Source: Chryseobacterium gleum
GTDB taxonomy: Bacteria > Bacteroidota > Bacteroidia > Flavobacteriales_D > Crocinitomicaceae
Length of the DNA: 64,000 nt
Direction: 5' to 3'
Assembly (NCBI GenBank): GCA_945882095.1
Contig: CAMCWF010000005.1
Span: 1 to 64,000 of the forward strand
Numbering within the stretch: the first letter of the stretch is position 1; every line of letters begins with the position of its first letter. Positions 1 through 64,000 of the stretch are shown here, in pieces. The position numbers and the translations under genes are program-made. The notes beneath the pieces are model-generated. The model searched no databases. It saw only the letters and a list, made by a program, of their open reading frames with translations, and was not told the DNA's origin.

Positions 1-155
1 ACCTTAACAGTCCTAGGGTGAAAACAGCTTGCTTTAGGTTACACGAAAATAACGAACAAATGCGATGAATCAAAGAGGATAATGCAAGGATCTGAATGCT
101 ACAACACTCTTTGGCACAAGCAGCCATCCAGCAAAACACAAGGTAAGAATTCCAT
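1..155. other. no gene seen
   Basis: No open frame with a credible start or family resemblance, RNA gene or clear repeat was recognised between the window edge and the end of the lipoprotein gene. A third attC-like site would be expected here if the first two genes were an integron-type cassette array, but none is visible. Confidence 0.5.
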
Positions 156-533
156 TTACTTAAGCTCCACCATTACGCCATTGAATTCATCTCCGGATTG
201 CAATTTCACTTCCTCCTTTATATAGTAATACGGCGTCCATTTTACCAAGACAACCTCATCCTTACCATTCCAGTCAAGGGCTTTATAGCCATCGGGAAGA
301 ATGTAATCATTCAGCGGTTCATTTTTATCCAAATTCGACGGAATAATGGCCCAATACACCCTTGAATAATCCATTGCACCCAAATCAAAATGATAGGAGA
401 CAATTTTATGTTTTCCATCCGCAGAGATCTTCTCTTCCAAAATGACGATGTGCTTGTCCGTTAAAAATTGTTTCTTCTCGGCGTTGCAAGCGGTTAAAAG
501 GAAGAATAAGTAGATGAACAGACATTTTTTCAT
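156..533 (-). CDS. small predicted lipoprotein, function unknown
   Basis: The 125-residue product starts with a lipoprotein signal: a short charged start, a hydrophobic run and the lipobox LLTAC with Cys at residue 16. The mature part is about 110 residues, rich in Tyr, Trp and charged residues, with no motif I recognise. It is probably exported and lipid-anchored. The gene lies just downstream, in its own direction, of an attC-like repeat (561-698). It could therefore be the second gene of a small cassette-like array that also holds the beta-flower gene, but no matching repeat was found at its 3' end. Function is unknown. Confidence 0.7.
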   Translation of the reverse strand: MKKCLFIYLFFLLTACNAEKKQFLTDKHIVILEEKISADGKHKIVSYHFDLGAMDYSRVYWAIIPSNLDKNEPLNDYILPDGYKALDWNGKDEVVLVKWTPYYYIKEEVKLQSGDEFNGVMVELK

Positions 534-560
534 AGGGTTTTGGTAATAGGAGAAGGTGGT

Positions 561-698
561 GTTATCGCTAACGTTTTGCAGCTACCCGAAGGGCGGGACT
601 TTTACCACAAAACTTGATTTGAAAAACTAATGTTCCATTAATCACAAAACTGTCTTTGGAACACGAAACCCCGCCTTTTGGGTAGGTGCTGTTATGCC
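561..698 (-). repeat. attC-like structured repeat
   Basis: Imperfect inverted repeat. The left arm 578-597 (GCAGCTACCCGAAGGGCGGG) pairs with the right arm 669-690 (core CCGCCTTTTGGGTAG, then TGCT), leaving a loop of about 70 bases. Read on the minus strand, the element starts with GGCATAAC (691-698) and ends with CGTTAGCG (566-573). These resemble the RYYYAAC and GTTRRRY core sites of an integron attC, though the third core base does not fit the consensus. It lies directly after the stop codon of the beta-flower gene, where an attC sits in a cassette. From memory, similar sequences are common between small genes in Bacteroidota genomes. Confidence 0.5.
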
Positions 699-702
699 TT
701 CG

Positions 703-1149
703 TTATTTTTTTCCCTTCGATAAAAACAATGATAGTGATTCACTGGAAAACTGAGTTTTGTAATACGGTTTATACGGTGCATATTCTTTGTAGCTCTTAT
801 ATGGCTTATATTGTTTGTATGATTTGTAAAGTTCATATTTAGTATAAGTTGATGTTGCTCCCTTTTGAAATCCAACTCCATAACCTTCATGGTCACGAAC
901 AATACCATCTTCAAACCATCCTAAATGTTTTCCGTTAAAACCATAGATATTATAAGCGTCACCACTTGGGTCTAAATACGCAACGGGTGTCCCATTCCAT
1001 AAATAAATTGTTAAATCATCATCGTCTGCGTCAATGTACGCAATAGCTTCTCCTTCAGAATTGAAAAGTGTTATTTCCTCAGCTTTGGACGTCATTGAAA
1101 CTCCAATGAAGAAAATAGTCAGTAGTAGAATTGTTTTAAAATGTTTCAT
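703..1149 (-). CDS. 4-fold beta-flower family secreted protein
   Basis: The 148-residue product has a signal peptide ending near SKAEE. Four short related units follow: NSEGEAIAYID, LWNGTPVAYLD, FNGKHLGWFED and HEGYGVGFQKG. Each has a Gly, a hydrophobic-aromatic pair and a turn, the pattern of the 4-fold beta-flower fold as I remember it. The tail is a run of YKxYK-type repeats (about residues 103-130) ending in a short basic C-terminus. The start at 1149 is preferred because a signal peptide follows it directly; the open frame continues to 1260, but that part reads through the adjacent repeat. The biochemical role of the family is not known to me. The gene is flanked on both sides by attC-like repeats. 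Confidence 0.7.
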   Translation of the reverse strand: MKHFKTILLLTIFFIGVSMTSKAEEITLFNSEGEAIAYIDADDDDLTIYLWNGTPVAYLDPSGDAYNIYGFNGKHLGWFEDGIVRDHEGYGVGFQKGATSTYTKYELYKSYKQYKPYKSYKEYAPYKPYYKTQFSSESLSLFLSKGKK

Positions 1150-1170
1150 CTTTTTTTGTTTTTTTAATGA

Positions 1171-1263
1171 GGCATAACTAGCGTATAAGCGCCACAAACC
1201 TTCCGTTATACACCCACAAGGGTTGTATTGGTGAAGTTTTGTTGCCCACAACATTGCCAACGT
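1171..1263 (-). repeat. second attC-like repeat, upstream of the beta-flower gene
   Basis: On the minus strand the element ends in GTTATGCC (1171-1178), the same eight bases that begin the element at 691-698 in complement. It can fold: an inner hairpin ATACACCC / GGGTTGTAT lies around 1209-1229, and an outer stem pairs CCACAAACCTTC with GAAGTTTTGTTG. Its other end (GCCAACG, 1256-1262) is a poorer match to an attC core. The position, directly 5' of the gene, is where the attC of the previous cassette would lie. Confidence 0.4.
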
Positions 1264-1396
1264 GAATGTAAGCGAAATTTCTTTCTGGGATGTTAAAATT
1301 TAGGGTATAAGGGGGAAATTTAGGGGAAACCCTATTTTTATGGCTACCTGAGCCTTGTCGCACCGGATGAAACAAAATCCCTGATGCCGTATGCAA
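1178..1396 (-). other. open but probably non-coding repeat region
   Basis: A 72-codon open frame runs through the upstream attC-like repeat. It has no signal peptide, no family resemblance and low-complexity composition. I recall near-identical peptide strings from predicted Bacteroidota proteins in several frames, which suggests a widespread DNA repeat rather than a gene. Treat as non-coding unless expression is shown. Confidence 0.35.
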
Positions 1397-1408
1397 ACCT
1401 TGGTTCGC

Positions 1409-2884
1409 TTACGAAACAGGTTCGCTTGTTTCTTGTAACAGCTTGTTCATCCAAAAGGACAGCAACAAAACCACTGCTCCCGTAATGAACGCATATTGCG
1501 CCAATTGAAGGTAACCCTGGGTATAACCTTGCAAGCGCACTGCAATGGACGCATGCTCATCCGGACTTACCATTCGGGAACCTAAAATCCCCGCAACGTA
1601 TTGACCATACGCCGATGCCAAAAACCACATTCCCATCATGATGCCCCACAAATGCTTGGGTGAAAGCTTCGTCATCAGCGACAGTCCAATGGGAGACAAG
1701 AAGAGCTCCCCGATTGATATCACCAAATAGGCAAAGGTAAACACCACCAATGACGCCAAACCCGTTCCATTTAAGGTAAAGCGAAGGAAATAGAACATGT
1801 AAAATGAAATCCCCAACAACAAGAAGGCAAGGCCGAATTTCACGAAATAATTGGGTTCCATTTTTCGCTTTTTAAGCCACAACCAAAACAAACCAATCAA
1901 GGCGCTAAACAAGATCACGAAGAATGAATTGGCGGAATTGTTCACCACATTTGGGTCGATTTTTAAACCTACCAAATCATCACTGAGTAAATCCCTGGCA
2001 AAAAGACTCAAAGACCCTCCGCTTTGCTCAAAGAAGGACCAAAAGACAATCGACAAGAATATGAAGATCATGGCCGCAAGCATTTTTTTGATTTCAGGCC
2101 ACTTTAGGTTTCGCATTTCAAAAATGAGGTAAAGCAAGGTTACCGGTCCAATGATGTACATGAATAAATCGGTGTATTTCGTATTTTGAATCATGATGTA
2201 AATCAACGGAAGCGCCAACAGGGTTCCTGCATACACAAACCATTGATTGCGTTTCGCATTGGGGTTTTTGGTAGGCATCAATCCAATCGGACCTAACCAC
2301 TTTTTGGTCAACAAGAAATTCAGAAGTCCAATGGCCATGAAAATCCCAGAAAGTAAAAATGCGATGTTCCAACTGTATTGTTTTCCCACATATACACAGA
2401 TTCCGCCTCCCAACAATGCCCCGATGTTGATGCCTGCATAGAACAAACTAAAACCCGCATCCCGTCGACTGTCACCGTCTTTGTACAATTCACCCACCAT
2501 GGTGGAGATGTTGGGTTTAAAAAAACCTGTACCTACGATGATCAAACAAATCCCAATGTAAAACAAATGATGGGCATCGATTCCCATAACCACACTTCCT
2601 GTAATCATCAAGATACCGCCCCACAGCAAAGACTTTTGGAATCCCAATATTTTGTCTGCAAACAGTCCCCCAATAAAGGTGAATGCATATACAAAAGCTT
2701 GAATGGCGCCATATTTTAGGTTGGCTGCTTTTTCGGGTACCAATAAAATGTCGGTCATAAAAATAACCAACATGCCTCGGTTCCCATAGAAACAGAACCT
2801 TTCCCACATTTCAGTGAAGAACAAATACCAAATCTGTTTTGGGTATTTTCCTTTAAAATCTTGAATTTCTGCCAGTGATTTCAT
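1409..2884 (-). CDS. POT/PTR-family proton-coupled oligopeptide transporter
   Basis: This 491-residue inner-membrane protein has about 12-14 hydrophobic segments. It imports di- and tripeptides with protons. Family marks are the TM1 motif EMWERFCFY, GFFKPNIS in the first half, the PTR2 signature FYAGINIGALLGG, and SFFEQSGGSL in TM7. The start MKSLAEIQ at 2884 is chosen because homologues begin just before the EMWERF helix; ten more in-frame codons lie upstream. It follows a second POT gene in the same direction, but a terminator-like hairpin lies between them, so the two may be expressed separately. The loop after TM7 is of normal length here, unlike its neighbour. Confidence 0.9.
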   Translation of the reverse strand: MKSLAEIQDFKGKYPKQIWYLFFTEMWERFCFYGNRGMLVIFMTDILLVPEKAANLKYGAIQAFVYAFTFIGGLFADKILGFQKSLLWGGILMITGSVVMGIDAHHLFYIGICLIIVGTGFFKPNISTMVGELYKDGDSRRDAGFSLFYAGINIGALLGGGICVYVGKQYSWNIAFLLSGIFMAIGLLNFLLTKKWLGPIGLMPTKNPNAKRNQWFVYAGTLLALPLIYIMIQNTKYTDLFMYIIGPVTLLYLIFEMRNLKWPEIKKMLAAMIFIFLSIVFWSFFEQSGGSLSLFARDLLSDDLVGLKIDPNVVNNSANSFFVILFSALIGLFWLWLKKRKMEPNYFVKFGLAFLLLGISFYMFYFLRFTLNGTGLASLVVFTFAYLVISIGELFLSPIGLSLMTKLSPKHLWGIMMGMWFLASAYGQYVAGILGSRMVSPDEHASIAVRLQGYTQGYLQLAQYAFITGAVVLLLSFWMNKLLQETSEPVS

Positions 2885-2894
2885 AGTGGATTTA

Positions 2895-2924
2895 AATAAA
2901 AAAGACCCCTTCAACAGGGGCCTT
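2895..2924 (-). terminator. rho-independent terminator between the two POT genes
   Basis: On the minus strand GGCCCCTGTTGAAGGGGTC is followed by TTTTTTATTT: a 6-7 bp GC stem, small loop and T-run. It ends transcription of the upstream POT gene about 20 bases after its stop codon. Confidence 0.75.
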
Positions 2925-2942
2925 GTACCAAAAAATTATTGC

Positions 2943-5000
2943 TTACAATACGTTGTTTTCGCGCATTACTTTGTTCAACCATCGCAACATTAAGAACAGG
3001 ATAACGGCCGCTGCCATTACCAATCCAAAATTCAAGAGGAAGAAGTTTTGTTTGCTGTCATCTCCAAACCCTTCCCATAAACTGGAAAGCATTCCGGACA
3101 TTTTATTTCCAACGGAAATGGCAAGAAAATACCCTCCCATCATCAAGGCGGTAATTCTTGGTGGACTCAATTTAGAAACCAAGGAAAGTCCCATTGGAGA
3201 CAAGCACAATTCCCCAATGGTAATCACCCCATAAGAAGCGAGTAACCACAATGAACTTGCTTTGATGGTTAAATCGTTGGTTGCATACACGGCGCCTACC
3301 ATAACCAATGCGGAAAGCGCAGTAATGATCAAACCAATGGCAATTTTTGTAGGTGTCGACGGCTCGCGTTTTCTGCGACGGAAGAAACCCCAAACACCCA
3401 CCATTACAGGGGTTAACACAACCACCCAAAAAGGATTGATGGATTGATAAAGTTCGGTGGAGTACAACTTCAAATTTGGCACATCCTTTTTTACATCTGA
3501 AAAGGCTGCGTTCGCTGCTAAAAATTCATACACCCTTAGAGAAGACTCAGTAGCAGCGATTTGGGTCGTGATTTCTTTCTTGGCTTCCTTGTCTTTTGCT
3601 TTGGCAAGGTCTTTTTTCAAATCACCGATGCTGTTTGTAGCCAAGGCTGCCAGTTTTTTCAATTCTGCTTTGTCTTGAATTACCTCCGGAAGTTGGGATT
3701 TCGGGGTGGCGTACAACGCATTTAGGACCCTTCTGTCGTTTGCAAAGGTATCGGCTTGAATGGCTTGTGACAATTCAGGTTGAATTGGAAGCACCACCAA
3801 ATTCGGAATGTTCTTTTTGTTTACGTTTTGGAAATACTTGTAGGATTTATCAAAAGTCTCCAATTTCATCGTGCATTCCTTCACCTTTGTTAAATCCTCT
3901 TTCGATTCCTTCGGCATAAGGTTTTGGGTGGTGTTGAAGAAATCAACATTTGAGGTAAATACGTCTTTTCCATTTGCAACCACGGCGCTGTTTTCTAATT
4001 TTTGTGCCATTCCAATTTGGTCAGCTGGCTTGGTGATTGAAGAAGACATCCCTCGGTCGGTATAATCTTCTGCCCACGTTGTTAAAGCATCTCCATTTTG
4101 GTGGAAAATAGCGAAGAACAAAATCACACAGGCAAATACCGCCAACAATGCTTTGATTGCTCGACTTTCTTTGGCTTCGGATTTAAAGGCGAGGTAGATA
4201 AAGAATAAAATCACCGGCAAACATCCGATGATAAAAGCGTCGTTGGTATCGGTTCCCAATAAATTTCCAGGAATGATGTATCCGATGATGCCAAAAACAA
4301 ACATGGGCAATACGGTCATCCCTAGGATCTTCATGGTGGACATGTCACCTTTTTGCAAAGGTTTTACAACGTCGTAGGATTTAATGTGGCGGTTTCCAAG
4401 CATGAAAACAATTACGCCGACCAACATTCCAACGCCGGCAGCAGCGAAGGCATACCCCCAACCGTAGTTGATTCGCATAAATGCAGCCACAAAGTTACAG
4501 ATGAAAGCCCCAATGTTGATTCCCATATAAAAGATGTTGAAGCCAGAATCTTTCTTGTTTTTCAAAGAATCTTCGCTGTAGAGATTTCCAACAAGCGTTG
4601 AAATGTTCGGTTTAAAAAACCCATTTCCTAGAATGATCAGAAAAAGTGCTGCATAAAAACTGGGGATGGTGTGCATGGCCAACATAAAATAACCAGCAGC
4701 CATCATCAAACCTCCCATGACAATGGAACGGCGATAACCCAACAATCGATCGGCCAACAATCCGCCAATGAAAGGCGTTAGGTAAACCAAACCTAGGTAG
4801 GTTCCATAAATATCAGATTTCAATTGAGACGTAAAACCCATCCCCCCATTGTTCCAACCATCTAACATGTACAAGGAAAAAATTCCTAACATCAAATAGT
4901 AACCAAAACGTTCCCACATCTCGGTTCCAAACATATACCAAAGGCCTTTTGGATGGCCAAACATCATTTGGATTTCATTCTTATTGTCGGTATTCTTCAT
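2943..5000 (-). CDS. POT/PTR-family peptide transporter with large periplasmic insertion
   Basis: The 685-residue product carries the POT marks: EMWERFGYY (about 27-35), GFFKPNIS (127-134), FYMGINIGAF (157-166) and a TM7 segment ending FFAIFHQNGDALTTW (about 295-309). The typical bacterial length is about 500. The excess is one insertion of about 170-200 residues (roughly 315-515) between TM7 and TM8, which in POT topology faces the periplasm. The insertion is soluble and charged, with a likely coiled coil near 445-490 (many Lys, Glu, Ala). The neighbouring paralogue has only about 30 residues there. It probably imports peptides; the inserted domain might bind substrate or a partner, which is inference. 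Confidence 0.88.
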   Translation of the reverse strand: MKNTDNKNEIQMMFGHPKGLWYMFGTEMWERFGYYLMLGIFSLYMLDGWNNGGMGFTSQLKSDIYGTYLGLVYLTPFIGGLLADRLLGYRRSIVMGGLMMAAGYFMLAMHTIPSFYAALFLIILGNGFFKPNISTLVGNLYSEDSLKNKKDSGFNIFYMGINIGAFICNFVAAFMRINYGWGYAFAAAGVGMLVGVIVFMLGNRHIKSYDVVKPLQKGDMSTMKILGMTVLPMFVFGIIGYIIPGNLLGTDTNDAFIIGCLPVILFFIYLAFKSEAKESRAIKALLAVFACVILFFAIFHQNGDALTTWAEDYTDRGMSSSITKPADQIGMAQKLENSAVVANGKDVFTSNVDFFNTTQNLMPKESKEDLTKVKECTMKLETFDKSYKYFQNVNKKNIPNLVVLPIQPELSQAIQADTFANDRRVLNALYATPKSQLPEVIQDKAELKKLAALATNSIGDLKKDLAKAKDKEAKKEITTQIAATESSLRVYEFLAANAAFSDVKKDVPNLKLYSTELYQSINPFWVVVLTPVMVGVWGFFRRRKREPSTPTKIAIGLIITALSALVMVGAVYATNDLTIKASSLWLLASYGVITIGELCLSPMGLSLVSKLSPPRITALMMGGYFLAISVGNKMSGMLSSLWEGFGDDSKQNFFLLNFGLVMAAAVILFLMLRWLNKVMRENNVL

Positions 5001-5073
5001 AATATTTTAATATTGAGTGAGCCGAATATAAGAAAATTTAACGGAGCGAAAAGAAATAATCATGGGTTTGCTT

Positions 5074-5081
5074 TAATTTTG
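5074..5081 (+). promoter_or_regulatory. Bacteroidota -7 box for the tatD-like gene
   Basis: TAATTTTG fits the TANNTTTG consensus exactly. It lies only 8 bases upstream of the ATG at 5090, so transcription would begin at or next to the start codon. No TTTG -33 element was found at the usual spacing. Confidence 0.5.
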
Positions 5082-5089
5082 AAAACACA

Positions 5090-5710
5090 ATGCCTTTTTA
5101 CAATTCACACACACATCGCATACAAGCCGGCGAAAATTCAATCGTTCAAGGGTCCGTTAAAAATCTTGAAATACCGCATTCGATAGGTGTCCATCCATGG
5201 GAAGCAGCTACCTGGAACGAAGATGCCATTAACCCACTCCTATCGCACCCACAATGCCGAGCCATCGGCGAAATAGGTCTAGATGCGTTGAAAGGTCCAT
5301 CGCTGGCCATTCAGAAGCAGGTTTTTGAGGCACAAATCCTTATGGCGAATGCCCATCGAAAGCCCATCATCCTTCACGTGGTACGCGCTTGGAGTGACTT
5401 TTATCAAATCTATGCGAACCACACCCCACAAACCCAATGGATTCTTCATGGATTTAATGCGCCAAAACAAATCAAAGAAGTACTGAAACGCTCCCTCTAC
5501 ATTGGCCTGGGTCCGAGCGCCTTTGAAAATCCCAACATGCTATCCCAGCTTCCAAATCTTCCAAAGGATCGCATTTTATTAGAAACCGACGATTCCCCCA
5601 TGCCCATTTCCGAGGTCTATTTGCGGTATGCGGAAGCTTGTGGAAGCCCATTGGAAGACGTTGCAATGAAAATCGAGAAAAATTTTCTTGCTATTTTTGG
5701 CCCATGGTAA
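5090..5710 (+). CDS. TatD-family metal-dependent hydrolase
   Basis: This 206-residue protein is a short member of the TatD DNase-like amidohydrolase superfamily. Visible metal-ligand motifs are SHTHR (5-9), GEIGLD (about 61-66), LHVVRA, LHGF and LETDDSP near the C-terminus. TatD proteins act as 3'-5' exonucleases or related hydrolases in the cytoplasm. Length is below the usual 250-265 residues, as is common for Bacteroidota members. The gene overlaps the following tcdA-like gene by seven bases, which implies translational coupling and one transcript. Confidence 0.85.
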   Translation: MPFYNSHTHRIQAGENSIVQGSVKNLEIPHSIGVHPWEAATWNEDAINPLLSHPQCRAIGEIGLDALKGPSLAIQKQVFEAQILMANAHRKPIILHVVRAWSDFYQIYANHTPQTQWILHGFNAPKQIKEVLKRSLYIGLGPSAFENPNMLSQLPNLPKDRILLETDDSPMPISEVYLRYAEACGSPLEDVAMKIEKNFLAIFGPW

Positions 5711-6429
5711 AATGGCTTTCCCGAACAGAACTGTTAATAGGCAGTGAAAACATCGAGACACTTACGAAGTCACATGTATTGATCGTCGGACTCGGGGGCA
5801 TTGGGTCTTTCGCGGCTGAATTCATTGCGCGCTCTGGCGTGGGCATCATCACCTTGATCGATGGAGACGTATTCGATGAAACCAATAAAAACCGACAGTT
5901 AACAGCCTTAGACTCCACCCTCGGAAAAAACAAAGCGGTGGTTTTGGCTGAAAGAATTCGAGAAATAAACCCAAATGCCCAAATCAATGTGTTGGAAGAG
6001 TTTGTGCTACCGGAACGCGTTTGGGAGATTTTACAAGCATACCAACCGGATTACGTCATGGATTGCATCGACTCGGTAAGTCCAAAACTCGAATGGATTT
6101 TGGCTTGCAAACGGTTGAAGATTAAAATCATTACCCATCTTGGTGCTGGAGGAAAAATCGACCCTTCCTCTGTTCAAGTAAAAAACCTAGAAGCCACCTA
6201 CAATTGCAAACTGGGTACCCACATCAAAAAGCGAATGAAACGGAAAGGTGCCTCTCTGCGGGGAATCAAAGCGGTTTTCTCCTCAGAAATCCAAGACAAG
6301 AAGTCGCTCAAAATGACGGATGGCGCGAATTATAAACGTTCGTTTTATGGTACCATTAGTTACATGCCCGCACTTTTTGGGTTGTTTGGCGCTTCAGAAG
6401 TAATCAGATACCTCATTGGTAAAAAATAA
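5704..6429 (+). CDS. tcdA: tRNA threonylcarbamoyladenosine dehydratase (TcdA-like, E1/ThiF fold)
   Basis: The 241-residue product has the ThiF/MoeB/E1 fold. The nucleotide-binding loop VGLGGIGS lies at about 28-35, IDGDVFDETNKNRQ carries the conserved Asp and Arg, and DCIDS follows at about 121-125. The length and the absence of a rhodanese domain fit TcdA, which cyclises t6A37 on ANN-decoding tRNAs using ATP. ThiF or MoeB are less likely because there is no partner gene or zinc Cys pairs. The start at 5704 overlaps the end of the TatD gene and follows it in an operon. Confidence 0.85.
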   Translation: MVKWLSRTELLIGSENIETLTKSHVLIVGLGGIGSFAAEFIARSGVGIITLIDGDVFDETNKNRQLTALDSTLGKNKAVVLAERIREINPNAQINVLEEFVLPERVWEILQAYQPDYVMDCIDSVSPKLEWILACKRLKIKIITHLGAGGKIDPSSVQVKNLEATYNCKLGTHIKKRMKRKGASLRGIKAVFSSEIQDKKSLKMTDGANYKRSFYGTISYMPALFGLFGASEVIRYLIGKK

Positions 6430-6462
6430 ATTCCTAACTTTATGAACATTTTAAATTAACAC

Positions 6463-8481
6463 ATGAAAAAATTATACTTCATTGCCATGGGACTTTTTGC
6501 GTTTCAAAGTGCACAGGCCCAATTGTTTTCTGACAATTTTGATTCGTATACGGTAGGACAATACCTCGGTCCACAATCGCTCACTTGGTCGACTTGGTCC
6601 GGTGCGGAAGGTGGTGCGGAAGACGCTCAGATTACAGCCAACCAATCGAGCTCAGCACCCAATTCAATCTATTTGGCCTCAAACGCTGCGAATGGGGGGC
6701 CTCAAGATGTAGTGTTAAAATTTGGGCAGTTATACAACAGTGGGATTTTCACCCTTCGCAATAAGTTTTACATCAACAATGCGAAAAAAGGGTATTACAA
6801 CATCCAAGGCACCATGACCATCGGTAACCTTTGGGCTTTGAACGTAAACATGGATGCAGGCCAACTGATCATTGACGATGGCATAACCCCAAATTTAGTG
6901 GTATCAACGTATCCACAAGCCACTTGGTTTGAACTAAAAATTGAAGCCAACTTAACCCTTCATGTTTGGAAAGCCTATGTGAATGGGAATTTAATTGGAA
7001 CCTGGGTAAATGGTGTAAATTCCGTTGCCTCCGCAGATTTCTTCCCGGTACAAAACACCCAAATGTACATCGACGATGTATCGTTTGACCATGTTCCGTT
7101 TGCCGTCCCCAATCTAAACGCAATGGTTGCTGACCTCAACATGGGAGCAGAAATTGCTACCCAAAGCGCTGCGCCGACGGTTAAAATTGTCAATGGGGGA
7201 ACCACGCCCATTACCTCAATGAAGGTGGACTTGATTTACAACGGCACAACACAAACGCAAAATGTCACTGGAATCAATTTGATTACGGCTGGGGTTTACA
7301 ATGTTGTATTGCCTACAACCACGTTGGTAGCAGGTGCCCAAAATGCAGTTGCGGTGGTGTATAATGTCAATGGCGCGATGAATGACAATGTATCCAGCGA
7401 TGACACTTTAACGGAATTGGTAGACCCAGTGGTTCCTGCCGTTGGTAAAATGGTTGTAGGTGAAGAAGGAACAGGAACTTGGTGTCAATGGTGTCCAAGA
7501 GGGGCTGTATATATGGATATGTTTGAAAACAAATACAACGCTTTCTGGGCAGGGATTGCAGTTCACAATGGCGACCCAATGACCGTAGCCGAATACGATG
7601 CTGGGATTGGAACTTTGATAGCGGGTTACCCAAGTGCATTGGTCGATCGTTTAGGCGATGTAGATCCTTCAGGAATGTCACCTGACTTTTTTACACGTTT
7701 ACAAACCCCTCCGGTGGCTACGATTGTAAATGGCGCTTCTTGGGATTCCGTCACCCGTGTATTAAATGTTTCCGTAAAATACACCTTCGCTTTGGCTGCA
7801 AATGGGAATTACAAATCTGCATGTGTACTCACCGAAGACAATGTAACTGGTTCAGGTTCAGGATGGAGTCAATCCAATGCCTATGCAGGTGGAAACAATG
7901 GCGTAATGGGTGGATATGAATCTTTGTCTAATCCAGTCCCTGCCGCACAAATGACCTACGACCATGTCGCACGCGCGATAGCCCCTTCGTTCGCAGGATT
8001 TACAGGAATTTTTCCAGCAATGGTAAACGTTGGCGATGTAGACATCGTAAATTATACCTTTACCCTTCCAGCGACTTGGGATGAAAGTGAAATGCATATC
8101 ATCGGGATGATTATTGACCCCACAGGCAAAATTGACAATGCAGGAAAAGCGACCATCGCAGATGCATTGGCCAATGGATTTGAAACCGGACTGAATGCAG
8201 GTGTTTCTGAAAATATGAACGGTGATTTGGACGCAGCTGTTCAATTGGTTCCAAACCCGAGCTTCGGAAATACGACTTTAATCCTCAACCTAAAACAAAA
8301 TTCCGATGTAGGTATTTCTGTGGTTGACGTGAATGGTAAAATCCTTAAAAAAGGGGATTTCTCGCAATTATCTGGAGCACAAAGCATTGCATTAGACGCA
8401 CAGCAATTGAACGCAGGGTTGTATTTAGTACATGTGAACATCAATGGAAACCTTACCACCATGAGGTGGATTGTTGAATGA
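6463..8481 (+). CDS. secreted Omp28-related thioredoxin-like protein with T9SS sorting domain
   Basis: The 672-residue product has a signal peptide ending AQAQLF. A lectin/LamG-like beta-sandwich region follows (about 25-210), then an Ig-like stretch (about 220-320). Next is an Omp28-related thioredoxin-fold domain opening with GTGTWCQWCPRGA, a CxxC pair at about 343-346. The C-terminal T9SS type A sorting domain (about 595-672) has VPNPSFGN, the G-L-Y-L-V strand and a basic end. It is predicted to be exported by the Sec and T9SS pathways to the surface or medium. A redox role for the Cys pair is inference. The gene is monocistronic and ends in a strong terminator. Confidence 0.85.
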   Translation: MKKLYFIAMGLFAFQSAQAQLFSDNFDSYTVGQYLGPQSLTWSTWSGAEGGAEDAQITANQSSSAPNSIYLASNAANGGPQDVVLKFGQLYNSGIFTLRNKFYINNAKKGYYNIQGTMTIGNLWALNVNMDAGQLIIDDGITPNLVVSTYPQATWFELKIEANLTLHVWKAYVNGNLIGTWVNGVNSVASADFFPVQNTQMYIDDVSFDHVPFAVPNLNAMVADLNMGAEIATQSAAPTVKIVNGGTTPITSMKVDLIYNGTTQTQNVTGINLITAGVYNVVLPTTTLVAGAQNAVAVVYNVNGAMNDNVSSDDTLTELVDPVVPAVGKMVVGEEGTGTWCQWCPRGAVYMDMFENKYNAFWAGIAVHNGDPMTVAEYDAGIGTLIAGYPSALVDRLGDVDPSGMSPDFFTRLQTPPVATIVNGASWDSVTRVLNVSVKYTFALAANGNYKSACVLTEDNVTGSGSGWSQSNAYAGGNNGVMGGYESLSNPVPAAQMTYDHVARAIAPSFAGFTGIFPAMVNVGDVDIVNYTFTLPATWDESEMHIIGMIIDPTGKIDNAGKATIADALANGFETGLNAGVSENMNGDLDAAVQLVPNPSFGNTTLILNLKQNSDVGISVVDVNGKILKKGDFSQLSGAQSIALDAQQLNAGLYLVHVNINGNLTTMRWIVE

Positions 8482-8499
8482 TTTAGCTTACTGGATTTC

Positions 8500-8525
8500 A
8501 GGGGACTTTGGTCCCCTTTTTTTTG
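8500..8525 (+). terminator. rho-independent terminator
   Basis: AGGGGAC-TTTG-GTCCCCT followed by a run of T: a perfect seven-base stem ending the Omp28-like gene. Confidence 0.9.
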
Positions 8526-8561
8526 ATTAAACATTTACAAGCCATCAGCTGTTAGGAACAT

Positions 8562-9581
8562 ATGAAGTTTTCCAAACCATACATTTTTGCCCAATGGGCC
8601 GCTTTGATTTCCTTGTTTTTGGTCATCACCGCAGGAAGTTTCGTACGCATTACGGGATCAGGAATGGGATGCCCAGACTGGCCAAAGTGTTTTGGACAAT
8701 GGGTCCCTCCTACCGAAGCCAGCCAACTGCCCTCGGATTACTTAACGATTTTTCAAGAAAAGCGGAGTAAAAAAATGTTGAAGTTCTGCAAGTTTCTCAA
8801 TGCCTTGGGCATGCATGAAACGGCGGATAAAATCCAAAAAGATCCGAACATGTATAAGGACGAACCCTTCAATTTGGCAAAAACCTATACGGAATACATC
8901 AACCGCTTGCTGGGTTTTTTGGCAGGAAACATCATGTTGTTGGTCTTTGTTTGGACACTGATACGGTTTCGCAACAGACAATTGATTGTTCTTTCCGCCA
9001 TCAACCTAATTTTTATGGGCATAGAAGCATGGTTTGGGTCCATCGTGGTGGCTACGAATCTGGTACCTTGGACCATCACCGTGCATTTGTTTTTCGCCTT
9101 GTTGATTTTGTTGATTCAGTTGTACATCATCTACCGCATTTCCCCGAAGTTTCAAACCAACATTCAAATTGAAAAAGCCACTTTAATCATTTGGTGGATT
9201 GTGTTTGGAATTACCTTTTACCAAATGTTTTTGGGTACACAGGTACGTGAGCACATAGATGCATTGACCAAACAAGGCTTGGGCAGGGATGCTTGGAGTG
9301 ATTATTTTGGATGGGAATTTTTGATTCATCGCAGTTTCAGTTGGTTGGTCTTGATCTTACTGGTTTATTTAGGCGTTAAGAATGAAAAAGGCCCAAAAAT
9401 CCGCATGATTCGTTGGGCTTTCATTACCCTCGCGATTGAATTGTTTGCCGGGGTTTTGCTGGCCTACTTTGACCTACCTGGACTTGTACAGACCGCGCAT
9501 CTTATCTTTGCAACGGTGCTCTTTACGATCCTTGGAATGGGAGTCTTCCGATTTAGAAAAATTGAGGGCACCCTCCCCTGA
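8562..9581 (+). CDS. ctaA: heme A synthase (COX15/CtaA family)
   Basis: This 339-residue integral membrane protein converts heme O to heme A for cytochrome c oxidase. The N-terminus has the family mark GSFVRITGSGMGCPDWPKCFG (about 25-45), followed by a soluble loop of about 60 residues. Seven further hydrophobic segments follow. Likely heme-ligand His residues sit in TVHLFFALL, LIHRSFSW and QTAHLIFA. The gene stands alone between a terminator and a short intergenic stem-loop; no other oxidase genes are in the window. Confidence 0.9.
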   Translation: MKFSKPYIFAQWAALISLFLVITAGSFVRITGSGMGCPDWPKCFGQWVPPTEASQLPSDYLTIFQEKRSKKMLKFCKFLNALGMHETADKIQKDPNMYKDEPFNLAKTYTEYINRLLGFLAGNIMLLVFVWTLIRFRNRQLIVLSAINLIFMGIEAWFGSIVVATNLVPWTITVHLFFALLILLIQLYIIYRISPKFQTNIQIEKATLIIWWIVFGITFYQMFLGTQVREHIDALTKQGLGRDAWSDYFGWEFLIHRSFSWLVLILLVYLGVKNEKGPKIRMIRWAFITLAIELFAGVLLAYFDLPGLVQTAHLIFATVLFTILGMGVFRFRKIEGTLP

Positions 9582-9620
9582 GTAATAACCCATTTAGTGA
9601 TTGTTATAAAAAAACGCCTT

Positions 9621-9647
9621 TCATGTAAAAGGTAGGGTCTTACATGA
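9621..9647 (+). repeat. 8-bp inverted repeat between ctaA and the bestrophin gene
   Basis: TCATGTAA and TTACATGA are exact complements separated by 11 bases. There is no T-run after it, so it may be an operator or mRNA stem-loop rather than a terminator. It lies just upstream of a -7 box. Confidence 0.35.
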
Positions 9648-9659
9648 TGAATTTACCCT

Positions 9660-9667
9660 TAATTTTG
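9660..9667 (+). promoter_or_regulatory. candidate -7 box for the bestrophin gene
   Basis: TAATTTTG matches TANNTTTG and lies directly before the GTG start codon at 9672. The -33 element is not obvious. Confidence 0.4.
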
Positions 9668-9671
9668 TATT

Positions 9672-10541
9672 GTGATTAATTACAACCCCAAAAATTGGCT
9701 CGGATTTATTTTCTCTTTACATAAAAGTGATACCATTCGTATTTTATGGAAAGAGCTGATCTATATAGCCATTCTTACCGCCATCATCACCTCGTTGGAA
9801 TTGCATTTTTTTCCAGCAAGTTCCGTTCTTCAACACCTTACCACCGTTTATTCATTGCTAGGGTTTGTTATTTCCTTATTGCTTGTTTTCAGGACAAATA
9901 CAGCTTATGACCGTTGGTGGGAAGGCCGAAGGCTTTGGGGCGCTGTTGTGAATGACACAAGGAATTTAGCAAGTCTATTATCTACCCTCGATTTAAGCAA
10001 GGAGGAAAAAGATAAATTTTCGATTCTTATCATAGGCTTTGCACAAAGCATGAAAGAACACTTAAGACGCGGTAAAGCCAACATTCCGTTTCCGTATGAA
10101 GTATCTACAAATGCTGGTCATCAACCGCTTTGGATTGCCCAGGTACTGCGCGAAGAACTCAGTGATCTATTAAAAGCCAACCGCATCGATTCCAACCAAT
10201 GGGTTCACATTAGCAAGCATCTTGACCAACTCATTGACAGTTTAGGCGCCTGTGAACGCATCTTGAATACGCCCATACCTTTTTCATACAGTTTGTTTTT
10301 TAAAAAATTCATTTTCATCTATGTGGTTACGATGCCCCTTGCATTTGTTGAATTATTCGAATACTGGTCAGTCTTGATATCAACCTTTGTATTTTATGCG
10401 CTTGTCTCTATGGAGATTCTTGCCGAGGAAATAGAAGATCCTTTCGGAACCGATGACAATGATTTACCGATCGATGATATATGCGAAGGCATTGTAAAAG
10501 GGGTGACTCAGCTGTTTCAGCAATCAAAGCAACCGGTTTAG
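9672..10541 (+). CDS. bestrophin-family ion channel (UPF0187)
   Basis: The 289-residue product is a bacterial bestrophin. The hallmark RTNTAYDRWWEGRRLWGAV lies at about 75-93, and hydrophobic helices lie near 28-48, 54-74, 205-230 and 235-255. A conserved acidic segment, EEIEDPFGTDDNDLP, lies near 257-271. Bestrophins are pentameric anion or, in some bacteria, Na+-conducting channels of the inner membrane. The start appears to be GTG at 9672, giving INYNPKNWLGFIF, which matches the usual start of the family. Ion selectivity cannot be told from sequence. Confidence 0.85.
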   Translation: MINYNPKNWLGFIFSLHKSDTIRILWKELIYIAILTAIITSLELHFFPASSVLQHLTTVYSLLGFVISLLLVFRTNTAYDRWWEGRRLWGAVVNDTRNLASLLSTLDLSKEEKDKFSILIIGFAQSMKEHLRRGKANIPFPYEVSTNAGHQPLWIAQVLREELSDLLKANRIDSNQWVHISKHLDQLIDSLGACERILNTPIPFSYSLFFKKFIFIYVVTMPLAFVELFEYWSVLISTFVFYALVSMEILAEEIEDPFGTDDNDLPIDDICEGIVKGVTQLFQQSKQPV

Positions 10542-10610
10542 GACGTTTAGAATCGTTTTTTTTCGCCCGATTTCTAAAAATTGCCTAATTTTAAGGAACA
10601 AAACCAAACC

Positions 10611-11651
10611 ATGAAGAAATTACTATCCCTTTCTTGCGTAATATTCAGTTTTTCTGGATTCGCACAAATCACCATCGATCAAAACGACATGCCTTCAGTG
10701 GGTGATTACATCCCAAGAAAATCGGATACCCTAACGGTTATTCCAAGTCCTGGAGGAAGTGGTCCGAACCAAGTTTGGATTTTTACCGCGTTAAGCAACT
10801 ATGTGATTTCTGAATACACCAACGTCGTTTCGGTAGCATCAACCCCCAATGGCAATCAATTTGGCAGTTCAAACATGGCCATGACCAACGACAATGCAAG
10901 TTACTTGTACTTCAATAAATCCGCACAAAGCTTTACCACACAAGGCCTATCCGGCGATTTATTAGGCACAGGGAATATCAATGCACCTTTTGCCCCTGAT
11001 TTAACCTTACATCAATTTCCAAGAACCTTTGGTTCAAGTTTTACCGATGCGTATGCCCTAGACGTAACCGTACCTGGCGCTGCGATCAACCCGATATTGA
11101 ACCAAATACATTTCAAAAGATCTTCCACCGTGAAGGATACCACCGATGCGTGGGGACTCCTCACCACCCCTCATGGAACCTACGATGTGCTTCGTGTTCA
11201 TACCATGGAAATTTCTGTGGATTCGGTTTGGGCTTTGCCTATTTTTCCTCCCACGTGGAGTTTGGTAAGTACAAGTTCAGATACAACGCACAGTTATTCT
11301 TGGGTGGGCAAAGGCGGTAAAATTGCAATCGCCGAAATGAGCTTGGATACTTTGGGCATGCCCAAAACATTCACTTGGTCTGAATTGGCCGGAATTGGGG
11401 TTGGGATAGAAGAGACCCATGCCAACGACTTTCAAATACATCCCAACCCAGCAAACGATTTTTTCACCCTAACCAATGTCCTCCCATCATCTATTCAATT
11501 TTTTGATATGAAAGGAAGTGTCCTTCCTGTTGAATGTACTACGGATGGAACAAACACCCTGGTTAATGTTTCCCAGATTCCTTCAGGAATTTATTATGTA
11601 AAGATTCAAGCGGGTGACCAGTCTTCATGTCAAAAACTTATAAAACAATAA
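10611..11651 (+). CDS. secreted protein of unknown function with T9SS sorting domain
   Basis: The 346-residue product has a signal peptide ending GFAQITI. It then has a beta-rich region of about 240 residues with no recognised domain. The C-terminal T9SS domain (about 270-346) has HPNPANDFF, a QFFDMKGS segment and GIYYVKI. The start at 10611 is chosen because the signal peptide begins there. The stop lies 23 bases before the multicopper oxidase gene in the same direction, so the two may be co-transcribed. It resembles surface proteins that Bacteroidota export in large numbers. Confidence 0.75.
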   Translation: MKKLLSLSCVIFSFSGFAQITIDQNDMPSVGDYIPRKSDTLTVIPSPGGSGPNQVWIFTALSNYVISEYTNVVSVASTPNGNQFGSSNMAMTNDNASYLYFNKSAQSFTTQGLSGDLLGTGNINAPFAPDLTLHQFPRTFGSSFTDAYALDVTVPGAAINPILNQIHFKRSSTVKDTTDAWGLLTTPHGTYDVLRVHTMEISVDSVWALPIFPPTWSLVSTSSDTTHSYSWVGKGGKIAIAEMSLDTLGMPKTFTWSELAGIGVGIEETHANDFQIHPNPANDFFTLTNVLPSSIQFFDMKGSVLPVECTTDGTNTLVNVSQIPSGIYYVKIQAGDQSSCQKLIKQ

Positions 11652-11674
11652 GAAGTTAAAAAACAAAAAATCTC

Positions 11675-13381
11675 ATGAAAAAAATCCTACTACTCAGTCT
11701 TGTACTTTGGGTCGCTCAAGGGACTTCTTTTTCCCAAGCCTACCAAACCCTTTGGATACCTGACACGCTATCCGGGACGGTTTTTAACCTTAACATTCGG
11801 GATACTTTTGCGCAAATCGTTCCAACCGGGAACCAAACCATCACCGGCGGAATCAATGGGAAAATTTGGGGTCCTACCCTCTTTTTTCAGAAAGGTGATA
11901 CCGTACACCTTAATGTGAATAATCAACTTAATGACTCTACAACCTTACACTGGCATGGAATGCACCTTCCTGCCGTTATGGATGGTGGCCCTCACCAAAT
12001 CATACCGCCGGGTACCTTGTGGCAACCGTATTGGAAAGTGACCAACAATGCTGGTTTGTATTGGTTTCACCCACACCTGCACGAGATGACCATGGAACAA
12101 GTGACCAAAGGAATCGGCGGATTAATCATCGTTCGTGATCCCATTGAGTCAGCCCTTGCCTTGCCAAGAAAATATGGTGTTGACGACATACCATTGGTAT
12201 TGACTGACAGGGATTTTTCTGCATCGAATCAATTCAGCGTAGTTCCTTACGGCGATAGCATGATGGTGAACGGAACCCTACGTCCGCAAACCACAATCCC
12301 TGCGCAAGTGGTGCGACTTCGCATCCTCAATGGTGCCATCGAAAGGTCATACAATATAGGGTTCAGTGACAACCGAAGTTTTTCCGTTATCACATCCGAT
12401 GGAGGGTTGTTGGACAATCCGGTTAGTGTTAACAGGTACTTGTTGAATGCAGGTGAGCGCATTGAGATTTTGGTAAACTGTACGGGACAAACCGGCACAA
12501 ACTTCGATATGAAGGCCTACAACGCCTCTTTGCCACAAAACATTCCCGGAGGTGATCAATTTCCAAATGGTCCATTCGCCAATTTCCTTCAGCATTCTGA
12601 CTTTAAAATCCTTCACTTAAACGTAGGTAACCAAACGGTAAATCCCATAACAAGTATTCCTGCCACCTTAACAACCAATGTTTTTCCTGCAGAAGCAAGT
12701 GCAAACATTACCAGAACCATCACGATTACCGATAGTAATGGCGTAGCAGGTACAACCGGTCCCACTGCGTTTGTTATCGGTCATGCATTGTTCAACATCA
12801 ACACCATCAACAAAACCGTTCCTTTGAACAACACTGAAATATGGGAATTGAAAAGCACTTCCAACTTTGGTCACCCTTTTCACATCCACGATGTTGAATT
12901 TTATATTCTTACGCGCAATGGGGTTGCCCCTCCTATGTATGAGCAAGGATGGAAAGATGTTGTTATGGTAAAAGCACAAGAAACGGTTCGGTTCATTGCG
13001 AAATTTGAAGATTATGCAGACAGCCAACACCCTTTTATGTACCACTGTCACATTTCCTTGCATGAAGATGAGGGAATGATGGGCCAATTTGTCGTGACAG
13101 ACAATGGAAGTGGATTGCAGGAAAACAATTCGGAGTCTTTGGATTTTAACATAATCCCGAATCCCGCCAGCGGAAAAATCTACTTACATTCCAATCAAGA
13201 ACTACCAAAACCCTATTATGTAAAGATTTTGAACGCAGTCGGTAAAACCGTTCGTATGTTGCCACAACCGGAAATCTCTCAAGGAATTTCCATTGATGGT
13301 CTGGCGTCTGGCGTCTACTATTTGATTTTTACAGAGCCTAAAACCAAGATTGAAACCACGCGGAAATTCATTGTGGAATAA
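11675..13381 (+). CDS. secreted multicopper oxidase with T9SS sorting domain
   Basis: The 568-residue product has a signal peptide (about 1-21) and the four copper sites of a multicopper oxidase. These are LHWHGMHLP (about 91-99), YWFHPHLHE (about 127-135), HPFHIHDVEF and HPFMYHCHISLHEDEGMM. In the last, the type 1 Cys is followed ten residues later by an axial Met. Family members oxidise phenols, Mn, Cu(I) or Fe(II) with O2; the substrate here is unknown. The C-terminal T9SS sorting domain (IIPNPASGKIYL, GVYYLIF, RKFIVE) sends it outside the cell. The stop overlaps the next gene's ATG by one base. Confidence 0.9.
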   Translation: MKKILLLSLVLWVAQGTSFSQAYQTLWIPDTLSGTVFNLNIRDTFAQIVPTGNQTITGGINGKIWGPTLFFQKGDTVHLNVNNQLNDSTTLHWHGMHLPAVMDGGPHQIIPPGTLWQPYWKVTNNAGLYWFHPHLHEMTMEQVTKGIGGLIIVRDPIESALALPRKYGVDDIPLVLTDRDFSASNQFSVVPYGDSMMVNGTLRPQTTIPAQVVRLRILNGAIERSYNIGFSDNRSFSVITSDGGLLDNPVSVNRYLLNAGERIEILVNCTGQTGTNFDMKAYNASLPQNIPGGDQFPNGPFANFLQHSDFKILHLNVGNQTVNPITSIPATLTTNVFPAEASANITRTITITDSNGVAGTTGPTAFVIGHALFNINTINKTVPLNNTEIWELKSTSNFGHPFHIHDVEFYILTRNGVAPPMYEQGWKDVVMVKAQETVRFIAKFEDYADSQHPFMYHCHISLHEDEGMMGQFVVTDNGSGLQENNSESLDFNIIPNPASGKIYLHSNQELPKPYYVKILNAVGKTVRMLPQPEISQGISIDGLASGVYYLIFTEPKTKIETTRKFIVE

Positions 13382-13983
13382 TGCGGTTCGTATTGGGGCT
13401 ACTTTTTTTGTGTGTAAACACCCTCGGTTATGCGCAAATCACATCGCCTGAATTCTCAAGTAAAATCAATGATTTCAGCTTGCTGAATGTTAATAATAAA
13501 ATAATTTCAACCACCGATTACCCCAAAGCAAAGGGCTTTATCATCGTGTTTACCTGCAACCATTGCCCTTTTGCCAAACTGTATACAGATCGTTTGAAAC
13601 AGCTACATGAGATGTACGCAAAAAAAGATGTCGTACTGCTAGCCGTCAATTCAATGGACACATTGGTGTATGACGAGGAAAAATTCGTGCTCATGCAAAA
13701 GAAAGCCAAAAAGGAGAATTACACTTTTCCTTATCTGTACGACTACACACAAACGGTGGCTAAGATGTTTCATGCAACGCATAACCCGCAAGCCTTTGTC
13801 ATCTGGAAGGTTAATAAAAATTGGGTGGTACAGTACCAAGGCGCTTTGGATGACAACGGACAACATCCCGACGAAGCCCATTCCTACATCCAAGATGCCG
13901 TTGAATCCTTGCTAAAAAACGAACCCGTTACCCTTCCGCTTACGGAATCCTTTGGATGTAAATTGTATTTAAGAAACGAGTAA
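13381..13983 (+). CDS. exported thioredoxin/peroxiredoxin-like protein (PRX_like1 type)
   Basis: The 200-residue product has a signal peptide ending GYAQITS and an AhpC/TSA-type thioredoxin fold. The active-site motif TCNHCPFAKLY lies at about 58-68, and the CNHCPF form is typical of the PRX_like1 group. It is probably periplasmic and acts in thiol redox chemistry. The ATG overlaps the last base of the multicopper oxidase stop codon, so the pair is translationally coupled. A redox or copper-maturation link to the oxidase is inferred from this coupling only. Confidence 0.8.
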   Translation: MRFVLGLLFLCVNTLGYAQITSPEFSSKINDFSLLNVNNKIISTTDYPKAKGFIIVFTCNHCPFAKLYTDRLKQLHEMYAKKDVVLLAVNSMDTLVYDEEKFVLMQKKAKKENYTFPYLYDYTQTVAKMFHATHNPQAFVIWKVNKNWVVQYQGALDDNGQHPDEAHSYIQDAVESLLKNEPVTLPLTESFGCKLYLRNE

Positions 13984-13994
13984 GCAAACTTCGA

Positions 13995-14729
13995 TTAAGG
14001 ATTTTCATCAAGTACACATCGCACAGAGAACCCGTTCCCTTTGAGGTTTAGGTTGGTTGCATAAAACCGTTCATTCGAATAATCATTGATAACATTATCT
14101 GAGTCAAACGAAAGTCCGACCCGGTGACCATAATCGCTCTTCTTTTTATTGTTCAATGAATTCGTTGTCCAAAAATTGGTGTATTTCCCAAAACTTTTTG
14201 CGTTAACCCAGTAAAAAGAGGCGTCCAACCCTACATAACGACTACCCACCGGATAGGCATCAAAACCTCCAGTTTTCCCAGAAACGTTAGCTGTAGCACC
14301 CTCCCAACCTACCTCGGATTTTAACATTTCATCCGCCGTGTAGAGTCCCCCTAAACTTTTGATCATGCTGGCCCATTCAACAAGGTCAGGCACATGGCAG
14401 CCCAAAGGGGCAATACCGCGATTGTCGGTTACAGCAAACCAATTGTATAGGACAGTATTCATATCAAGGCCATTTTCGTCTTCATAATAGCACCAAGCGG
14501 GTTCTTTGTTTTGACTGGCAAGGATCCAATCTTCGGCGCTTTGCGCATGAAAAATTACATCGCCATTTCGAAAGGACTTGACGTGAAGGTTTTCCGCCAT
14601 CCAAATGTTGTTTCCAATAAAAACACAGCGATATTCATTGGATTCAACATCGACGACGGTTTGGGAAAAGACCAGGTTAAAAATACCCGGTAAAAAAAAG
14701 AAAACAGGCGCAAAAAATAGTTTTTTCAT
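13995..14729 (-). CDS. secreted FISUMP-domain protein
   Basis: The 244-residue product has a signal peptide ending VFSQTVV. It carries the Fibrobacter succinogenes major paralogous domain: NNIWMAENLHVKSFRNGD, WCYYEDE, LYNWFAVTDNRGIAPLGCHVPDLVEW, and a final FSVRCVLD. FISUMP proteins are surface or secreted proteins of unknown biochemical role, abundant in Bacteroidota and Fibrobacteres. The gene converges on the peroxiredoxin-like gene and is divergent from the transglutaminase-like gene. No T9SS sorting domain is present, so final location is unclear. Confidence 0.8.
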   Translation of the reverse strand: MKKLFFAPVFFFLPGIFNLVFSQTVVDVESNEYRCVFIGNNIWMAENLHVKSFRNGDVIFHAQSAEDWILASQNKEPAWCYYEDENGLDMNTVLYNWFAVTDNRGIAPLGCHVPDLVEWASMIKSLGGLYTADEMLKSEVGWEGATANVSGKTGGFDAYPVGSRYVGLDASFYWVNAKSFGKYTNFWTTNSLNNKKKSDYGHRVGLSFDSDNVINDYSNERFYATNLNLKGNGFSVRCVLDENP

Positions 14730-14856
14730 GGTTCTAAATTAGTAAAAGGGGAATGCAAACCGCTTCAAAGGTTACGGAAAAAGTAGGGGTTGGGGCGCAG
14801 AAAAAAAAACTGTTACCAAAACCCAAACGAACATTGTACTCAGAAACAAACCGCCT

Positions 14857-15876
14857 ATGAAAACCTTCTTTTTTTTCCTAATGCTGGCGAACGTAGCCTT
14901 GGCTACAACGCCACTAAAAACGATTGACAACCTACCCTTCCACGAAATCGATGCCCACATGCGTGAGTGCCCTTCGAGCGAGGAAAGCAGCATCGAAAAC
15001 ATCGCCGCTTACATCAATCGAAAAGCGAAAACAGACCTTGATAAAGCGCGCGGTGTCTATGTTTGGATAACGAAGAACATTTCCTATAACGACAAAGGAT
15101 ACAATTCAAAAAACTACGGAGACAATTCCGCGGAAGGAGTCCTGAAATCAAGGGTGGGCGTATGCGCCGGGTATGCCAGCCTATTCGAAGCCTTGGCAAA
15201 AAACACGGGCATCGAAGTCATCTCAATCGTAGGTTATGCAAAGGGAATTGACTATGAGGAGGGGGATCATTTCAGTGAATCAAACCATGCGTGGAACGCG
15301 GTGAAAATAGACAATTCCTGGCGGATATTCGATGCGTGTTGGGGGGAGGGCGCTGGAAGAACAGACAAGAAGGGACGGTTAATATCCATTAAAGAATTCA
15401 ACGACCATTGGTTTAATGTGCCTCCATCCCAGGCTGTATTCACCCATTTTCCTGAAAATCCGATGGAACTCTTTACCACCCAAAAAATAACGTTGGAGGA
15501 TTTTGAAAGCCTACCCGATGTCTCTCCGCATTACCTCCGTCAAGGGTTTCTCACAGCAGAGGAAATCTTGGCAAAATTAAAAACCAAGAAACCCATCATT
15601 TTACCTATTATGTATCAACTGGACGGGGAATACAGCATACGTAAAGCACCAAAAGATCGCACCTTAGCCGTTGGGAAACCGATTGAATTTGAAATCGAAT
15701 GCAACGAACCCGGTGTAAAATTCTATTTACTTGATGAAAACCAAATTTGGAAACCGCTCAAGCGAAACAATGGGAATTACATTGAGCACTATACGCCAAT
15801 GGTTTCCGGAGACCTACAAATCATCGTTCAATCCTCCGCAGGTACCTACGTTTTGATGCGTTACATTGTTGAATAA
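14857..15876 (+). CDS. exported transglutaminase-like (papain-fold) protein
   Basis: The 339-residue product has a signal peptide and a transglutaminase-core domain. The likely triad is Cys in GVCAGYASL (about 107-115), His in NHAWNAVKI (about 149-157) and Asp in RIFDACWGEG (about 162-171). This is the arrangement seen in KY/transglutaminase-like peptidases. The C-terminal about 100 residues look like an Ig-like beta domain. It could cleave or crosslink peptides in the periplasm or at the surface. No neighbour points to a substrate. Confidence 0.8.
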   Translation: MKTFFFFLMLANVALATTPLKTIDNLPFHEIDAHMRECPSSEESSIENIAAYINRKAKTDLDKARGVYVWITKNISYNDKGYNSKNYGDNSAEGVLKSRVGVCAGYASLFEALAKNTGIEVISIVGYAKGIDYEEGDHFSESNHAWNAVKIDNSWRIFDACWGEGAGRTDKKGRLISIKEFNDHWFNVPPSQAVFTHFPENPMELFTTQKITLEDFESLPDVSPHYLRQGFLTAEEILAKLKTKKPIILPIMYQLDGEYSIRKAPKDRTLAVGKPIEFEIECNEPGVKFYLLDENQIWKPLKRNNGNYIEHYTPMVSGDLQIIVQSSAGTYVLMRYIVE

Positions 15877-15927
15877 CGCTGCCAAACGGCTTGCGAAACA
15901 CTCGTCTTTTCCCATGCATGTCCCTTG

Positions 15928-15970
15928 CCCTGTCCCTTCGACTTTGCTCAGGGGCAGAACAAGGACAGGG
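15928..15970 (+). repeat. inverted repeat containing a common Bacteroidota motif
   Basis: CCCTGTCC (15928-15935) pairs with GGACAGGG (15963-15970). The loop holds CTTCGACTTTGCTCAGG, a string close to one I remember as highly repeated in Bacteroidota intergenic regions. It lies between the transglutaminase-like gene and the light/flavin operon and might act as a weak terminator, though no T-run follows. Confidence 0.5.
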
Positions 15971-16047
15971 GAATTCAAAAATAGCTTCGACGTCTAAACA
16001 ATAATCACAAATTCGTGTTTAGCAATGGGGTTAAATCACGATATAAA

Positions 16048-16317
16048 ATGGAACAAGTCGACATCGATCGCATCATTGAAATGGCTTGGGAAGACAGAAC
16101 ACCCTTCGAAGCAATTTTTATACAATTTGGCCAAACAGAAACGCAGGTAATTGCATTGATGCGCAAGGAATTAAAACGCAGCAGTTTCATTCTTTGGCGC
16201 GATCGCGTCAACAGTGGGGTAAGCCTAAAGCACGCCAAAAAACGCAATCCAGAAATTCAACGCTTTAAATGTACCCGTCAAACAGGTATTTCGATGAACA
16301 AAATCAGCAAGCGGTAA
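16048..16317 (+). CDS. TIGR03643/DUF2805 family protein, first gene of the light/flavin operon
   Basis: The 89-residue product matches the small TIGR03643 family: about 90 residues, with conserved Trp and Met in IIEMAWEDRTPFEAI, and FGQTETQVIALMRKEL, then FILWRDRV and a basic C-terminus. The segment IIEMAWEDRTPFEAIFIQFG-QTETQVIALMR reads like a helix-turn-helix, so nucleic-acid binding is possible. Function is not established. Its stop codon abuts the ATG of the next gene. The start at 16048 is preferred over in-frame codons upstream because family members begin close to the first helix. In other genomes I recall this family beside photolyase genes. Confidence 0.8.
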   Translation: MEQVDIDRIIEMAWEDRTPFEAIFIQFGQTETQVIALMRKELKRSSFILWRDRVNSGVSLKHAKKRNPEIQRFKCTRQTGISMNKISKR

Positions 16318-17421
16318 ATGAATTTCCCCACCAAATACCATGAAATTCTCGAACGAATTCAGCAAATAGATCCGATAAAGTATGGCGAGACACGTAATTA
16401 TTTGACTGGGGCCGTTACCTACCTTTCCCCTTACATTTCGAGAGGTGTGATCAGTACTAAAATGGTCTTGGATGCAGTTCTTGCCAAAGGACATCAAGTG
16501 GAAGAAATAGAAGATTTCGTCAAAGAATTGTCTTGGCGTGATTACTTTCAACGTGTGGGACAAGTGCGAAACTTGGCATTGGATCTCAAATTTACACAAA
16601 CAGATGTGGCACATCAGGAGATTCCATCCGCGGTGGTGAATGCTCAAACGGGAATTCTTGCCATCGATCAGTCCATCCAACAATTGTATTCCCTCGGTTA
16701 CATGCACAACCACCTGCGTATGTATACAGCCGCATTGGTAACGAACATCGGTAAATCCCATTGGTTTTTACCTTCAAAATGGATGTATTACCATTTGTTA
16801 GATGGCGACTGGGCCAGTAACCGTTGCAGTTGGCAATGGGTGTGCGGTGCAAACAGCAACAAGAAATACGTTGCAAATCAAGAAAACATCAATCGCTTCA
16901 CAGGAATGCAACAACACGGGTCCTTTCTCGACGCGCCCTATGAATACTTGCCACCCAAACAAATCCCGCAAGCGCTATTGGAAACGTGTGAAATTCGGCT
17001 GGAGACCCAACTTCCAACCGTCGAAAAAACAGTTGTGGATGCATCGCTTCCCACGTTTGTTTACAACCCTTACAACCTTGATCCGACCTGGCACCGTGAA
17101 GAAGCGGGCAATCGCATTTTATTACTTGATCCTGTCTTTTTTAAGGAACACCCTGTGAGTTCAAATGTTCTACATTTCATTTTGGAACTTGGAAAGAACA
17201 TTGACAACCTCCAACTTTTCGTCGGGTCTTTTACGGAACTATTGGAAACCCATTCTTTGGGTGAAATTTATTTCAAAGAACATCCCCTGAATGCGGGTTA
17301 TACTGGAACTGAGGAACCGAGGGATTGGATTTCAACGGAACTGACCGGGTATTTCCCTTCTTTCTTCGCCTATTGGAAAGTATTGAAAAAAGAGCTCCTT
17401 CAAAAACAATTACACACATGA
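16318..17421 (+). CDS. photolyase/cryptochrome FAD-binding domain protein with C-terminal alpha/beta-like extension
   Basis: The 367-residue product starts directly with a photolyase FAD-binding domain (about 20-200). Its marks are YLSPYISRG (35-43), FVKELSWRDYFQ (67-78), LYSLGYMHNHLRMYTAAL (123-140) and LLDGDWASNRCSWQW (160-174). The flavin-facing Asn and following Trp residues are present. The N-terminal antenna alpha/beta domain of ordinary photolyases is missing. The C-terminal part (about 235-360), with NRILLLDPVFFKEHP and LQLFVGSFTELL, resembles that alpha/beta domain, which would make the protein circularly permuted. That resemblance is by eye. It abuts TIGR03643 and overlaps the flavin reductase by four bases. 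Confidence 0.8.
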   Translation: MNFPTKYHEILERIQQIDPIKYGETRNYLTGAVTYLSPYISRGVISTKMVLDAVLAKGHQVEEIEDFVKELSWRDYFQRVGQVRNLALDLKFTQTDVAHQEIPSAVVNAQTGILAIDQSIQQLYSLGYMHNHLRMYTAALVTNIGKSHWFLPSKWMYYHLLDGDWASNRCSWQWVCGANSNKKYVANQENINRFTGMQQHGSFLDAPYEYLPPKQIPQALLETCEIRLETQLPTVEKTVVDASLPTFVYNPYNLDPTWHREEAGNRILLLDPVFFKEHPVSSNVLHFILELGKNIDNLQLFVGSFTELLETHSLGEIYFKEHPLNAGYTGTEEPRDWISTELTGYFPSFFAYWKVLKKELLQKQLHT

Positions 17422-18047
17422 TCATTGATGCATCCCAACTCCTTTCATTTGACAATCGTTACCGAGCGATGTTCATCAACTCATTGGCTGGGATAAAACA
17501 AGCCGTTTTGATTGGAACAAAATCATTGGACGGGAATACCAATCTGGCAATTTTTAATTCCTTGGTTCACATTGGAGCGAACCCACCCTTGTGGGGATTC
17601 ATTTGTCGACCTGACATCGTGCAGCGCGACACCTTACGCAACATCCTCGAAACGGGAGCATATACCTTTAACTTGATTCGCAAGGATCATTCTGAGAAGG
17701 CACACCAGACATCGGCCAAATATCCCTGCAATGTTTCAGAATTTGAAGCGTGCGGTTTCACAGAGCGATTTATTGAACCTTTCACTGCTCCTTTTGTCGA
17801 GGAAGCTCCGATTAAAATAGGAATGCAGTTCGAAGAAAAAATAGACATCGCCATCAATGGAACCCTCCTAATCATTGGCAGCATTCAGTACATCGAATTT
17901 GATGAACATTGTTTGTCGGATGATGGATTTATAGATGTGTCAAAAGCGGATACCCTAACCTGCGCCGGCTTAGATGCGTATTATGAAAACCAATTATTGC
18001 ATCGTTTGTCTTATGCTAAACCAGAGAAATGGCCGAGCAAAATATAG
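17418..18047 (+). CDS. flavin reductase-like FMN-binding split-barrel protein
   Basis: The 209-residue product resembles the flavin reductase-like family: [26 protein letters not shown] (about 37-62), with [18 protein letters not shown] following, the usual flavin-pocket layout. Such proteins reduce free FMN/FAD with NAD(P)H or bind FMN tightly. It lies inside a photolyase operon, with a four-base ATGA overlap before it and a 19-base overlap after it. A role in supplying or keeping reduced flavin for the photolyase-like proteins is attractive but inferred. Confidence 0.8.
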
Positions 18048-19510
18048 CCAAACCGGAAATCGTGGTTGTTTGGTTTAAGCGGGATTTACGGTTTACGGAT
18101 CACGAAGCCTTGTTTCATGCCCAAAAACAATCGCTCCCCATCCTCCTACTCTATTGCTTTGAACCATCGGTGATGAAGTACCACGATAGCGATGTTCGGC
18201 ATTGGCGTTTTGTGCATCAATCCTTACGGGAAATGAATGGGAAGCTTAACGCAGGTAACGCACAGCTTTACCTCTTTCATTCGGAAGTAATTCCATTGTT
18301 CAGTGAATTACAAAAAACCTATACCATTCAAACGATTTTCTCTCACCAGGAAGTCGGAAACCGTTTAACTTTCCAGAGGGATAAAAAAGTACAAGCATTT
18401 TGTAACGCACATCACATTAGGTGGAATGAATACACACACAATGCGGTACAACGTGGAGGAAATTCCCGGGTAGGTTGGGAAAAAAGATGGAAGGCCATCA
18501 TGGAGCAAAAGCCTTTTTTAGCATCGGAAAAGGAGTGGAACATACTTGCACTGGAAACGACCACCTATCTTCAGCTGAAAGGAGTCGATTTGCCAATAGA
18601 TATAACTACTGACCATCCCAATTTCCAACCTGGCGGAGAAACTTTTGCTTGGAAATACCTGGACAGCTTTCTTAAGAAACGAAGTGTAAACTATGCAAAT
18701 CACATTTCCAAACCCGCATTGAGTCGAAAAAGCTGCAGCCGCATATCACCCTATTTAAGTTATGGGAACATCAGCATGCGGATGGTGTATCAATATACCA
18801 TGCAGCATTACAAAACCTCGACCCACAAACGTGCCTTGACCCAATTCATTTCTCGTCTGCATTGGCATTGCCATTTCATCCAAAAATTTGAAGATGAATG
18901 TCGAATCGAGTTTGAACCGTTTAACAGGGCCTATCTAGGCAAAGAAAAACCTAAAAATGAATCCTATTTATCCGCTTGGCATGGTGCGAAAACGGGGGTG
19001 CCGCTTGTAGATGCTTGTTTGCGTTGTTTAATCGAAACGGGGTATGTCAATTTTCGAATGCGCGCCATGTTGGTTTCTTTTTATGTCTTTAACCTTGGTC
19101 AAGATTGGCGTGAATTGCATTTTCTTGCGCGTCTCTTTTTGGACTACGAGCCCGGAATTCATTACCCACAGATTCAAATGCAAGCAGGATTAACAGGCAT
19201 GAACATCATTCGGATCTACAATCCAATCAAAAATTCAAAAAAGCACGATGCACAAGGCGAATTCATTCGAAAGTGGGTACCTGAACTCGCTCCCGTTCCC
19301 GACGAATTCATACACGAACCGTGGTTGCTGAGTGAAATGGAACAAACACTTTATTCCTTTCGCATCGGGGTGGATTACCCATTTCCCATTGTAAACCTAG
19401 AAGAAACACAGCGTTCTTCAAGTGAGGAGGTTTGGTCCTTTCGAAAAGAAATCGCCGTTAAGAACGACGCCAAGCGCATTGTGAAAAAACATGTCAACCC
19501 AAGAAAATGA
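18029..19510 (+). CDS. cryptochrome/photolyase family protein with unusual flavin-site residues
   Basis: The 493-residue product has both photolyase domains: N-terminal alpha/beta ([16 protein letters not shown], about 13-28) and C-terminal FAD-binding ([13 protein letters not shown] at 237-249, [14 protein letters not shown] at 274-287, [20 protein letters not shown] at 341-360). The flavin-site segment reads [16 protein letters not shown] (372-387). Aligned by eye with DGDLAxNNGGWQW of CPD photolyases, the Asn near flavin N5 is His and the two Trp become Ile and Met. Activity may therefore differ from classic repair. The gene starts inside the flavin reductase gene and ends in an ATGA overlap with DUF2256. 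Confidence 0.85.
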
Positions 19511-19653
19511 AACAGCGAAAAAAGCGTGATTTGCCGCAAAAAGTCTGTTTGACCTGCCAGCGTCCCTTTACCTGGAGGAAAAAATGGGAAAAAGTTTGGG
19601 AGGAAGTGAAATATTGTAGTGACCGATGTAGAACGAATAAACAACAAGTATGA
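19507..19653 (+). CDS. DUF2256 four-cysteine small protein
   Basis: This 48-residue gene is easily missed because of its size. The product carries CLTC (Cys14, Cys17) and CSDRC (Cys37, Cys41) around the aromatic [11 protein letters not shown] segment, matching the DUF2256 family and likely a zinc-ribbon. Both ends use ATGA overlaps: its ATG overlaps the cryptochrome stop, and its TGA overlaps the next ATG at 19650. Function is unknown; I recall the family as a regular companion of photolyase genes. Nucleic-acid or protein binding is inferred from the metal site and basic N-terminus ([11 protein letters not shown]). Confidence 0.85.
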
Positions 19654-21140
19654 ACGTAGGACTTATTTTTCCGCATCAACTTTTTGAAGAAAACCCAATG
19701 CTTCCAGCATGTGAAATCTTTTATCTGGTCGAAGAATACCTGTATTTTCGACAGTATCCTTTTCACAAACGGAAAATCGCTTTTCATCGGAGCTCCATGA
19801 AACAATATGAAAACTGGTTATTGGCGAAAGGAAAGACGGTAAATTACATTTCAAGCAACGAAGATATTTCCGACATACGTCACCTAATCCCTCACATAAA
19901 GTCGCTTGGAGCTTCAAACATTTATTATGTCGAAACCTCAGATCATTGGTTGGAAAAACACATTTCCCTAGCGTGTCAAGCCGAAGAAATCAAGACAGTC
20001 AAATTTGGGAGCCCGATGTTTTTAAATGACATCGAATCCTTAACTGCGAAATTTGGATCAAAAAAGAAATTGTTTCAAGCGGATTTTTACAAGCAACAGC
20101 GCACACAACGTAGCATTTTGGTGGACACCAACCAGCAACCCCTTGGGGGGAAATGGTCCTTCGATGAAGAAAACCGAAATAAGTTTCCAAAGAAAGGCAT
20201 AGCTCCAGAGATAAAAATTCCCGTATTGAATGAACGAGAACGGGAGGCCAACGCATTTACGGATACTTATTTTTCCAATAATCCCGGGAAATTGAATGGG
20301 TGGATTCAATATCCGACCACCTTTGAAGGGGCAAAGGAATGGTTGCAGCGCTTTTTTACCGAACGCTTTGCGGACTTCGGAACGTATGAAGATGCAATTG
20401 TTAAGGATGAATTGGTTTTGCATCACAGTGTGTTGACACCAATGCTTAACGTTGGGCTTTTGACCCCTCAATTTGTCCTAGATGAAGCACTTAGCTTTGC
20501 TGAAAAGCACAAGATCCCCATGAATTCATTGGAAGGATTTGTACGTCAAATCATGGGTTGGAGGGAGTTCATACGAATGGTTTACGAAATCAAGGGAAAA
20601 GAAGAACGCACACGAAACTATTGGGGATTCAAGCGGAAGATTCCCGAGTCCTTTTGGAAGGGAACGACAGGGATTCCTCCCATTGACATCACCCTTAAAA
20701 AAGTAATTGATACCGGCTATTGTCATCACATTGAGCGCTTGATGGTACTAGGGAATTTCATGTTATTGTGCGAATTTGATCCTGACGAGGTTTACGAGTG
20801 GTTTATGATTTTTTTCATAGATGCGTATGATTGGGTAATGGTTCCCAACATTTATGGAATGAGTCAATTTGCCGATGGAGGATTGATGTCTACCAAACCA
20901 TACATCAGTGGCAGTAATTATTTGATGAAGATGAGTGATTACGAAAAAGGAGATTGGCAAGCGACTTGGGACGGTCTTTTTTGGCATTTCATGAACAAAC
21001 AACGGTCCTTCTTTTTATCGAATCCTCGCTTGGGAATGTTGGTGCATACCTTTGATAAGATGTCGACGGAAAAACAAGAAATTCATTTGACAAATGCAAG
21101 AAACTATTTAGCATCGCTGGACGCTCGAAAGGATGAATAA
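19650..21140 (+). CDS. FeS-BCP/PhrB-type photolyase-related protein (DPRP) lacking cluster cysteines
   Basis: The 496-residue product belongs to the deoxyribodipyrimidine photolyase-related family (FeS-BCP, prokaryotic 6-4 photolyases). Marks are the N-terminal [22 protein letters not shown] (296-309), [18 protein letters not shown] (356-373), [21 protein letters not shown] (391-411) and [16 protein letters not shown] (416-431). Classic members have a 4Fe-4S cluster on one Cys before the CHHI/AHHI helix and three after MSDY. Here those positions read TGIPPID (340-346) and [11 protein letters not shown] (432-442), with a shortened loop and no Cys. The cluster is therefore probably absent. It is the last gene of the operon. 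Confidence 0.85.
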
Positions 21141-21154
21141 AATATGGGCCAAAG

Positions 21155-21172
21155 GTCTGAATTATCGAACTT
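21155..21172 (+). repeat. left copy of an 18-bp direct repeat flanking pntAB
   Basis: GTCTGAATTATCGAACTT occurs here and, identical and in the same orientation, at 25038-25055. The segment between them (about 3.9 kb) holds pntAB and two tiny membrane-protein genes and looks more AT-rich than its surroundings. Apart from the repeat, 21141-21289 holds nothing I recognise. Confidence 0.6.
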
Positions 21173-21289
21173 GTTGAGGGAGGATATGGCACGGCTTAGT
21201 CGCTTGTAAAATTAGTTCTAACGTCAGCAAATCGACTAGAATTAAAACTTAGTTAAGCCCTTTAAGTATTCACTTCGTAAGAAAAATCC

Positions 21290-22690
21290 CTATTGATTTG
21301 ATTTTAGAAATCCTAGTATTTTATCAACGCTTTCTTTTGCATCACCATAGAGCATTTGAGCATTAGGCTTGTAGAATAGAGGGTTTTCAACTCCTGCATA
21401 ACCAACAGACATGGATCTTTTCATTATAATTACATGTTCTGCTTTCCAGGCTTTAATAACTGGCATGCCGTATATGGGACTCGAAGGATCATCCTCTGCT
21501 CCCGGATTTACTATATCGTTCGCACCAATTACCATCACCACATCGGTACTTGCCATGTCATCATTGATTTCATCCATTTCCATAACAATATCATACGGAA
21601 CATTTGCCTCGGCCAATAAAACATTCATATGGCCCGGAAGACGGCCAGCGACAGGATGAATCGCAAAACGAACTGTCTTACCTGATTTCTGTAATTCTTT
21701 AACCATTTCATAAATTGGATATTGGGCCTTGGCAACTGCCATTCCATATCCCGGAACTACTACGATTGTTTTAGCTTCTTTCAGTAATTGTGACACTTCA
21801 TCGTGCAGTAAAGCGGTAATTTCCCCTTCGATTACGGTAGATGCTGAACTTGTAGAAATTGTCCCAAAACCACCAAGAATTACAGATATAAATGACCTAT
21901 TCATTGCTTTGCACATAATTATAGAAAGAATTGCACCAGAACTTCCAACTAAAGCCCCTGTAATAATTAACAAATCATTCCCTAACATAAATCCAGCGGA
22001 AGACGCTGCCCATCCTGAATAGGAATTTAACATGGAAACGACTACAGGCATATCTGCTCCTCCTATCGCCATGACTAAAAAATATCCAATAAGTCCAGCA
22101 ATAAAAGTCATTACCAAAAGATAAGTTAATCCATGTTCGTTTGCGGAATTCACAAAAAACACACCCAACACTATACAAGCCAGCACTAAAAAGATATTGA
22201 GAAAATGGCGACCTTTAAATATCAAAGATTTACTAGAGATTTTACCATCCAGCTTCCCCCATGCTACGATCGATCCTGTAAATGTTATGGCACCGATAAA
22301 TACACCAATAAAAACTTCTGTTAGGTGAATCGTTTTTTCAGTATTCGTTATTTCTTTAATTCCGACATCAAGAAATGATCCAATGCCAACAAGAACAGCA
22401 GCTAACCCAACAAAACTGTGAAGAACCGCAACCAATTGAGGCATTGATTCCATTTTTACACGTCTAGCGAGCATGATCCCAATAGAGGAAGCCGCTACTA
22501 TAGCCACTATGATATATATGTGACCTTGGACATCTTTTCCAAAAACAGTAGTTACAACAGCTACGAGCATTCCAAGAATCCCATAAAGAACCCCTCTCTT
22601 GGATGATTCAATAGATGATAAACCACCTAAACTTAAAATAAATAATATACTGGCAAAAACATATGCTGCTGTTTGTATTCCTGAGATCAT
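21290..22690 (-). CDS. pntB: NAD(P) transhydrogenase subunit beta
   Basis: The 466-residue product is the beta subunit of proton-translocating transhydrogenase, which passes hydride between NADH and NADP+ and pumps protons across the inner membrane. Its N-terminal two-thirds are membrane helices (domain II). The C-terminal NADP-binding domain III (about 290-466) shows [30 protein letters not shown] and [23 protein letters not shown]. Length is normal. It follows pntA by six bases in the same direction, so they form one operon. Confidence 0.95.
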
Positions 22691-22696
22691 AATCGA

Positions 22697-24229
22697 TTAT
22701 TTTTTAAACATTTTTAGCATTCGCTGTGTAACGAAAAATCCTCCAACTATATTAATGCATGCAAAGAAAATAGCTATGACAGCTAAAACACTGCTTAAAT
22801 TTATGCTGTCTTTCGTTTGGAGTAAACCACCAACAACTATGATTCCACTGATGGCATTGGTAACGGCCATTAAAGGTGTATGCAATGAATGTGCAACATT
22901 CCATATTACCTGCCATCCTATGAAAACAGCCAACACAAATACCGTAAAATGCTGCATAAATTCTGCAGGTGCAACTTGTCCTAAGCTTAATAACAGCAAA
23001 CCGACACATCCTAGTTTGATAATCATCGACCATCCATTGTTTTTATTCTTATTTTTTAGTTCCTCCTTTTGTTGATCTTGACTAGGAGCTAGAACTTGAG
23101 GTTTTATTGAGCTAACAGGTAAGGGTTCAGGTGGCCAATTTACTTTACCATTGTGGGTTACCATTGCTCTTGAAATGATCGTATCCTCCATGTTAATATT
23201 CCAATTTTCAGCTTTTCCCATATCGTCCAACATATGGCATAAATTATTACCATAAAGTTGAGATGATTGTGCCGGTAACTGATTTAATTTTCCTATAATG
23301 GTGACGCCATTTTCTGTTTTAAAAATTTCTCCATTCTTGGTTAAAACACAGTTTCCTCCAGAAGATACGGCTAAATCAACTATTACAGATCCCGGTTTCA
23401 TGACAGCAACATGGCTTTCTAAAATTAATTTTGGCGCCTCACGACCAGGAATTTGCGCAGTTGTAATGATAATGTCAACTTCCTCGGCTTGTGCTTTAAA
23501 CAGCGCCATTTCTGCAGCAATAAATTCCTCACTCATTTCCTTTGAATAACCAGAATCTGTCGCACCATCTTCGTTGATATCAATGGTGAGAAATTGAGCT
23601 CCCATTGATTGAATTTGCTCAGCAACTTCTTTCCGAGTATCAAAAGCTCTTACTATTGCTCCCAAAGAATTTGCTGCGCCAATGGCCGCTAATCCGGCAA
23701 CACCCGCACCAATCACTAATACTTTTGCAGGCTCTACCTTTCCAGCAGCAGTGATTTGACCATTCAAGAACCGACCGAAATAAAATGCTGCATCAATTAC
23801 AGAACGGTATCCTGCGATGTTCGCCATAGAGGATAAAACGTCAACCTTTTGAGCCCTAGAAATTCTAGGTATAGCGTCCATTGCAATACAACTAATGTTT
23901 TTCTCTGCTAATTTTTGAAGAAGTTCTTGATTTTGTGCAGGTCTCATAAAACTTAACAAAACAGTTCCGCTAACCATTATGTCAAGCTCTTTTAATGTTG
24001 GTTCATTAACCTTCAATATAATAGCTGAATTGTTGTAAATGTCAATTGCGTCATTTACAATTTGGGCTCCTGCATTTTGAAACTGAAGATCTGAAAAATT
24101 TGCTTTTTCTCCAGCATTACGTTGGACAATTACTTTAAAACCTTGTTTAAGTAATCGTTTCACTGTTTGTGGGGTTGCAGCTACGCGCGATTCATTAAAC
24201 AAAACTTCAGATGGAATTCCTACTATCAT
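22697..24229 (-). CDS. pntA: NAD(P) transhydrogenase subunit alpha
   Basis: The 510-residue product is the long alpha subunit. The N-terminal NAD-binding domain I (alanine-dehydrogenase-like) has [17 protein letters not shown] at the start and the dinucleotide fold [20 protein letters not shown] at about 170-189. A linker follows, and the C-terminal third holds four membrane helices from about 400, of domain II. This is the E. coli-like two-gene arrangement, not the split three-gene form. With PntB it makes NADPH at the expense of proton-motive force. The segment sits inside an 18-bp direct repeat pair, so it may have been acquired as a block. Confidence 0.95.
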
Positions 24230-24582
24230 GAGATTTGAAAATATTTAATAACTATCGAACAAATAATTTTCAATAATGTTAGCGTAAATATCAGGGTTAG
24301 GTAATTATAATTACCATCAAATGCAGGATAAGGCCCAGAGGGGCGTTGAAAATAAAAAACGTTTTATATTGAAATAATTTATTTAAGTTAAAATTCAATT
24401 CCAACGTTCAATTAGTTTGACAAAATATAAAGTGCGGGTTTCAAAAATCTAACTGGTTTAGTTCTTCGCACAAAATTCAGTTAGCTATTAAACTTTATTA
24501 AAAGAGCCAACTTTTTGAGTGGTATTTTTAACGCTAGACTGACGTTAAATGATTCAATACCTCAGTAAGAAATATATTATTT
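24230..24582. other. AT-rich intergenic region, no gene
   Basis: About 350 bases upstream of pntA with no credible reading frame. The only structure noted is a perfect 16-bp palindrome, GGTAATTATAATTACC, at 24300-24315, about 70 bases upstream of the pntA start. It is a plausible operator, but no regulator gene is adjacent. Confidence 0.4.
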
Positions 24583-24681
24583 CTATTTACTATCCTTGTT
24601 GGAGTTGTAGATATTCCAAACGGTAAGGGCCACATATACAGCGAAAATAACAAACCCTATTATGTACATTGTAATACTCAT
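24583..24681 (-). CDS. tiny single-span membrane protein
   Basis: A 32-residue frame encodes MSITMYIIGFVIFAVYVALT followed by VWNIYNSNKDSK: one hydrophobic helix and a short charged tail. Its ATG overlaps the TGA of the gene upstream (24678-24857) in an ATGA junction, which is the main support for it being real. No family is recognised. It may be a small accessory subunit. Confidence 0.5.
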   Translation of the reverse strand: MSITMYIIGFVIFAVYVALTVWNIYNSNKDSK

Positions 24682-24857
24682 TTTTTCGAATCTTTTCTGC
24701 GTTGTCTAATTGCGATGGCGAACAATAAAATTGTCCCTGGCCAATGCGCTGAATATTGCGCTCCTTCGGTATTTCCAAAAACACCTAATCCAATAGAGTA
24801 AAGCAAACAAATAAAAGCAATAATTATAGGATACCAAGTATTAATAAATTTTATCAT
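24678..24857 (-). CDS. small membrane protein
   Basis: A 59-residue frame with two hydrophobic segments (about 9-27 and 41-51), separated by a short loop NTEGAQYSAHWP, and a basic tail RQRRKDSKK. No family is recognised. It is coupled by a four-base overlap to the 32-residue membrane protein. The pair points towards pntA in the same direction, but 350 bases away, so a shared transcript is uncertain. Confidence 0.5.
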   Translation of the reverse strand: MIKFINTWYPIIIAFICLLYSIGLGVFGNTEGAQYSAHWPGTILLFAIAIRQRRKDSKK

Positions 24858-25037
24858 TTTTATTCTAGTTAATTTTTGAATCTTTAAAATAGCATTTAAT
24901 TTAAAAAGTTACCCAATAAATTAATGATTTTACTTCTAGCATATTAAATTATAAAAAAAATAATTTTAGGAGCTTTAATTCTAGCAAAATGAGCATGTGA
25001 GAACTCCCAAACTCAATTTTTCACTTGTAGGTGAATT
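24858..25037. other. AT-rich intergenic region, no gene
   Basis: Nothing recognisable between the small membrane-protein gene and the right direct repeat. This stretch is very AT-rich. Confidence 0.4.
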
Positions 25038-25055
25038 GTCTGAATTATCGAACTT
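25038..25055 (+). repeat. right copy of the 18-bp direct repeat flanking pntAB
   Basis: Identical to 21155-21172 (GTCTGAATTATCGAACTT). It lies about 135 bases from the tRNA 3' end but does not overlap the tRNA, so this is not a classic tRNA attachment site. Confidence 0.6.
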
Positions 25056-25138
25056 TTGTTCTGATTTGATGGGCGTTTTGGAGTGGAAAGATTCCCCTTT
25101 TATAAATCAAAAAGAAAGAGAAGCAGAAAGAGAATGAA

Positions 25139-25184
25139 GAAAAACAAAAACGAGAATGACGCTTTCGCTCTCATTCTCGTTTTT
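25139..25184 (-). terminator. strong terminator after the tRNA gene
   Basis: ACGAGAATGA (25150-25159) and TCATTCTCGT (25171-25180) form a perfect ten-base stem. Read on the minus strand it is followed by TTTTTGTTTTT. A T-run also exists on the plus strand, so it may work both ways. Confidence 0.85.
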
Positions 25185-25188
25185 GTTA

Positions 25189-25265
25189 TGGTGGTCCCAC
25201 TTGGAATCGAACCAAGCACCTACTGATTATGAGTCAGTTGCTCTAACCGAATGAGCTATAGGACC
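25189..25265 (-). tRNA. tRNA with CAU anticodon (elongator Met or Ile2)
   Basis: Full cloverleaf on the minus strand. The acceptor stem pairs GGTCCTA with TGGGACC, with a G-T pair. The D-arm reads AGCTCATTCGGTTAGAGC. The anticodon stem is ACTGA/TCAGT around loop CTCATAA, and the T-arm loop is GGTTCGATTCC. A 3' CCA is encoded (25189-25191). The CAT anticodon fits elongator tRNA-Met or lysidine-modified tRNA-Ile2; the two cannot be told apart safely by eye. Confidence 0.93.
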
Positions 25266-25377
25266 AAAATTTTCAAAAAAAAACTGATTTAACCATCAAT
25301 GCTTTCTTGCCAATCTCTACTTTGAGGGATGCAAAAATAAGACTTTTTCTCAAAACTACGTAAGTTCTGTCCCTGTG

Positions 25378-26427
25378 TTAAAATTTAACCGCAACACCTA
25401 CATTGCCCATAAAAGAAAATTGTTCAGAATTCAGGATTTCATTACTGGCAACAAAAACTTTTGGCTCCATGCGAATGGAGATGTTTGAGGTAGGTTGGAA
25501 ATCCAAGGTAGTGGAAAAACCGCCAATTCCTTTTTTCACACTCGTACCGCTGGTTAGACATCTGTTATACGGATCAAAATAGGTTTCTACTCGATTTGCC
25601 AATGCCCATTTGGTTGCGAATTGATACTTTGCAATTACCTGCCCAGCTCCCCAAAGATACCCCGCCTCAATTCCTAAATCGACAGTTGAAATGAAAGTCC
25701 ACTTGCCCTTCACGTAGGAAGCATTTACATGTTGGTAGAACCGATTGATTTTCATTTCATCAGGGTAAACGGAGCCATAAAAAGCAGCATACATTAAAGA
25801 AAAATCGGGTGAGACATTGTATTTGTAATGGAATCCAAAGGCCGGTCTCTTGATCGCTGGGTCGAAATAAATGCGTTGCCAACCGTTCAACACATGCGCC
25901 CCAAATTCATGCTTTTTGTTTTCGGAGGTATACAATAACCTCACCCCGCACAGGTAATAAGGCGAATTGTCAGCCACAATGCTACGGGTTAAGGTTGGAC
26001 AATCCGATGAAACAGAAGATTCAATTCCGATGTATGAACTGTAAACTCCCGCATCCAACCAAAGATTCTTCTTTTTTAGCACCTTAAATCCCACATAGGC
26101 TTGGTTGAGGGGTTTTGCCCAAAAGGGTTCAGAAGAAAGATTGTAGGTCACGTAATCCCCATTCATAAGTCCCAAAGTGGAGTGAAACCGTTTGGATTTA
26201 AATTCTGTTCGAAACAACAAAAGGTTATTGCGCACCCTTCGGTTTAATTTGTGGCTGTAAAGGAAATTAAATTTATAAAGTCCCGCATTGGTTTGGTAAC
26301 CGAGATACAAATCCCCAAAACCCGAAAAAGTGACCGAAACTCCAGGATGCTTTTTTGCATGCCAAGTGATCTGCCCAAATGAGATCAAGGGAAAGAGAAG
26401 TAAAAGACAAAAAAACAGTTTCTTCAT
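25378..26427 (-). CDS. predicted outer-membrane beta-barrel porin
   Basis: The 349-residue product has a signal peptide ending SFGQITW. The body is a regular succession of alternating beta strands rich in aromatic residues, with a C-terminal strand ending NVGVAVKF, typical of an outer-membrane barrel. It resembles the putative porin (OmpL-like/bbp2) group common in Bacteroidota. The substrate is unknown. It is divergent from the PHP metallohydrolase gene, with a shared 120-base promoter region. Confidence 0.7.
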   Translation of the reverse strand: MKKLFFCLLLLFPLISFGQITWHAKKHPGVSVTFSGFGDLYLGYQTNAGLYKFNFLYSHKLNRRVRNNLLLFRTEFKSKRFHSTLGLMNGDYVTYNLSSEPFWAKPLNQAYVGFKVLKKKNLWLDAGVYSSYIGIESSVSSDCPTLTRSIVADNSPYYLCGVRLLYTSENKKHEFGAHVLNGWQRIYFDPAIKRPAFGFHYKYNVSPDFSLMYAAFYGSVYPDEMKINRFYQHVNASYVKGKWTFISTVDLGIEAGYLWGAGQVIAKYQFATKWALANRVETYFDPYNRCLTSGTSVKKGIGGFSTTLDFQPTSNISIRMEPKVFVASNEILNSEQFSFMGNVGVAVKF

Positions 26428-26524
26428 GGGTATAAAATTAAGAACTTTAATTCTCGATAGACCTAAATTCTTCTACACGGAATTGAATTTGTGGTCTTTT
26501 ATTCCTTTATAGCGCACGATTTGC

Positions 26525-26532
26525 TACATTTG
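26525..26532 (+). promoter_or_regulatory. candidate -7 box of the PHP metallohydrolase gene
   Basis: TACATTTG fits TANNTTTG and lies 16 bases upstream of the ATG. No clear TTTG element at the -33 position. Confidence 0.4.
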
Positions 26533-26548
26533 GGTTAACCTTTGTGCC

Positions 26549-28195
26549 ATGAAAAAAATCACGCTTTTACTCCTTTTGTGTTTTGCAAAACAAGGCATTG
26601 CCCAAAACTGGAATCATTACTACGGTAACATTCACGCGCACTCTGGCTATTCAGATGGGAACAAAGACAGTGTAACTTCGGGCATGTCAAAGCCATTTCA
26701 GGACTTCGAGTATGCCAAAGAATCATTGCACATTGATTTTTATGGAATCTCTGAACACAACCACTACGCGAGCGGAATGATCAATAAACAATACTATTAC
26801 AATGGTGTAAACGATGCCCTCAATGCAACGGTGGAGGATACGTTTGTGGCCATGTATGGCATGGAATGGGGCATCATTGCGAATGGCGGACACATTTTAA
26901 TTTATGGGTATGACAGTTTAATTGGTTGGCAAAACAACTTGTACGACGCCTATGTTGGGGAATATGACTACACGGGTTTGTGGCAAACCATCAACAGCAA
27001 ACCCAATACTTTTGGTTATTTGGCACATCCACAAGGAAGCGATTACAATGGCTTATTCACCGTTCAAGCGGATTCTGTGGCAGATGAAGCCATCGTTGGT
27101 TTGGCATTCAGAAGTGGCCCCGCATTTTCAACGAATTTTACCTACAGCAACCCAACGAATGGTTCTTATTGGGCAAGATACACGGATGCTTTGAAACGTG
27201 GCTATCACCTTGGCGTCGGACTTGACCACGACACCCACAACAGCGTATTTGGTCGATCCCAACAAGGGCGTTTGGGATTGTTTGCGGGTAAATTGACTAA
27301 AAACGACCTGCTATATGCCTTCCGAAAAATGCATTTTTATGCCTCAGATGATTGGAATTTCCGTCCAGACTTCAAGGTCAATGAGCAACCCATGGGGAGC
27401 ATCATCACGCAAGCGGGAAACCCAACCATATTTATCGATTGCATTGACTTTGACCTCTCAGAAACCGTGGCAAGTATTTTTATTTACCATGGCATACCTG
27501 GAAGTGGTAACCAAGCAACCTTGCTAACCCAAGCAAATGCTACCACAACCCATTCCTTCACCCACAATATACCAGACGGAAGTACCTATTACTACTATGC
27601 AAGGATTCTTCAAGGGGATGGCGACGAGATTTTCACTTCTCCCATTTGGTATACCCGAAACGACGGTCAATCCAACGTAGCACCGGTTGCGAACTTTTCC
27701 GCATCTACCCTACTTGCCTGTCCAGAAGAAGTCATTCAGTTAAATTACGAAGGAACAGGCATGAACAACACCTATTTCTGGTCCTTTTCCAACGGTGCCA
27801 CGCCAAGTTATGCCACAGGTAGTAATCCTGTTGTTTCCTTTGATACAACCGGTGTTTTCCATGTAACCTTGTATGTTGAAAACAATGCAGGAACTTCTTT
27901 TTTCAGTCAAGACATTACGATTGAAGGATGTGCAGGAATTTCAGAAACCACGTCTGGTTTCAAAATATACCCAAACCCAGCAACGCAGGAGCTGTTCATT
28001 GAAACCGAAAATATTTCAGAAAAAACAGCTTTGTTTAAAGTCTATGATGCTTTTGGCAGGGTGGTAAAAGCCTATCCTTTGGAATCCAAAGCAAAACAAA
28101 AGGTAGAAATCTCCAACATTCCTACGGGTATGTATACCGTTCAACTCCAATTGGACAACGCCCAATACTTCGAACAACTCTGGATACAGAAATAG
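26549..28195 (+). CDS. secreted CehA/McbA-like PHP metallohydrolase with PKD and T9SS domains
   Basis: The 548-residue product has a signal peptide ending GIAQNW. A PHP-type metal-binding domain follows (about 20-270), with HYYGNIHAHSGYSDGNKD, DFYGISEHNHY, MYGMEWGII, LAHPQGSDYNG and VGLDHDTHN as likely ligand motifs. A PKD-like domain (about 375-465) holds CPEEVIQLNYEGTG and FDTTGVFHVTLYVENNAG. A T9SS sorting domain closes the protein (YPNPATQELFIE, GMYTVQL). It is probably a surface or released phosphoesterase or other metallohydrolase; the substrate is unknown. Confidence 0.85.
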   Translation: MKKITLLLLLCFAKQGIAQNWNHYYGNIHAHSGYSDGNKDSVTSGMSKPFQDFEYAKESLHIDFYGISEHNHYASGMINKQYYYNGVNDALNATVEDTFVAMYGMEWGIIANGGHILIYGYDSLIGWQNNLYDAYVGEYDYTGLWQTINSKPNTFGYLAHPQGSDYNGLFTVQADSVADEAIVGLAFRSGPAFSTNFTYSNPTNGSYWARYTDALKRGYHLGVGLDHDTHNSVFGRSQQGRLGLFAGKLTKNDLLYAFRKMHFYASDDWNFRPDFKVNEQPMGSIITQAGNPTIFIDCIDFDLSETVASIFIYHGIPGSGNQATLLTQANATTTHSFTHNIPDGSTYYYYARILQGDGDEIFTSPIWYTRNDGQSNVAPVANFSASTLLACPEEVIQLNYEGTGMNNTYFWSFSNGATPSYATGSNPVVSFDTTGVFHVTLYVENNAGTSFFSQDITIEGCAGISETTSGFKIYPNPATQELFIETENISEKTALFKVYDAFGRVVKAYPLESKAKQKVEISNIPTGMYTVQLQLDNAQYFEQLWIQK

Positions 28196-28207
28196 TTTGG
28201 AGAGGCT

Positions 28208-31200
28208 TTAAGCTTCTTCCGTAACTGCTAATTTCTTTACCAATTTTCGTTTAGCAAACCATGATTTAACTCGGTCAACGGTGTCGTACATCAAAGGAAC
28301 CACGATAATGGTGAGGAACATTGAACTTGTCAACCCACCGATAAGTACCCAAGCCAAGCCATTTTTCCATTCGGCCCCTGTACCTTTTGCAACTGCAATG
28401 GGAATCATACCAATTACCATGGCGATGGTCGTCATCAAGATGGGTCTCAAACGCGTACGTACGGATTCCAGCAAGGCTTCTCGCGTACTCATTCCATCCT
28501 TCTTCAAATGGTTTGTGAAATCCACAATCAAGATGGCATTCTTCGCCACAAGTCCGAGGAGCATGAGCATACCAAGCATGGTGAAAATACCCATGTTAGA
28601 GGAAGACAAACTCAAGGCCAATACGGCACCGATGAGCGCGACAAAGATTGAGAAAAGGACAATGAACGGGTAGACAAAATTGTCGTAAAGCACCACCATA
28701 ATTAGGTAAACGAGTAAGAGACCGATGCCCATTGCAGTACCCAAGGAACCCATGGATTCCTTTTGACGTTTTACTTCCCCACCCCACTTCATTTTCACAT
28801 TCGGATCAAGGGGTTTGTCTTTCAAATACGCATCGATGTCCTGCGCAACATTTCCCGCTGCACGACCTAACACCCAACATCTCAAGGTTGTATTGTTTGC
28901 ACGGTTTTTTCTTTCCAGGGAACCATTTCCATTTTCCATGGTTACATTGGCAAATTCTTCCAATCGCACTTGTTTTCCATCATTCGCCATAAAAGACATG
29001 GATTTAACATCTCCAATGTTCTGGCGGTCGTAGCTGTCCATCATGATTTTAATACCAAACTCTTCTCCTTTGTCATCATATTTCACATCGTCGTTTCCTG
29101 TAAGTGCATTTTGCATTTGCATCCCTACCATCGCAATGGGCAATCCAAGCTGTCCCATTTTTTCTCGATCCAGTTCAATTCGAATTTCCGGGGTGACGTC
29201 ATCGGTAGAAATGTAAGCATCTTTAGCGCCTTTAATCGTGTCCATAAAACCTTTTAACCTTCGGGCTTCTTTGATCAACAATGCATTGTCATTGGAGGAT
29301 AAGAAGATTTCTATCGGGGCCTCTTCAGATTCAATCATTCCTATGTTCAAAGCTTTGACTTCGACTCCTGGATGAGAACTTTCAATTTTTTTACGCACCT
29401 CTGTCATGTAATTGATGGTCGGGTATTTTTCCTGCATTCCATGAATTAATTTCACGGTGATTTCAGATTTGTATTCTGAACCGAAAGAAGCTGCTCCCAT
29501 CCCGGAACTTGGACCCCCAACATTTGAAAACACAATGTCAATGATGTCTTTTTGGGCAATCAGCATTTCCTCAATTTCATGGGTCACCCGATTGTTTTCC
29601 TCGAAGGTGGTGCTTTTATCAAACTTAAGCTTAAGCATGAACTTTCCTTCATCGCCTTGGGCCACGAACTCTTGTCCTACTATACCTAAAGTCATGGTAC
29701 TAAAACTGGCCACAAAAATGACAAAAATACCTAGTGCCGTAAGCCATTTGTGTTTCAAGGACCAACTTACCAAATGCACATAGGCTTCTGTAAATTTTTC
29801 AAGACGGCCTTCAAACCACGCTAAGAATTTGTAGAAGGGATTCTTCTTTTCCTTCAGGTCGACCTCTTTGGCCATTCTGGAAGCCAACCACGGCGTAAGG
29901 GTAAAACAAACAAACAAAGACATCAGCGTAGAAATCACCACTACGATAGAGAATTGCTCCAAAATATCGGCGATTACACCTTCAATAAATACTACGGGAG
30001 AGAACACTACGACATCCACCAAGGTAATGGCGAGGGCGGTAAAACCAATTTCATTCCTACCATCCAAGGCTGCTTGGCGTTTGTTTTTGCCCATTTTAAG
30101 GTGGCGGTAAATGTTTTCAAGTACAACAATGGAGTCATCCACCAGGATTCCAATGACAAGGGACATTGCCAAAAGGGTCATCAGGTTCAACGTGAATCCC
30201 AAAGCGTACATGGCAATGAAGGTAGAAATGAGGGATGCAGGTATGGCAATGAGTACAATCAAGGCATTTCGCAGGGTATGCAAGAAAAGCAACATGACCA
30301 AAGCGACCAAGAAAATGGCCAGTTCAAGGTCGTGTTGTACGGCATTTACGGATTCTAAGGTAACATTTGAAGTATCGGTAGCGATGTTAAACTTCAACCC
30401 TTCGGCTTTGAATTTTTCTTCCAAATCCTTGAACCTTGCTTTGGTAAATTCAGACATTTCAACGGCATTGGCATCGCTTTGCTTTTTGATTCGAAGGCCA
30501 ATCCCTTCCACGCCATTGAGACGACAGAGGGACAAACGGTCTTCCGTATTGTCTGCTACATCGGCAACATCACCGAGTTTCACAACGGAGGTTCCTGAGG
30601 AGCTTAAAACCAAGTCTTTCAATTGTGCTATGGATTGAAATTTCCCAGAGAGCCTAACGGTCATTTGCTCGCCCGTATTTTTCACTTTCCCTGTGGGAAA
30701 TTCCACATTGGCTGCAGCGATGGCTTGGTTGATGCTTGCCAAAGAAAGTCCATACAACTTCAACTTTTCCTTATCCACGTTCACGCGGATTTCACGTTTT
30801 TCTCCACCAATTACTTGAACCTCAGCAACGCCTTTTACTTGTTTGATTTGGGGAAGGATTTGCTCGTTGAGCAAGGTCATAAAACTTCGGTTGTCCATGT
30901 TGGTTGCCACAGCACTTGCTTGGATTACAGGCGAAGCATTGGGTTCAATTTTGGCTAAAACGGGTTTGCTGGCATTGTCAGGAAGGTTGTTTTCAATGGC
31001 ATTGATTTTACGTTGGGCATCCTGTAACGCTTCATTAATATCTACCCCGTTTTTAAACTCCAGCAATACTACGGAAGCATTTTCCAAAGAAAAGGATGTG
31101 ACTTCGTCTAGGTTTTCAATGCCACTCAATCCGTCCTCGAGGGGTTTAGAAACTTGGGATTCTACGGTTGCAGGAGAAGCGCCTGGATACGTTGTTGTGA

Positions 31201-31339
31201 CGGTTAATACCGGAGGAGAGAAATCCGGCATCAGCTCATAGCTCAATTGGTTGTAGGAAATCAATCCTCCTCCAATGAGAATGATAAAAATAACAATGAT
31301 AAAAGAAGGTCTTTTTATCGATAATTCCGTTAAAGTCAT
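28208..31339 (-). CDS. RND efflux pump inner-membrane permease (HAE1/AcrB type)
   Basis: The 1043-residue product has the RND layout: TM1, a large periplasmic domain, six TMs, a second periplasmic domain, then five TMs. Family marks are the N-terminal LTELSIKRPSFIIVIFI and the QLSYELMPDFSPPVLTVTTTYPGASPATVES segment. The TM4 segment LLAMSLVIGILVDDSIVVLENIYRH carries the conserved Asp pair needed for proton relay. It is the last gene of a TetR-TolC-adaptor-permease operon and follows the adaptor by one base. Substrates (drugs, detergents, metabolites) cannot be told. Confidence 0.93.
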   Translation of the reverse strand: MTLTELSIKRPSFIIVIFIILIGGGLISYNQLSYELMPDFSPPVLTVTTTYPGASPATVESQVSKPLEDGLSGIENLDEVTSFSLENASVVLLEFKNGVDINEALQDAQRKINAIENNLPDNASKPVLAKIEPNASPVIQASAVATNMDNRSFMTLLNEQILPQIKQVKGVAEVQVIGGEKREIRVNVDKEKLKLYGLSLASINQAIAAANVEFPTGKVKNTGEQMTVRLSGKFQSIAQLKDLVLSSSGTSVVKLGDVADVADNTEDRLSLCRLNGVEGIGLRIKKQSDANAVEMSEFTKARFKDLEEKFKAEGLKFNIATDTSNVTLESVNAVQHDLELAIFLVALVMLLFLHTLRNALIVLIAIPASLISTFIAMYALGFTLNLMTLLAMSLVIGILVDDSIVVLENIYRHLKMGKNKRQAALDGRNEIGFTALAITLVDVVVFSPVVFIEGVIADILEQFSIVVVISTLMSLFVCFTLTPWLASRMAKEVDLKEKKNPFYKFLAWFEGRLEKFTEAYVHLVSWSLKHKWLTALGIFVIFVASFSTMTLGIVGQEFVAQGDEGKFMLKLKFDKSTTFEENNRVTHEIEEMLIAQKDIIDIVFSNVGGPSSGMGAASFGSEYKSEITVKLIHGMQEKYPTINYMTEVRKKIESSHPGVEVKALNIGMIESEEAPIEIFLSSNDNALLIKEARRLKGFMDTIKGAKDAYISTDDVTPEIRIELDREKMGQLGLPIAMVGMQMQNALTGNDDVKYDDKGEEFGIKIMMDSYDRQNIGDVKSMSFMANDGKQVRLEEFANVTMENGNGSLERKNRANNTTLRCWVLGRAAGNVAQDIDAYLKDKPLDPNVKMKWGGEVKRQKESMGSLGTAMGIGLLLVYLIMVVLYDNFVYPFIVLFSIFVALIGAVLALSLSSSNMGIFTMLGMLMLLGLVAKNAILIVDFTNHLKKDGMSTREALLESVRTRLRPILMTTIAMVIGMIPIAVAKGTGAEWKNGLAWVLIGGLTSSMFLTIIVVPLMYDTVDRVKSWFAKRKLVKKLAVTEEA

Positions 31340-31340
31340 C

Positions 31341-32399
31341 TTATTTTGAAATTTTTACGTTGCTATTGTCTTTTAAATTGATCTGTCCTTTCACCACGAT
31401 GATGTCGTTTACGGAAAGCCCACTTCTCACTTCCAATAGGTCACCTTCCGATAGGCCTGTTGTAAAGGATACCAATTTCACCTTGCCGTTTCTAACCACG
31501 AAAACCTGTGGATTTTTCAGGGAACCTACCAATGCCTTTCTTGGAACTGAAATCGAAGTGATTTTTTTGTCGCTTTGTAACACAGCGTAGCCATACATTC
31601 CTGCGCGTAAGAGCTGGTTTGTATTTTTGATTTGAATTTGAATTTTGAAATTGTGTGATTTGTCGGCTTGAACCGCAATGTTGGTCACTTTACCTGCAAC
31701 ATTATCTGAGAAGGCATCTGATTTGATGGATACTTTGTCATTCACCTTAAACTTGTTGATGTCTCTTTCCGGGACACTTATGGTCAATTTAAGGTTGGAG
31801 ATGTCGGTAATTTCTATCACCGGAGAACCTGAACCAATGACCGATCCCAAATCGATGAACCTTTTGGATACAACCCCTGCAAAGGGTGCACGAATGGTAC
31901 AGGCACGAAGTTGTTTTTCAAGCTGTTTCTTTTGAACCATAGACGCTTTAATTCCCAGTTTGGCTTTTTCCGATTGCACCGCAGGTACGGCATTTTGGTT
32001 TGACAAGGTAGAATACCTTTGGTCGTCATTTTTCTGTCCTTCGATGCTCACTTCAAGGTTTTCGATTTGCAAACGAATCATTTCATCATCCAATTTGGCG
32101 ATGAGCGCACCATTTCCGAGTTTGTCTCCTTCTTCAACGTTCATGGCGATGACTTTTCCGCCTCCTTCTGCACCGATCGTGTTTTGACGAAAGGCTTCAA
32201 AAACCCCTAAATAGTTAAATTCATTTTCGAAGGTATACCATTTTGGATGATCTACTTCTACCAATACCGCTGCCCCAACTTCTGGAATGTAGATTTTGTC
32301 TTCCACATTTTTTTTGTTGGTCATCAGTTTAAAAACCGCTAGGATTACCAATACAATGGCAATGCCACCTACAATCAATACATTTTTGTTCGTTTTCAT
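31341..32399 (-). CDS. RND efflux periplasmic adaptor (membrane fusion protein)
   Basis: The 352-residue product has an N-terminal membrane anchor (VLIVGGIAIVLVILAVFKL), a lipoyl-like half (GVFEAFRQNTIGAEGGGKVIAMNVEEGDKLGNGALIAKLD), a short alpha-hairpin, the second lipoyl half (RACTIRAPFAGVVSKRFIDLGSVI) and a beta-barrel domain. It joins the inner-membrane permease to the outer-membrane channel. It lies between the TolC-like and permease genes with spacings of nine bases and one base. Confidence 0.92.
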   Translation of the reverse strand: MKTNKNVLIVGGIAIVLVILAVFKLMTNKKNVEDKIYIPEVGAAVLVEVDHPKWYTFENEFNYLGVFEAFRQNTIGAEGGGKVIAMNVEEGDKLGNGALIAKLDDEMIRLQIENLEVSIEGQKNDDQRYSTLSNQNAVPAVQSEKAKLGIKASMVQKKQLEKQLRACTIRAPFAGVVSKRFIDLGSVIGSGSPVIEITDISNLKLTISVPERDINKFKVNDKVSIKSDAFSDNVAGKVTNIAVQADKSHNFKIQIQIKNTNQLLRAGMYGYAVLQSDKKITSISVPRKALVGSLKNPQVFVVRNGKVKLVSFTTGLSEGDLLEVRSGLSVNDIIVVKGQINLKDNSNVKISK

Positions 32400-32408
32400 G
32401 ACTTGTGA

Positions 32409-33713
32409 TTATTTTATACTACTTATGGATTTTAAAAAGCTCAGTTCCGCTTGTCGCAATTGAAGGTAGGCACTCACAACATTTGATTGTGCTTGCTCCA
32501 ATGCATTTTCTGATTGTAACAATTCATTGGTACCGATGGTTCCCGCTTTAAATTGGGCCTCCGAGGTTTCAAATACTTTTTGAGAAAGCCTTAGTTGTTC
32601 TTGGCTTAGGGAAAGATTAGAAGTTTGCAAGGTAATTTCACGCTCAGCATTTTGCGTAGCAAGGTTCATTTGATTGGTTACCAACTGTTCTTGCGTTTCC
32701 AACTTCTCCTTGTTCATTGCATTGATCTTAATTTTGTTGTGCTTTTCGAAGCCGTCAAATAAGGTCCAATCCAAGCGCAAGCCAATAAATGCAGAACTAA
32801 TTCCAATCCGAATGTCATCGGCAGGTTTCATGTTGTAATTGTAATTGTAAGAAGCATAAAAATTCAGACTGGGCAAGTAGGCCATTTTGTTCCCTTTCGT
32901 TTCCTCATCATTCATTTGCTTTTGCGCGTTTATCAAAGCCAATTCCGGGCGATTAATTGTGGTTTTATCCACCAAAAGCGATTGTTGTATCACCTGGTCA
33001 TCTTCCACATTCATCGGACTTTTATCGTCCATACCCACCAGTATTTTCAACAAACTCTGCAGTTGTAATTTGGTATTTTCCAATTTCAAGATGGCATTTT
33101 CCAAGGAGATTTTATTGATCCTCAATTTATCTGTTTCCGTAGGAATCACTAAACCTTGTTGGTACAATAACTCCATGTTTTGAATTAACTGGTCTATGTT
33201 TTTGACATTCATTTTCAAGTATTCAATTTGCTTGGAAACAGCTTGCAAACCAAAATAGGTGTTGGCAATTTGAGATTTTACTTCCTGCTGTGCCACTTGG
33301 TATTGCAGTTCCACAATTTGCTGGTTGATGTCCAAAGCACTCAACCCAAAATTCAACTGAGGATTGTAAAGCACTTGCGTAAGCTGAAGGCTGTTGCTAA
33401 GGTTGTAAGGCACCCCAAATTTTACTTGTGCATAGGTTCCAGGAGGTCCCCCGAAAAAATCTGCGGGAACAATTTGCCCCGGAATGATGGCATTGTACTT
33501 ATAATCTCCCGTAGCGGTGAGGAGTGGCAGACGCGAAGACAAGTAAGCCTTCTTTTGTATTTGGTTGATATCGATATCCAAACGTGCATTTCGCAAGGTA
33601 GGATTTGCCGTATCTGCCATTTTAAGTAAATCATTTAAGGTGAGCGTTTGGCCCAAAACATTCCCTAGTACCAGGGACAACATGCCTGCAAAAAGTAACT
33701 TCATTTTATTCAT
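32409..33713 (-). CDS. TolC-family outer-membrane efflux channel
   Basis: The 434-residue product has a signal peptide ending VLGQTLT. The body is two repeated TolC halves rich in long heptad helices (Gln, Leu, Glu), for example ESALEQAQSNVVSAYLQLRQAEL-type segments near the C-terminus. It forms the outer-membrane exit duct of the pump. Its ATG lies inside the end of the tetR gene (8-base overlap), which couples them. Confidence 0.9.
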   Translation of the reverse strand: MNKMKLLFAGMLSLVLGNVLGQTLTLNDLLKMADTANPTLRNARLDIDINQIQKKAYLSSRLPLLTATGDYKYNAIIPGQIVPADFFGGPPGTYAQVKFGVPYNLSNSLQLTQVLYNPQLNFGLSALDINQQIVELQYQVAQQEVKSQIANTYFGLQAVSKQIEYLKMNVKNIDQLIQNMELLYQQGLVIPTETDKLRINKISLENAILKLENTKLQLQSLLKILVGMDDKSPMNVEDDQVIQQSLLVDKTTINRPELALINAQKQMNDEETKGNKMAYLPSLNFYASYNYNYNMKPADDIRIGISSAFIGLRLDWTLFDGFEKHNKIKINAMNKEKLETQEQLVTNQMNLATQNAEREITLQTSNLSLSQEQLRLSQKVFETSEAQFKAGTIGTNELLQSENALEQAQSNVVSAYLQLRQAELSFLKSISSIK

Positions 33714-34320
33714 TTGTATCGTTGAGGAAAAGATAATTTAGGATCATTTGGGTTACATGGTTTTTGTGTGCCTCTAACTGACCATAATATGCCACTTCGT
33801 CCACGTGGTGAATGACCGACATAAGGGGTTTCGCCATGAATGGATATTGACAATTAGACATGATGAGCAAGGTGACATTAAGCATATCCATTTGTCGCAT
33901 TTCTCCAGATTTTTGAAGCAAAGTGACTTCTTCAAACACGCCGGATTCCATCACTTTTTCCATGACGGGCTTGAATCCTTCAATGGCTTCTGGGTTTCTG
34001 GAAAGTTCGTTTAGAATGAAAATGGGGATTTCTGGATTTTTGGTTAAAAATTCATACTCTCGCTCAATAAGAAATCTGATTTTTTCACGAATGGGAAGGG
34101 ACCCATTAAAAACTTGCACCATGGATTGCATGAATTCAGCCATCACAGAATCAAAAATGATGGTGAATAATTTACTTTTTGACCTAAAATAGTAATTCAC
34201 CAAGGCCACATTCATTCCTGCTTCTTTTGCAATTTCTCGAGAAGAGCAATTCGCAAAGCCTTTTTTTACGAAGACCTGTAAGGCGGCTTGTTTAATTTTT
34301 TCTTCGGCAGTACAATTCAT
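33706..34320 (-). CDS. TetR/AcrR-family regulator of the efflux operon
   Basis: The 204-residue product has the TetR helix-turn-helix at the N-terminus (KIKQAALQVFVKKGFANCSSREIAKEAGMNVALVNYYFRSKSKLF, from about residue 9; the recognition helix ends in VNYYFRSK). The remainder is a helical ligand-binding domain. As first gene of the operon it most likely represses its own operon and responds to pump substrates. A palindrome suitable as its operator lies 33-52 bases upstream of its start. Confidence 0.9.
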   Translation of the reverse strand: MNCTAEEKIKQAALQVFVKKGFANCSSREIAKEAGMNVALVNYYFRSKSKLFTIIFDSVMAEFMQSMVQVFNGSLPIREKIRFLIEREYEFLTKNPEIPIFILNELSRNPEAIEGFKPVMEKVMESGVFEEVTLLQKSGEMRQMDMLNVTLLIMSNCQYPFMAKPLMSVIHHVDEVAYYGQLEAHKNHVTQMILNYLFLNDTNE

Positions 34321-34352
34321 TTCATTTTCGATGGTGCAAATTTAAACAAGCT

Positions 34353-34372
34353 ATTTAAACAAATGTTTAAAT
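34353..34372. promoter_or_regulatory. candidate TetR operator upstream of the efflux operon
   Basis: ATTTAAACA-AA-TGTTTAAAT is a perfect palindrome of nine-base arms with a two-base centre. An extra half-site, TTTAAACAAG, begins at 34341. Such a site just upstream of an autoregulated tetR gene is the expected operator. Confidence 0.65.
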
Positions 34373-34467
34373 CACTGAATCAAAAGTGTTAAAGATTGCA
34401 AAGATTAATTTTAACCTAACATTGGAAGGCCAGGATCAGCAAGCCACTGACTACAAAAATTTAATGA

Positions 34468-35397
34468 TTAGGACTTAGCAGATTTGTCTTTCTCGGTCAT
34501 CATCGCCTGAATCTGGCGCATGGTGTTTTCCATTCCTTGCGGGCTTCCGTCTAAGAAGATGGTATTGCCTTTTCCATATTCCGCGAAATTTTTGATGGCT
34601 TCGGTCCACATCGAGAAGAGAATCACGTTGGTATCCAAATTTGCTTGTTGCATTTGTTCCGCCGCCTCAGACATACCTTTTGCCACTTCTTGACGAAACA
34701 AGGCAACGCCTTGTCCACGCAACATGGCCGCTTCTTTCTCGGCTTGCGCTGAAATTTTTATGGCATTCCCCTCGGCTTCCGCAGCCTTGGTTTTGGTAAT
34801 TAACAGGGCTTGTCCTTCATTCTCTGCTGCCGCTTTCAAGTTGTTTGAAGCCACTACTTTGCTCATGCTTTCCATAATTGCGGCGTCGAACGTGATGTCG
34901 TTGATTTGCAAATCCAACAAGTGGTAACCCCAAGCTTCAAGGGTGTTGTCGATTTGGTCTTTTACATTTTCCACCAACTCATTCCGAAGGCCTAAAATCT
35001 CAGATTGTTTTTGACTTGCCACATAGGAACGAATCGAACCTTCAATGGTACGAATTAAAGCCTGCATTAAATCTTTATTGCTGATGAACTTAAACGCGAC
35101 CTTTTTGATGGTTTCCTCATTTTCATTTTGCACGGAAAAAAGCAACATACTTTTGAAATACACATTTGCTTGGTCGACGGTGACTGCCTGAAATTCCAAT
35201 TCTATGCTCTGGTTTTGAATGGAAATTCTTTTGTATACTTTTTCTATTAAAGGAATTTTAAACCGAAGCCCTGGAGCTGCGCTCCTTTTGTATTTTCCGA
35301 AAAGCGTGATCACTGCGACAGTGCCTTGGTTCACGGTATACAGGGAAGTTATCACCACAACAAGTATGACAACGACAAAAATAATGGGGATGCTCAT
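34468..35397 (-). CDS. SPFH-domain slipin/stomatin-like membrane protein
   Basis: The 309-residue product has an N-terminal membrane anchor (IPIIFVVVILVVVITSLYTV) and an SPFH/band-7 domain. Marks are NQGTVAVITLFGKYKRSAAPGLRFKIP, then RSYVASQKQSEILGLRNELVENVKDQID, and the coiled-coil Ala/Glu-rich flotillin-like stretch (AAAENEGQALLITKTKAAEAEGNAIKISAQAEKEAA). Slipins form oligomeric membrane microdomains and often work with NfeD proteases, none of which is nearby. It follows a tiny lipoprotein gene by six bases. Confidence 0.9.
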   Translation of the reverse strand: MSIPIIFVVVILVVVITSLYTVNQGTVAVITLFGKYKRSAAPGLRFKIPLIEKVYKRISIQNQSIELEFQAVTVDQANVYFKSMLLFSVQNENEETIKKVAFKFISNKDLMQALIRTIEGSIRSYVASQKQSEILGLRNELVENVKDQIDNTLEAWGYHLLDLQINDITFDAAIMESMSKVVASNNLKAAAENEGQALLITKTKAAEAEGNAIKISAQAEKEAAMLRGQGVALFRQEVAKGMSEAAEQMQQANLDTNVILFSMWTEAIKNFAEYGKGNTIFLDGSPQGMENTMRQIQAMMTEKDKSAKS

Positions 35398-35403
35398 GGT
35401 TTA

Positions 35404-35514
35404 TTATTTAAAACGAGTGGTTTTTGAATTGGCATTTGCACAGTTACAACTGCGCGACGAATGGCAAGATAACAAGAAAGTGGAAAGCAGCAAGATTGCA
35501 AAAAAGTATTTCAT
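35404..35514 (-). CDS. tiny lipoprotein between CAP and slipin genes
   Basis: A 36-residue product: signal MKYFFAILLLSTFLLSC with a lipobox Cys at 17, then only about 19 mature residues (HSSRSCNCANANSKTTRFK) containing a CNC pair. Its ATG overlaps the stop of the CAP gene as TAATG, and its stop lies six bases before the slipin ATG. This tight spacing supports a real gene. No family is recognised; a role with the slipin is possible. Confidence 0.6.
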   Translation of the reverse strand: MKYFFAILLLSTFLLSCHSSRSCNCANANSKTTRFK

Positions 35515-36008
35515 TATTTGTAAGGTTTTTGTCCGATAACATTTCCATGGGGATTGTAGTTGCAAACGAAGTAGGTATAGCCCGATTTTCCTTTGGCACA
35601 ACCGCAACCCACTTCAGTGGTATTTTTCCAGATGACTTGGGTGTAGTGACCCGCAATTGCGTAATCATCCCCAATGGGCTTGTACTCAAAATCTTTCTTC
35701 TCATCTGTCCAAAGGCTTACGCCATACGAAAGGTCTTCGTAGTTAAAATAGGCCATGTTTTCGCCAAATTCGTTGTCTGGTCTGTGGTGTATTGACTTGT
35801 CTTTTTTCGCCAAGGTTATGGCCCAGTTTTCAGCCAATTCGGATAGCTCCTCATTCCAAGTCAGTTCACTCAACTTTAAAGGTCGGCGAAACGCATTGTG
35901 CGCTTCTAAGATTATCGACTGTTGCGCTTCGTCTATTTCAATCGTTTCTTGGCTAAACGCTTGCAAAAGCACAGCCATCAAAAAAAGAACTAAAAATGGG
36001 ATTTTCAT
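35514..36008 (-). CDS. CAP (SCP/PR1) domain secreted protein
   Basis: The 164-residue product has a signal peptide ending AFSQETI. The CAP domain has LEAHNAFRRPLKLSELTWNEELSELA, then HHRPDNEFGENMAYF and AIAGHYTQVIWKNTTEVGCGCAKG, and YFVCNYNPHGNVIGQKPY. The two His and Glu residues of the CAP cavity are all present. Bacterial CAP proteins are extracytoplasmic and mostly of unknown function. It begins a three-gene unit with the tiny lipoprotein and slipin. Confidence 0.88.
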   Translation of the reverse strand: MKIPFLVLFLMAVLLQAFSQETIEIDEAQQSIILEAHNAFRRPLKLSELTWNEELSELAENWAITLAKKDKSIHHRPDNEFGENMAYFNYEDLSYGVSLWTDEKKDFEYKPIGDDYAIAGHYTQVIWKNTTEVGCGCAKGKSGYTYFVCNYNPHGNVIGQKPYK

Positions 36009-36079
36009 ACTTTCTGGTTGAAATTAAAACTGACTTTTGTCATAGTAAAGTTAACCATAAATAATTAATTTTACCGACC

Positions 36080-36916
36080 ATGAAAAGATCGAAACAACTA
36101 TTTTTTATCCTGCTGGTTACACAATGTTTTGCCTTGGCAGGACGGGGACAAACCGCGAAAACAACCGCATTCGAAAAAGGATCGATGTACTTTTATTGGG
36201 GATGGAACCGTTCCTATTATTCCCCCTCTACCCTTCATTTTATGGGAAACAATTACGATTTCACCCTGTATGATGTCGTAGCCGTTGACCGCCAATCTCC
36301 TTTCTCAGCCGACCTTTATTTGAATCCAAAAAGAATGACCATTCCGCAATACAATTTTAGGATAGGTTATTATTTCAAAAATGACTTGCAGATTTCCTTC
36401 GGTGTCGACCACATGAAATACGTAATGTTGCACGACCAACCCACCACAATGAACGGATACATTTACAACAGTGGAACTTCCTACGATGGGGTGTACAACG
36501 ACCAAGACTTTACAATTGCGCAAGATTTCTTGAAATTCGAACATACGGACGGACTGAATTACATTAATTCCGAATTGCGAAAATCCATTTCTCTTTATTC
36601 AAGAAAATACTTTCAAACCACTTTCTTATTTGGTGGAGGTTTGGGAATGATGCTTCCAAAAACCAACACAACACTGTTAAACAATCCACGCTATGACGCT
36701 TTTCACATTTCTGGTTATGGTGTAGATGGATTGGCTGCTTTGCAATTGAATTTCTTCAAATACTTTTTCATTCAGGGAGAATGTAAGGTTGGGTTCATCC
36801 ATATGCCTGACATCCGTACCACCATGAATGCAAGTGACAAGGCATCCCAGATGTTTATCTACAATCAATTCAATGTGAATTTCGGGGCGCAGTTTCCGGT
36901 AACTAAAAAAAAGTAG
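36080..36916 (+). CDS. predicted outer-membrane beta-barrel protein, unknown
   Basis: The 278-residue product has a signal peptide ending GRGQTAK. The rest alternates hydrophobic and polar residues as in outer-membrane barrels (YNFRIGYYFKNDLQISFGVDH, FFIQGECKVGFIH, NQFNVNFGAQF). The last strand ends close to the C-terminus. I recognise no functional motif. It is divergent from the CAP gene. Confidence 0.6.
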   Translation: MKRSKQLFFILLVTQCFALAGRGQTAKTTAFEKGSMYFYWGWNRSYYSPSTLHFMGNNYDFTLYDVVAVDRQSPFSADLYLNPKRMTIPQYNFRIGYYFKNDLQISFGVDHMKYVMLHDQPTTMNGYIYNSGTSYDGVYNDQDFTIAQDFLKFEHTDGLNYINSELRKSISLYSRKYFQTTFLFGGGLGMMLPKTNTTLLNNPRYDAFHISGYGVDGLAALQLNFFKYFFIQGECKVGFIHMPDIRTTMNASDKASQMFIYNQFNVNFGAQFPVTKKK

Positions 36917-36931
36917 GTTAAACGAAGGCGC

Positions 36932-38512
36932 TTATTTCCCCTCTTCGATAAAAACATGAATCTCTTCATTGAGTGGATCCAATCCCTCTTTAAGTTGGCT
37001 CAATAAATTTCGCCAGTTCCCATCGGGACAAAAATGCAGGAGGTTTTGATGTCTTTCCTGGGGGATTCCATTCGGATACAATTGAAGGTGTAATTTTTCC
37101 AAACGACGTATTTCTTGCTCAAATTTCTGCTTGTGCTGACGTTGCCATTTCAATTTATAGGCATCCAAATTCGCATTTAGTTTCGAAATCTCTGCGCCCA
37201 CCCACTTATGAGCATCGTTCCCCATTCCTTCCACACCTTGGGTTAACACCTCAACGAGCGAAATTGCTTTTTGATCTATGGAATGAAACAGTTCTTCTTG
37301 CGCACCATCCGACATCCGTACTTTTGACACCTGTTCTTCAAGTGGTGCAAATGCATCGTGTAACGCGCCTGACGAAATCCAAGATTGCTTCACAATGAAA
37401 GCGCTGATTCTCGTCTGCAAAATGGGAAAAGCCATACCAAATGACTCAAAACTTGACTTCAACTGTGTCCAATAAGCCAACTCTCCTCCTCCACCCACAT
37501 AACACACGTTTGGCAAAACAAACTCTTGATAGATGGGTCGCAACAATGCATTCGGGGAAAAGGACTCAGGATGCTCATGGAGTTTTGTTCGCAGTTCTTC
37601 TTCCGACATACGTTCCTCTCCCAACTTAAACTGGTTTCCAACTCCCTCTACCCGTTGTCGATTTCCAAGGGAAAGGTGGAATACGTTGATGGGGCGTACA
37701 AAAACCTGAGGTTTCTTGTGAAAAGCAGCAAGTCGCGTATTGGTTTCGGATACTTTAGCAGCCAAAGTTCTTTCGGTTAACTCCTTTTCAAACAGGGGAA
37801 TGGCTTCTTTTTTAAGGGTTGGATTGTCAGCGTCCAATACCACAAGTCCAAAAGTTCCAAACATGCGATTGACCCATTTAAAAACATGTTGACCGTATGA
37901 ATCTCCCTCCGAGAGGTTAAACAATTCCTTGAGGTCATCTTGTAATTCAGACCTAAACAAGTCAAACACTGTCTGATAAACGGCACCTAACCCATCGATT
38001 GAAAAACGTCCTACAGCACCACTTTCCGAGGAATCCCAAGTGAAGCTTTGCTGGAAAACATTGGATGTTTTTATCTCATCAAAATCATGGTCTTCGGATG
38101 CCATCCAAAACAAGGGGACATAATGAATTTCCTGTTGCCGCGCATTCAGTAATTCACACAGGTTAAGCACATGAAGAATTTTATAAACGAAAAACATCGG
38201 TCCTGAAATCAGAGTCAGCTGGTGCCCGGTTGTGATGGTAACGGCATTCTCGCTTTGAAGGGACTGAAGGTTCTGGGCTACCTTTGGATCGATGTCAACA
38301 CCTTGATATTGCGCTTGTAACGTTTCACTCAAAAGGGTTCTTTGATGGGCTGCAAAGGTTTGCAATCTTTCCTTGGCTTGAAGCTGTACGTTTTCCACTG
38401 AAAAATCTCTTCCTAGGAATTCGTCTTTAAAATCTTGTGATTCATTTTCAAGGAGGGGCGGGAAACCAGGTATTAACGCTCTTTGAATACCCACTCGGGT
38501 TAAGGATTTCAT
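36932..38512 (-). CDS. bshC: bacillithiol biosynthesis cysteine-adding enzyme BshC
   Basis: The 526-residue product matches BshC, which adds cysteine to glucosaminyl-malate in the last step of bacillithiol synthesis. Marks are ENAVTITTGHQLTLISGPMFFVYKILHVL, PLFWMASEDHDFDEIKT, and VCYVGGGGELAYWTQLKSSFESFGMAFPIL. A long coiled-coil region lies near 425-480. Length is normal. The first four bases overlap the end of the upstream ABC transporter gene (ATGA). BshA and BshB are not in the window. Confidence 0.93.
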   Translation of the reverse strand: MKSLTRVGIQRALIPGFPPLLENESQDFKDEFLGRDFSVENVQLQAKERLQTFAAHQRTLLSETLQAQYQGVDIDPKVAQNLQSLQSENAVTITTGHQLTLISGPMFFVYKILHVLNLCELLNARQQEIHYVPLFWMASEDHDFDEIKTSNVFQQSFTWDSSESGAVGRFSIDGLGAVYQTVFDLFRSELQDDLKELFNLSEGDSYGQHVFKWVNRMFGTFGLVVLDADNPTLKKEAIPLFEKELTERTLAAKVSETNTRLAAFHKKPQVFVRPINVFHLSLGNRQRVEGVGNQFKLGEERMSEEELRTKLHEHPESFSPNALLRPIYQEFVLPNVCYVGGGGELAYWTQLKSSFESFGMAFPILQTRISAFIVKQSWISSGALHDAFAPLEEQVSKVRMSDGAQEELFHSIDQKAISLVEVLTQGVEGMGNDAHKWVGAEISKLNANLDAYKLKWQRQHKQKFEQEIRRLEKLHLQLYPNGIPQERHQNLLHFCPDGNWRNLLSQLKEGLDPLNEEIHVFIEEGK

Positions 38513-40326
38513 CCTTCAGCTAATCTTTGAAGGTTTACAAAATTGGCATAGGCTCCATTCATGGCAATCAGGGAATCGTGGGTTCCTTCTTCTAATACTT
38601 TACCGTCTTGTATGACGATGATTTTATCTGCTTTTCGAACGGTGGAGAGACGGTGTGCAATGACCACTGAAGTTCGGTTCATCATCAATGTATCGAGGGC
38701 ATCTTGTACCAGTTTTTCAGACTCTGAATCCAACGCTGAAGTCGCCTCGTCCAGGATCAAGAAGGTTGGGTTTTTTAGAATTGCGCGGGCAATGGCGATT
38801 CGTTGTTTTTGTCCGCCAGAAAGTTGGATGCCACGGTCACCTACTTGTGTATTCATCCCTTCGGGGAATCCGTGAATAAAATCCCAAGCATTGGCAGATT
38901 TTGCTGCGTTAAACACCTCTTCATCCGAAGCATCTGTCTTTCCAAAGCGTATGTTTTCGAGGATGGTGCCTGCGAAAAGGATAACTTCTTGGGGTACAAT
39001 GGCAATTTGCGACCTGAGGTGCGTCAGTTCCATTTCGGTACTTTCGACATTGTCGAAAAGGATTTTACCTTTCGACGGATTGTAAAAACGTAATATCAGA
39101 TTGGTAATGGTTGATTTACCTGCCCCACTCGATCCAACGATGGCCAAAGTTTGGTCTTTTTCAATTTTAAAATTAATTCCATCTAATACTTGTACATCGG
39201 CCCGTTGTGGATATTCAAAGCTGACGTTTTCAAATGCTAAGGAACCGTTCAAGGTTGGCGTTTGGGTTCCTTTTTGGGTTTCTGGTTCTGTTGCGGTTTG
39301 AATGATGTCTACCAAGCTTTCTGTAGCACCGATGGCTTTTTGAATACTGGCATACAAATCAGGAAGGGAACCTACGGAAGCTCCCATCAAAATGGTAAAC
39401 AAGATAAACTGGTAAAACCCTTCTTTAGCCAAAGTGGGATGGGGTCCTTGTGTCATGAGCATCCCTTGCCAAACGATAAAGACAATGGCACCAAAGAGAC
39501 AGAAGATGATAAAGGACACGAAAAAACCTCTCCAAATCCCACTTTTCACATTGAGGTCTCTTAGGTATTGCGTATTCTTTTTGAATTTTAGGAGGTTAAA
39601 CATTTCATTGGTATAGGCTTTCACGTTTGCGATTCCTGTCAATGCTTCTTCCACAATGGAATTGGACTCTGCTGTAAAATTCTGCGCATCCTTGCTTAGT
39701 TTGCGAATGTATCGGCCAAAAAATACCGCGATGATGGCCATTACGGGTACGGTTCCCAGCATGATGAGGGATAGTTTCCATGAAATAAAAACCAGAAATA
39801 CGATTCCTCCTGTCACAATAACAATTTGGCGAAAAAACTCAGCGATGGTCGTTCGCATGGTTTCTTGAATTTGCGTAATATCTGATGAAACCCTTGAGGT
39901 CAATGCACCTACTTTATTGGTGTTAAAGAAATCCATGGGCATGAAAATCATTCGCTGAAAAGCATCGTTACGGATGTCTCGCAATGCGTTTTCGGTAACG
40001 TTATTAAAAAGGACTACGCGAAAAAAGGAGAACAGGGATTGAACCCCAAAAAGGATGAACAGCGCAATCGCGATGGAAGTAACTGAATTGTTCGCAAAAG
40101 CAGTGGAAGCACTTGACATTGGACCTGCCTTTGGATCTGTTCCCAACAGGGAGCCCATGAGGTAAGGAAACAACAAGCCCGCTGAAGTGGATAGGACCAA
40201 GAAAATCCAACCTATGAAATAGGTAAAACCGTAGGGTTTGATGTATTTTGCCAACAACCAAGCTTTTTTCCAGCTGTCTTTGGTTAGCTTCACTTTTTCG
40301 GTAGGTTCCTGTCGTTTTTTAGCCAT
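38509..40326 (-). CDS. ABC exporter half-transporter (permease-ATPase fusion)
   Basis: The 605-residue product has an N-terminal six-helix ABC membrane domain and a C-terminal nucleotide-binding domain. The latter shows Walker A GSSGAGKST, Q-loop FVPQEV-type region IVPQEVILFAG, signature LSGGQKQR and Walker B FLILDEATSALD, with switch His in VIAHRLSTV. It works as a dimer; lipid, peptide or drug export is possible. The start at 40326 is preferred to upstream in-frame codons because a basic segment precedes the first helix there. It is translationally coupled to bshC. Confidence 0.9.
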   Translation of the reverse strand: MAKKRQEPTEKVKLTKDSWKKAWLLAKYIKPYGFTYFIGWIFLVLSTSAGLLFPYLMGSLLGTDPKAGPMSSASTAFANNSVTSIAIALFILFGVQSLFSFFRVVLFNNVTENALRDIRNDAFQRMIFMPMDFFNTNKVGALTSRVSSDITQIQETMRTTIAEFFRQIVIVTGGIVFLVFISWKLSLIMLGTVPVMAIIAVFFGRYIRKLSKDAQNFTAESNSIVEEALTGIANVKAYTNEMFNLLKFKKNTQYLRDLNVKSGIWRGFFVSFIIFCLFGAIVFIVWQGMLMTQGPHPTLAKEGFYQFILFTILMGASVGSLPDLYASIQKAIGATESLVDIIQTATEPETQKGTQTPTLNGSLAFENVSFEYPQRADVQVLDGINFKIEKDQTLAIVGSSGAGKSTITNLILRFYNPSKGKILFDNVESTEMELTHLRSQIAIVPQEVILFAGTILENIRFGKTDASDEEVFNAAKSANAWDFIHGFPEGMNTQVGDRGIQLSGGQKQRIAIARAILKNPTFLILDEATSALDSESEKLVQDALDTLMMNRTSVVIAHRLSTVRKADKIIVIQDGKVLEEGTHDSLIAMNGAYANFVNLQRLAEG

Positions 40327-40396
40327 AATGTATTCTGTGCAAAAATACATAGCTTTGTTGAAGCGTGGGATTTTTTATTTTTTTTTCTCAAAAGAA

Positions 40397-40426
40397 TTTG
40401 AAATATTTAAAAAAGCCCTATCTTTG
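40397..40426 (+). promoter_or_regulatory. near-consensus Bacteroidota promoter of rpmH
   Basis: TTTG (-33 element, 40397-40400), an 18-base spacer, then TATCTTTG (-7 element, 40419-40426). Both match the Bacteroidota sigma-A consensus TTTG / TANNTTTG. The start codon lies 34 bases downstream. Confidence 0.8.
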
Positions 40427-40460
40427 CAAACCGAAATCAGGAGCTATAAAGTAAACTACG

Positions 40461-40619
40461 ATGAAAAGAACCTTTCAACCGTCACAAAGAAAAAGAAGAA
40501 ACAAACATGGTTTCCGCAGCCGTATGGCAACCAAAAACGGTCGCCGTTTATTGGCAGCAAGAAGAAGAAAAGGCAGAAAGAAACTTACGGTTTCTGATGA
40601 GCCACTGCACAAAAGATAG
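40461..40619 (+). CDS. rpmH: 50S ribosomal protein L34
   Basis: The 52-residue product is typical L34: [19 protein letters not shown], then [21 protein letters not shown] and a short acidic-polar tail. L34 is a very basic late-assembling protein of the large subunit. The gene has its own consensus promoter and a terminator directly after it. No rnpA or dnaA lies next to it here, unlike in many other phyla. Confidence 0.97.
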
Positions 40620-40638
40620 TTTTTATCACAACGATACC

Positions 40639-40667
40639 ATCCTGCCCCTTCGGCAGGATTTTTTTTT
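40639..40667 (+). terminator. rho-independent terminator of rpmH
   Basis: ATCCTGCC-CCTTC-GGCAGGAT followed by a T-run. An eight-base perfect stem 20 bases after the rpmH stop. Confidence 0.92.
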
Positions 40668-40777
40668 GCCCTAAACTTTTTTACTGGAAAAATTCTGAAG
40701 TGATTTTGAGAAAAGTCCCGAGGAAAAGTGTGGTGTGAATACAAATGGATGAGACGGAAGATATTACTTACCCTCCC

Positions 40778-41413
40778 CTACTTCCCTTTCTGGTACGCGT
40801 CATGCAGTCCTTCGCCACGCAAAATCATGGGCATGCACTTTTCGATGCGGGAGGTGCGTGTTGTGGGTTGTTTGGGCTGCGAAAAATGCAAAAGATACGC
40901 CCGTTGTCTTCCTGGTGTCAAACCATAAAATGCATCTTTGAAAGTGGGGTCCTGTTCAAAGGCTAAAAGCAATTCATCCACCACCGGGTCTGCTTCGGTT
41001 CGTTTCGCTACTTTTTTCCCGGCTTTTTCCAGGTCAATTGCTTCGAGAATGAAGGCCTTGGTTACATCGCGCTGGAGAAAAAAATCCGCTACGGTCGTAA
41101 AGCGAAGTTGGCGTCCCGCCGTTACATTTTCCGTTTGTCGATGCAAGCGATTCTGTGGATCGGTTAACAAGGAACCCTTCATGAACATGATGCTTGCAAA
41201 TTCCATAAACGCATGAATCATGAGTACATTTTTACCATTTACCGTGTAACAGGGTACCGACCATTTTAATTCTTCGGTTAAGTTGCACTCCAATGCCAAT
41301 TCGCGCATCGCTACCAAAATTTCTTGCCATCGGTGAACGGTACAATTTGGTGTCCCACCCTTGCTGCATCGCCCACATCCTTCGGCGAGATACAAATCTA
41401 TTTTCTCATTCAT
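40778..41413 (-). CDS. YdeI/DUF1801-type protein
   Basis: The 211-residue product has an N-terminal DUF1801-like fold (CTVHRWQEILVAMRELALECNLTEELKWSVPCYTVNGKNVLMIHAFMEFASIMFMKG). The C-terminal YdeI/OmpD-associated segment reads VVDELLLAFEQDPTFKDAFYGLTPGRQRAYLLHFSQPKQPTTRTSRIEKC. Function is not established. It overlaps the end of cysN by four bases (ATGA), so it is translated from the cysDN transcript. A CGRC-type Cys pair lies near the N-terminus (Cys13, Cys16). Confidence 0.85.
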   Translation of the reverse strand: MNEKIDLYLAEGCGRCSKGGTPNCTVHRWQEILVAMRELALECNLTEELKWSVPCYTVNGKNVLMIHAFMEFASIMFMKGSLLTDPQNRLHRQTENVTAGRQLRFTTVADFFLQRDVTKAFILEAIDLEKAGKKVAKRTEADPVVDELLLAFEQDPTFKDAFYGLTPGRQRAYLLHFSQPKQPTTRTSRIEKCMPMILRGEGLHDAYQKGK

Positions 41414-42582
41414 TTTAGCTCATTTTTAAGCATTCCTGCAGCAACCGTCGAAAATGTATCTAGGTCATAGAGTATGAATCGCTCCCTCTTTTTTGCCAAG
41501 GTATGTTCAAAGCAACACCTTTCCTTTTCAAGGTGTAAATCAACCTCCACCATGTCATTGATTTCAATTTGCGCCTGCTTCCAATCTACGTGAACGGTTG
41601 TTTCAAAACTTCCCAATATCAAACCAAAGGTGTTTTTTGATTCATTTCTTCCCTCAGACATCCAACAAACCACTGCAAGAAAATCCCGCGCAACGATGGG
41701 ACATGAATCCGCGTAGATTCGATCTCCTTTTTGAAATACAGGCATGCCATCCATGGAGAAAACTACTTGTTCCCCTTCTTTCATCGTTTCGGCAGCGATT
41801 CCATGCACATTCAAAGATTGCAGACGTGGAAGCGCTATCTCTTTGTGAAAAAGAGAATGTTGAGGATCGTAGGTACCGGAAACCACATTGGCAAAAACAT
41901 AATTTTCCTTGACGCCTTGAATTTCCAAAACCAAATTTTCAGAAGAAAAATCCAACGGAATTTCAACCGCTTCAATCGTCTCGAGTAAAGCCCCTCCTTT
42001 GTACCAATCCATTTTTACACTAGGGTGTACGATGTTGTCTCCATCGAGGGCGCAGACCGGAATAAAATCCACTTTGGGTAAATGCGGGAAAGGTTGTAGA
42101 GCCGACAATAGGTCTTGTTGACATTGAATAAAACCAGACTCCTGAAAATCCACTTTATCCATTTTGTTAATTGCAAAGATGACATAAGGCATTCCAAGGA
42201 TGGCAACAATTTCGATGTGTTTTAATGTTTGGGAGGTAATCCCCTGTGTTACATCGACCAACACGATGGCTATTTGACAATTAGAAGCGCCGGTGAACAT
42301 GTTTCGCGTATATTCTTTATGCCCTGGGGTATCTAACAGGATGAATTTCTTACGCTTGGTCGTAAAATATTTATACGCCACATCAATGGTAATCCCCAAA
42401 TCTCTTTCTGCACGCAAGCCATCCGTAAGCAGGGCTAAATCCAAAACATCCGACGCATTTAACGCCGTAAGCTGTTGCAAAATGTCGGTGGAAATGGCAC
42501 TGCTATCCAAGAGCAACCTTCCGATGAGCGTACTTTTCCCATCGTTGACACTGCCTGCTGTAAATACCCTTGCTATTTCCAT
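41410..42582 (-). CDS. cysN: sulfate adenylyltransferase subunit 1 (GTPase)
   Basis: The 390-residue product is an EF-Tu-like GTPase that drives ATP sulfurylase. GTPase motifs are GSVNDGKST (10-18), DTPGH (about 85-89) and NKMD (about 140-143), followed by two beta-barrel domains. It is shorter than the about 470 residues of E. coli CysN and has no CysC (APS kinase) fusion. It overlaps cysD by one base. The pair activates sulfate to APS; the later steps are encoded elsewhere. Confidence 0.93.
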   Translation of the reverse strand: MEIARVFTAGSVNDGKSTLIGRLLLDSSAISTDILQQLTALNASDVLDLALLTDGLRAERDLGITIDVAYKYFTTKRKKFILLDTPGHKEYTRNMFTGASNCQIAIVLVDVTQGITSQTLKHIEIVAILGMPYVIFAINKMDKVDFQESGFIQCQQDLLSALQPFPHLPKVDFIPVCALDGDNIVHPSVKMDWYKGGALLETIEAVEIPLDFSSENLVLEIQGVKENYVFANVVSGTYDPQHSLFHKEIALPRLQSLNVHGIAAETMKEGEQVVFSMDGMPVFQKGDRIYADSCPIVARDFLAVVCWMSEGRNESKNTFGLILGSFETTVHVDWKQAQIEINDMVEVDLHLEKERCCFEHTLAKKRERFILYDLDTFSTVAAGMLKNELK

Positions 42583-43478
42583 TAAAAGTAACCTTGTCGT
42601 TTTCTGTCTTCCATGCCTGATTGGCTGATTCTGTCGTCAAGTCTTGTTGCCCCGCGTTCAGATATTTTCGACACTTCCAATTCATTAATCACTTCTTCCA
42701 CGGTGGTTGCGTTGCTGGCAATGGCAGCGGTACACGTCATGTCACCGATGGTCCGGAAACGCACGCGACACTCCACCAATTCATCTCCAGACTCCAATCG
42801 CATGTAGGGATTAAATGCCATCAAAGCGCCAACTGGCAATTTCAAACACAATCTTTCATGCGCAAAATACAGGGAAGGAAGTTCGATTTTTTCTTGAAGA
42901 ATGTAATTCCACACGTCGAGTTCTGTCCAATTGGAAAGCGGGAATACGCGTACATTTTCCCCCGGATGAATTTTTCCATTCAAGAGGTTCCAAGGTTCAG
43001 GTCTTTGTTGAATCGGGTTCCACTCCCCTTGGTCATTTCGGAAAGAAAAGATCCTTTCTTTTGCCCTTGCTTTTTCCTCATCTCGGCGTGCGCCTCCCAT
43101 GCAGGCGTCTATTCCCAAAGCATTTATCGCATCGAGTAAAGCAACAGACTGCAAGGCATTTCGGGAGGGAAATTTTCCTTTCGCATCCGGGATTTTGTGG
43201 TTTCTTATGGAATCTATGACCGATTGCACATGGCAATTCAGTTTGTATTTTTCGACAAATTCATCGCGGAACACCAAGGTTTCAGCGAAGTTATGCCCAG
43301 TATCCACATGCAACAGTTTGAAAGGAACGGGCAATGGATAAAAAGCTTTCATAGCGAGGTGCACTAAGCAGATGCTGTCTTTTCCGCCGCTAAAAAGCAG
43401 GTAAGGATTTTGAAACTGGAAGGCTGCACTTCGCAGGATGGAAATGGCCTCAGATTCCAATTCTTTTAAATAATCCAT
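42582..43478 (-). CDS. cysD: sulfate adenylyltransferase subunit 2
   Basis: The 298-residue product is the catalytic ATP sulfurylase subunit. The PP-loop FSGGKDSICLVHLA lies at about 29-42, with LLHVDTGHNFAETLVFRDEFV following. The C-terminus GRISQSGMEDRKRQGYF-type end reads DDRISQSGMEDRKRQGYF. The start is placed at the ATG at 43478, giving MDYLKELESEAI as in other CysD proteins; a TTG two codons upstream is less likely because it lies in the promoter. Confidence 0.95.
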   Translation of the reverse strand: MDYLKELESEAISILRSAAFQFQNPYLLFSGGKDSICLVHLAMKAFYPLPVPFKLLHVDTGHNFAETLVFRDEFVEKYKLNCHVQSVIDSIRNHKIPDAKGKFPSRNALQSVALLDAINALGIDACMGGARRDEEKARAKERIFSFRNDQGEWNPIQQRPEPWNLLNGKIHPGENVRVFPLSNWTELDVWNYILQEKIELPSLYFAHERLCLKLPVGALMAFNPYMRLESGDELVECRVRFRTIGDMTCTAAIASNATTVEEVINELEVSKISERGATRLDDRISQSGMEDRKRQGYF

Positions 43479-43481
43479 TTT

Positions 43482-43489
43482 CAAAGGTA
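43482..43489 (-). promoter_or_regulatory. -7 box abutting the cysD start codon
   Basis: On the minus strand TACCTTTG fits TANNTTTG exactly and ends three bases before the ATG. Transcription would start at about the A of the ATG, giving a leaderless mRNA. No good -33 element seen. Confidence 0.5.
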
Positions 43490-43548
43490 TAACATTGAAA
43501 CAACGAACCTATTGATTAAGCAAAATGTAGATGCTTAAAAGGAGAAAA

Positions 43549-45159
43549 TTAATGGACCAAAGTAGGTGCGGCAGCTAAAATCTCGGCGTGGGTGCCTTCT
43601 TCAAATTTCTTGAAATTGTCAACAAATTTCTTGGCTAAATTTTCCGAAGTAGCGTCATAAGCTTCTTTATCTGACCATGTATTTCGTGGATTCAGAATTT
43701 CTGAAGGGACGTTTTCACAGGTTGCAGGGAAGGACAGATTGAATACTGGAAGGGTTTCAAATGCAACGTCATCAAGTTTACCTTCCAACGCGGCAGTAAT
43801 CATTGCACGTGTGTAAGAAAGTTTCATTCTTTGTCCAACGCCATAAGAGCCGCCAGACCAACCTGTATTGATCAACCAAACTTTGATATCGGTTCCATTG
43901 AGTTTATCACCCAATAATTTTGCGTAGGTCGCGGGATGCAAGGGAAGAAACGCCGCTCCAAATCCTGCTGAAAAGGTAGTGGTAGGCTCGGTAATTCCCA
44001 CCTCTGTTCCTGCTACTTTGGCTGTGTAACCTGACATAAAGTGGTACATGGCTTGTTCGTTTGTCAACCTAGAAATTGGAGGCAATACGCCGAATGCATC
44101 TGCCGTTAGGAAAAAGATGTTTTTTGGCGAAGTACCCAAGGATGGATTTGCTGCATTGTCGATGTGGTAAATGGGATACGAAACACGGGTGTTTTCTGTA
44201 ATGGAACCATCTTCATAGTTTGGAACGTTGGAATTTTCGACAAACCCAATGTTTTCTAAAAGCGCACCTGTTTTGATGGCATGAAAAATTTGAGGTTCTT
44301 TCTCTTCGGAGAGGTCTATGGTTTTTGCATAGCATCCACCTTCAAAATTAAATACTTCGTTGGCTGACCATCCGTGTTCATCATCACCAATCAACATGCG
44401 ATTCGGGTCAGAGGAAAGCGTCGTTTTTCCAGTTCCGGAAAGTCCAAAAAAGATGGCTGTATCTCCTGCTTTTCCAATGTTTGCGGAACAGTGCATGGAC
44501 AATACATTTTTTTGATGGGGAAGAATAAAGTTAAGTGCTGAAAAGATTCCTTTTTTAATCTCTCCGGTGTACCCTGTCCCACCAATGATGATCATTTTTC
44601 GGGTAAAGTTCAAAATCGCAAAATTTGATTGACGCGTACCGTCACGCTCGGGATCTGCTAAGAAACCAGGTAGACAGACGACATGCCACTCGGGCGCAAA
44701 ATCTTGAATTTCCGAAGCTTCGGGTCTAAGGAACATGTTGTAGGCAAACATATTTGACCATGGGTACTCAGCGACCACACGCAAATTCATCTTGTACGTA
44801 GGTGAAGCACATGCATAAGCATCTCTGATGAACAATTCTTTTCCTGCTGCATATTCCATCATTCTATCCAACAAAGCATCAAATTTTTCTGGAGAAAAGG
44901 GAATGTTTACATTTCCCCACCAAACTGCCTCTTCGGTAATTTCATCCTTCACAATGAAACGGTCTTTCGGAGATCTACCTGTAAAAGCGCCTGTGTTTAT
45001 CGCCAACGCGCCGAGGTTCGTTTCTGTTCCTTGGTTTCGCTCTAACGTAGCTTTCGCCAATTCTTCAGGGGTTAAATTCCAGTATTCTGCAGCAACTCCT
45101 TGTAAACCAAGGCTCACTGTCAAATCAGAATTACTACCGTAGTTTCCAAATTTTGACAT
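43549..45159 (-). CDS. pckA: phosphoenolpyruvate carboxykinase (ATP)
   Basis: The 536-residue product converts oxaloacetate and ATP to PEP in gluconeogenesis. Marks are TGRSPKDRFIV, the kinase-1a loop FFGLSGTGKTTLS, DDEHGW and FFLTADAFGVLPPIS. The start at 45159 (MSKFGNYGSN) agrees with the family length; the open frame continues upstream through the promoter region but does not look coding there. It is divergent from the serine hydrolase gene. Confidence 0.95.
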   Translation of the reverse strand: MSKFGNYGSNSDLTVSLGLQGVAAEYWNLTPEELAKATLERNQGTETNLGALAINTGAFTGRSPKDRFIVKDEITEEAVWWGNVNIPFSPEKFDALLDRMMEYAAGKELFIRDAYACASPTYKMNLRVVAEYPWSNMFAYNMFLRPEASEIQDFAPEWHVVCLPGFLADPERDGTRQSNFAILNFTRKMIIIGGTGYTGEIKKGIFSALNFILPHQKNVLSMHCSANIGKAGDTAIFFGLSGTGKTTLSSDPNRMLIGDDEHGWSANEVFNFEGGCYAKTIDLSEEKEPQIFHAIKTGALLENIGFVENSNVPNYEDGSITENTRVSYPIYHIDNAANPSLGTSPKNIFFLTADAFGVLPPISRLTNEQAMYHFMSGYTAKVAGTEVGITEPTTTFSAGFGAAFLPLHPATYAKLLGDKLNGTDIKVWLINTGWSGGSYGVGQRMKLSYTRAMITAALEGKLDDVAFETLPVFNLSFPATCENVPSEILNPRNTWSDKEAYDATSENLAKKFVDNFKKFEEGTHAEILAAAPTLVH

Positions 45160-45183
45160 CTTAAATTGATTTGATATTGAGTA

Positions 45184-45191
45184 CAAAATTA
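45184..45191 (-). promoter_or_regulatory. candidate -7 box of pckA
   Basis: TAATTTTG on the minus strand, 25 bases upstream of the pckA ATG. It fits TANNTTTG; the -33 element is unclear. Confidence 0.45.
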
Positions 45192-45373
45192 AGATTTTAT
45201 TGGGGTCAATTTCACAAGTGCGCGTGGTTTTTACCAACAAGGACCCCGCTGAGGTGTTGAGAAAAAATATTGGGTGGTATTCATTTTTTTCTATTAACAC
45301 GCCATTTCCCCTATGAAAAAAGCAAATGAACGTTCGCATAATAACCTTGTGAATATTTGTAATTTCGCAGCAC

Positions 45374-47254
45374 ATGAAAACATTTTTACGCGTCATCCCT
45401 TTCTTAACCTTTGCCTTGGTATTGGGATTTTGTTCCTTGAATCGATCCGCAGAAAATACAAATAACCTTCCTGCCTTGCCCAAAAAATGGTTGCATTCCT
45501 CGCTTCGTTATTTGAACCAGATGCCAAAAAACGCACAAGTACTCGCAAGTGATTCAAACATCGTTTTACTTAAAAACAACCACGCAACCCTTCCGTTCAA
45601 CGACCTTATGGTCAGCACCACCTACCTCACCCTAGGGGGAAACAGTCAGCCTTTTTTACAGTCCATTGACTTGTTTGATTCCGGTGAAATCCTTACCCAA
45701 TTCAATGCGTTAGACGTAGAGAAAATCAAAGACATACCCTCCGACCGCATCGTCTTAAGCCTTCATGCCTCTCATCCGGATTCATTGGACATTGATCCTA
45801 AATGTTTGACGGCCCTTCAGTGTTTACCTCATGCCAAAGAGCTTATCTTGGTCGTTTTCGGAACGTTTCCAAAGTTGTCCCCCGCACAAATGTTAATCTT
45901 CGACGCCATTGTGCACGCCCCTGAAAACCATCCTGTCATGCAAGACAGAACCGCTCAAAAACTAATGGGTGCCTTGCCTTTCAGTGGGGTTTTACCAGAA
46001 GACATCGCAGGTTATACAAAAGGATTTGGAATCTTAAACAAAGCCAATGGTCGCTTAAGTCATTGCAGTCCTGAAGCATTAGGCTATTCGGGTGAAGCCT
46101 TCAAGAAAATTGACCAGATTGCATTGAATGGCATCGAAGCAGGGGCATATCCAGGCTGCCAAATTGTAGTGGCCGTGAAAGGTGCAGTGATTTACCGAAA
46201 ATCCTTTGGAAAAACCATGTATGGAACCGAAGGAGAACCCATCACAAACACCGATCTTTATGACATCGCTTCCATTACAAAAATTGCCTCTTCCACCCTC
46301 ATGGCGATGCAATTAAATTACCAAGGGAAATTGGATCTCAATGAAACCGTTGGGAAGTATGTCCCCGAATTAACGGGCAAGACAGAATACAGTAACATTG
46401 TCCTCCGAGAAATGATGACACATCAAGCGGGCTTGGTTCCATTCATTCCCTTTTACAAGAAGACCGTTCGTGATGGAAAACCCTCCTCCACCTATTATTC
46501 AAAAGAAAAAAGTGGTGAGTTCACCGTTCCCGTTGCCAAAGACCTCTATTTGAGACAAGACTACAAAGACAGCATGTACGCGCAAATATTTTCAAACCCG
46601 TTGAAGGAAAAAAAATATGTTTACTCTGACCTTTGTTATTACTTCATGCAGCCCATTTTCGAAAAAATCACTGGAGAGAAGCAGGATGTCTATGTTCGCA
46701 ACCATATTTATAATTTGATGGGACTTCGTTACATCAATTACTTGCCGCTTGTTCGCAACCCAGGGGTATGTGTTGCACCCACCGAAAAGGAATCTTACTT
46801 TCGAAACCAAATGATTTGTGGTTATGTACACGACCCGGGTGCCGCAATGCTCGGAGGTGTAGGCGGTCACGCAGGGGTTTTTGCCAACGCAACGGATTTA
46901 GCGGGCATCATGCAGCTTTTTCTAAACAACGGAAGCTATGCTGGGCATACGTTTTTTGATAAAACTACCCGCGAATATTTCACCAAAGCGCAATACCCTG
47001 GAAACAAGAGAGGCATCGGATTTGACCGACCGAATGCGAGTGGTGGCGGAACCTGTGACGCGCTTGCTTCCCAACAAAGTTTTGGTCATTCTGGTTTTAC
47101 AGGAACCTTAGCGTGGGCAGACCCAGCGAATGAAGTGGTCTTTATCTTTTTATCCAATCGGGTGCATCCGAGTCAAGACAACTGGAAATTGCGGGACATG
47201 GGTATTCGTACACAAATCCAACATGTTGTTTACGAAATAGTAGGGAAAAACTAA
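45374..47254 (+). CDS. exported serine hydrolase (class C beta-lactamase fold) fused to a GH3 C-terminal-like domain
   Basis: The 626-residue product has a signal peptide or lipoprotein-like N-terminus (LVLGFCSLN). The C-terminal about 400 residues are a beta-lactamase/transpeptidase-like hydrolase: SITK (Ser-x-x-Lys, near 305-308), YSD (near 416) and HSG (near 576). The N-terminal region (about 50-220), with SNIVLLKNNHATLPF, resembles the C-terminal domain of GH3 glycosidases. In many Bacteroidota a complete GH3 (NagZ-like) is fused to this hydrolase; the catalytic TIM barrel is missing here. A cell-wall recycling role is inferred. Confidence 0.8.
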   Translation: MKTFLRVIPFLTFALVLGFCSLNRSAENTNNLPALPKKWLHSSLRYLNQMPKNAQVLASDSNIVLLKNNHATLPFNDLMVSTTYLTLGGNSQPFLQSIDLFDSGEILTQFNALDVEKIKDIPSDRIVLSLHASHPDSLDIDPKCLTALQCLPHAKELILVVFGTFPKLSPAQMLIFDAIVHAPENHPVMQDRTAQKLMGALPFSGVLPEDIAGYTKGFGILNKANGRLSHCSPEALGYSGEAFKKIDQIALNGIEAGAYPGCQIVVAVKGAVIYRKSFGKTMYGTEGEPITNTDLYDIASITKIASSTLMAMQLNYQGKLDLNETVGKYVPELTGKTEYSNIVLREMMTHQAGLVPFIPFYKKTVRDGKPSSTYYSKEKSGEFTVPVAKDLYLRQDYKDSMYAQIFSNPLKEKKYVYSDLCYYFMQPIFEKITGEKQDVYVRNHIYNLMGLRYINYLPLVRNPGVCVAPTEKESYFRNQMICGYVHDPGAAMLGGVGGHAGVFANATDLAGIMQLFLNNGSYAGHTFFDKTTREYFTKAQYPGNKRGIGFDRPNASGGGTCDALASQQSFGHSGFTGTLAWADPANEVVFIFLSNRVHPSQDNWKLRDMGIRTQIQHVVYEIVGKN

Positions 47255-48318
47255 GATTTAACCCGGTTAAAAGCCATGGCTTTCAACATCCATTTAGGTA
47301 AGAATTTACCATGTTGCTGGTTTTTCAGGTTAATGTACCAACCCAATTTCTTCATAACTGGCACTTTGTGTGTCTCCACGAATTCAATGAGGGTGCCATC
47401 TGCATCTTCGATGTAGGAAAACCTTCCCCCAGCTTCTCCCATGTCAAAGGTATTTGAACTGTCAACCGTAAAAGGGAATCCTTTTTCTTCACATTGTATT
47501 TTTAGCGCATCCATTCCTTGGACGTCAAAACAAAGGTGAATGAAGCCCCAATCTCCCCAGAACCTATCCTGAAAAATTTTCTTAACCTCTAATCGCGCGG
47601 TCGTTTGAACCAATTCTATGGAAGTCGGACCTAACAATTTTGCAAAAGGACCTTTTCTCGCTTCTGTATGGACCAAACGCACCCTTCTACATACTTCACC
47701 GCCTCCTGGAACGCCATGAAAATCTTCAAAAGACGCCTGTTCGTCGTACACTTCGGTTTCATATTTTAGCACATCACGGTATAAATGGAGGGATTTATCG
47801 AGGTCAGACACGCCGATGATGACGCCTGCAACCCCACCGCATTGAGACGGATGACCTGTATTTCCAAACCACCCTGTACCCTCAACGATTTGAAATAGGT
47901 TGCCATTCGGATCCTTAAGGAAGAACGCATAGCTTCCATCAGGGGTTCTTTGCGGTTCAGAAATCACGTCGGCTCCCATCTTTTTCATGTAGCGATAAGA
48001 TTCACGAACATTTTTAGATTTGATTTTGCACGCAAACAGTCCTAAATCTCCCAATTGGATGTCGAAGGTTGGTTTTTCTGTATTTCTTGAAGTAAACTGC
48101 CAAATCTCAAAACCTCCACCCCCATTCATGCTAAGGGCCAAGGTAGCGGTGCGCGCGTGAACTTTTCCTCCGGTGTATTTTGTCATCAAAGGAGCTTCAG
48201 CGGCCTCTTCAAATACACGAACATCAATGCCAAACATTTTGCGGTACCATTGCCAAATCTCTTGTACGTTAGGTACACCAATTCCCATTTGTTGAATGCC
48301 GCAGATAATAGGTTCCAT
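47251..48318 (-). CDS. two-domain VOC (glyoxalase/dioxygenase superfamily) protein
   Basis: The 355-residue product has two VOC modules, about 5-145 and 160-315. Family marks are GIGVPNVQEIWQWYRKMFGID, then FFLKDPNGNLFQIVEG and GVSDLDKSLHLYRDVLKYE, with YIEDADGTLIEFVETHKVP. Likely metal ligands are His/Glu residues in these motifs. The layout is like extradiol dioxygenases or 4-hydroxyphenylpyruvate-type enzymes, but the substrate is unknown. It converges on the serine hydrolase with a four-base overlap. Confidence 0.8.
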   Translation of the reverse strand: MEPIICGIQQMGIGVPNVQEIWQWYRKMFGIDVRVFEEAAEAPLMTKYTGGKVHARTATLALSMNGGGGFEIWQFTSRNTEKPTFDIQLGDLGLFACKIKSKNVRESYRYMKKMGADVISEPQRTPDGSYAFFLKDPNGNLFQIVEGTGWFGNTGHPSQCGGVAGVIIGVSDLDKSLHLYRDVLKYETEVYDEQASFEDFHGVPGGGEVCRRVRLVHTEARKGPFAKLLGPTSIELVQTTARLEVKKIFQDRFWGDWGFIHLCFDVQGMDALKIQCEEKGFPFTVDSSNTFDMGEAGGRFSYIEDADGTLIEFVETHKVPVMKKLGWYINLKNQQHGKFLPKWMLKAMAFNRVKS

Positions 48319-48348
48319 GCTGATTAATTTTATACAAAAATAAAAATT

Positions 48349-50640
48349 CTAGCGAACGGCTCTCTCATTAAACAAGACATAACCGAAACTCACTTGGAAA
48401 TTTAAGGGTTGTATTTGCAATGGAAAATAATTCAAAGTTGCGCGTAAGGGACCTACCACGGTATGGTAAATGAGACTGGTAGCGCCTACCCACGTATTCC
48501 CTTTAAATGGTTTTGAATATTGAACACTTCCGTCAACTAGCTTTTCAAGTTGGAGAAAGGGCTGGTAATAATAAACGTCCAAGCGGTATTCAATGGCTTT
48601 TCGGATGGGGACCACCAAATTCACCCCGAGGGCAACATGTTGTGGAGAGCGGTATTCTTTGAGGAAAAAAGTCTCCAAGTCAGGTAGGACGGAGAGATTC
48701 GGCATGGCCAAAAGACTGGCTGTGTAGTTGGCAAAAAGCGACTGGGAGTTAAACATTCCCCTTGCATGAAGTCCCAAGTGGAAATGAGGTTGGGTTAAAA
48801 AATAGTATTGGGACTCTACGCTTAGGTTGATCCAATCGTGCTGTTTATTAACAATCGTGTCAAAAAGTGATGTTGTCCCTGGCGTCGTGTTCTCTGCTGC
48901 GGAAAGGTATTTAATTTTTGCACTGAAGTAATGACCTTCGGAAGCGAACTGCTTTCGATTGAGTGCATTGTCAACGATCTCATACGAGACCAAGGCCCCA
49001 TTCAACTGGGTAGCATCGGTGGTGTCTGTACTTAAAAAGCTTGACGTTTGATAATAGTCATCTTCCAGGTTAAACCATCGAAAATCGAGTACCGCTTTGG
49101 AATTATTTAATATTGGATGTTTGATTTTTACGCCGTAATACATTTCATTTTGAATCAAAAAGGAAGGCTTGATGTCTTCAAAAAACGTGGCGAAGCTTCG
49201 GTAATAATCCCATCGATTCATGACAAAATAAGCCGAGGCAGAGATGGGTAAAACACTGGGGATGTCAAGTCCAATTTCTCCTTTAACAGACCCGTAGAAT
49301 TTCCCAAAGTAACTTTCAGCATGCACGAAGGAAGCCACTTCGCCGAGGTGTCTGTAGGTTAATCCCAAGAAGCCCGTATTCACCGGACGAGAGGATAGGT
49401 GTCCGCCAACATCCAATTTAAAAGGTTTGGCTTTGCGGACAAAGAGCTTCAAGTTATAGGTAGAATCCTTTTTGAGGGTAAGCGTTGGGAAAAGGTAATC
49501 AATTTGCTGGGCAGCATACAAGCGATAGTAACGGTTTTCAAAATGTTTCAGCGAAACAACTTCATTCTTATGGGAACGAATCATCGATGCGTCCACATAA
49601 TTCATTTTTTCTTTTTTGTGAAAATCGGTGGTAATTGAACTGATTTGTATCGGCAGTATGTTGGCGCGAAACAGTGCACGCCGTTGAGTTAAGTCAGGCA
49701 CTTTCACGTCATCGGGCAACATTTTTTGAATGGAGTCAATGTATTTCAGCGTTTGAAGATACCCCTCTTGGATGGCTTTTTTGGCACCGTCAAAATCAAA
49801 AGTACTCACTGACATTTTAGGTTCAATGATGATTCCTTCGCTACAGGGCAAGGTATAATCGGTGGGTGTTCGAAGCATGTTTTCCAATAAGCCCATAAAA
49901 TCTTGGACATCCGGTTTTTTGGCATTTTCGGAAACATTGCTGCCAATGATAAAATCTGGGTGGAAATCATGGTACATCACATTGATGGGAAAGTTGTTGT
50001 AGAGTCCCCCATCAAAATACACCACGCCATCAATTTTAATTGGGTTGACATAAAAGGGATATGTCATAGACGCACGTACGGCCGCATTCAGGTCACCTTT
50101 GGAGAACGTAACAGATTTCTTATTGACCACATCTGCGGCCACACATCGATAGGGTACAAAGAGTTGGTCAAAATTTTTGTCATTCGATGCAGATGGCAAT
50201 CCCATGATTTTTAACATTTCGCAGTCCAAGAAGGAAGGCGTCACCAAATTCATTGGGATGGAGGTTTTAAGCAGTGAATCTGGGCGAAATGGGAAAGACA
50301 ACATACTGGCATCAGGCTCATCTTCCCGAAAGAGGTATCTTCTTCCCGAGGGAATTTCCCCCATGGTCATTTGTTTAAATTGGGTACTCAATACATAGGC
50401 TTCCATTTCAGCGGGGGAATACCCACTTGCATACATGGCACCTACCAATGCGCCGGCAGAAGTTCCACAGACATAAGAAATGGGGATGTTGTTTTCTTCT
50501 AGGGCTTTGATCACACCAATGTGCGCAAGCCCAGTTGCTCCGCCACCACTCAGCACGAGACCTACTTTAAACTGTGCAAGCGCATGGAATGACAACAGGA
50601 TAAAAAATAAAATAAGGGTATGGTGGAGGGTACGCTTCAA
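48349..50640 (-). CDS. patatin-like phospholipase with outer-membrane beta-barrel domain
   Basis: The 763-residue product has an N-terminal signal, a patatin domain (about 27-310), and a C-terminal BamA/D15-like barrel (about 380-763). The patatin part has oxyanion loop LSGGGATGLAHIG, nucleophile GTSAG and catalytic Asp in FDGGLYNNFP. It resembles the PlpD-type class of surface phospholipases. No ATG exists before the patatin motif; the TTG at 50640 (KRTLHHTLILFF signal) is chosen because a -7 box lies just upstream of it. A further-upstream TTG at 50670 would lie at or before the transcript start. Confidence 0.85.
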   Translation of the reverse strand: MKRTLHHTLILFFILLSFHALAQFKVGLVLSGGGATGLAHIGVIKALEENNIPISYVCGTSAGALVGAMYASGYSPAEMEAYVLSTQFKQMTMGEIPSGRRYLFREDEPDASMLSFPFRPDSLLKTSIPMNLVTPSFLDCEMLKIMGLPSASNDKNFDQLFVPYRCVAADVVNKKSVTFSKGDLNAAVRASMTYPFYVNPIKIDGVVYFDGGLYNNFPINVMYHDFHPDFIIGSNVSENAKKPDVQDFMGLLENMLRTPTDYTLPCSEGIIIEPKMSVSTFDFDGAKKAIQEGYLQTLKYIDSIQKMLPDDVKVPDLTQRRALFRANILPIQISSITTDFHKKEKMNYVDASMIRSHKNEVVSLKHFENRYYRLYAAQQIDYLFPTLTLKKDSTYNLKLFVRKAKPFKLDVGGHLSSRPVNTGFLGLTYRHLGEVASFVHAESYFGKFYGSVKGEIGLDIPSVLPISASAYFVMNRWDYYRSFATFFEDIKPSFLIQNEMYYGVKIKHPILNNSKAVLDFRWFNLEDDYYQTSSFLSTDTTDATQLNGALVSYEIVDNALNRKQFASEGHYFSAKIKYLSAAENTTPGTTSLFDTIVNKQHDWINLSVESQYYFLTQPHFHLGLHARGMFNSQSLFANYTASLLAMPNLSVLPDLETFFLKEYRSPQHVALGVNLVVPIRKAIEYRLDVYYYQPFLQLEKLVDGSVQYSKPFKGNTWVGATSLIYHTVVGPLRATLNYFPLQIQPLNFQVSFGYVLFNERAVR

Positions 50641-50655
50641 AGTTGTTCTTTTGTA

Positions 50656-50663
50656 CAAAAATA
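50656..50663 (-). promoter_or_regulatory. -7 box for the patatin gene
   Basis: TATTTTTG on the minus strand, 15 bases upstream of the proposed TTG start. It fits TANNTTTG and argues against the more distant start codon. Confidence 0.45.
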
Positions 50664-50680
50664 ATTGCAAAATCGACGTT

Positions 50681-51841
50681 ATGCCGTTGTCGGAATCAGA
50701 AAGTCATCAAAACTTAACAATCACCTTAAAATGTTTTTACGGCTTTGAAGCCGTACTCAAAGAAGAATTGGAAGAATTGGGGTACAAAAACATTACCCTT
50801 TCCAACCGTGCCGTAGGACTAAAAGGGACTTGGTACGATGTCTATTTCCTTAACTTGCATGCTCGGTGTGCGATCAGTGTGTTGGTAGAAATAGCCCGTT
50901 TTCCTTTTCGAGAAGAGAAGGACATCAGCCATGCCGCTATGAGCATTCAATGGTCAAACTGGTTTAATGAACAACAAACCTTTGCCGTTAAAGGCGCAAT
51001 TCAAACGAAAAAAGTTAACAATACCCACTATCCCTATTTATTGGTCAAGGACGCCATCGTGGATCATTTTCGAGACAGTGGAAAAGAACGCCCGAACATC
51101 GACATCAAGCACCCTAAAGTGGTCATTGATTTATATGTAACAGACAATGAAGGCATTATATCCATCAACACCAGCGGACTTCCGCTGTTTCAACGTGGAT
51201 ATCGAAATTCTGTGGGCGTTGCTCCCTTAAATGAAGTGGTGGCTGCGGGATTAATACGTCTTTCGGGATGGGATAGAAAAACGCCATTTTACGATCCTTT
51301 TTGTGGCTCTGGCACCCTACTTATTGAAGCAGCCTTGTTGGCTTGTGACATTCCTTCTAACATCGAAAGAACACATTATGCTTTTAAAAATTTAAGCTCC
51401 TACCAACCCGAAATGTGGGAAGAAATTCATGGGAAAGCGCAAAAGGTGATACGGGCATTGCCTTGTCCAATTTCTGGCTCAGACCACTCAGATGAAATGG
51501 TCTTAAAATGCCGTAGAAACCTCCGCGGATTTTCGTTTGGAAGGTTCATAAACATTGAAGCTAAAGATTTTAGGGAGGTGGAAAAATCCGATGCCATCAA
51601 ATTCATTGTGACAAATCCACCCTATGGAGAAAGAATAGAAATTGAAGAAGCAGACATGTACGGGCACTTTGGAAGTTGGTTGAAACACGAACAAACAGGA
51701 AGCACGGCATGGATCATCAGTGCTTTTGACGAAGGAATGAACCAAATTGGACTGAAAGCCGAAGCGAAATACCAAGTGTATAACGGGGATTTGGTTTGCA
51801 GTTTCCGCAAGTTTGTCACCTACGAAGGGAGTAAGAAATAG
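50681..51841 (+). CDS. THUMP-domain class I SAM-dependent RNA methyltransferase
   Basis: The 386-residue product has a THUMP RNA-binding region (about 50-165, with NTSGLPLFQRGYR at its end) and a Rossmann methyltransferase domain. Its SAM motif is YDPFCGSGTLLIEAALLA (about 205-222) and its catalytic motif VTNPPYGERIEIE (about 307-319). It resembles RlmL (23S G2445) and TrmN/YpsC-type N2-guanine methyltransferases. The start at 50681 is chosen because the residues before it lie antisense to the patatin signal sequence. Confidence 0.88.
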   Translation: MPLSESESHQNLTITLKCFYGFEAVLKEELEELGYKNITLSNRAVGLKGTWYDVYFLNLHARCAISVLVEIARFPFREEKDISHAAMSIQWSNWFNEQQTFAVKGAIQTKKVNNTHYPYLLVKDAIVDHFRDSGKERPNIDIKHPKVVIDLYVTDNEGIISINTSGLPLFQRGYRNSVGVAPLNEVVAAGLIRLSGWDRKTPFYDPFCGSGTLLIEAALLACDIPSNIERTHYAFKNLSSYQPEMWEEIHGKAQKVIRALPCPISGSDHSDEMVLKCRRNLRGFSFGRFINIEAKDFREVEKSDAIKFIVTNPPYGERIEIEEADMYGHFGSWLKHEQTGSTAWIISAFDEGMNQIGLKAEAKYQVYNGDLVCSFRKFVTYEGSKK

Positions 51842-51847
51842 CAATCA

Positions 51848-51917
51848 CCTAGGTGCGGGATTCTCATTGTTTGGGATGGATTATCTCCTAGGTGCGGGAT
51901 TAATCCCGCACCTAGGA
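51848..51917. repeat. REP-type palindromes left of the RAYT relic
   Basis: A half palindrome (CCTAGGTGCGGGATT, 51848-51862) is followed by a perfect 32-bp palindrome at 51886-51917, arms TCCTAGGTGCGGGATT and its complement. The same 32-bp palindrome recurs at 52414-52445. The spacing text TTCTCATTG...GGGATGGAT also recurs. Confidence 0.8.
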
Positions 51918-51985
51918 AGTGATTTACCATAGAATGCTTGTTAAAATCAAACGATTTCATTAAATTCAATAGAAAAATTGAACGA

Positions 51986-52419
51986 ATGTCTAAATCATTT
52001 TCCCGAATTTGGGTTCATGCCGTTTGGTCCACAAAAAGAAGAAAACCCACAATCGATTCAAACCTTGAACCATAACTATTTAATTTCACAAGGAAGAATT
52101 AATTAAAATGGGATGTAAAGTAAGCATTGTCAATGGCATGCCAGATCATGTTCATTGTTTATTCGCCATCAATCCTCAGGTTTCAATTACAGACATCCTA
52201 AAACAGATTAAGGGAAGCAGCGCGTATTATGTCAATTCAAATGATTTAACCGAAGAAAAATTGATTTGGCAGCGTGGATTCGGTGTATTTGGTGTTTCGC
52301 ATTCCGCTGTAGATAAAGTCTATGAATACATTCGATTTCAAAAGGAACACCATAGAGAACAAAACTCAGTTACGGAATATGGCAATTTGGTAGCATTTAG
52401 GTGTGAGTTTATCTCCTAG
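51986..52419 (+). pseudogene. decayed REP-associated tyrosine transposase (RAYT, IS200-like)
   Basis: The first 29 codons from 51986 (MSKSFSRIWVHAVWSTKRRK...LEP) match the usual start of IS200-like REP transposases. A stop follows at 52073; homology resumes in another frame (HNYLIS) and again in a third (EELIKMGCKVSIVNGMPDHVHCLF). The rest (to 52419) is intact, with the HUH motif HVH and the Tyr helix YEYIRFQKEHH. Two frameshifts make an active enzyme unlikely, although the 103-codon C-terminal part stays open. REP palindromes flank it on both sides. Confidence 0.85.
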
Positions 52420-52559
52420 GTGCGGGATTAATCCCGCACCTAGGAAATGCACGGTATTCTCATTGGTTGGGATGGATCATCTCCTATGTGCGGGATGAAT
52501 CCCGCACACAAGAGCACACAGTATTCTCATTGGTGTGGGATTAATCCCGCACCAATGAG
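52414..52559. repeat. REP-type palindromes right of the RAYT relic
   Basis: Three palindromes: 52414-52445 (32 bp, identical to the left copy), 52487-52508 (TGTGCGGGAT ... ATCCCGCACA) and 52526-52559 (arms CTCATTGGTG and CACCAATGAG around GGGATTAATCCC). All share the core GTGCGGGATTAATCCCGCAC. The last ends 10 bases before the gltA stop, so it may also form the 3' end of the gltA transcript. Confidence 0.8.
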
Positions 52560-52569
52560 TTAGCGCATT

Positions 52570-53856
52570 CTATCGCTCTTCGATGTTAATGTAATCTCTT
52601 TTGGTGAACCCTGTATAGATTTGACGAGGACGACCAATCGGCTCTTTGTTCTCCGTCATTTCTTTCCATTGCGCAATCCATCCTGGGAGACGACCTAATG
52701 CAAACATCACGGTGAACATATCGGTTGGAATGCCTAACGCTTTGTATATAATTCCTGAATAGAAATCAACATTTGGATACAAGTTTCTCGCTTTGAAATA
52801 CTCATCTTCCAAGGCCACTTTTTCTAGTTTTTTGGCGATGTCAAGCAATGGATCATTGATTCCCAATTTGATTAACACTTCGTCACACGCTTTCTTGATA
52901 ATGGTCGCTCTTGGATCGAAGTTTTTATACACCCTGTGACCAAAGCCCATTAAACGGAAAGGATCTTGCTTGTCTTTTGCTTTTGCTACCCACTTGTCGA
53001 CGTTTCCGCCATCTGCTTGAATTTGCTCCAACATTTCAATAACCTCTTGGTTTGCACCACCGTGTAGTGGACCCCAAAGTGCGGAAATACCTGCGGAGAT
53101 GGTAGAATACAAGTTGGCATTGGAAGAACCTACGATTCTTACCGTAGAGGTTGAGCAATTTTGCTCGTGGTCTGCGTGAAGAATCAGCAAAGTATTAAGT
53201 GCTGAAATAACGACAGGATCAACATGAAACGCTTCTGTTGGCATGCCGAACATCATATAAAGGAAGTTTTTTACATATCCGTATTCGTTTTTTGGATACA
53301 TAAATGGATGACTCAAAGAGTTTTTGAAAGACCAAGCCGCAAGCGTAGGTAATTTCGCAATCAACCTGTGAACGGTAAGGTTCTTCATGTCAGCACTGCG
53401 ATTTGGGTCCAGTGATTCCGGATAAAAGGTAGACAACGAAGAAATCATGGAAGACAACACGCCCATTGGGTGCGCTTTTGCTGGATACGCTTCAAAGAAA
53501 CGTTTCATGTCTTCGTGAACAAGTGTATGCTTTTTAATGCTGTTCTCAAATTCATCCAATTGCTTGGTCGTTGGCAAAGCACCATAAATCAATAGGTAGG
53601 AAACTTCTAAAAAAGTCGCTTTTTCAGCCAACTGCTCGATGGGATACCCGCGGTAATGTAAAATACCTTCTTCTCCATCTAAGAAAGTGATGGCGCTTGT
53701 GGTGGCTCCGGTGTTTTTGTATCCGGTATCCAAAGTTACATAACCGGTAACATCTCTCAGCTTAGAAATATCGATGGCTTTTTCATTTTCTGTTCCTACA
53801 ATAATTGGCAATTCGTAAACTTTACCGTCCAATTCTATTTTAGCGACCTCACTCAT
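52570..53856 (-). CDS. gltA: citrate synthase
   Basis: The 428-residue product condenses acetyl-CoA and oxaloacetate at the entry of the TCA cycle. Marks are ILHADHEQNCSTSTVR, the catalytic His in ALWGPLHGGANQEV, GFGHRVYKNFDPRA and the catalytic Asp in PNVDFYSGIIYKALGIP. The N-terminal extension and length match the type II (hexameric, Gram-negative) form. The gene ends against the REP cluster. Confidence 0.96.
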   Translation of the reverse strand: MSEVAKIELDGKVYELPIIVGTENEKAIDISKLRDVTGYVTLDTGYKNTGATTSAITFLDGEEGILHYRGYPIEQLAEKATFLEVSYLLIYGALPTTKQLDEFENSIKKHTLVHEDMKRFFEAYPAKAHPMGVLSSMISSLSTFYPESLDPNRSADMKNLTVHRLIAKLPTLAAWSFKNSLSHPFMYPKNEYGYVKNFLYMMFGMPTEAFHVDPVVISALNTLLILHADHEQNCSTSTVRIVGSSNANLYSTISAGISALWGPLHGGANQEVIEMLEQIQADGGNVDKWVAKAKDKQDPFRLMGFGHRVYKNFDPRATIIKKACDEVLIKLGINDPLLDIAKKLEKVALEDEYFKARNLYPNVDFYSGIIYKALGIPTDMFTVMFALGRLPGWIAQWKEMTENKEPIGRPRQIYTGFTKRDYINIEER

Positions 53857-53964
53857 ATATTTATTACATTAAAATTTCCCGCCTAATTTACTAAAGAAAA
53901 TTGGTTTGAATCATTGAATGCGAAGAAACTTCAAACAAATTTCACATTGCTTTATAATGGCTCC

Positions 53965-56124
53965 TTATAAATTTTTCAGAATGTAATCATACATCATTGA
54001 GTATAAGTGATTTCGGGTATTCCCACCATAGATTCCATGGTTTTTATTCGGGTATGCAAAAAAGTCAAATTGCTTGTTTGCTTTCACCATTGCCGTTACC
54101 ATGTCCATGCTGTTTTGGAAGTGTACATTGTCATCCGCTGTCCCGTGAATCAACAGGTATTTACCGGATAGTTTCTCACAGTAATTTATAGGTGAATTGT
54201 CATCGTAACCCTTTGGATTCTCCTGTGGTGTCCGCATAAATCGCTCTGTATAAATGTTATCGTAATACCGCCAATTGGTAACCGGTGCAACCGCTATTGC
54301 CATTTTGAAAACGTCGGCTCCTTTCGTGATGCAAGAAGAGGACATAAACCCTCCATAACTCCATCCCATGATTCCTATGCGCGATTTGTCTACATAAGGC
54401 ATGGTTTGAAGGTATTTTGCCGTACCAATTAGGTCTTCGGTTTCGAGTTTACCCAATTGCAAGTAGGTGCATTTTTTAAATGTGCTTCCCCGAAATTGTG
54501 TCCCCCTTGGATCCACTGAAACCACCATGTATCCACTTTGCGCAAGCAATTGGTGGTACATAAAATTGTTCCCATCCCACCGATTCGCTACTTCGTTGTG
54601 ACCGGGTCCACCATAGACATTCATGTACACCGGATATTTCTTCGTTTCATCGAAATTCTTTGGTAAAATTACCCAAGCATTCAACGCGGTACCATTCACC
54701 TCAAATTGCTTAAATTCCTTTGTTGGCAGTGTCAATTTAGCCAATTTCTCCACGAGTTCGTGGTTGTCTTCCAATAGGCGAATTACAGCTCCTTCCGAAT
54801 TATATAACTTCAATACAGGAGGTTGGTTGGCGGTGGAGAATGTACCTACAAAATAGGCCATTCCCTTTGTGAAATCGGCATCCATTGTACCTTCCATAGG
54901 AGAAAGTGTTTTTACTTCTTTACCAATTAGATCGGTTCGACACAATACTTTAGAGATACCTCCTTGGGAGGATTTGGAAAAGAAAATGTGCAATCCATCG
55001 GAAGAAATGCCATACAAATCAATTACATCCCCGTCTCCAGAACCGACAGCCGAAATGGATTGGTCGTATCCTATTTTATACATTTGATTGAAGCCGGATT
55101 TTTCCGAACAAATCAACAAGCCTTTGTTTTCTGGCAAAAAGAAAAGGTTTTCATTGACGTCGACGTAGGTATCGCTATGGTCAATATATAGCAATGAATG
55201 TTTCGGTGTTTTACCTGAGAAATCAAATCGATGATAGGTCAAAGAATCCTGATGCCTGTTCATGGTTTGTAGAATCAAATCATTGGAGACATTTGACCAC
55301 GCTATCCGTGGGATGTACTCATACCTACCTAAGGTCAACGCCTTTACCTTGGCATTTCCAATGTTTACCACGTGTGCGGTGACTTTTGAATTATCCTCAC
55401 CTGCTTTCGGGTATTTGTATTTATATGCATCTGGGTACAATTCGCCATAAAAGTCAATGGAAAAATCGCGAACATCTTTTTCAATGAACTTTAAAAAGGC
55501 AATGGTTTTAGAATCGGGTGACCAATCGTAGGCTTTGGTTATGGAGAATTCTTCTTCGTATACCCAATCGGTGGTACCGTTGATGATTTTGTTTCTTTTC
55601 CCATCGGTGGTTAACTTGGTGAAACTGCCTGTTGCAAGGTTTTTAACGAAGAGGTCATTCCCATGAATAAAAGAGACATATTTTCCATCGGGTGAATATT
55701 CCGCCAAGGTTTGCGGTGCATGTTGTTCGGAAAGTGGCTCGAGCTTCCTTGTTTTAAGGTCGAATAAATAGTATGTTGCCGTATAGCTTCTTCGATAAAT
55801 CTGGTTAATCTTGGTCATCAGCAAAACCTTTGATTCGTCTTCGTTAAAAGAATAATCCTCAATTTCAATGACCTCTCCTTTCCAATGTACTTCTTCCGAG
55901 TTAATTAAAAGGGTTCCTTTTTCATCCGGTGTTAAAATGGAATAGGTCAATACGGAACCATTCTCATCGAGTCCGGTGTAATGAATACCGTCTTTCAAGG
56001 AATTAAAACCCTCAAACCCTTTGGTTCTGTAATCATAGGTTTTCCAAATGTTGGATACGCTGATGTCTTGCGCGTCGAAGCTAAAAATCAGGAATGAGAA
56101 AAATAAGAAGTAAACTGCTTTCAT
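53965..56124 (-). CDS. exported S9 family (dipeptidyl-peptidase IV-like) serine peptidase
   Basis: The 719-residue product has a signal peptide ending SFDAQDI. A DPP-IV beta-propeller domain follows (about 60-470), then an alpha/beta-hydrolase domain. The triad is Ser in GIMGWSYGGFMSS, Asp in HGTADDNVHFQNS and His in NKNHGIYGG. It releases N-terminal di- or tripeptides after Pro or related residues, in the periplasm or at the surface. The start at 56124 is chosen to begin with the signal peptide. The POT transporters elsewhere in the window could import its products. Confidence 0.92.
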   Translation of the reverse strand: MKAVYFLFFSFLIFSFDAQDISVSNIWKTYDYRTKGFEGFNSLKDGIHYTGLDENGSVLTYSILTPDEKGTLLINSEEVHWKGEVIEIEDYSFNEDESKVLLMTKINQIYRRSYTATYYLFDLKTRKLEPLSEQHAPQTLAEYSPDGKYVSFIHGNDLFVKNLATGSFTKLTTDGKRNKIINGTTDWVYEEEFSITKAYDWSPDSKTIAFLKFIEKDVRDFSIDFYGELYPDAYKYKYPKAGEDNSKVTAHVVNIGNAKVKALTLGRYEYIPRIAWSNVSNDLILQTMNRHQDSLTYHRFDFSGKTPKHSLLYIDHSDTYVDVNENLFFLPENKGLLICSEKSGFNQMYKIGYDQSISAVGSGDGDVIDLYGISSDGLHIFFSKSSQGGISKVLCRTDLIGKEVKTLSPMEGTMDADFTKGMAYFVGTFSTANQPPVLKLYNSEGAVIRLLEDNHELVEKLAKLTLPTKEFKQFEVNGTALNAWVILPKNFDETKKYPVYMNVYGGPGHNEVANRWDGNNFMYHQLLAQSGYMVVSVDPRGTQFRGSTFKKCTYLQLGKLETEDLIGTAKYLQTMPYVDKSRIGIMGWSYGGFMSSSCITKGADVFKMAIAVAPVTNWRYYDNIYTERFMRTPQENPKGYDDNSPINYCEKLSGKYLLIHGTADDNVHFQNSMDMVTAMVKANKQFDFFAYPNKNHGIYGGNTRNHLYSMMYDYILKNL

Positions 56125-56256
56125 CGAAAATATATTTTCACGAAAATAATACATTCTCCTAGGAAAAGAAATCTTAATGTTTTCTTAAACTGACTAGGGG
56201 GGCATTAATTAAAAAATCATGATTAATTTTACACTTTGAATAAATAAAATTCTATT

Positions 56257-57318
56257 ATGAAAAAAATCTTTACCCTATTGACTTTGGTGCTTTCACTTTC
56301 TATGTTCGCACAATCCAATTGTTCTGAATTGTTTATTTCTGAATACGTTGAAGGTTGGTCAAACAACAAAGCGTTGGAAATTTACAATCCCACCAACCAA
56401 AGCATTAACCTAAGCGGTTATTTTGTGGTAAGGTATTCAAACGGTTCAGCAACAGCGACCAAATCAAACGCGGTACAATTAACAGGAACCATCGCAGCAC
56501 ACAGTGTTTATGTTGGTGTGTTGGAGAAATTAGACACTGCAGGTACAGGTCAAGAGGCTCCGGTTTGGGATTCATTGCAAGCGCGTGCGGATGGTTTTTA
56601 TTGTGCAGTATACAATACGTCAAATGCTTGGTATTGGAATGGAAACGATGCAGTGGTTTTAGCAAAAGGTAATCTTCAAGGATTAAGTGCCTCAACGGTT
56701 ATCAATCCAGCAAACGTACCTGGATTTGCCTTGGTTGACATCTTTGGAAAAATTGGTGAAAACCCAGCAAACGAAACAGGTTCTTCTGCAGGAAATGACG
56801 GTGCTTGGTCATCTACCTTCCCTTTCAACAACGGTGCGGGTGCACAAATCACAAAAGACCATTCAATGATTCGCAAGTCTTCCATTCAAAAAGGAGTTGT
56901 AAGCATGGTTGCGTTTTTTGATCCAATGTTGGAATGGGATACCATCCCTGCTGTCATTGTTAGATTGGATATCAATGGCGATACTGTTTTAAGTCAAAGC
57001 GGCAACCCAATCCTTGACGGGAATTGGAATTCATTGGGATACCACAACTGTCAGTGTAACCCTGCTTCAACTGAAGAAATTGGAGACGTTGCTTACAGCA
57101 TCTACCCAAATCCTTCGAATGGTGCTTTGTACATTAAAAATGCATCCAACATCAAGAATTTCCAAGTAATCAATGCAATGGGTCAAGTATTGTCCACCCA
57201 AAACAATCCAAACTTAGATTTCTTGTCCTTCCAAATTGATGGCGCAAGAGGCGTGTATTTGGTAAAAATAAATACCAAAGACGGTCACCAAGAAATTCGA
57301 AAAATCATCATTCGATAA
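56257..57318 (+). CDS. secreted lamin-tail-domain protein with T9SS sorting domain
   Basis: The 353-residue product has a signal peptide ending MFAQSNC. A lamin-tail domain follows (about 22-150: CSELFISEYVEGWSNNKALEIYNPTNQSINLSGYFV). The C-terminal T9SS domain has IYPNPSNGALYIKN, FQVINAMGQVL and GVYLVKI. Lamin-tail domains often accompany extracellular nucleases and phosphatases in bacteria, which fits the downstream genes. A terminator separates it from the TonB receptor gene. Confidence 0.85.
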   Translation: MKKIFTLLTLVLSLSMFAQSNCSELFISEYVEGWSNNKALEIYNPTNQSINLSGYFVVRYSNGSATATKSNAVQLTGTIAAHSVYVGVLEKLDTAGTGQEAPVWDSLQARADGFYCAVYNTSNAWYWNGNDAVVLAKGNLQGLSASTVINPANVPGFALVDIFGKIGENPANETGSSAGNDGAWSSTFPFNNGAGAQITKDHSMIRKSSIQKGVVSMVAFFDPMLEWDTIPAVIVRLDINGDTVLSQSGNPILDGNWNSLGYHNCQCNPASTEEIGDVAYSIYPNPSNGALYIKNASNIKNFQVINAMGQVLSTQNNPNLDFLSFQIDGARGVYLVKINTKDGHQEIRKIIIR

Positions 57319-57325
57319 ATAAGTA

Positions 57326-57349
57326 TCCCGCTCAGGCGGGATTTTTTTT
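57326..57349 (+). terminator. terminator or attenuator directly before the TonB-receptor gene
   Basis: TCCCGC-TCAG-GCGGGA followed by eight T. The next gene's ATG lies five bases after the T-run, leaving little space for a separate promoter and leader, so it may act as an attenuator. Confidence 0.85.
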
Positions 57350-57354
57350 GACCT

Positions 57355-60102
57355 ATGAAAAATTTATTTCTCCTCATCTGCATTGTCTTTTCAATTGCCA
57401 TTGGACAAGCTCAAAATGCGAAAGTCAGTGGTATTGTAACCGAGAACGCTTCAAGTCAAGTGGTTTCTGGTGCTAAGGTTGAATTGAAATCCAAAACCAA
57501 TGGCAGTTTTGTAAAACGAGCGTTGTCGGAATCCAACGGGAAATTTGATTTTACGGAGGTTCCTTATGGCGATTATCGTTTTACGGTTACCCTTATGACT
57601 TTTGATACCATTGTAAAAGATGTGAAAATCAATAAACCAAACCAAACCATTGCTTTATCGATGTCGGGAAGCCTTGAGTTTGAAGAGGTAAAGGTCATTG
57701 GAAACTTGGTTAAAGAAGGGGTCGTACCCGTAGCCGTTACCAAAATAAGTGCGCAAAAAATTCAAGAGGAATTGGCTTCACGTGATTTGCCGATGCTATT
57801 GGCAGGGACCGCAGGGGTTTATGCAACGCAACAAGGTGGCGGAGACGGCGATGCCAGGATCAATGTTCGGGGATTTGACCAAAGAAATGTCGGTGTTATG
57901 ATTGACGGTGTTCCGGTAAATGACATGGAAAATGGAGCCGTTTATTGGTCAAATTGGTTTGGATTGGATGCCATCACTGCTACCATGCAGGTGCAAAGAG
58001 GTCTTGGTGCTACAAAAATTGCCATGCCATCCATCGGAGGAACCATTAACATCATTACCCAAGGCATTGGAAACAAAAAAGGGGGAAGCTTGAAACAAGA
58101 ATATGGTACAGGGGATTTTTTCCGCACCTCTTTGTCTTACAACACAGGTATTTTAAAAGGAAATTGGGGTCTTACCGCTTCTGGTTCTTACAAACAATCC
58201 AATGGTTGGGTGTATGGAACGCCAAGCCAAGGTTTTTTTGGGTACATAAAAGTTTCTAAACAATTAGACAAACACTTATTTACCTTGTCTGCTTTTTCAG
58301 CGCCTCAACAGCACGGTCAACGCTCATTCCGTCAACCCATCCAATATTGGAGTGAGGACCAAGCCAATAAGCTGGATGTTACCTTAGATTCAACTGCTTT
58401 TCTTACCGATTTGGGATTGAGGTACAACCAACACTGGGGATACCGCACGGTGGATGGCAAACAAGAGGTAATGACAGAAAGATTAAATTTCTATAACAAA
58501 CCTCAAATCACGCTTAAAGATTTCTGGAAAGTGAACAAAAAACTTTCGATTTCAAATATGGCGTATGCGTCCATCGGACGAGGTGGAGGCACCGCATTGT
58601 TTAATTCTTCCGCCATCATTCGAGATTCTAACAACCTTATCAACTGGGATGAAATGATTAAAGAAAATCAAGTAAATTCTTTATTCGGTACCCCAAACAT
58701 TGACCCAGCGTATTCTACAACCGAAATCAAAAGCTCACAAATCGTTATCGCCAGTATAAACAACCACTTTTGGATTGGGTATTTGGGACAATTCAACTAT
58801 GAATTCAACAAACAACTGCATTTGTCTGGTGGAATTGATGCACGCTACTACAAAGGATCCCATTACCAAGAAGTGAAAGATTTATTAGGGGGTGATTATT
58901 ACATCGATATGTCTGATAAAAATGCAGCTACCCCTATGAAACGCGTTGGAGATAAAATCGCCAAGAATTTATTCAATGTGAACCGAGACGGAATTGTCAC
59001 CTGGGCAGGGGCCTTTGGACAGTTGGAATATGAGGGCAAAGAATTCGGCGCATTTATCAACCTTACCTCCATTGCCAATGGATACAGAGGGGTAGACTAC
59101 TTTCAACGAAAAGAATTGGATTTGGGAGATACCGTGCTTTCGATAGGGTATTATGATGTTGTAACGTACAATGGACAGACCTACAATGCTTTTTCCCCTG
59201 GATTGGAATATGTTAAAACAAAGTGGAAGGTTATTCCTGGATTTACATTCAAAGCCGGTGCCAATCATAAATTCAATGACAATGCGAACCTATACATGAA
59301 TTTAGGTTACCTAGACAGAACGCCAATGTATTCAAATGTGATTGACAACAATTACAACAAATTTTTTGGTGAAATTGCAAATGAAAAAATTGCCGCCATC
59401 GAAGGGGGATTCAATTTTGCCAACAAAACTTTCGGGGTGAATTTGAATGGTTATTTCACAAACTGGAAGAACAAGCCCTTTCCGTATGGGGTTGCTGTAC
59501 CAGATCCAAACGATCCTTCTGAAAGTATTTATGTAAACATTAATGGAATGGATGCCATTCACTATGGTGGAGAGGTAGATTTTGCATGGAAAATCACTTC
59601 CAAAATCAGTGGCGATGTGATGTTCTCGGTTGGGGATTGGACCTGGAACTCATCCGAAACAGTGGTTATTCCTCAATATGGTTCATTGTCCTATACGTTT
59701 AATGCAAAGGGAGTCCATGTGGGTGATGCTGCACAAACGGCTTTGGCGGGTTCCATACGTTATGAACCTATCAAAAACCTTTATTTCAAAGCGCAAATTC
59801 AATTCTACGACAGATACTATTCTGATTTTAATCCTTTTTACACACAAGGGGTCAACGGAGGAAGAGATTCTTGGGTCATGCCCTCGTACTACTTAGTGAA
59901 TATTTTTGGAGGTTATCGTTTTAAAATAAAGGAAGATGTGCTCTTGATTTCCGGAAGTATCATTAACCTGTTAAATGCGACTTACATTTCGGACGCTTCC
60001 AACAATGGCAACGGAAATAACAATAACTTTGATGCAACCTCTTCCATGGTAATGTTTGGGCAAGGGCTGCGCTTTAATGTTTCACTGGCTTATCAATTTT
60101 AA
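57355..60102 (+). CDS. TonB-dependent outer-membrane receptor with carboxypeptidase-regulatory-like N-domain
   Basis: The 915-residue product has a signal peptide ending GQAQNAK. A carboxypeptidase-regulatory-like domain follows (about 22-105: VSGIVTENASSQVVSGAKVELKS). The plug domain (about 125-235) has DLPMLLAGTAGVY, INVRGFDQRNVGVMIDGVPVNDMENG and GGTINIITQG. A 22-strand barrel follows, ending SLAYQF. It imports a ligand with TonB energy. Downstream nuclease and nucleotidase genes suggest nucleic-acid breakdown products as ligand; that is inference. No SusD partner is next to it. Confidence 0.92.
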   Translation: MKNLFLLICIVFSIAIGQAQNAKVSGIVTENASSQVVSGAKVELKSKTNGSFVKRALSESNGKFDFTEVPYGDYRFTVTLMTFDTIVKDVKINKPNQTIALSMSGSLEFEEVKVIGNLVKEGVVPVAVTKISAQKIQEELASRDLPMLLAGTAGVYATQQGGGDGDARINVRGFDQRNVGVMIDGVPVNDMENGAVYWSNWFGLDAITATMQVQRGLGATKIAMPSIGGTINIITQGIGNKKGGSLKQEYGTGDFFRTSLSYNTGILKGNWGLTASGSYKQSNGWVYGTPSQGFFGYIKVSKQLDKHLFTLSAFSAPQQHGQRSFRQPIQYWSEDQANKLDVTLDSTAFLTDLGLRYNQHWGYRTVDGKQEVMTERLNFYNKPQITLKDFWKVNKKLSISNMAYASIGRGGGTALFNSSAIIRDSNNLINWDEMIKENQVNSLFGTPNIDPAYSTTEIKSSQIVIASINNHFWIGYLGQFNYEFNKQLHLSGGIDARYYKGSHYQEVKDLLGGDYYIDMSDKNAATPMKRVGDKIAKNLFNVNRDGIVTWAGAFGQLEYEGKEFGAFINLTSIANGYRGVDYFQRKELDLGDTVLSIGYYDVVTYNGQTYNAFSPGLEYVKTKWKVIPGFTFKAGANHKFNDNANLYMNLGYLDRTPMYSNVIDNNYNKFFGEIANEKIAAIEGGFNFANKTFGVNLNGYFTNWKNKPFPYGVAVPDPNDPSESIYVNINGMDAIHYGGEVDFAWKITSKISGDVMFSVGDWTWNSSETVVIPQYGSLSYTFNAKGVHVGDAAQTALAGSIRYEPIKNLYFKAQIQFYDRYYSDFNPFYTQGVNGGRDSWVMPSYYLVNIFGGYRFKIKEDVLLISGSIINLLNATYISDASNNGNGNNNNFDATSSMVMFGQGLRFNVSLAYQF

Positions 60103-60109
60103 TTTCAAT

Positions 60110-62377
60110 ATGAAAAAAATTCTACTTTCCTTAAGTGTACTTGTTGCAACATTCGCACAGTCACAAACCATTCAGCAAGTAAGAAACTTGTCTGTGGGTG
60201 CTACCGTTACCGTAAAAGGTGTTGTTTCGAACGGAACCGAACTCGGTGCCATTCGCTACATTCAAGATGCTACAGCTGGTATTGCCTGTTATGGAAACAA
60301 CTTGAGCAGCGTTGCCTTAGGGGATTCAATTACCGCGACTGGGGTATTGTTTGATTTCAGTGGGTTGTTGGAACTTTCTCCGACCACCAGCTTTACCAAC
60401 CACGGTCAAGTTTCTCAAAATGTACCTCAAATCATTCCCATAACAAGTGCAAACGAGACCTTGGAAGCGCAATTGATTACCATTCAAAATGTGACTTTTG
60501 TACAAGCAGGTGCTTTTGCTACGGGAAACAGTACGGTACAAATTACAAACGGTGCCAATACCTTGGATGTTCGCATCAATGGCTCAACCAATATCGATGG
60601 CACAAGCATTCCCGCAGGCCCCGTAACCATTACAGGCTTGCTCGGACAATTCAATGCAAATTACCAAATTGTACCAAGAACTTTGGCAGATATCGTTCCT
60701 TACGTCGCGCCTTTACAAGAAATCAATGTCAAATTGAATGGAACAACAGCACTAAACAATTCAACTTATGTAATTGGGAATACCGCAGCGAACACCCTTA
60801 CCATCGAAAATTCAGGAACGCAAAACCTTACCATTTCTTCAGCTTCCCTTGGCGGTGTAAATGCTTCGGATTACACCACGAATCTTACTACCGCTACCAT
60901 TCCAGCCGGTGGATCACAGAATTTCAACTTGAATTTTGCACCTATGGGCAATGGTTCTAGGGTTGCAACGATTTCCATTGCAAACAATGACAATGATGAA
61001 AATCCATACTTGATTAACTTGGTAGCTGTTGGATTAGACAATTTGGCTACAGAACCGACTTCCAACCCTACCAACCTAACTTTTTCTAACCTTCAAGCCT
61101 ATACCTTAACAGGTGCCTACACCGCAGGAACCAATGTTGAGAAATACCTTGTATTGTGGTCCAAAGGCGCTGCTGTATCCGGCGTTCCTGTAGATGGAAC
61201 CACTTACATGAAAGGCGATATCATTGGAAATGCCAAAGTGGCTTACGTTGGTTCAGGTACTTCCTTTGTGCCTAGAGGGGTTCGTGCCAACATGAATTAT
61301 CATTTTTCAGTATATGCATTCAATGGTCCTGCAGGATTTCAAAACTATAAAACAACGTCTCCGGCCATTGGAAATACAACCACTACAGGATTGAACATCG
61401 GGAATTACTACAACGGAATCAACAGCCAATCGCCAACTTTCCTTGCAGATTTGTCCGCTTTGATTAACCCGCATACAATGATCACCTACTTCAATTACAA
61501 ACAAACTTTGTTGAACCAATACGAAGCATGCGATACTACCAACGGTCAATCGTTCGTAACCTGTGTTTATTCCGGGGAAAACAAGGTGTACAATGATCCA
61601 TTTGACTGGACTGCAACGGGTTATTCCAGAGAGCACTCCTATTGCCATTCTTGGATGCCAAGCTTCCCTTGCGACAATCCAGAACTACCTGAATATTCTG
61701 ACCAACACAATTTATACCCAACGAATCTTGCCAATGCGAACTCCTACCGAAGCAACTTGCCTTTGTTAGACATCACTGGGAATACAGTGTTCACATACCT
61801 TCTTGGGAGTGTTGGATACAACGGAAACCAAATGTGTTACGAGCCAAGAGATGCCCAAAAAGGAAATGCTGCCCGTTCTATTTTCTACCAAGCAACTTGT
61901 TACAATGGAAACAATGGGTTGAACTGGTCTTTGCCAAATTACCAAGACCAAAATTCACTTAAAAACTGGCACTTTAACGACCTGCCAGATTCGTACGAAA
62001 TTGGACGTCAAGAATACATCTACAGCGTACAAGGAAACAGAAATCCTTTTATTGACTCTGCCGAATTTGCTTGTCACATCAGTTTTGCAAACATGACGTA
62101 CCTACAGGAAAACTGCTCCGTTGGAATTGACGAGCAATTGTCAATGAACTTCTCTGTATTCCCTGTACCAAGCAACGGTAAAGTATATGCCCAAGTAAAT
62201 GGAACCAACATTCTAGGATATACGCTAACTGACATGCAAGGAAGAATCGTAATGCAAGAAAATAAGATGGATGTACCTGTTTTAATTCTTGAAGGAACGA
62301 ACCTATTCCATGGCAACTACGTGTTGGAAGTAACCACTCCTTTTGGAAAAACCCACGGAAATTTTATTAAAGAATGA
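60110..62377 (+). CDS. secreted endonuclease I-family nuclease with T9SS sorting domain
   Basis: The 755-residue product has a signal peptide ending FAQSQTI. An OB-fold-like segment follows (about 20-220: ATVTVKGVVSNGTELG), then an abnormal-spindle-like/choice-of-anchor-D beta domain (about 225-325) and an Fn3-like linker. The endonuclease I domain (about 440-665) has SREHSYCHSWMPSF and YSDQHNLYPTNLANANSYRSN, with the His-Me catalytic His. The T9SS sorting domain closes it. It should cut extracellular DNA or RNA. Seven bases separate it from the receptor gene, and it overlaps the next gene by four. Confidence 0.9.
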   Translation: MKKILLSLSVLVATFAQSQTIQQVRNLSVGATVTVKGVVSNGTELGAIRYIQDATAGIACYGNNLSSVALGDSITATGVLFDFSGLLELSPTTSFTNHGQVSQNVPQIIPITSANETLEAQLITIQNVTFVQAGAFATGNSTVQITNGANTLDVRINGSTNIDGTSIPAGPVTITGLLGQFNANYQIVPRTLADIVPYVAPLQEINVKLNGTTALNNSTYVIGNTAANTLTIENSGTQNLTISSASLGGVNASDYTTNLTTATIPAGGSQNFNLNFAPMGNGSRVATISIANNDNDENPYLINLVAVGLDNLATEPTSNPTNLTFSNLQAYTLTGAYTAGTNVEKYLVLWSKGAAVSGVPVDGTTYMKGDIIGNAKVAYVGSGTSFVPRGVRANMNYHFSVYAFNGPAGFQNYKTTSPAIGNTTTTGLNIGNYYNGINSQSPTFLADLSALINPHTMITYFNYKQTLLNQYEACDTTNGQSFVTCVYSGENKVYNDPFDWTATGYSREHSYCHSWMPSFPCDNPELPEYSDQHNLYPTNLANANSYRSNLPLLDITGNTVFTYLLGSVGYNGNQMCYEPRDAQKGNAARSIFYQATCYNGNNGLNWSLPNYQDQNSLKNWHFNDLPDSYEIGRQEYIYSVQGNRNPFIDSAEFACHISFANMTYLQENCSVGIDEQLSMNFSVFPVPSNGKVYAQVNGTNILGYTLTDMQGRIVMQENKMDVPVLILEGTNLFHGNYVLEVTTPFGKTHGNFIKE

Positions 62378-63081
62378 TCCTTCGGTTTTTAATTCTCATT
62401 TGTGTAGGAGCAAGTCTTAGTGCTTGCTCTTATCATTTTACGGCTGGCTCAACTGCTAAAAATGTCCCATTGGAACCTACGTCCGCAGTGGATTCTAGTG
62501 TACTTCGCTTCATACAACCTTTCAGCGATTCCCTTGCCGCACAAATGAATGTGATCTTGGGCAAAGCCCCTGTAAATTTCATCGTTAGTGTACCCTCATC
62601 CAATTTGATGAATTGGAGTGCAGATGCGCTTTTTGTAGAAGAAACCAAGACGGTAAAAATGTCTGAACCTGCCATGGTAATTTTAAACGCTGGTGGTTTG
62701 CGTGCAAGCATCAACCAAGGCACGGTTACGGTGGGTGACATTTATAAACTCATGCCGTTCGACAATACCGTTGCGTGGGTAAGACTGCCAATAGAAAGAA
62801 TTCCCGAAATAGAGAGCTTCCTCAAAGGCAGTAAAGGCCTACCCCTTTCTAATGCGCGGTACGAGAAAGGAAAATTGACTTTAAACGGTCGAAATGAAAA
62901 CCATACCCATTTTTGGGTGATTACCTCTGATTATTTAGCCAAAGGAGGAGACAAAATGAATTTTTTCATGAATCCCACTGAATTCGTAAGCACCAATCGA
63001 AATTTGAGGGATGTTTTTATGGAAGCCGTAAAATCACAAGGTACCTTAGTTGAAAATACAGAAATCAGATTTATCCCATGA
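62374..63081 (+). CDS. 5'-nucleotidase C-terminal-domain lipoprotein
   Basis: The 235-residue product has a lipoprotein signal (ASLSAC, Cys 18) and a domain matching only the C-terminal, substrate-binding half of UshA-like 5'-nucleotidases: MVILNAGGLRASINQGTVTVGDIYKLMPFDNTV. The catalytic half is encoded by the next gene. It overlaps both neighbours by four bases (ATGA). Together they should act as a two-chain 5'-nucleotidase at the envelope. Confidence 0.85.
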   Translation: MILRFLILICVGASLSACSYHFTAGSTAKNVPLEPTSAVDSSVLRFIQPFSDSLAAQMNVILGKAPVNFIVSVPSSNLMNWSADALFVEETKTVKMSEPAMVILNAGGLRASINQGTVTVGDIYKLMPFDNTVAWVRLPIERIPEIESFLKGSKGLPLSNARYEKGKLTLNGRNENHTHFWVITSDYLAKGGDKMNFFMNPTEFVSTNRNLRDVFMEAVKSQGTLVENTEIRFIP

Positions 63082-63977
63082 ACAGAAGATCTTTTGTACA
63101 AATCGCAGGACTTAGTACGCTGGCAACCTTATCGGGGAACCTGAATGTGCATGGACAAAGTTTCAAGAAAGCAAAAAAAATCACCATTCTTCACACCAAC
63201 GATACCCATTCCAACATTGATCCTTTTCCATCAAACCATGCGAAATATCCCGGCATGGGCGGTGTCGCCAAACGTGCCGCGTTGATTGATAAAATTCGAC
63301 GGGAAGAAGAACATGTCATTTTGGTAGATGCTGGGGATATTTTCCAAGGTACGCCGTATTTCAACCGTTACCATGGCGTTTTGGAAATGCAATTGATGTC
63401 GAAAATGCGTTATGATGCCGCAACGATGGGAAACCATGATTTCGACATAGGTCTTTCTGGTTTCAAACATGCACAAACCTTTTCTGAATTTCCCTTCATT
63501 TGTTCAAATTATGATTTCAGGGAGAGCATTTTGGCAGGACAGACCCTACCTCACCTTATTCTTAACCGCGGGGCACTAAAAATCGGCATCCTTGGGGTTG
63601 GAATCGAACTAAATGGTTTGGTACACGGGTCTAATTTCGAAGGGATGCGTTACCTCGATCCCATTGCGACAGCAAATGCTGAAGCAAAAAAATTAGTCGA
63701 AAAAGGATGTGACCTCATTATCTGCCTTTCTCACCTCGGGTTTGAATATGCCACTGAACAAATTTCAGACAAAGTGTTGGCTGCCAACACGGATAACATC
63801 AACCTCATTTTAGGTGGACATACCCATACCTTTCTCGAAAAACCTTTTGTAGCAGAAAACCTACAAAAACAACCCGTTCTCATCAACCAAACTGGTTGGG
63901 CAGGGTTGTTTCTGGGACGGATTGACATTGATTTCGAAAAAGGAAGATTCAAGCAATCAACCCTTTCGGTGATTTAA
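63078..63977 (+). CDS. metallophosphoesterase, catalytic half of a split 5'-nucleotidase
   Basis: The 299-residue product has a twin-arginine-like signal (NRRSFVQIAGLSTLATLSG). The calcineurin-like phosphoesterase domain has ILHTNDTHSNIDPF, VDAGDIFQGTPYF, TMGNHDFDIG, LIICLSHLGFEYAT and LGGHTHTFLEKP, the full set of metal and catalytic motifs. It lacks the C-terminal nucleotidase domain, which the preceding gene encodes. This two-gene split is common in Bacteroidota, as I recall. It is the last gene visible; the remaining 23 bases hold nothing identifiable. Confidence 0.9.
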   Translation: MNRRSFVQIAGLSTLATLSGNLNVHGQSFKKAKKITILHTNDTHSNIDPFPSNHAKYPGMGGVAKRAALIDKIRREEEHVILVDAGDIFQGTPYFNRYHGVLEMQLMSKMRYDAATMGNHDFDIGLSGFKHAQTFSEFPFICSNYDFRESILAGQTLPHLILNRGALKIGILGVGIELNGLVHGSNFEGMRYLDPIATANAEAKKLVEKGCDLIICLSHLGFEYATEQISDKVLAANTDNINLILGGHTHTFLEKPFVAENLQKQPVLINQTGWAGLFLGRIDIDFEKGRFKQSTLSVI

Positions 63978-64000
63978 TTACATCCACTTTGCCGCGACTT

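Follow-up and report, generated by a model that had tools for sequence, protein, structure and literature searches.

A six-gene operon of a Bacteroidota bacterium that looks like a conserved light-driven DNA-repair kit

Introduction

Why would a bacterium pack three photolyase-like flavoproteins, a flavin reductase and two small proteins of orphan families into one tightly overlapped stretch of DNA? We addressed this question for a locus within a 64,000-nucleotide stretch of Bacteroidota DNA (the window), for which the initial annotation had proposed one complex or pathway, possibly dedicated to an unusual lesion or to light sensing. Our analysis indicates that the operon looks like a conserved light-driven DNA-repair kit and is probably not one exotic pathway.

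Results

Operon organization and conservation

Re-reading of the junctions bore out the packing of the six genes (Table 1): g1 and g2 are in stop/ATG contact, and the four junctions that follow are ATGA, a 19-base overlap, ATGA and ATGA. The family names first given to all six products also held, each protein scoring above its curated profile cut-off. The six-gene order is complete in 9 of 15 same-genus regions, which comprise the window and 14 others hand-picked out of the 15 best g4 matches outside the window's own genome (G393 was dropped), and which are hence the closest relatives as judged by g4. One of these regions (L300) lacks g3. Compared with five relatives, the operon genes have dN/dS values of 0.02–0.20 wherever dS was measurable. 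Taken together, the overlaps, the conserved order and the purifying selection support a joint repair module, whose six genes are presumably co-transcribed. A comparison to PHROGs gave weak or uninformative matches only.

Table 1. Features of the operon and its upstream region (positions in the window).
Feature	Position	Strand	Description
Upstream element	15995..16021	+	Putative operator- or promoter-like element TAAACA-N13-CGTGTTTA, upstream of operon
g1	16048..16317	+	DUF2805/TIGR03643 small basic protein, 89 aa
g2	16318..17421	+	Predicted inverted-topology photolyase (NewPHL/Phr7 type), 367 aa
g3	17418..18047	+	Split-barrel flavin reductase, 209 aa
g4	18029..19510	+	Photolyase-fold protein, separate clade, active-site residues replaced, 493 aa
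g5	19507..19653	+	DUF2256 four-cysteine mini zinc-finger-like protein, 48 aa
g6	19650..21140	+	Prokaryotic 6-4 photolyase relative (DPRP), Fe-S cysteines absent, 496 aa

The pattern of the upstream element has a single exact match genome-wide, while the reversed control pattern has none. Judged by eye, near-copies precede g1 in L291, L298 and L300, and looser versions are found in L292–L294, L296 and L297. Scanning for sigma-70 promoters and terminators returned a count no higher than in shuffled sequences. The position of this palindromic, genome-unique element before g1 is consistent with a signaling scheme, which we consider unlikely, in which g4 is a blue-light receptor, the helix-turn-helix-like DUF2805 protein its output regulator, and the repair genes the target operon.

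Co-occurrence across the phylum

In a survey of 296 genomes of the phylum, DUF2256 (94 genomes) and DPRP (100 genomes) occur together in 86, where 31.8 would be expected, so that DUF2256 and the prokaryotic 6-4 photolyase family have nearly the same distribution. Both are present in all 17 genomes with g2, a set that counts the two g2 pieces of G247 once and omits G377 (flavin-domain match only, 268-aa frame), and DPRP is present in 39 of the 40 genomes with g4, after 10 of 50 were dropped whose P0004 matches (only ~143–175 bits) were read as other classes. The families are thus far from rarely found together, and this strong co-occurrence, with the conserved gene order, favors a joint unit. 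The survey and several plasmids also uphold the view of TIGR03643 and DUF2256 as photolyase companions.

The proposal of a single complex or single pathway was not supported, and the modules lie apart in many genomes. Of 39 genomes with both g4 and g6, 9 have the two within 6 kb of each other, and for g1 and g6 the count is 13 of 70; in the stretches L303 and L304, g3 and g4 are present with the other four genes absent, and in Vibrio only g1 is nearby. Although translational overlaps and conserved order are compatible with the assembly of three flavoproteins, the reductase and the small proteins into one physical complex for a single unusual lesion, these separations speak against it, as does the description of the relatives of g2 and g6 as single enzymes, and we regard such a complex as decidedly improbable.

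g2 is predicted to be an inverted photolyase

The g2 protein matches FAD_binding_7 over the curated cut-off (Pfam, 66.4 bits), but its initial description as FAD-only has to be abandoned: structure prediction (pLDDT 95.4) places a further alpha/beta domain of ~130 residues at the C terminus (~238–366), behind the FAD domain (~1–222). In the predicted structure, residues 1–215 match the flavin domains of photolyases (Z 15.8), and residues 238–367 alone align best to the N-terminal domains of photolyases (8ijy: Z 7.6, rmsd 2.2, 95 aligned; 6kii: Z 7.3). No Foldseek match of the C-terminal domain reached E ≤ 0.001, the 50 best, headed by other folds, included no photolyase, and profile comparison was weak (P 0.007–0.35). 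The likeness of this domain to photolyases is structural and middling. The domain also distinguishes g2 from the single alphaproteobacterial relative tested (Ruegeria), in which its profile has no detectable match; the two proteins cluster in the tree (98/83) with a long branch and a placement flagged as unsure by the program. In E. coli numbering, the g2 family has Glu at the E274 equivalent in 9 of 10 members, retains the equivalents of W277, N341, N378, W382 and W384 in 10 of 10, and has replaced the distal Trp306 equivalent in 10 of 10.

The predicted inverted domain order and the retained CPD-photolyase residues are shared with the NewPHL/Phr7/short photolyase-like proteins, a published class with an N-terminal FAD domain and an atypical C-terminal photolyase domain that repairs cyclobutane dimers (CPDs) in single-stranded DNA (PMC9426592). 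Characterized members of this class come from D. shibae and M. mesophilicum. We therefore rejected the novelty of this inverted topology; a NewPHL inside a six-gene operon was not found in a limited literature search. A further likeness to this class is that g2 is rarely found together with CRY-DASH. Among genomes with the g6 family, CRY-DASH is present in 1 of 17 with g2 and in 63 of 83 without it (p = 7e-8); the exclusion has p = 0.0025 at genus level in the same genomes and only p = 0.06 over all 296. This rarity fits g2 as a CRY-DASH substitute and lends independent support to a functional swap. We rejected the idea that g2 stands in for the class I CPD photolyase, as a match read as class I is present in 11 of the 17 g2 genomes, the window's own included, and absent from 6.

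g6 lacks the Fe-S cysteines

The DPRP score of g6 is 161.6 bits against a cut-off of 22.1, and its FAD_binding_7 score 27.9 against 27 (Pfam). The best solved relatives, which include 6-4 photolyases, are 7ykn, 9hnk, 3zxs (cryptochrome B) and 4dja (E ≤ 1e-69), the closest being 7ykn (E 1.5e-73), against which g6 aligns with a deletion of the cysteine loop. A comparison of the cysteine columns in 51 family members, window included, shows that the window's g6 is without the four cysteines of the [4Fe-4S] cluster: the loop is deleted and the first cysteine column replaced. By its DPRP domain and full-length similarity g6 belongs to the prokaryotic 6-4 photolyase family; by its missing cysteines it falls outside the FeS-BCPs proper. 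Fe-S-less proteins of this kind, with a DPRP N-terminal domain, are already published (PromaPL, 'subgroup M', Phr2); g6 differs from them in its linkage to DUF2256 and, often, g2. It counts against a 6-4 role of g6 that Fe-S-less Phr2 was suggested to act on CPDs instead of 6-4 photoproducts (PMC9426592).

Among 51 g4- or DUF2805-seeded loci, some of them short or cut, g2 is present in 14 of the 17 that are Fe-S-less and in none of the 34 with the Fe-S form. We nevertheless rejected an obligatory pairing between g2 and the Fe-S-less form of g6, because in a wider typed set the Fe-S-less form occurs in 14 of 17 g2 genomes (the Fe-S form in 3) versus 17 of 40 non-g2 genomes hand-picked out of 83 (p = 0.008); the pairing is a tendency only.

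The small companions g1 and g5

The g1 protein matches DUF2805 (110.9 bits versus 22.5, E 3.8e-32; Pfam) and TIGR03643 (108.1 versus 66.55; NCBIfam), while g5 matches DUF2256 (81 bits versus 25, E 6.7e-23; Pfam), whose four cysteines are all conserved in every one of 14 aligned sequences. Searches of solved structures gave no significant match for either family. Weak helix-turn-helix-type matches in 1–3 of 17 DUF2805 members lend the signaling scheme some support; the same search found no match in the window's own g1 protein. We rejected DUF2256 as an Fe-S cluster donor: among typed genomes it is found in 25 of 31 whose g6 is Fe-S-less and in 23 of 26 whose g6 is of the Fe-S form, and its presence alongside both forms makes a mere donor role unlikely.

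g4 has a remodeled active site and g3 is a candidate redox partner

The g4 protein scores over the curated cut-offs for DNA_photolyase (84.4 bits) and FAD_binding_7 (199.4 bits; Pfam). By profile it is not DASH (TIGR02765, 148.9 bits against a cut-off of 317.05), it falls far under the cut-off of the E. coli-type PRK10674 as well, and its clade stands apart from DASH and class I in the tree (support 100/100). It resembles CRY-DASH and class I CPD photolyases in fold family and in retaining the equivalents of W277, W306, W359, R344 and D372. In contrast to class I CPD photolyases, however, it carries R276, F342, H378, I382 and M384 at active-site positions (E274R, N341F, N378H and W384M, with W382 lost), and the R278 and T235 positions are changed too. 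We compared 106 g4 sequences (76 from loci, 27 from same-phylum genomes and 3 from plasmid records): E274, N341, N378, W382 and W384 are kept by none, the Glu to Arg, Asn to Phe and flavin-N5 Asn to His changes occur in all 106, and the proximal Trp is absent throughout, whereas these positions are kept in the class I and CRY-DASH proteins used for comparison.

Absence of the catalytic residues of both classes could mean that g4 is a decayed class I or DASH protein that retains residual function or none. The uniformity of the replacements, which hold in Vibrio and Salinivibrio too, the clade support and dN/dS values of 0.05 and 0.09 (the two comparisons with measurable values) argue against such decay, which is already disfavored and in our estimate extremely improbable. 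A cryptochrome may also tolerate replacement of the five repair-related positions, in keeping with g4 as a blue-light receptor. Signaling cryptochromes typically have a long C-terminal tail, however, and g4 ends ~25 residues past its flavin domain. Moreover, in Vibrio cholerae a triple knockout of its three cry/phr genes left the blue-light-regulated gene set unchanged, the signal being carried by ChrR/sigmaE and MerR (PMC5241685). The VcCry2 protein (VC1392) of this species is only possibly a member of the g4 clade, a placement suggested because Vibrio plasmids carry g4 at ~44–46% identity, and is perhaps the 'phr1-like' gene of PMC9426592.

The reductase g3 (Flavin_Reduct, 57.9 bits versus 27; Pfam) is similar to PDB 3fge (E 1.1e-55), and a reductase confirmed as a member of its family adjoins g4 on three Vibrio plasmids. 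In a rough control, g1 lies beside 23 and g3 beside 22 of 62 g4 genes and neither lies beside any of 24 class I photolyase genes, the class I windows being shorter and the two sets sampled differently (62 of 80 g4 loci and 24 of 30 class I loci passed filters). That just 22 of 62 g4-centered windows contain g3, and that L300 lacks it, weighs against the repair-module reading. The proximal tryptophan normally serves photoreduction, and supply of reduced flavin by g3 would suit g4 best because g4 lacks this residue.

Discussion

We favor, with moderate confidence, a photoreactivation module with a division of labor among the six products. In this module, the most likely role of g2 is to split cyclobutane dimers in single-stranded DNA, a role that CRY-DASH has in relatives; 6-4 photoproducts are most likely the substrate of g6; g3 is most likely the source of reduced flavin; and the DUF2805 and DUF2256 proteins would be small accessory proteins, probably binding nucleic acid. 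Remodeling at five of the flavin/lesion positions compared suggests that g4 probably handles another photoproduct or performs other flavin chemistry. We infer every enzymatic step of the module, the observations at hand being gene content, order and co-occurrence, predicted domain topology, residue replacements and cysteine loss.

A more tentative possibility is that g4 represents a separate functional class, with an invariant Arg/Phe/His/Met pocket in place of the CPD-splitting residues. Here, loss of the proximal tryptophan would mean that a dedicated g3, instead of light, reduces the flavin; g4 would then act, driven by light or even in the dark, on a photoproduct or nucleic acid beyond those of known photolyases, and DUF2256 would be a zinc-finger specificity factor. 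The initial idea of an unusual lesion or light sensing survives mainly for g4, while g2 and g6 resemble published repair classes.

The division-of-labor module has a partial parallel in the UV-B-inducible two-photolyase operon of Synechococcus sp. PCC 7335, whose photolyase genes likewise overlap and are co-transcribed (PMC9649867). That operon differs in having two genes of other photolyase classes, and the available part of its description makes no mention of DUF2805, DUF2256 or a flavin reductase.

These results place the orphan families DUF2805 and DUF2256 with bacterial photoreactivation. They also make testable, through specific residues and a candidate redox partner, the role of the g4 proteins annotated as photolyases in Vibrio, Bacteroidota and roseobacters.

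Organization and conservation of the operon

The six genes constitute a real, conserved photoreactivation operon. As the initial annotation had proposed, the frames lie on one strand; one junction is a stop/start contact, three are ATGA overlaps, and one is an overlap of 19 bases. Pfam and NCBIfam bear out the families given to them. We refer to the genes as g1 (DUF2805/TIGR03643), g2 (NewPHL-like photolyase), g3 (flavin reductase), g4 (photolyase-fold protein), g5 (DUF2256), and g6 (DPRP-family relative of prokaryotic 6-4 photolyases). The long frame upstream is outside the operon families, and because the downstream frame runs on the minus strand, we place the end of the operon at 21140. We take the host to be a member of the Bacteroidota, since the named contig nearest by g4 (L087, 80%) is labelled Flavobacteriales.

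To assess conservation within the genus, we compared the window with the 14 same-genus regions holding the best g4 matches. The full order g1-g2-g3-g4-g5-g6 was present in 9 of these 15 (the window, L291, L292, L293, L294, L296, L297, L298, and L299), while L295 is cut at a contig edge, L300 lacks g3, L301 and L302 contain g2-g6 with g1 missing from the stretch, and L303 and L304 contain g3 and g4 only. Where dS was estimable (five relatives), dN/dS of the operon genes against the window was 0.02-0.20, and g4 is present in 58 of the 71 genomes of the genus. Five relatives carry a further gene directly after g6, which the window lacks. In two same-genus genomes (G021 and G043) DUF2805 is matched a second time; these extra matches are partial, contain an internal stop, and are probably decaying duplicates.

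Coordinates of the operon and associated features (window positions unless a region or genome is named)
Feature	Location	Strand	Remark
Long upstream frame	14857-15876	+	
Element TAAACA-N13-CGTGTTTA	15995-16021		unique in genome; kept partly in relatives
Operon g1-g6	16048-21140	+	
Downstream frame	21290-24229	-	
Gene after g6	L293 5878-6363		Cupin_5 (DUF985)
Gene after g6	L294 5840-6352		like L293 by eye
Gene after g6	L296 5842-6348		like L293 by eye
Gene after g6	L297 639-1160		like L293 by eye
Gene after g6	L298 5933-6442		like L293 by eye
Partial DUF2805	G021:C3:15028-15183		
Partial DUF2805	G043:C7:14936-15112		
DUF2805 + par genes, Vibrio and Nostoc plasmids	L279 7977-10609; L285 7977-10608; L307 4977-7600; L282 4304-7225		
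Short photolyase-like frame	G377:C393:9925-11224 (L128)		

Co-occurrence across the phylum

The same 296 genomes were surveyed throughout for DUF2805, g2, g4, DUF2256, and DPRP, which are carried by 84, 17, 40, 94, and 100 genomes, respectively. Consistent with the earlier claim that DUF2256 accompanies the photolyase family, DUF2256 and DPRP occur together in 86 genomes versus 31.8 expected and lie ≤6 kb apart in 33. DUF2805 and DUF2256 are paired in 70 genomes (26.7 expected; 24 within 6 kb), g4 and DUF2256 in 38 (22 within 6 kb), and all 17 g2 genomes also carry both DUF2256 (12 within 6 kb) and DPRP (11 within 6 kb). Every family pair gave p < 1e-5 except g2 with g4 (5 genomes versus 2.3 expected, p=0.06); these p values overstate independence because the species are related. 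TIGR03643/DUF2805, likewise named at the outset as a photolyase companion, lies beside 23 of 62 g4 genes versus 0 of 24 class I CPD photolyase genes, with g3 beside 22 and 0 and DUF2256 beside 44 and 2, respectively, in what is a rough control since the class I windows are shorter and the two sets were sampled differently.

The cysteines and the core WRKKWE are constant in all 14 aligned DUF2256 sequences. The basic tail of DUF2805 is fixed as well, with NKISKR or a near variant at its end, and the HTH matches given by a few DUF2805 members are weak. Many genomes of genus group g29 (G120, G124, G154, G165, and others) encode an additional DUF2805 paralogue that is divergent (about 92-102 aa; matches of about 69-84 bits) and, in some of them, is the sole DUF2805 copy. 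In other versions of the island (L035-L081), extra genes recur in the g1-g3 and g4-g5 intervals; they form clusters for which the single representative scanned was DUF2452 (16 loci), DUF2071 (16 loci), or a short-chain dehydrogenase (12 loci). A DASH-type gene also recurs after g6.

Plasmids beyond Bacteroidota

A g3-family flavin reductase adjoins g4 on plasmids of Vibrio pelagius (311 bits), Vibrio sp. THAF190c (309 bits), and V. fortis (225 bits, the gene being cut by the stretch), with DUF2805 located 1.4, 4.0, and 3.0 kb from the pair, respectively. DUF2256 overlaps or follows g4 in plasmid records of Salinivibrio kushneri and Tritonibacter; g4 on a Pseudoalteromonas xiamenensis plasmid has no companion gene in the stretch. 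In nine DUF2805 plasmid neighbourhoods examined from 43 matching records, a photolyase-family gene lies in the stretch in four (three Vibrio and Acinetobacter sp. WY4), DUF2256 adjoins DUF2805 in three (WY4, Pseudoalteromonas THAF3, and A. pseudolwoffii), and the Pseudoalteromonas CF6-2, Nostoc, and V. coralliilyticus stretches have neither. The DUF2256 search matched 30 plasmid records, from which the Tritonibacter and Spirosoma neighbourhoods were examined, the latter having no photolyase in the stretch. The DUF2805/DUF2256/g6-type group of WY4 precedes genes for a lipocalin, a desaturase, an FAD-dependent oxidoreductase, DUF1365, and a cyclopropane synthase, which as a set we take to be photo-oxidative-stress genes. 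PMC5241685 and PMC11976125 describe blue-light induction of V. cholerae cry/phr genes and a blue-light response acting via ChrR/sigmaE and MerR.

On three Vibrio plasmids parB/parA stand directly beside DUF2805, and parA/parB are near it on the Nostoc plasmid; direct par adjacency was not seen in the other five plasmid stretches. This proximity is possibly a hint of DNA binding by DUF2805, or possibly reflects chance or common descent.

Genes 2 and 6

Two of the operon's photoproteins resemble recent but already known kinds. PMC9426592 describes the class to which we liken g2, in which an FAD domain at the N terminus precedes an atypical photolyase domain at the C terminus; its characterised members include those of D. 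shibae and M. mesophilicum. The class name NewPHL is given in PMC13274461, with Emmerich et al. 2020 cited there. The AlphaFold2 model of g2 has a mean pLDDT of 95.4, and in this predicted structure residues 1-215 match the photolyase flavin domain of 1iqr (Z 15.8, 212 residues aligned). With the remaining domain, modelled separately (pLDDT 93.0), VIA-align rows 1-6 were all photolyases or cryptochromes, five of them matching inside the N-terminal antenna-type domain (chain residues about 2-170), and the top row was 8ijy (Z 7.6, rmsd 2.2, 95 residues, chain 2-128). Universal stress proteins, expected from the fold superfamily, came next (Z 6.4), and plain Foldseek with this domain gave no photolyase among its 50 best matches. 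Taken singly, a Z below 8 for the modelled domain would be middling evidence; the case for an inverted photolyase is made by the photolyase flavin domain, the missing N-terminal domain, and the specific C-terminal match in combination.

NewPHL was reportedly proposed by Emmerich et al. 2020 as a DASH photolyase substitute. When the comparison is confined to the 100 genomes that have a g6-family gene, CRY-DASH exceeds the curated cut-off in 1 of the 17 with g2 versus 63 of the 83 without (p=7e-8); at the genus level the figures are 2 of 12 g2 genera versus 30 of 45 (p=0.0025). In genus group g135, one species has g2 without DASH and the other DASH without g2. The effect is weaker over all 296 genomes (1/17 versus 69/279, p=0.06) because most hold neither. 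In one genome (G377), a 268-residue photolyase-like frame with only a flavin domain and a cysteine cluster lies about 0.6 kb from DUF2256; it presumably resembles published short photolyase-like proteins, which are reportedly the subject of Xu et al. 2021.

The solved structures closest to g6 are the 6-4 photolyases 7ykn, 9hnk, and 4dja and R. sphaeroides cryptochrome B (3zxs). All four Fe-S cysteines are absent from g6, the three-cysteine loop being ten residues shorter and the first cysteine column replaced. Fe-S-less members of this family are already known (PromaPL, subgroup M; PMC9178010), and according to PMC9426592 such forms may act on CPDs. For the putative activity of g6 we consider 6-4 repair more likely than CPD repair.

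Gene 4 and the overall reading

Against the DASH and E. coli-type photolyase profiles, g4 scored 148.9 (cut-off 317.05) and 151.5 (cut-off 506), well short of either threshold. A phylogeny built from 65 flavin domains places its 20 g4 rows, among them Vibrio, Salinivibrio, Pseudoalteromonas, Tritonibacter, and Persicobacter, in a single clade (100/100) that is separate from DASH and class I and whose stem has a length of 2.7 changes per column; the Tritonibacter g4 branch is long, and long-branch joins in this tree are unsure.

We compared residues in 106 g4 proteins (76 g4-locus rows, 27 rows drawn from genomes of the same phylum, and 3 from plasmid records), assuming E. coli numbering and residue roles for the positions compared. 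At the positions equivalent to E274, N341, N378, and W384, 106/106 have Arg, Phe, His, and Met, respectively; the W382 position holds Ile, Leu, Phe, or Val throughout. E274, N341, N378, and W382 are kept in 10/10 class I and 15/15 DASH rows, with Trp (class I) or Tyr (DASH) at the W384 position. In g4 the R278 position is His or Gln and the T235 position Cys, while the W277, W306, W359, R344, and D372 equivalents are retained in 105 or 106 of the 106. These motifs hold in 7/7 plasmid proteins checked, including those of Vibrio and Salinivibrio. The uniform replacement, together with dN/dS values of 0.05 and 0.09 in the two comparisons that allowed an estimate, argues for g4 having a different function and against its decay. 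Without the proximal tryptophan, g4 photoreduction should be impaired; in that case, the adjacent flavin reductase would be the natural electron source.

Full-text search of the open-licence literature returned no paper on TIGR03643 and none on DUF2805 together with photolyase, both absences being weak evidence; DUF2256 matched two papers, and the matches listed for photolyase with circular permutation look unrelated. The six-gene operon is not described in the accessible portions of PMC9649867, PMC9178010, and PMC9498864. On balance, we lean toward a UV photoproduct repair module with division of labour as the main reading, held slightly less firmly because the residue replacement in g4 is incomplete and most g4-centred windows lack g3. 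What is new here is gene 4, together with the finding that DUF2805, DUF2256, and the reductase are firmly tied to a photoreactivation system.
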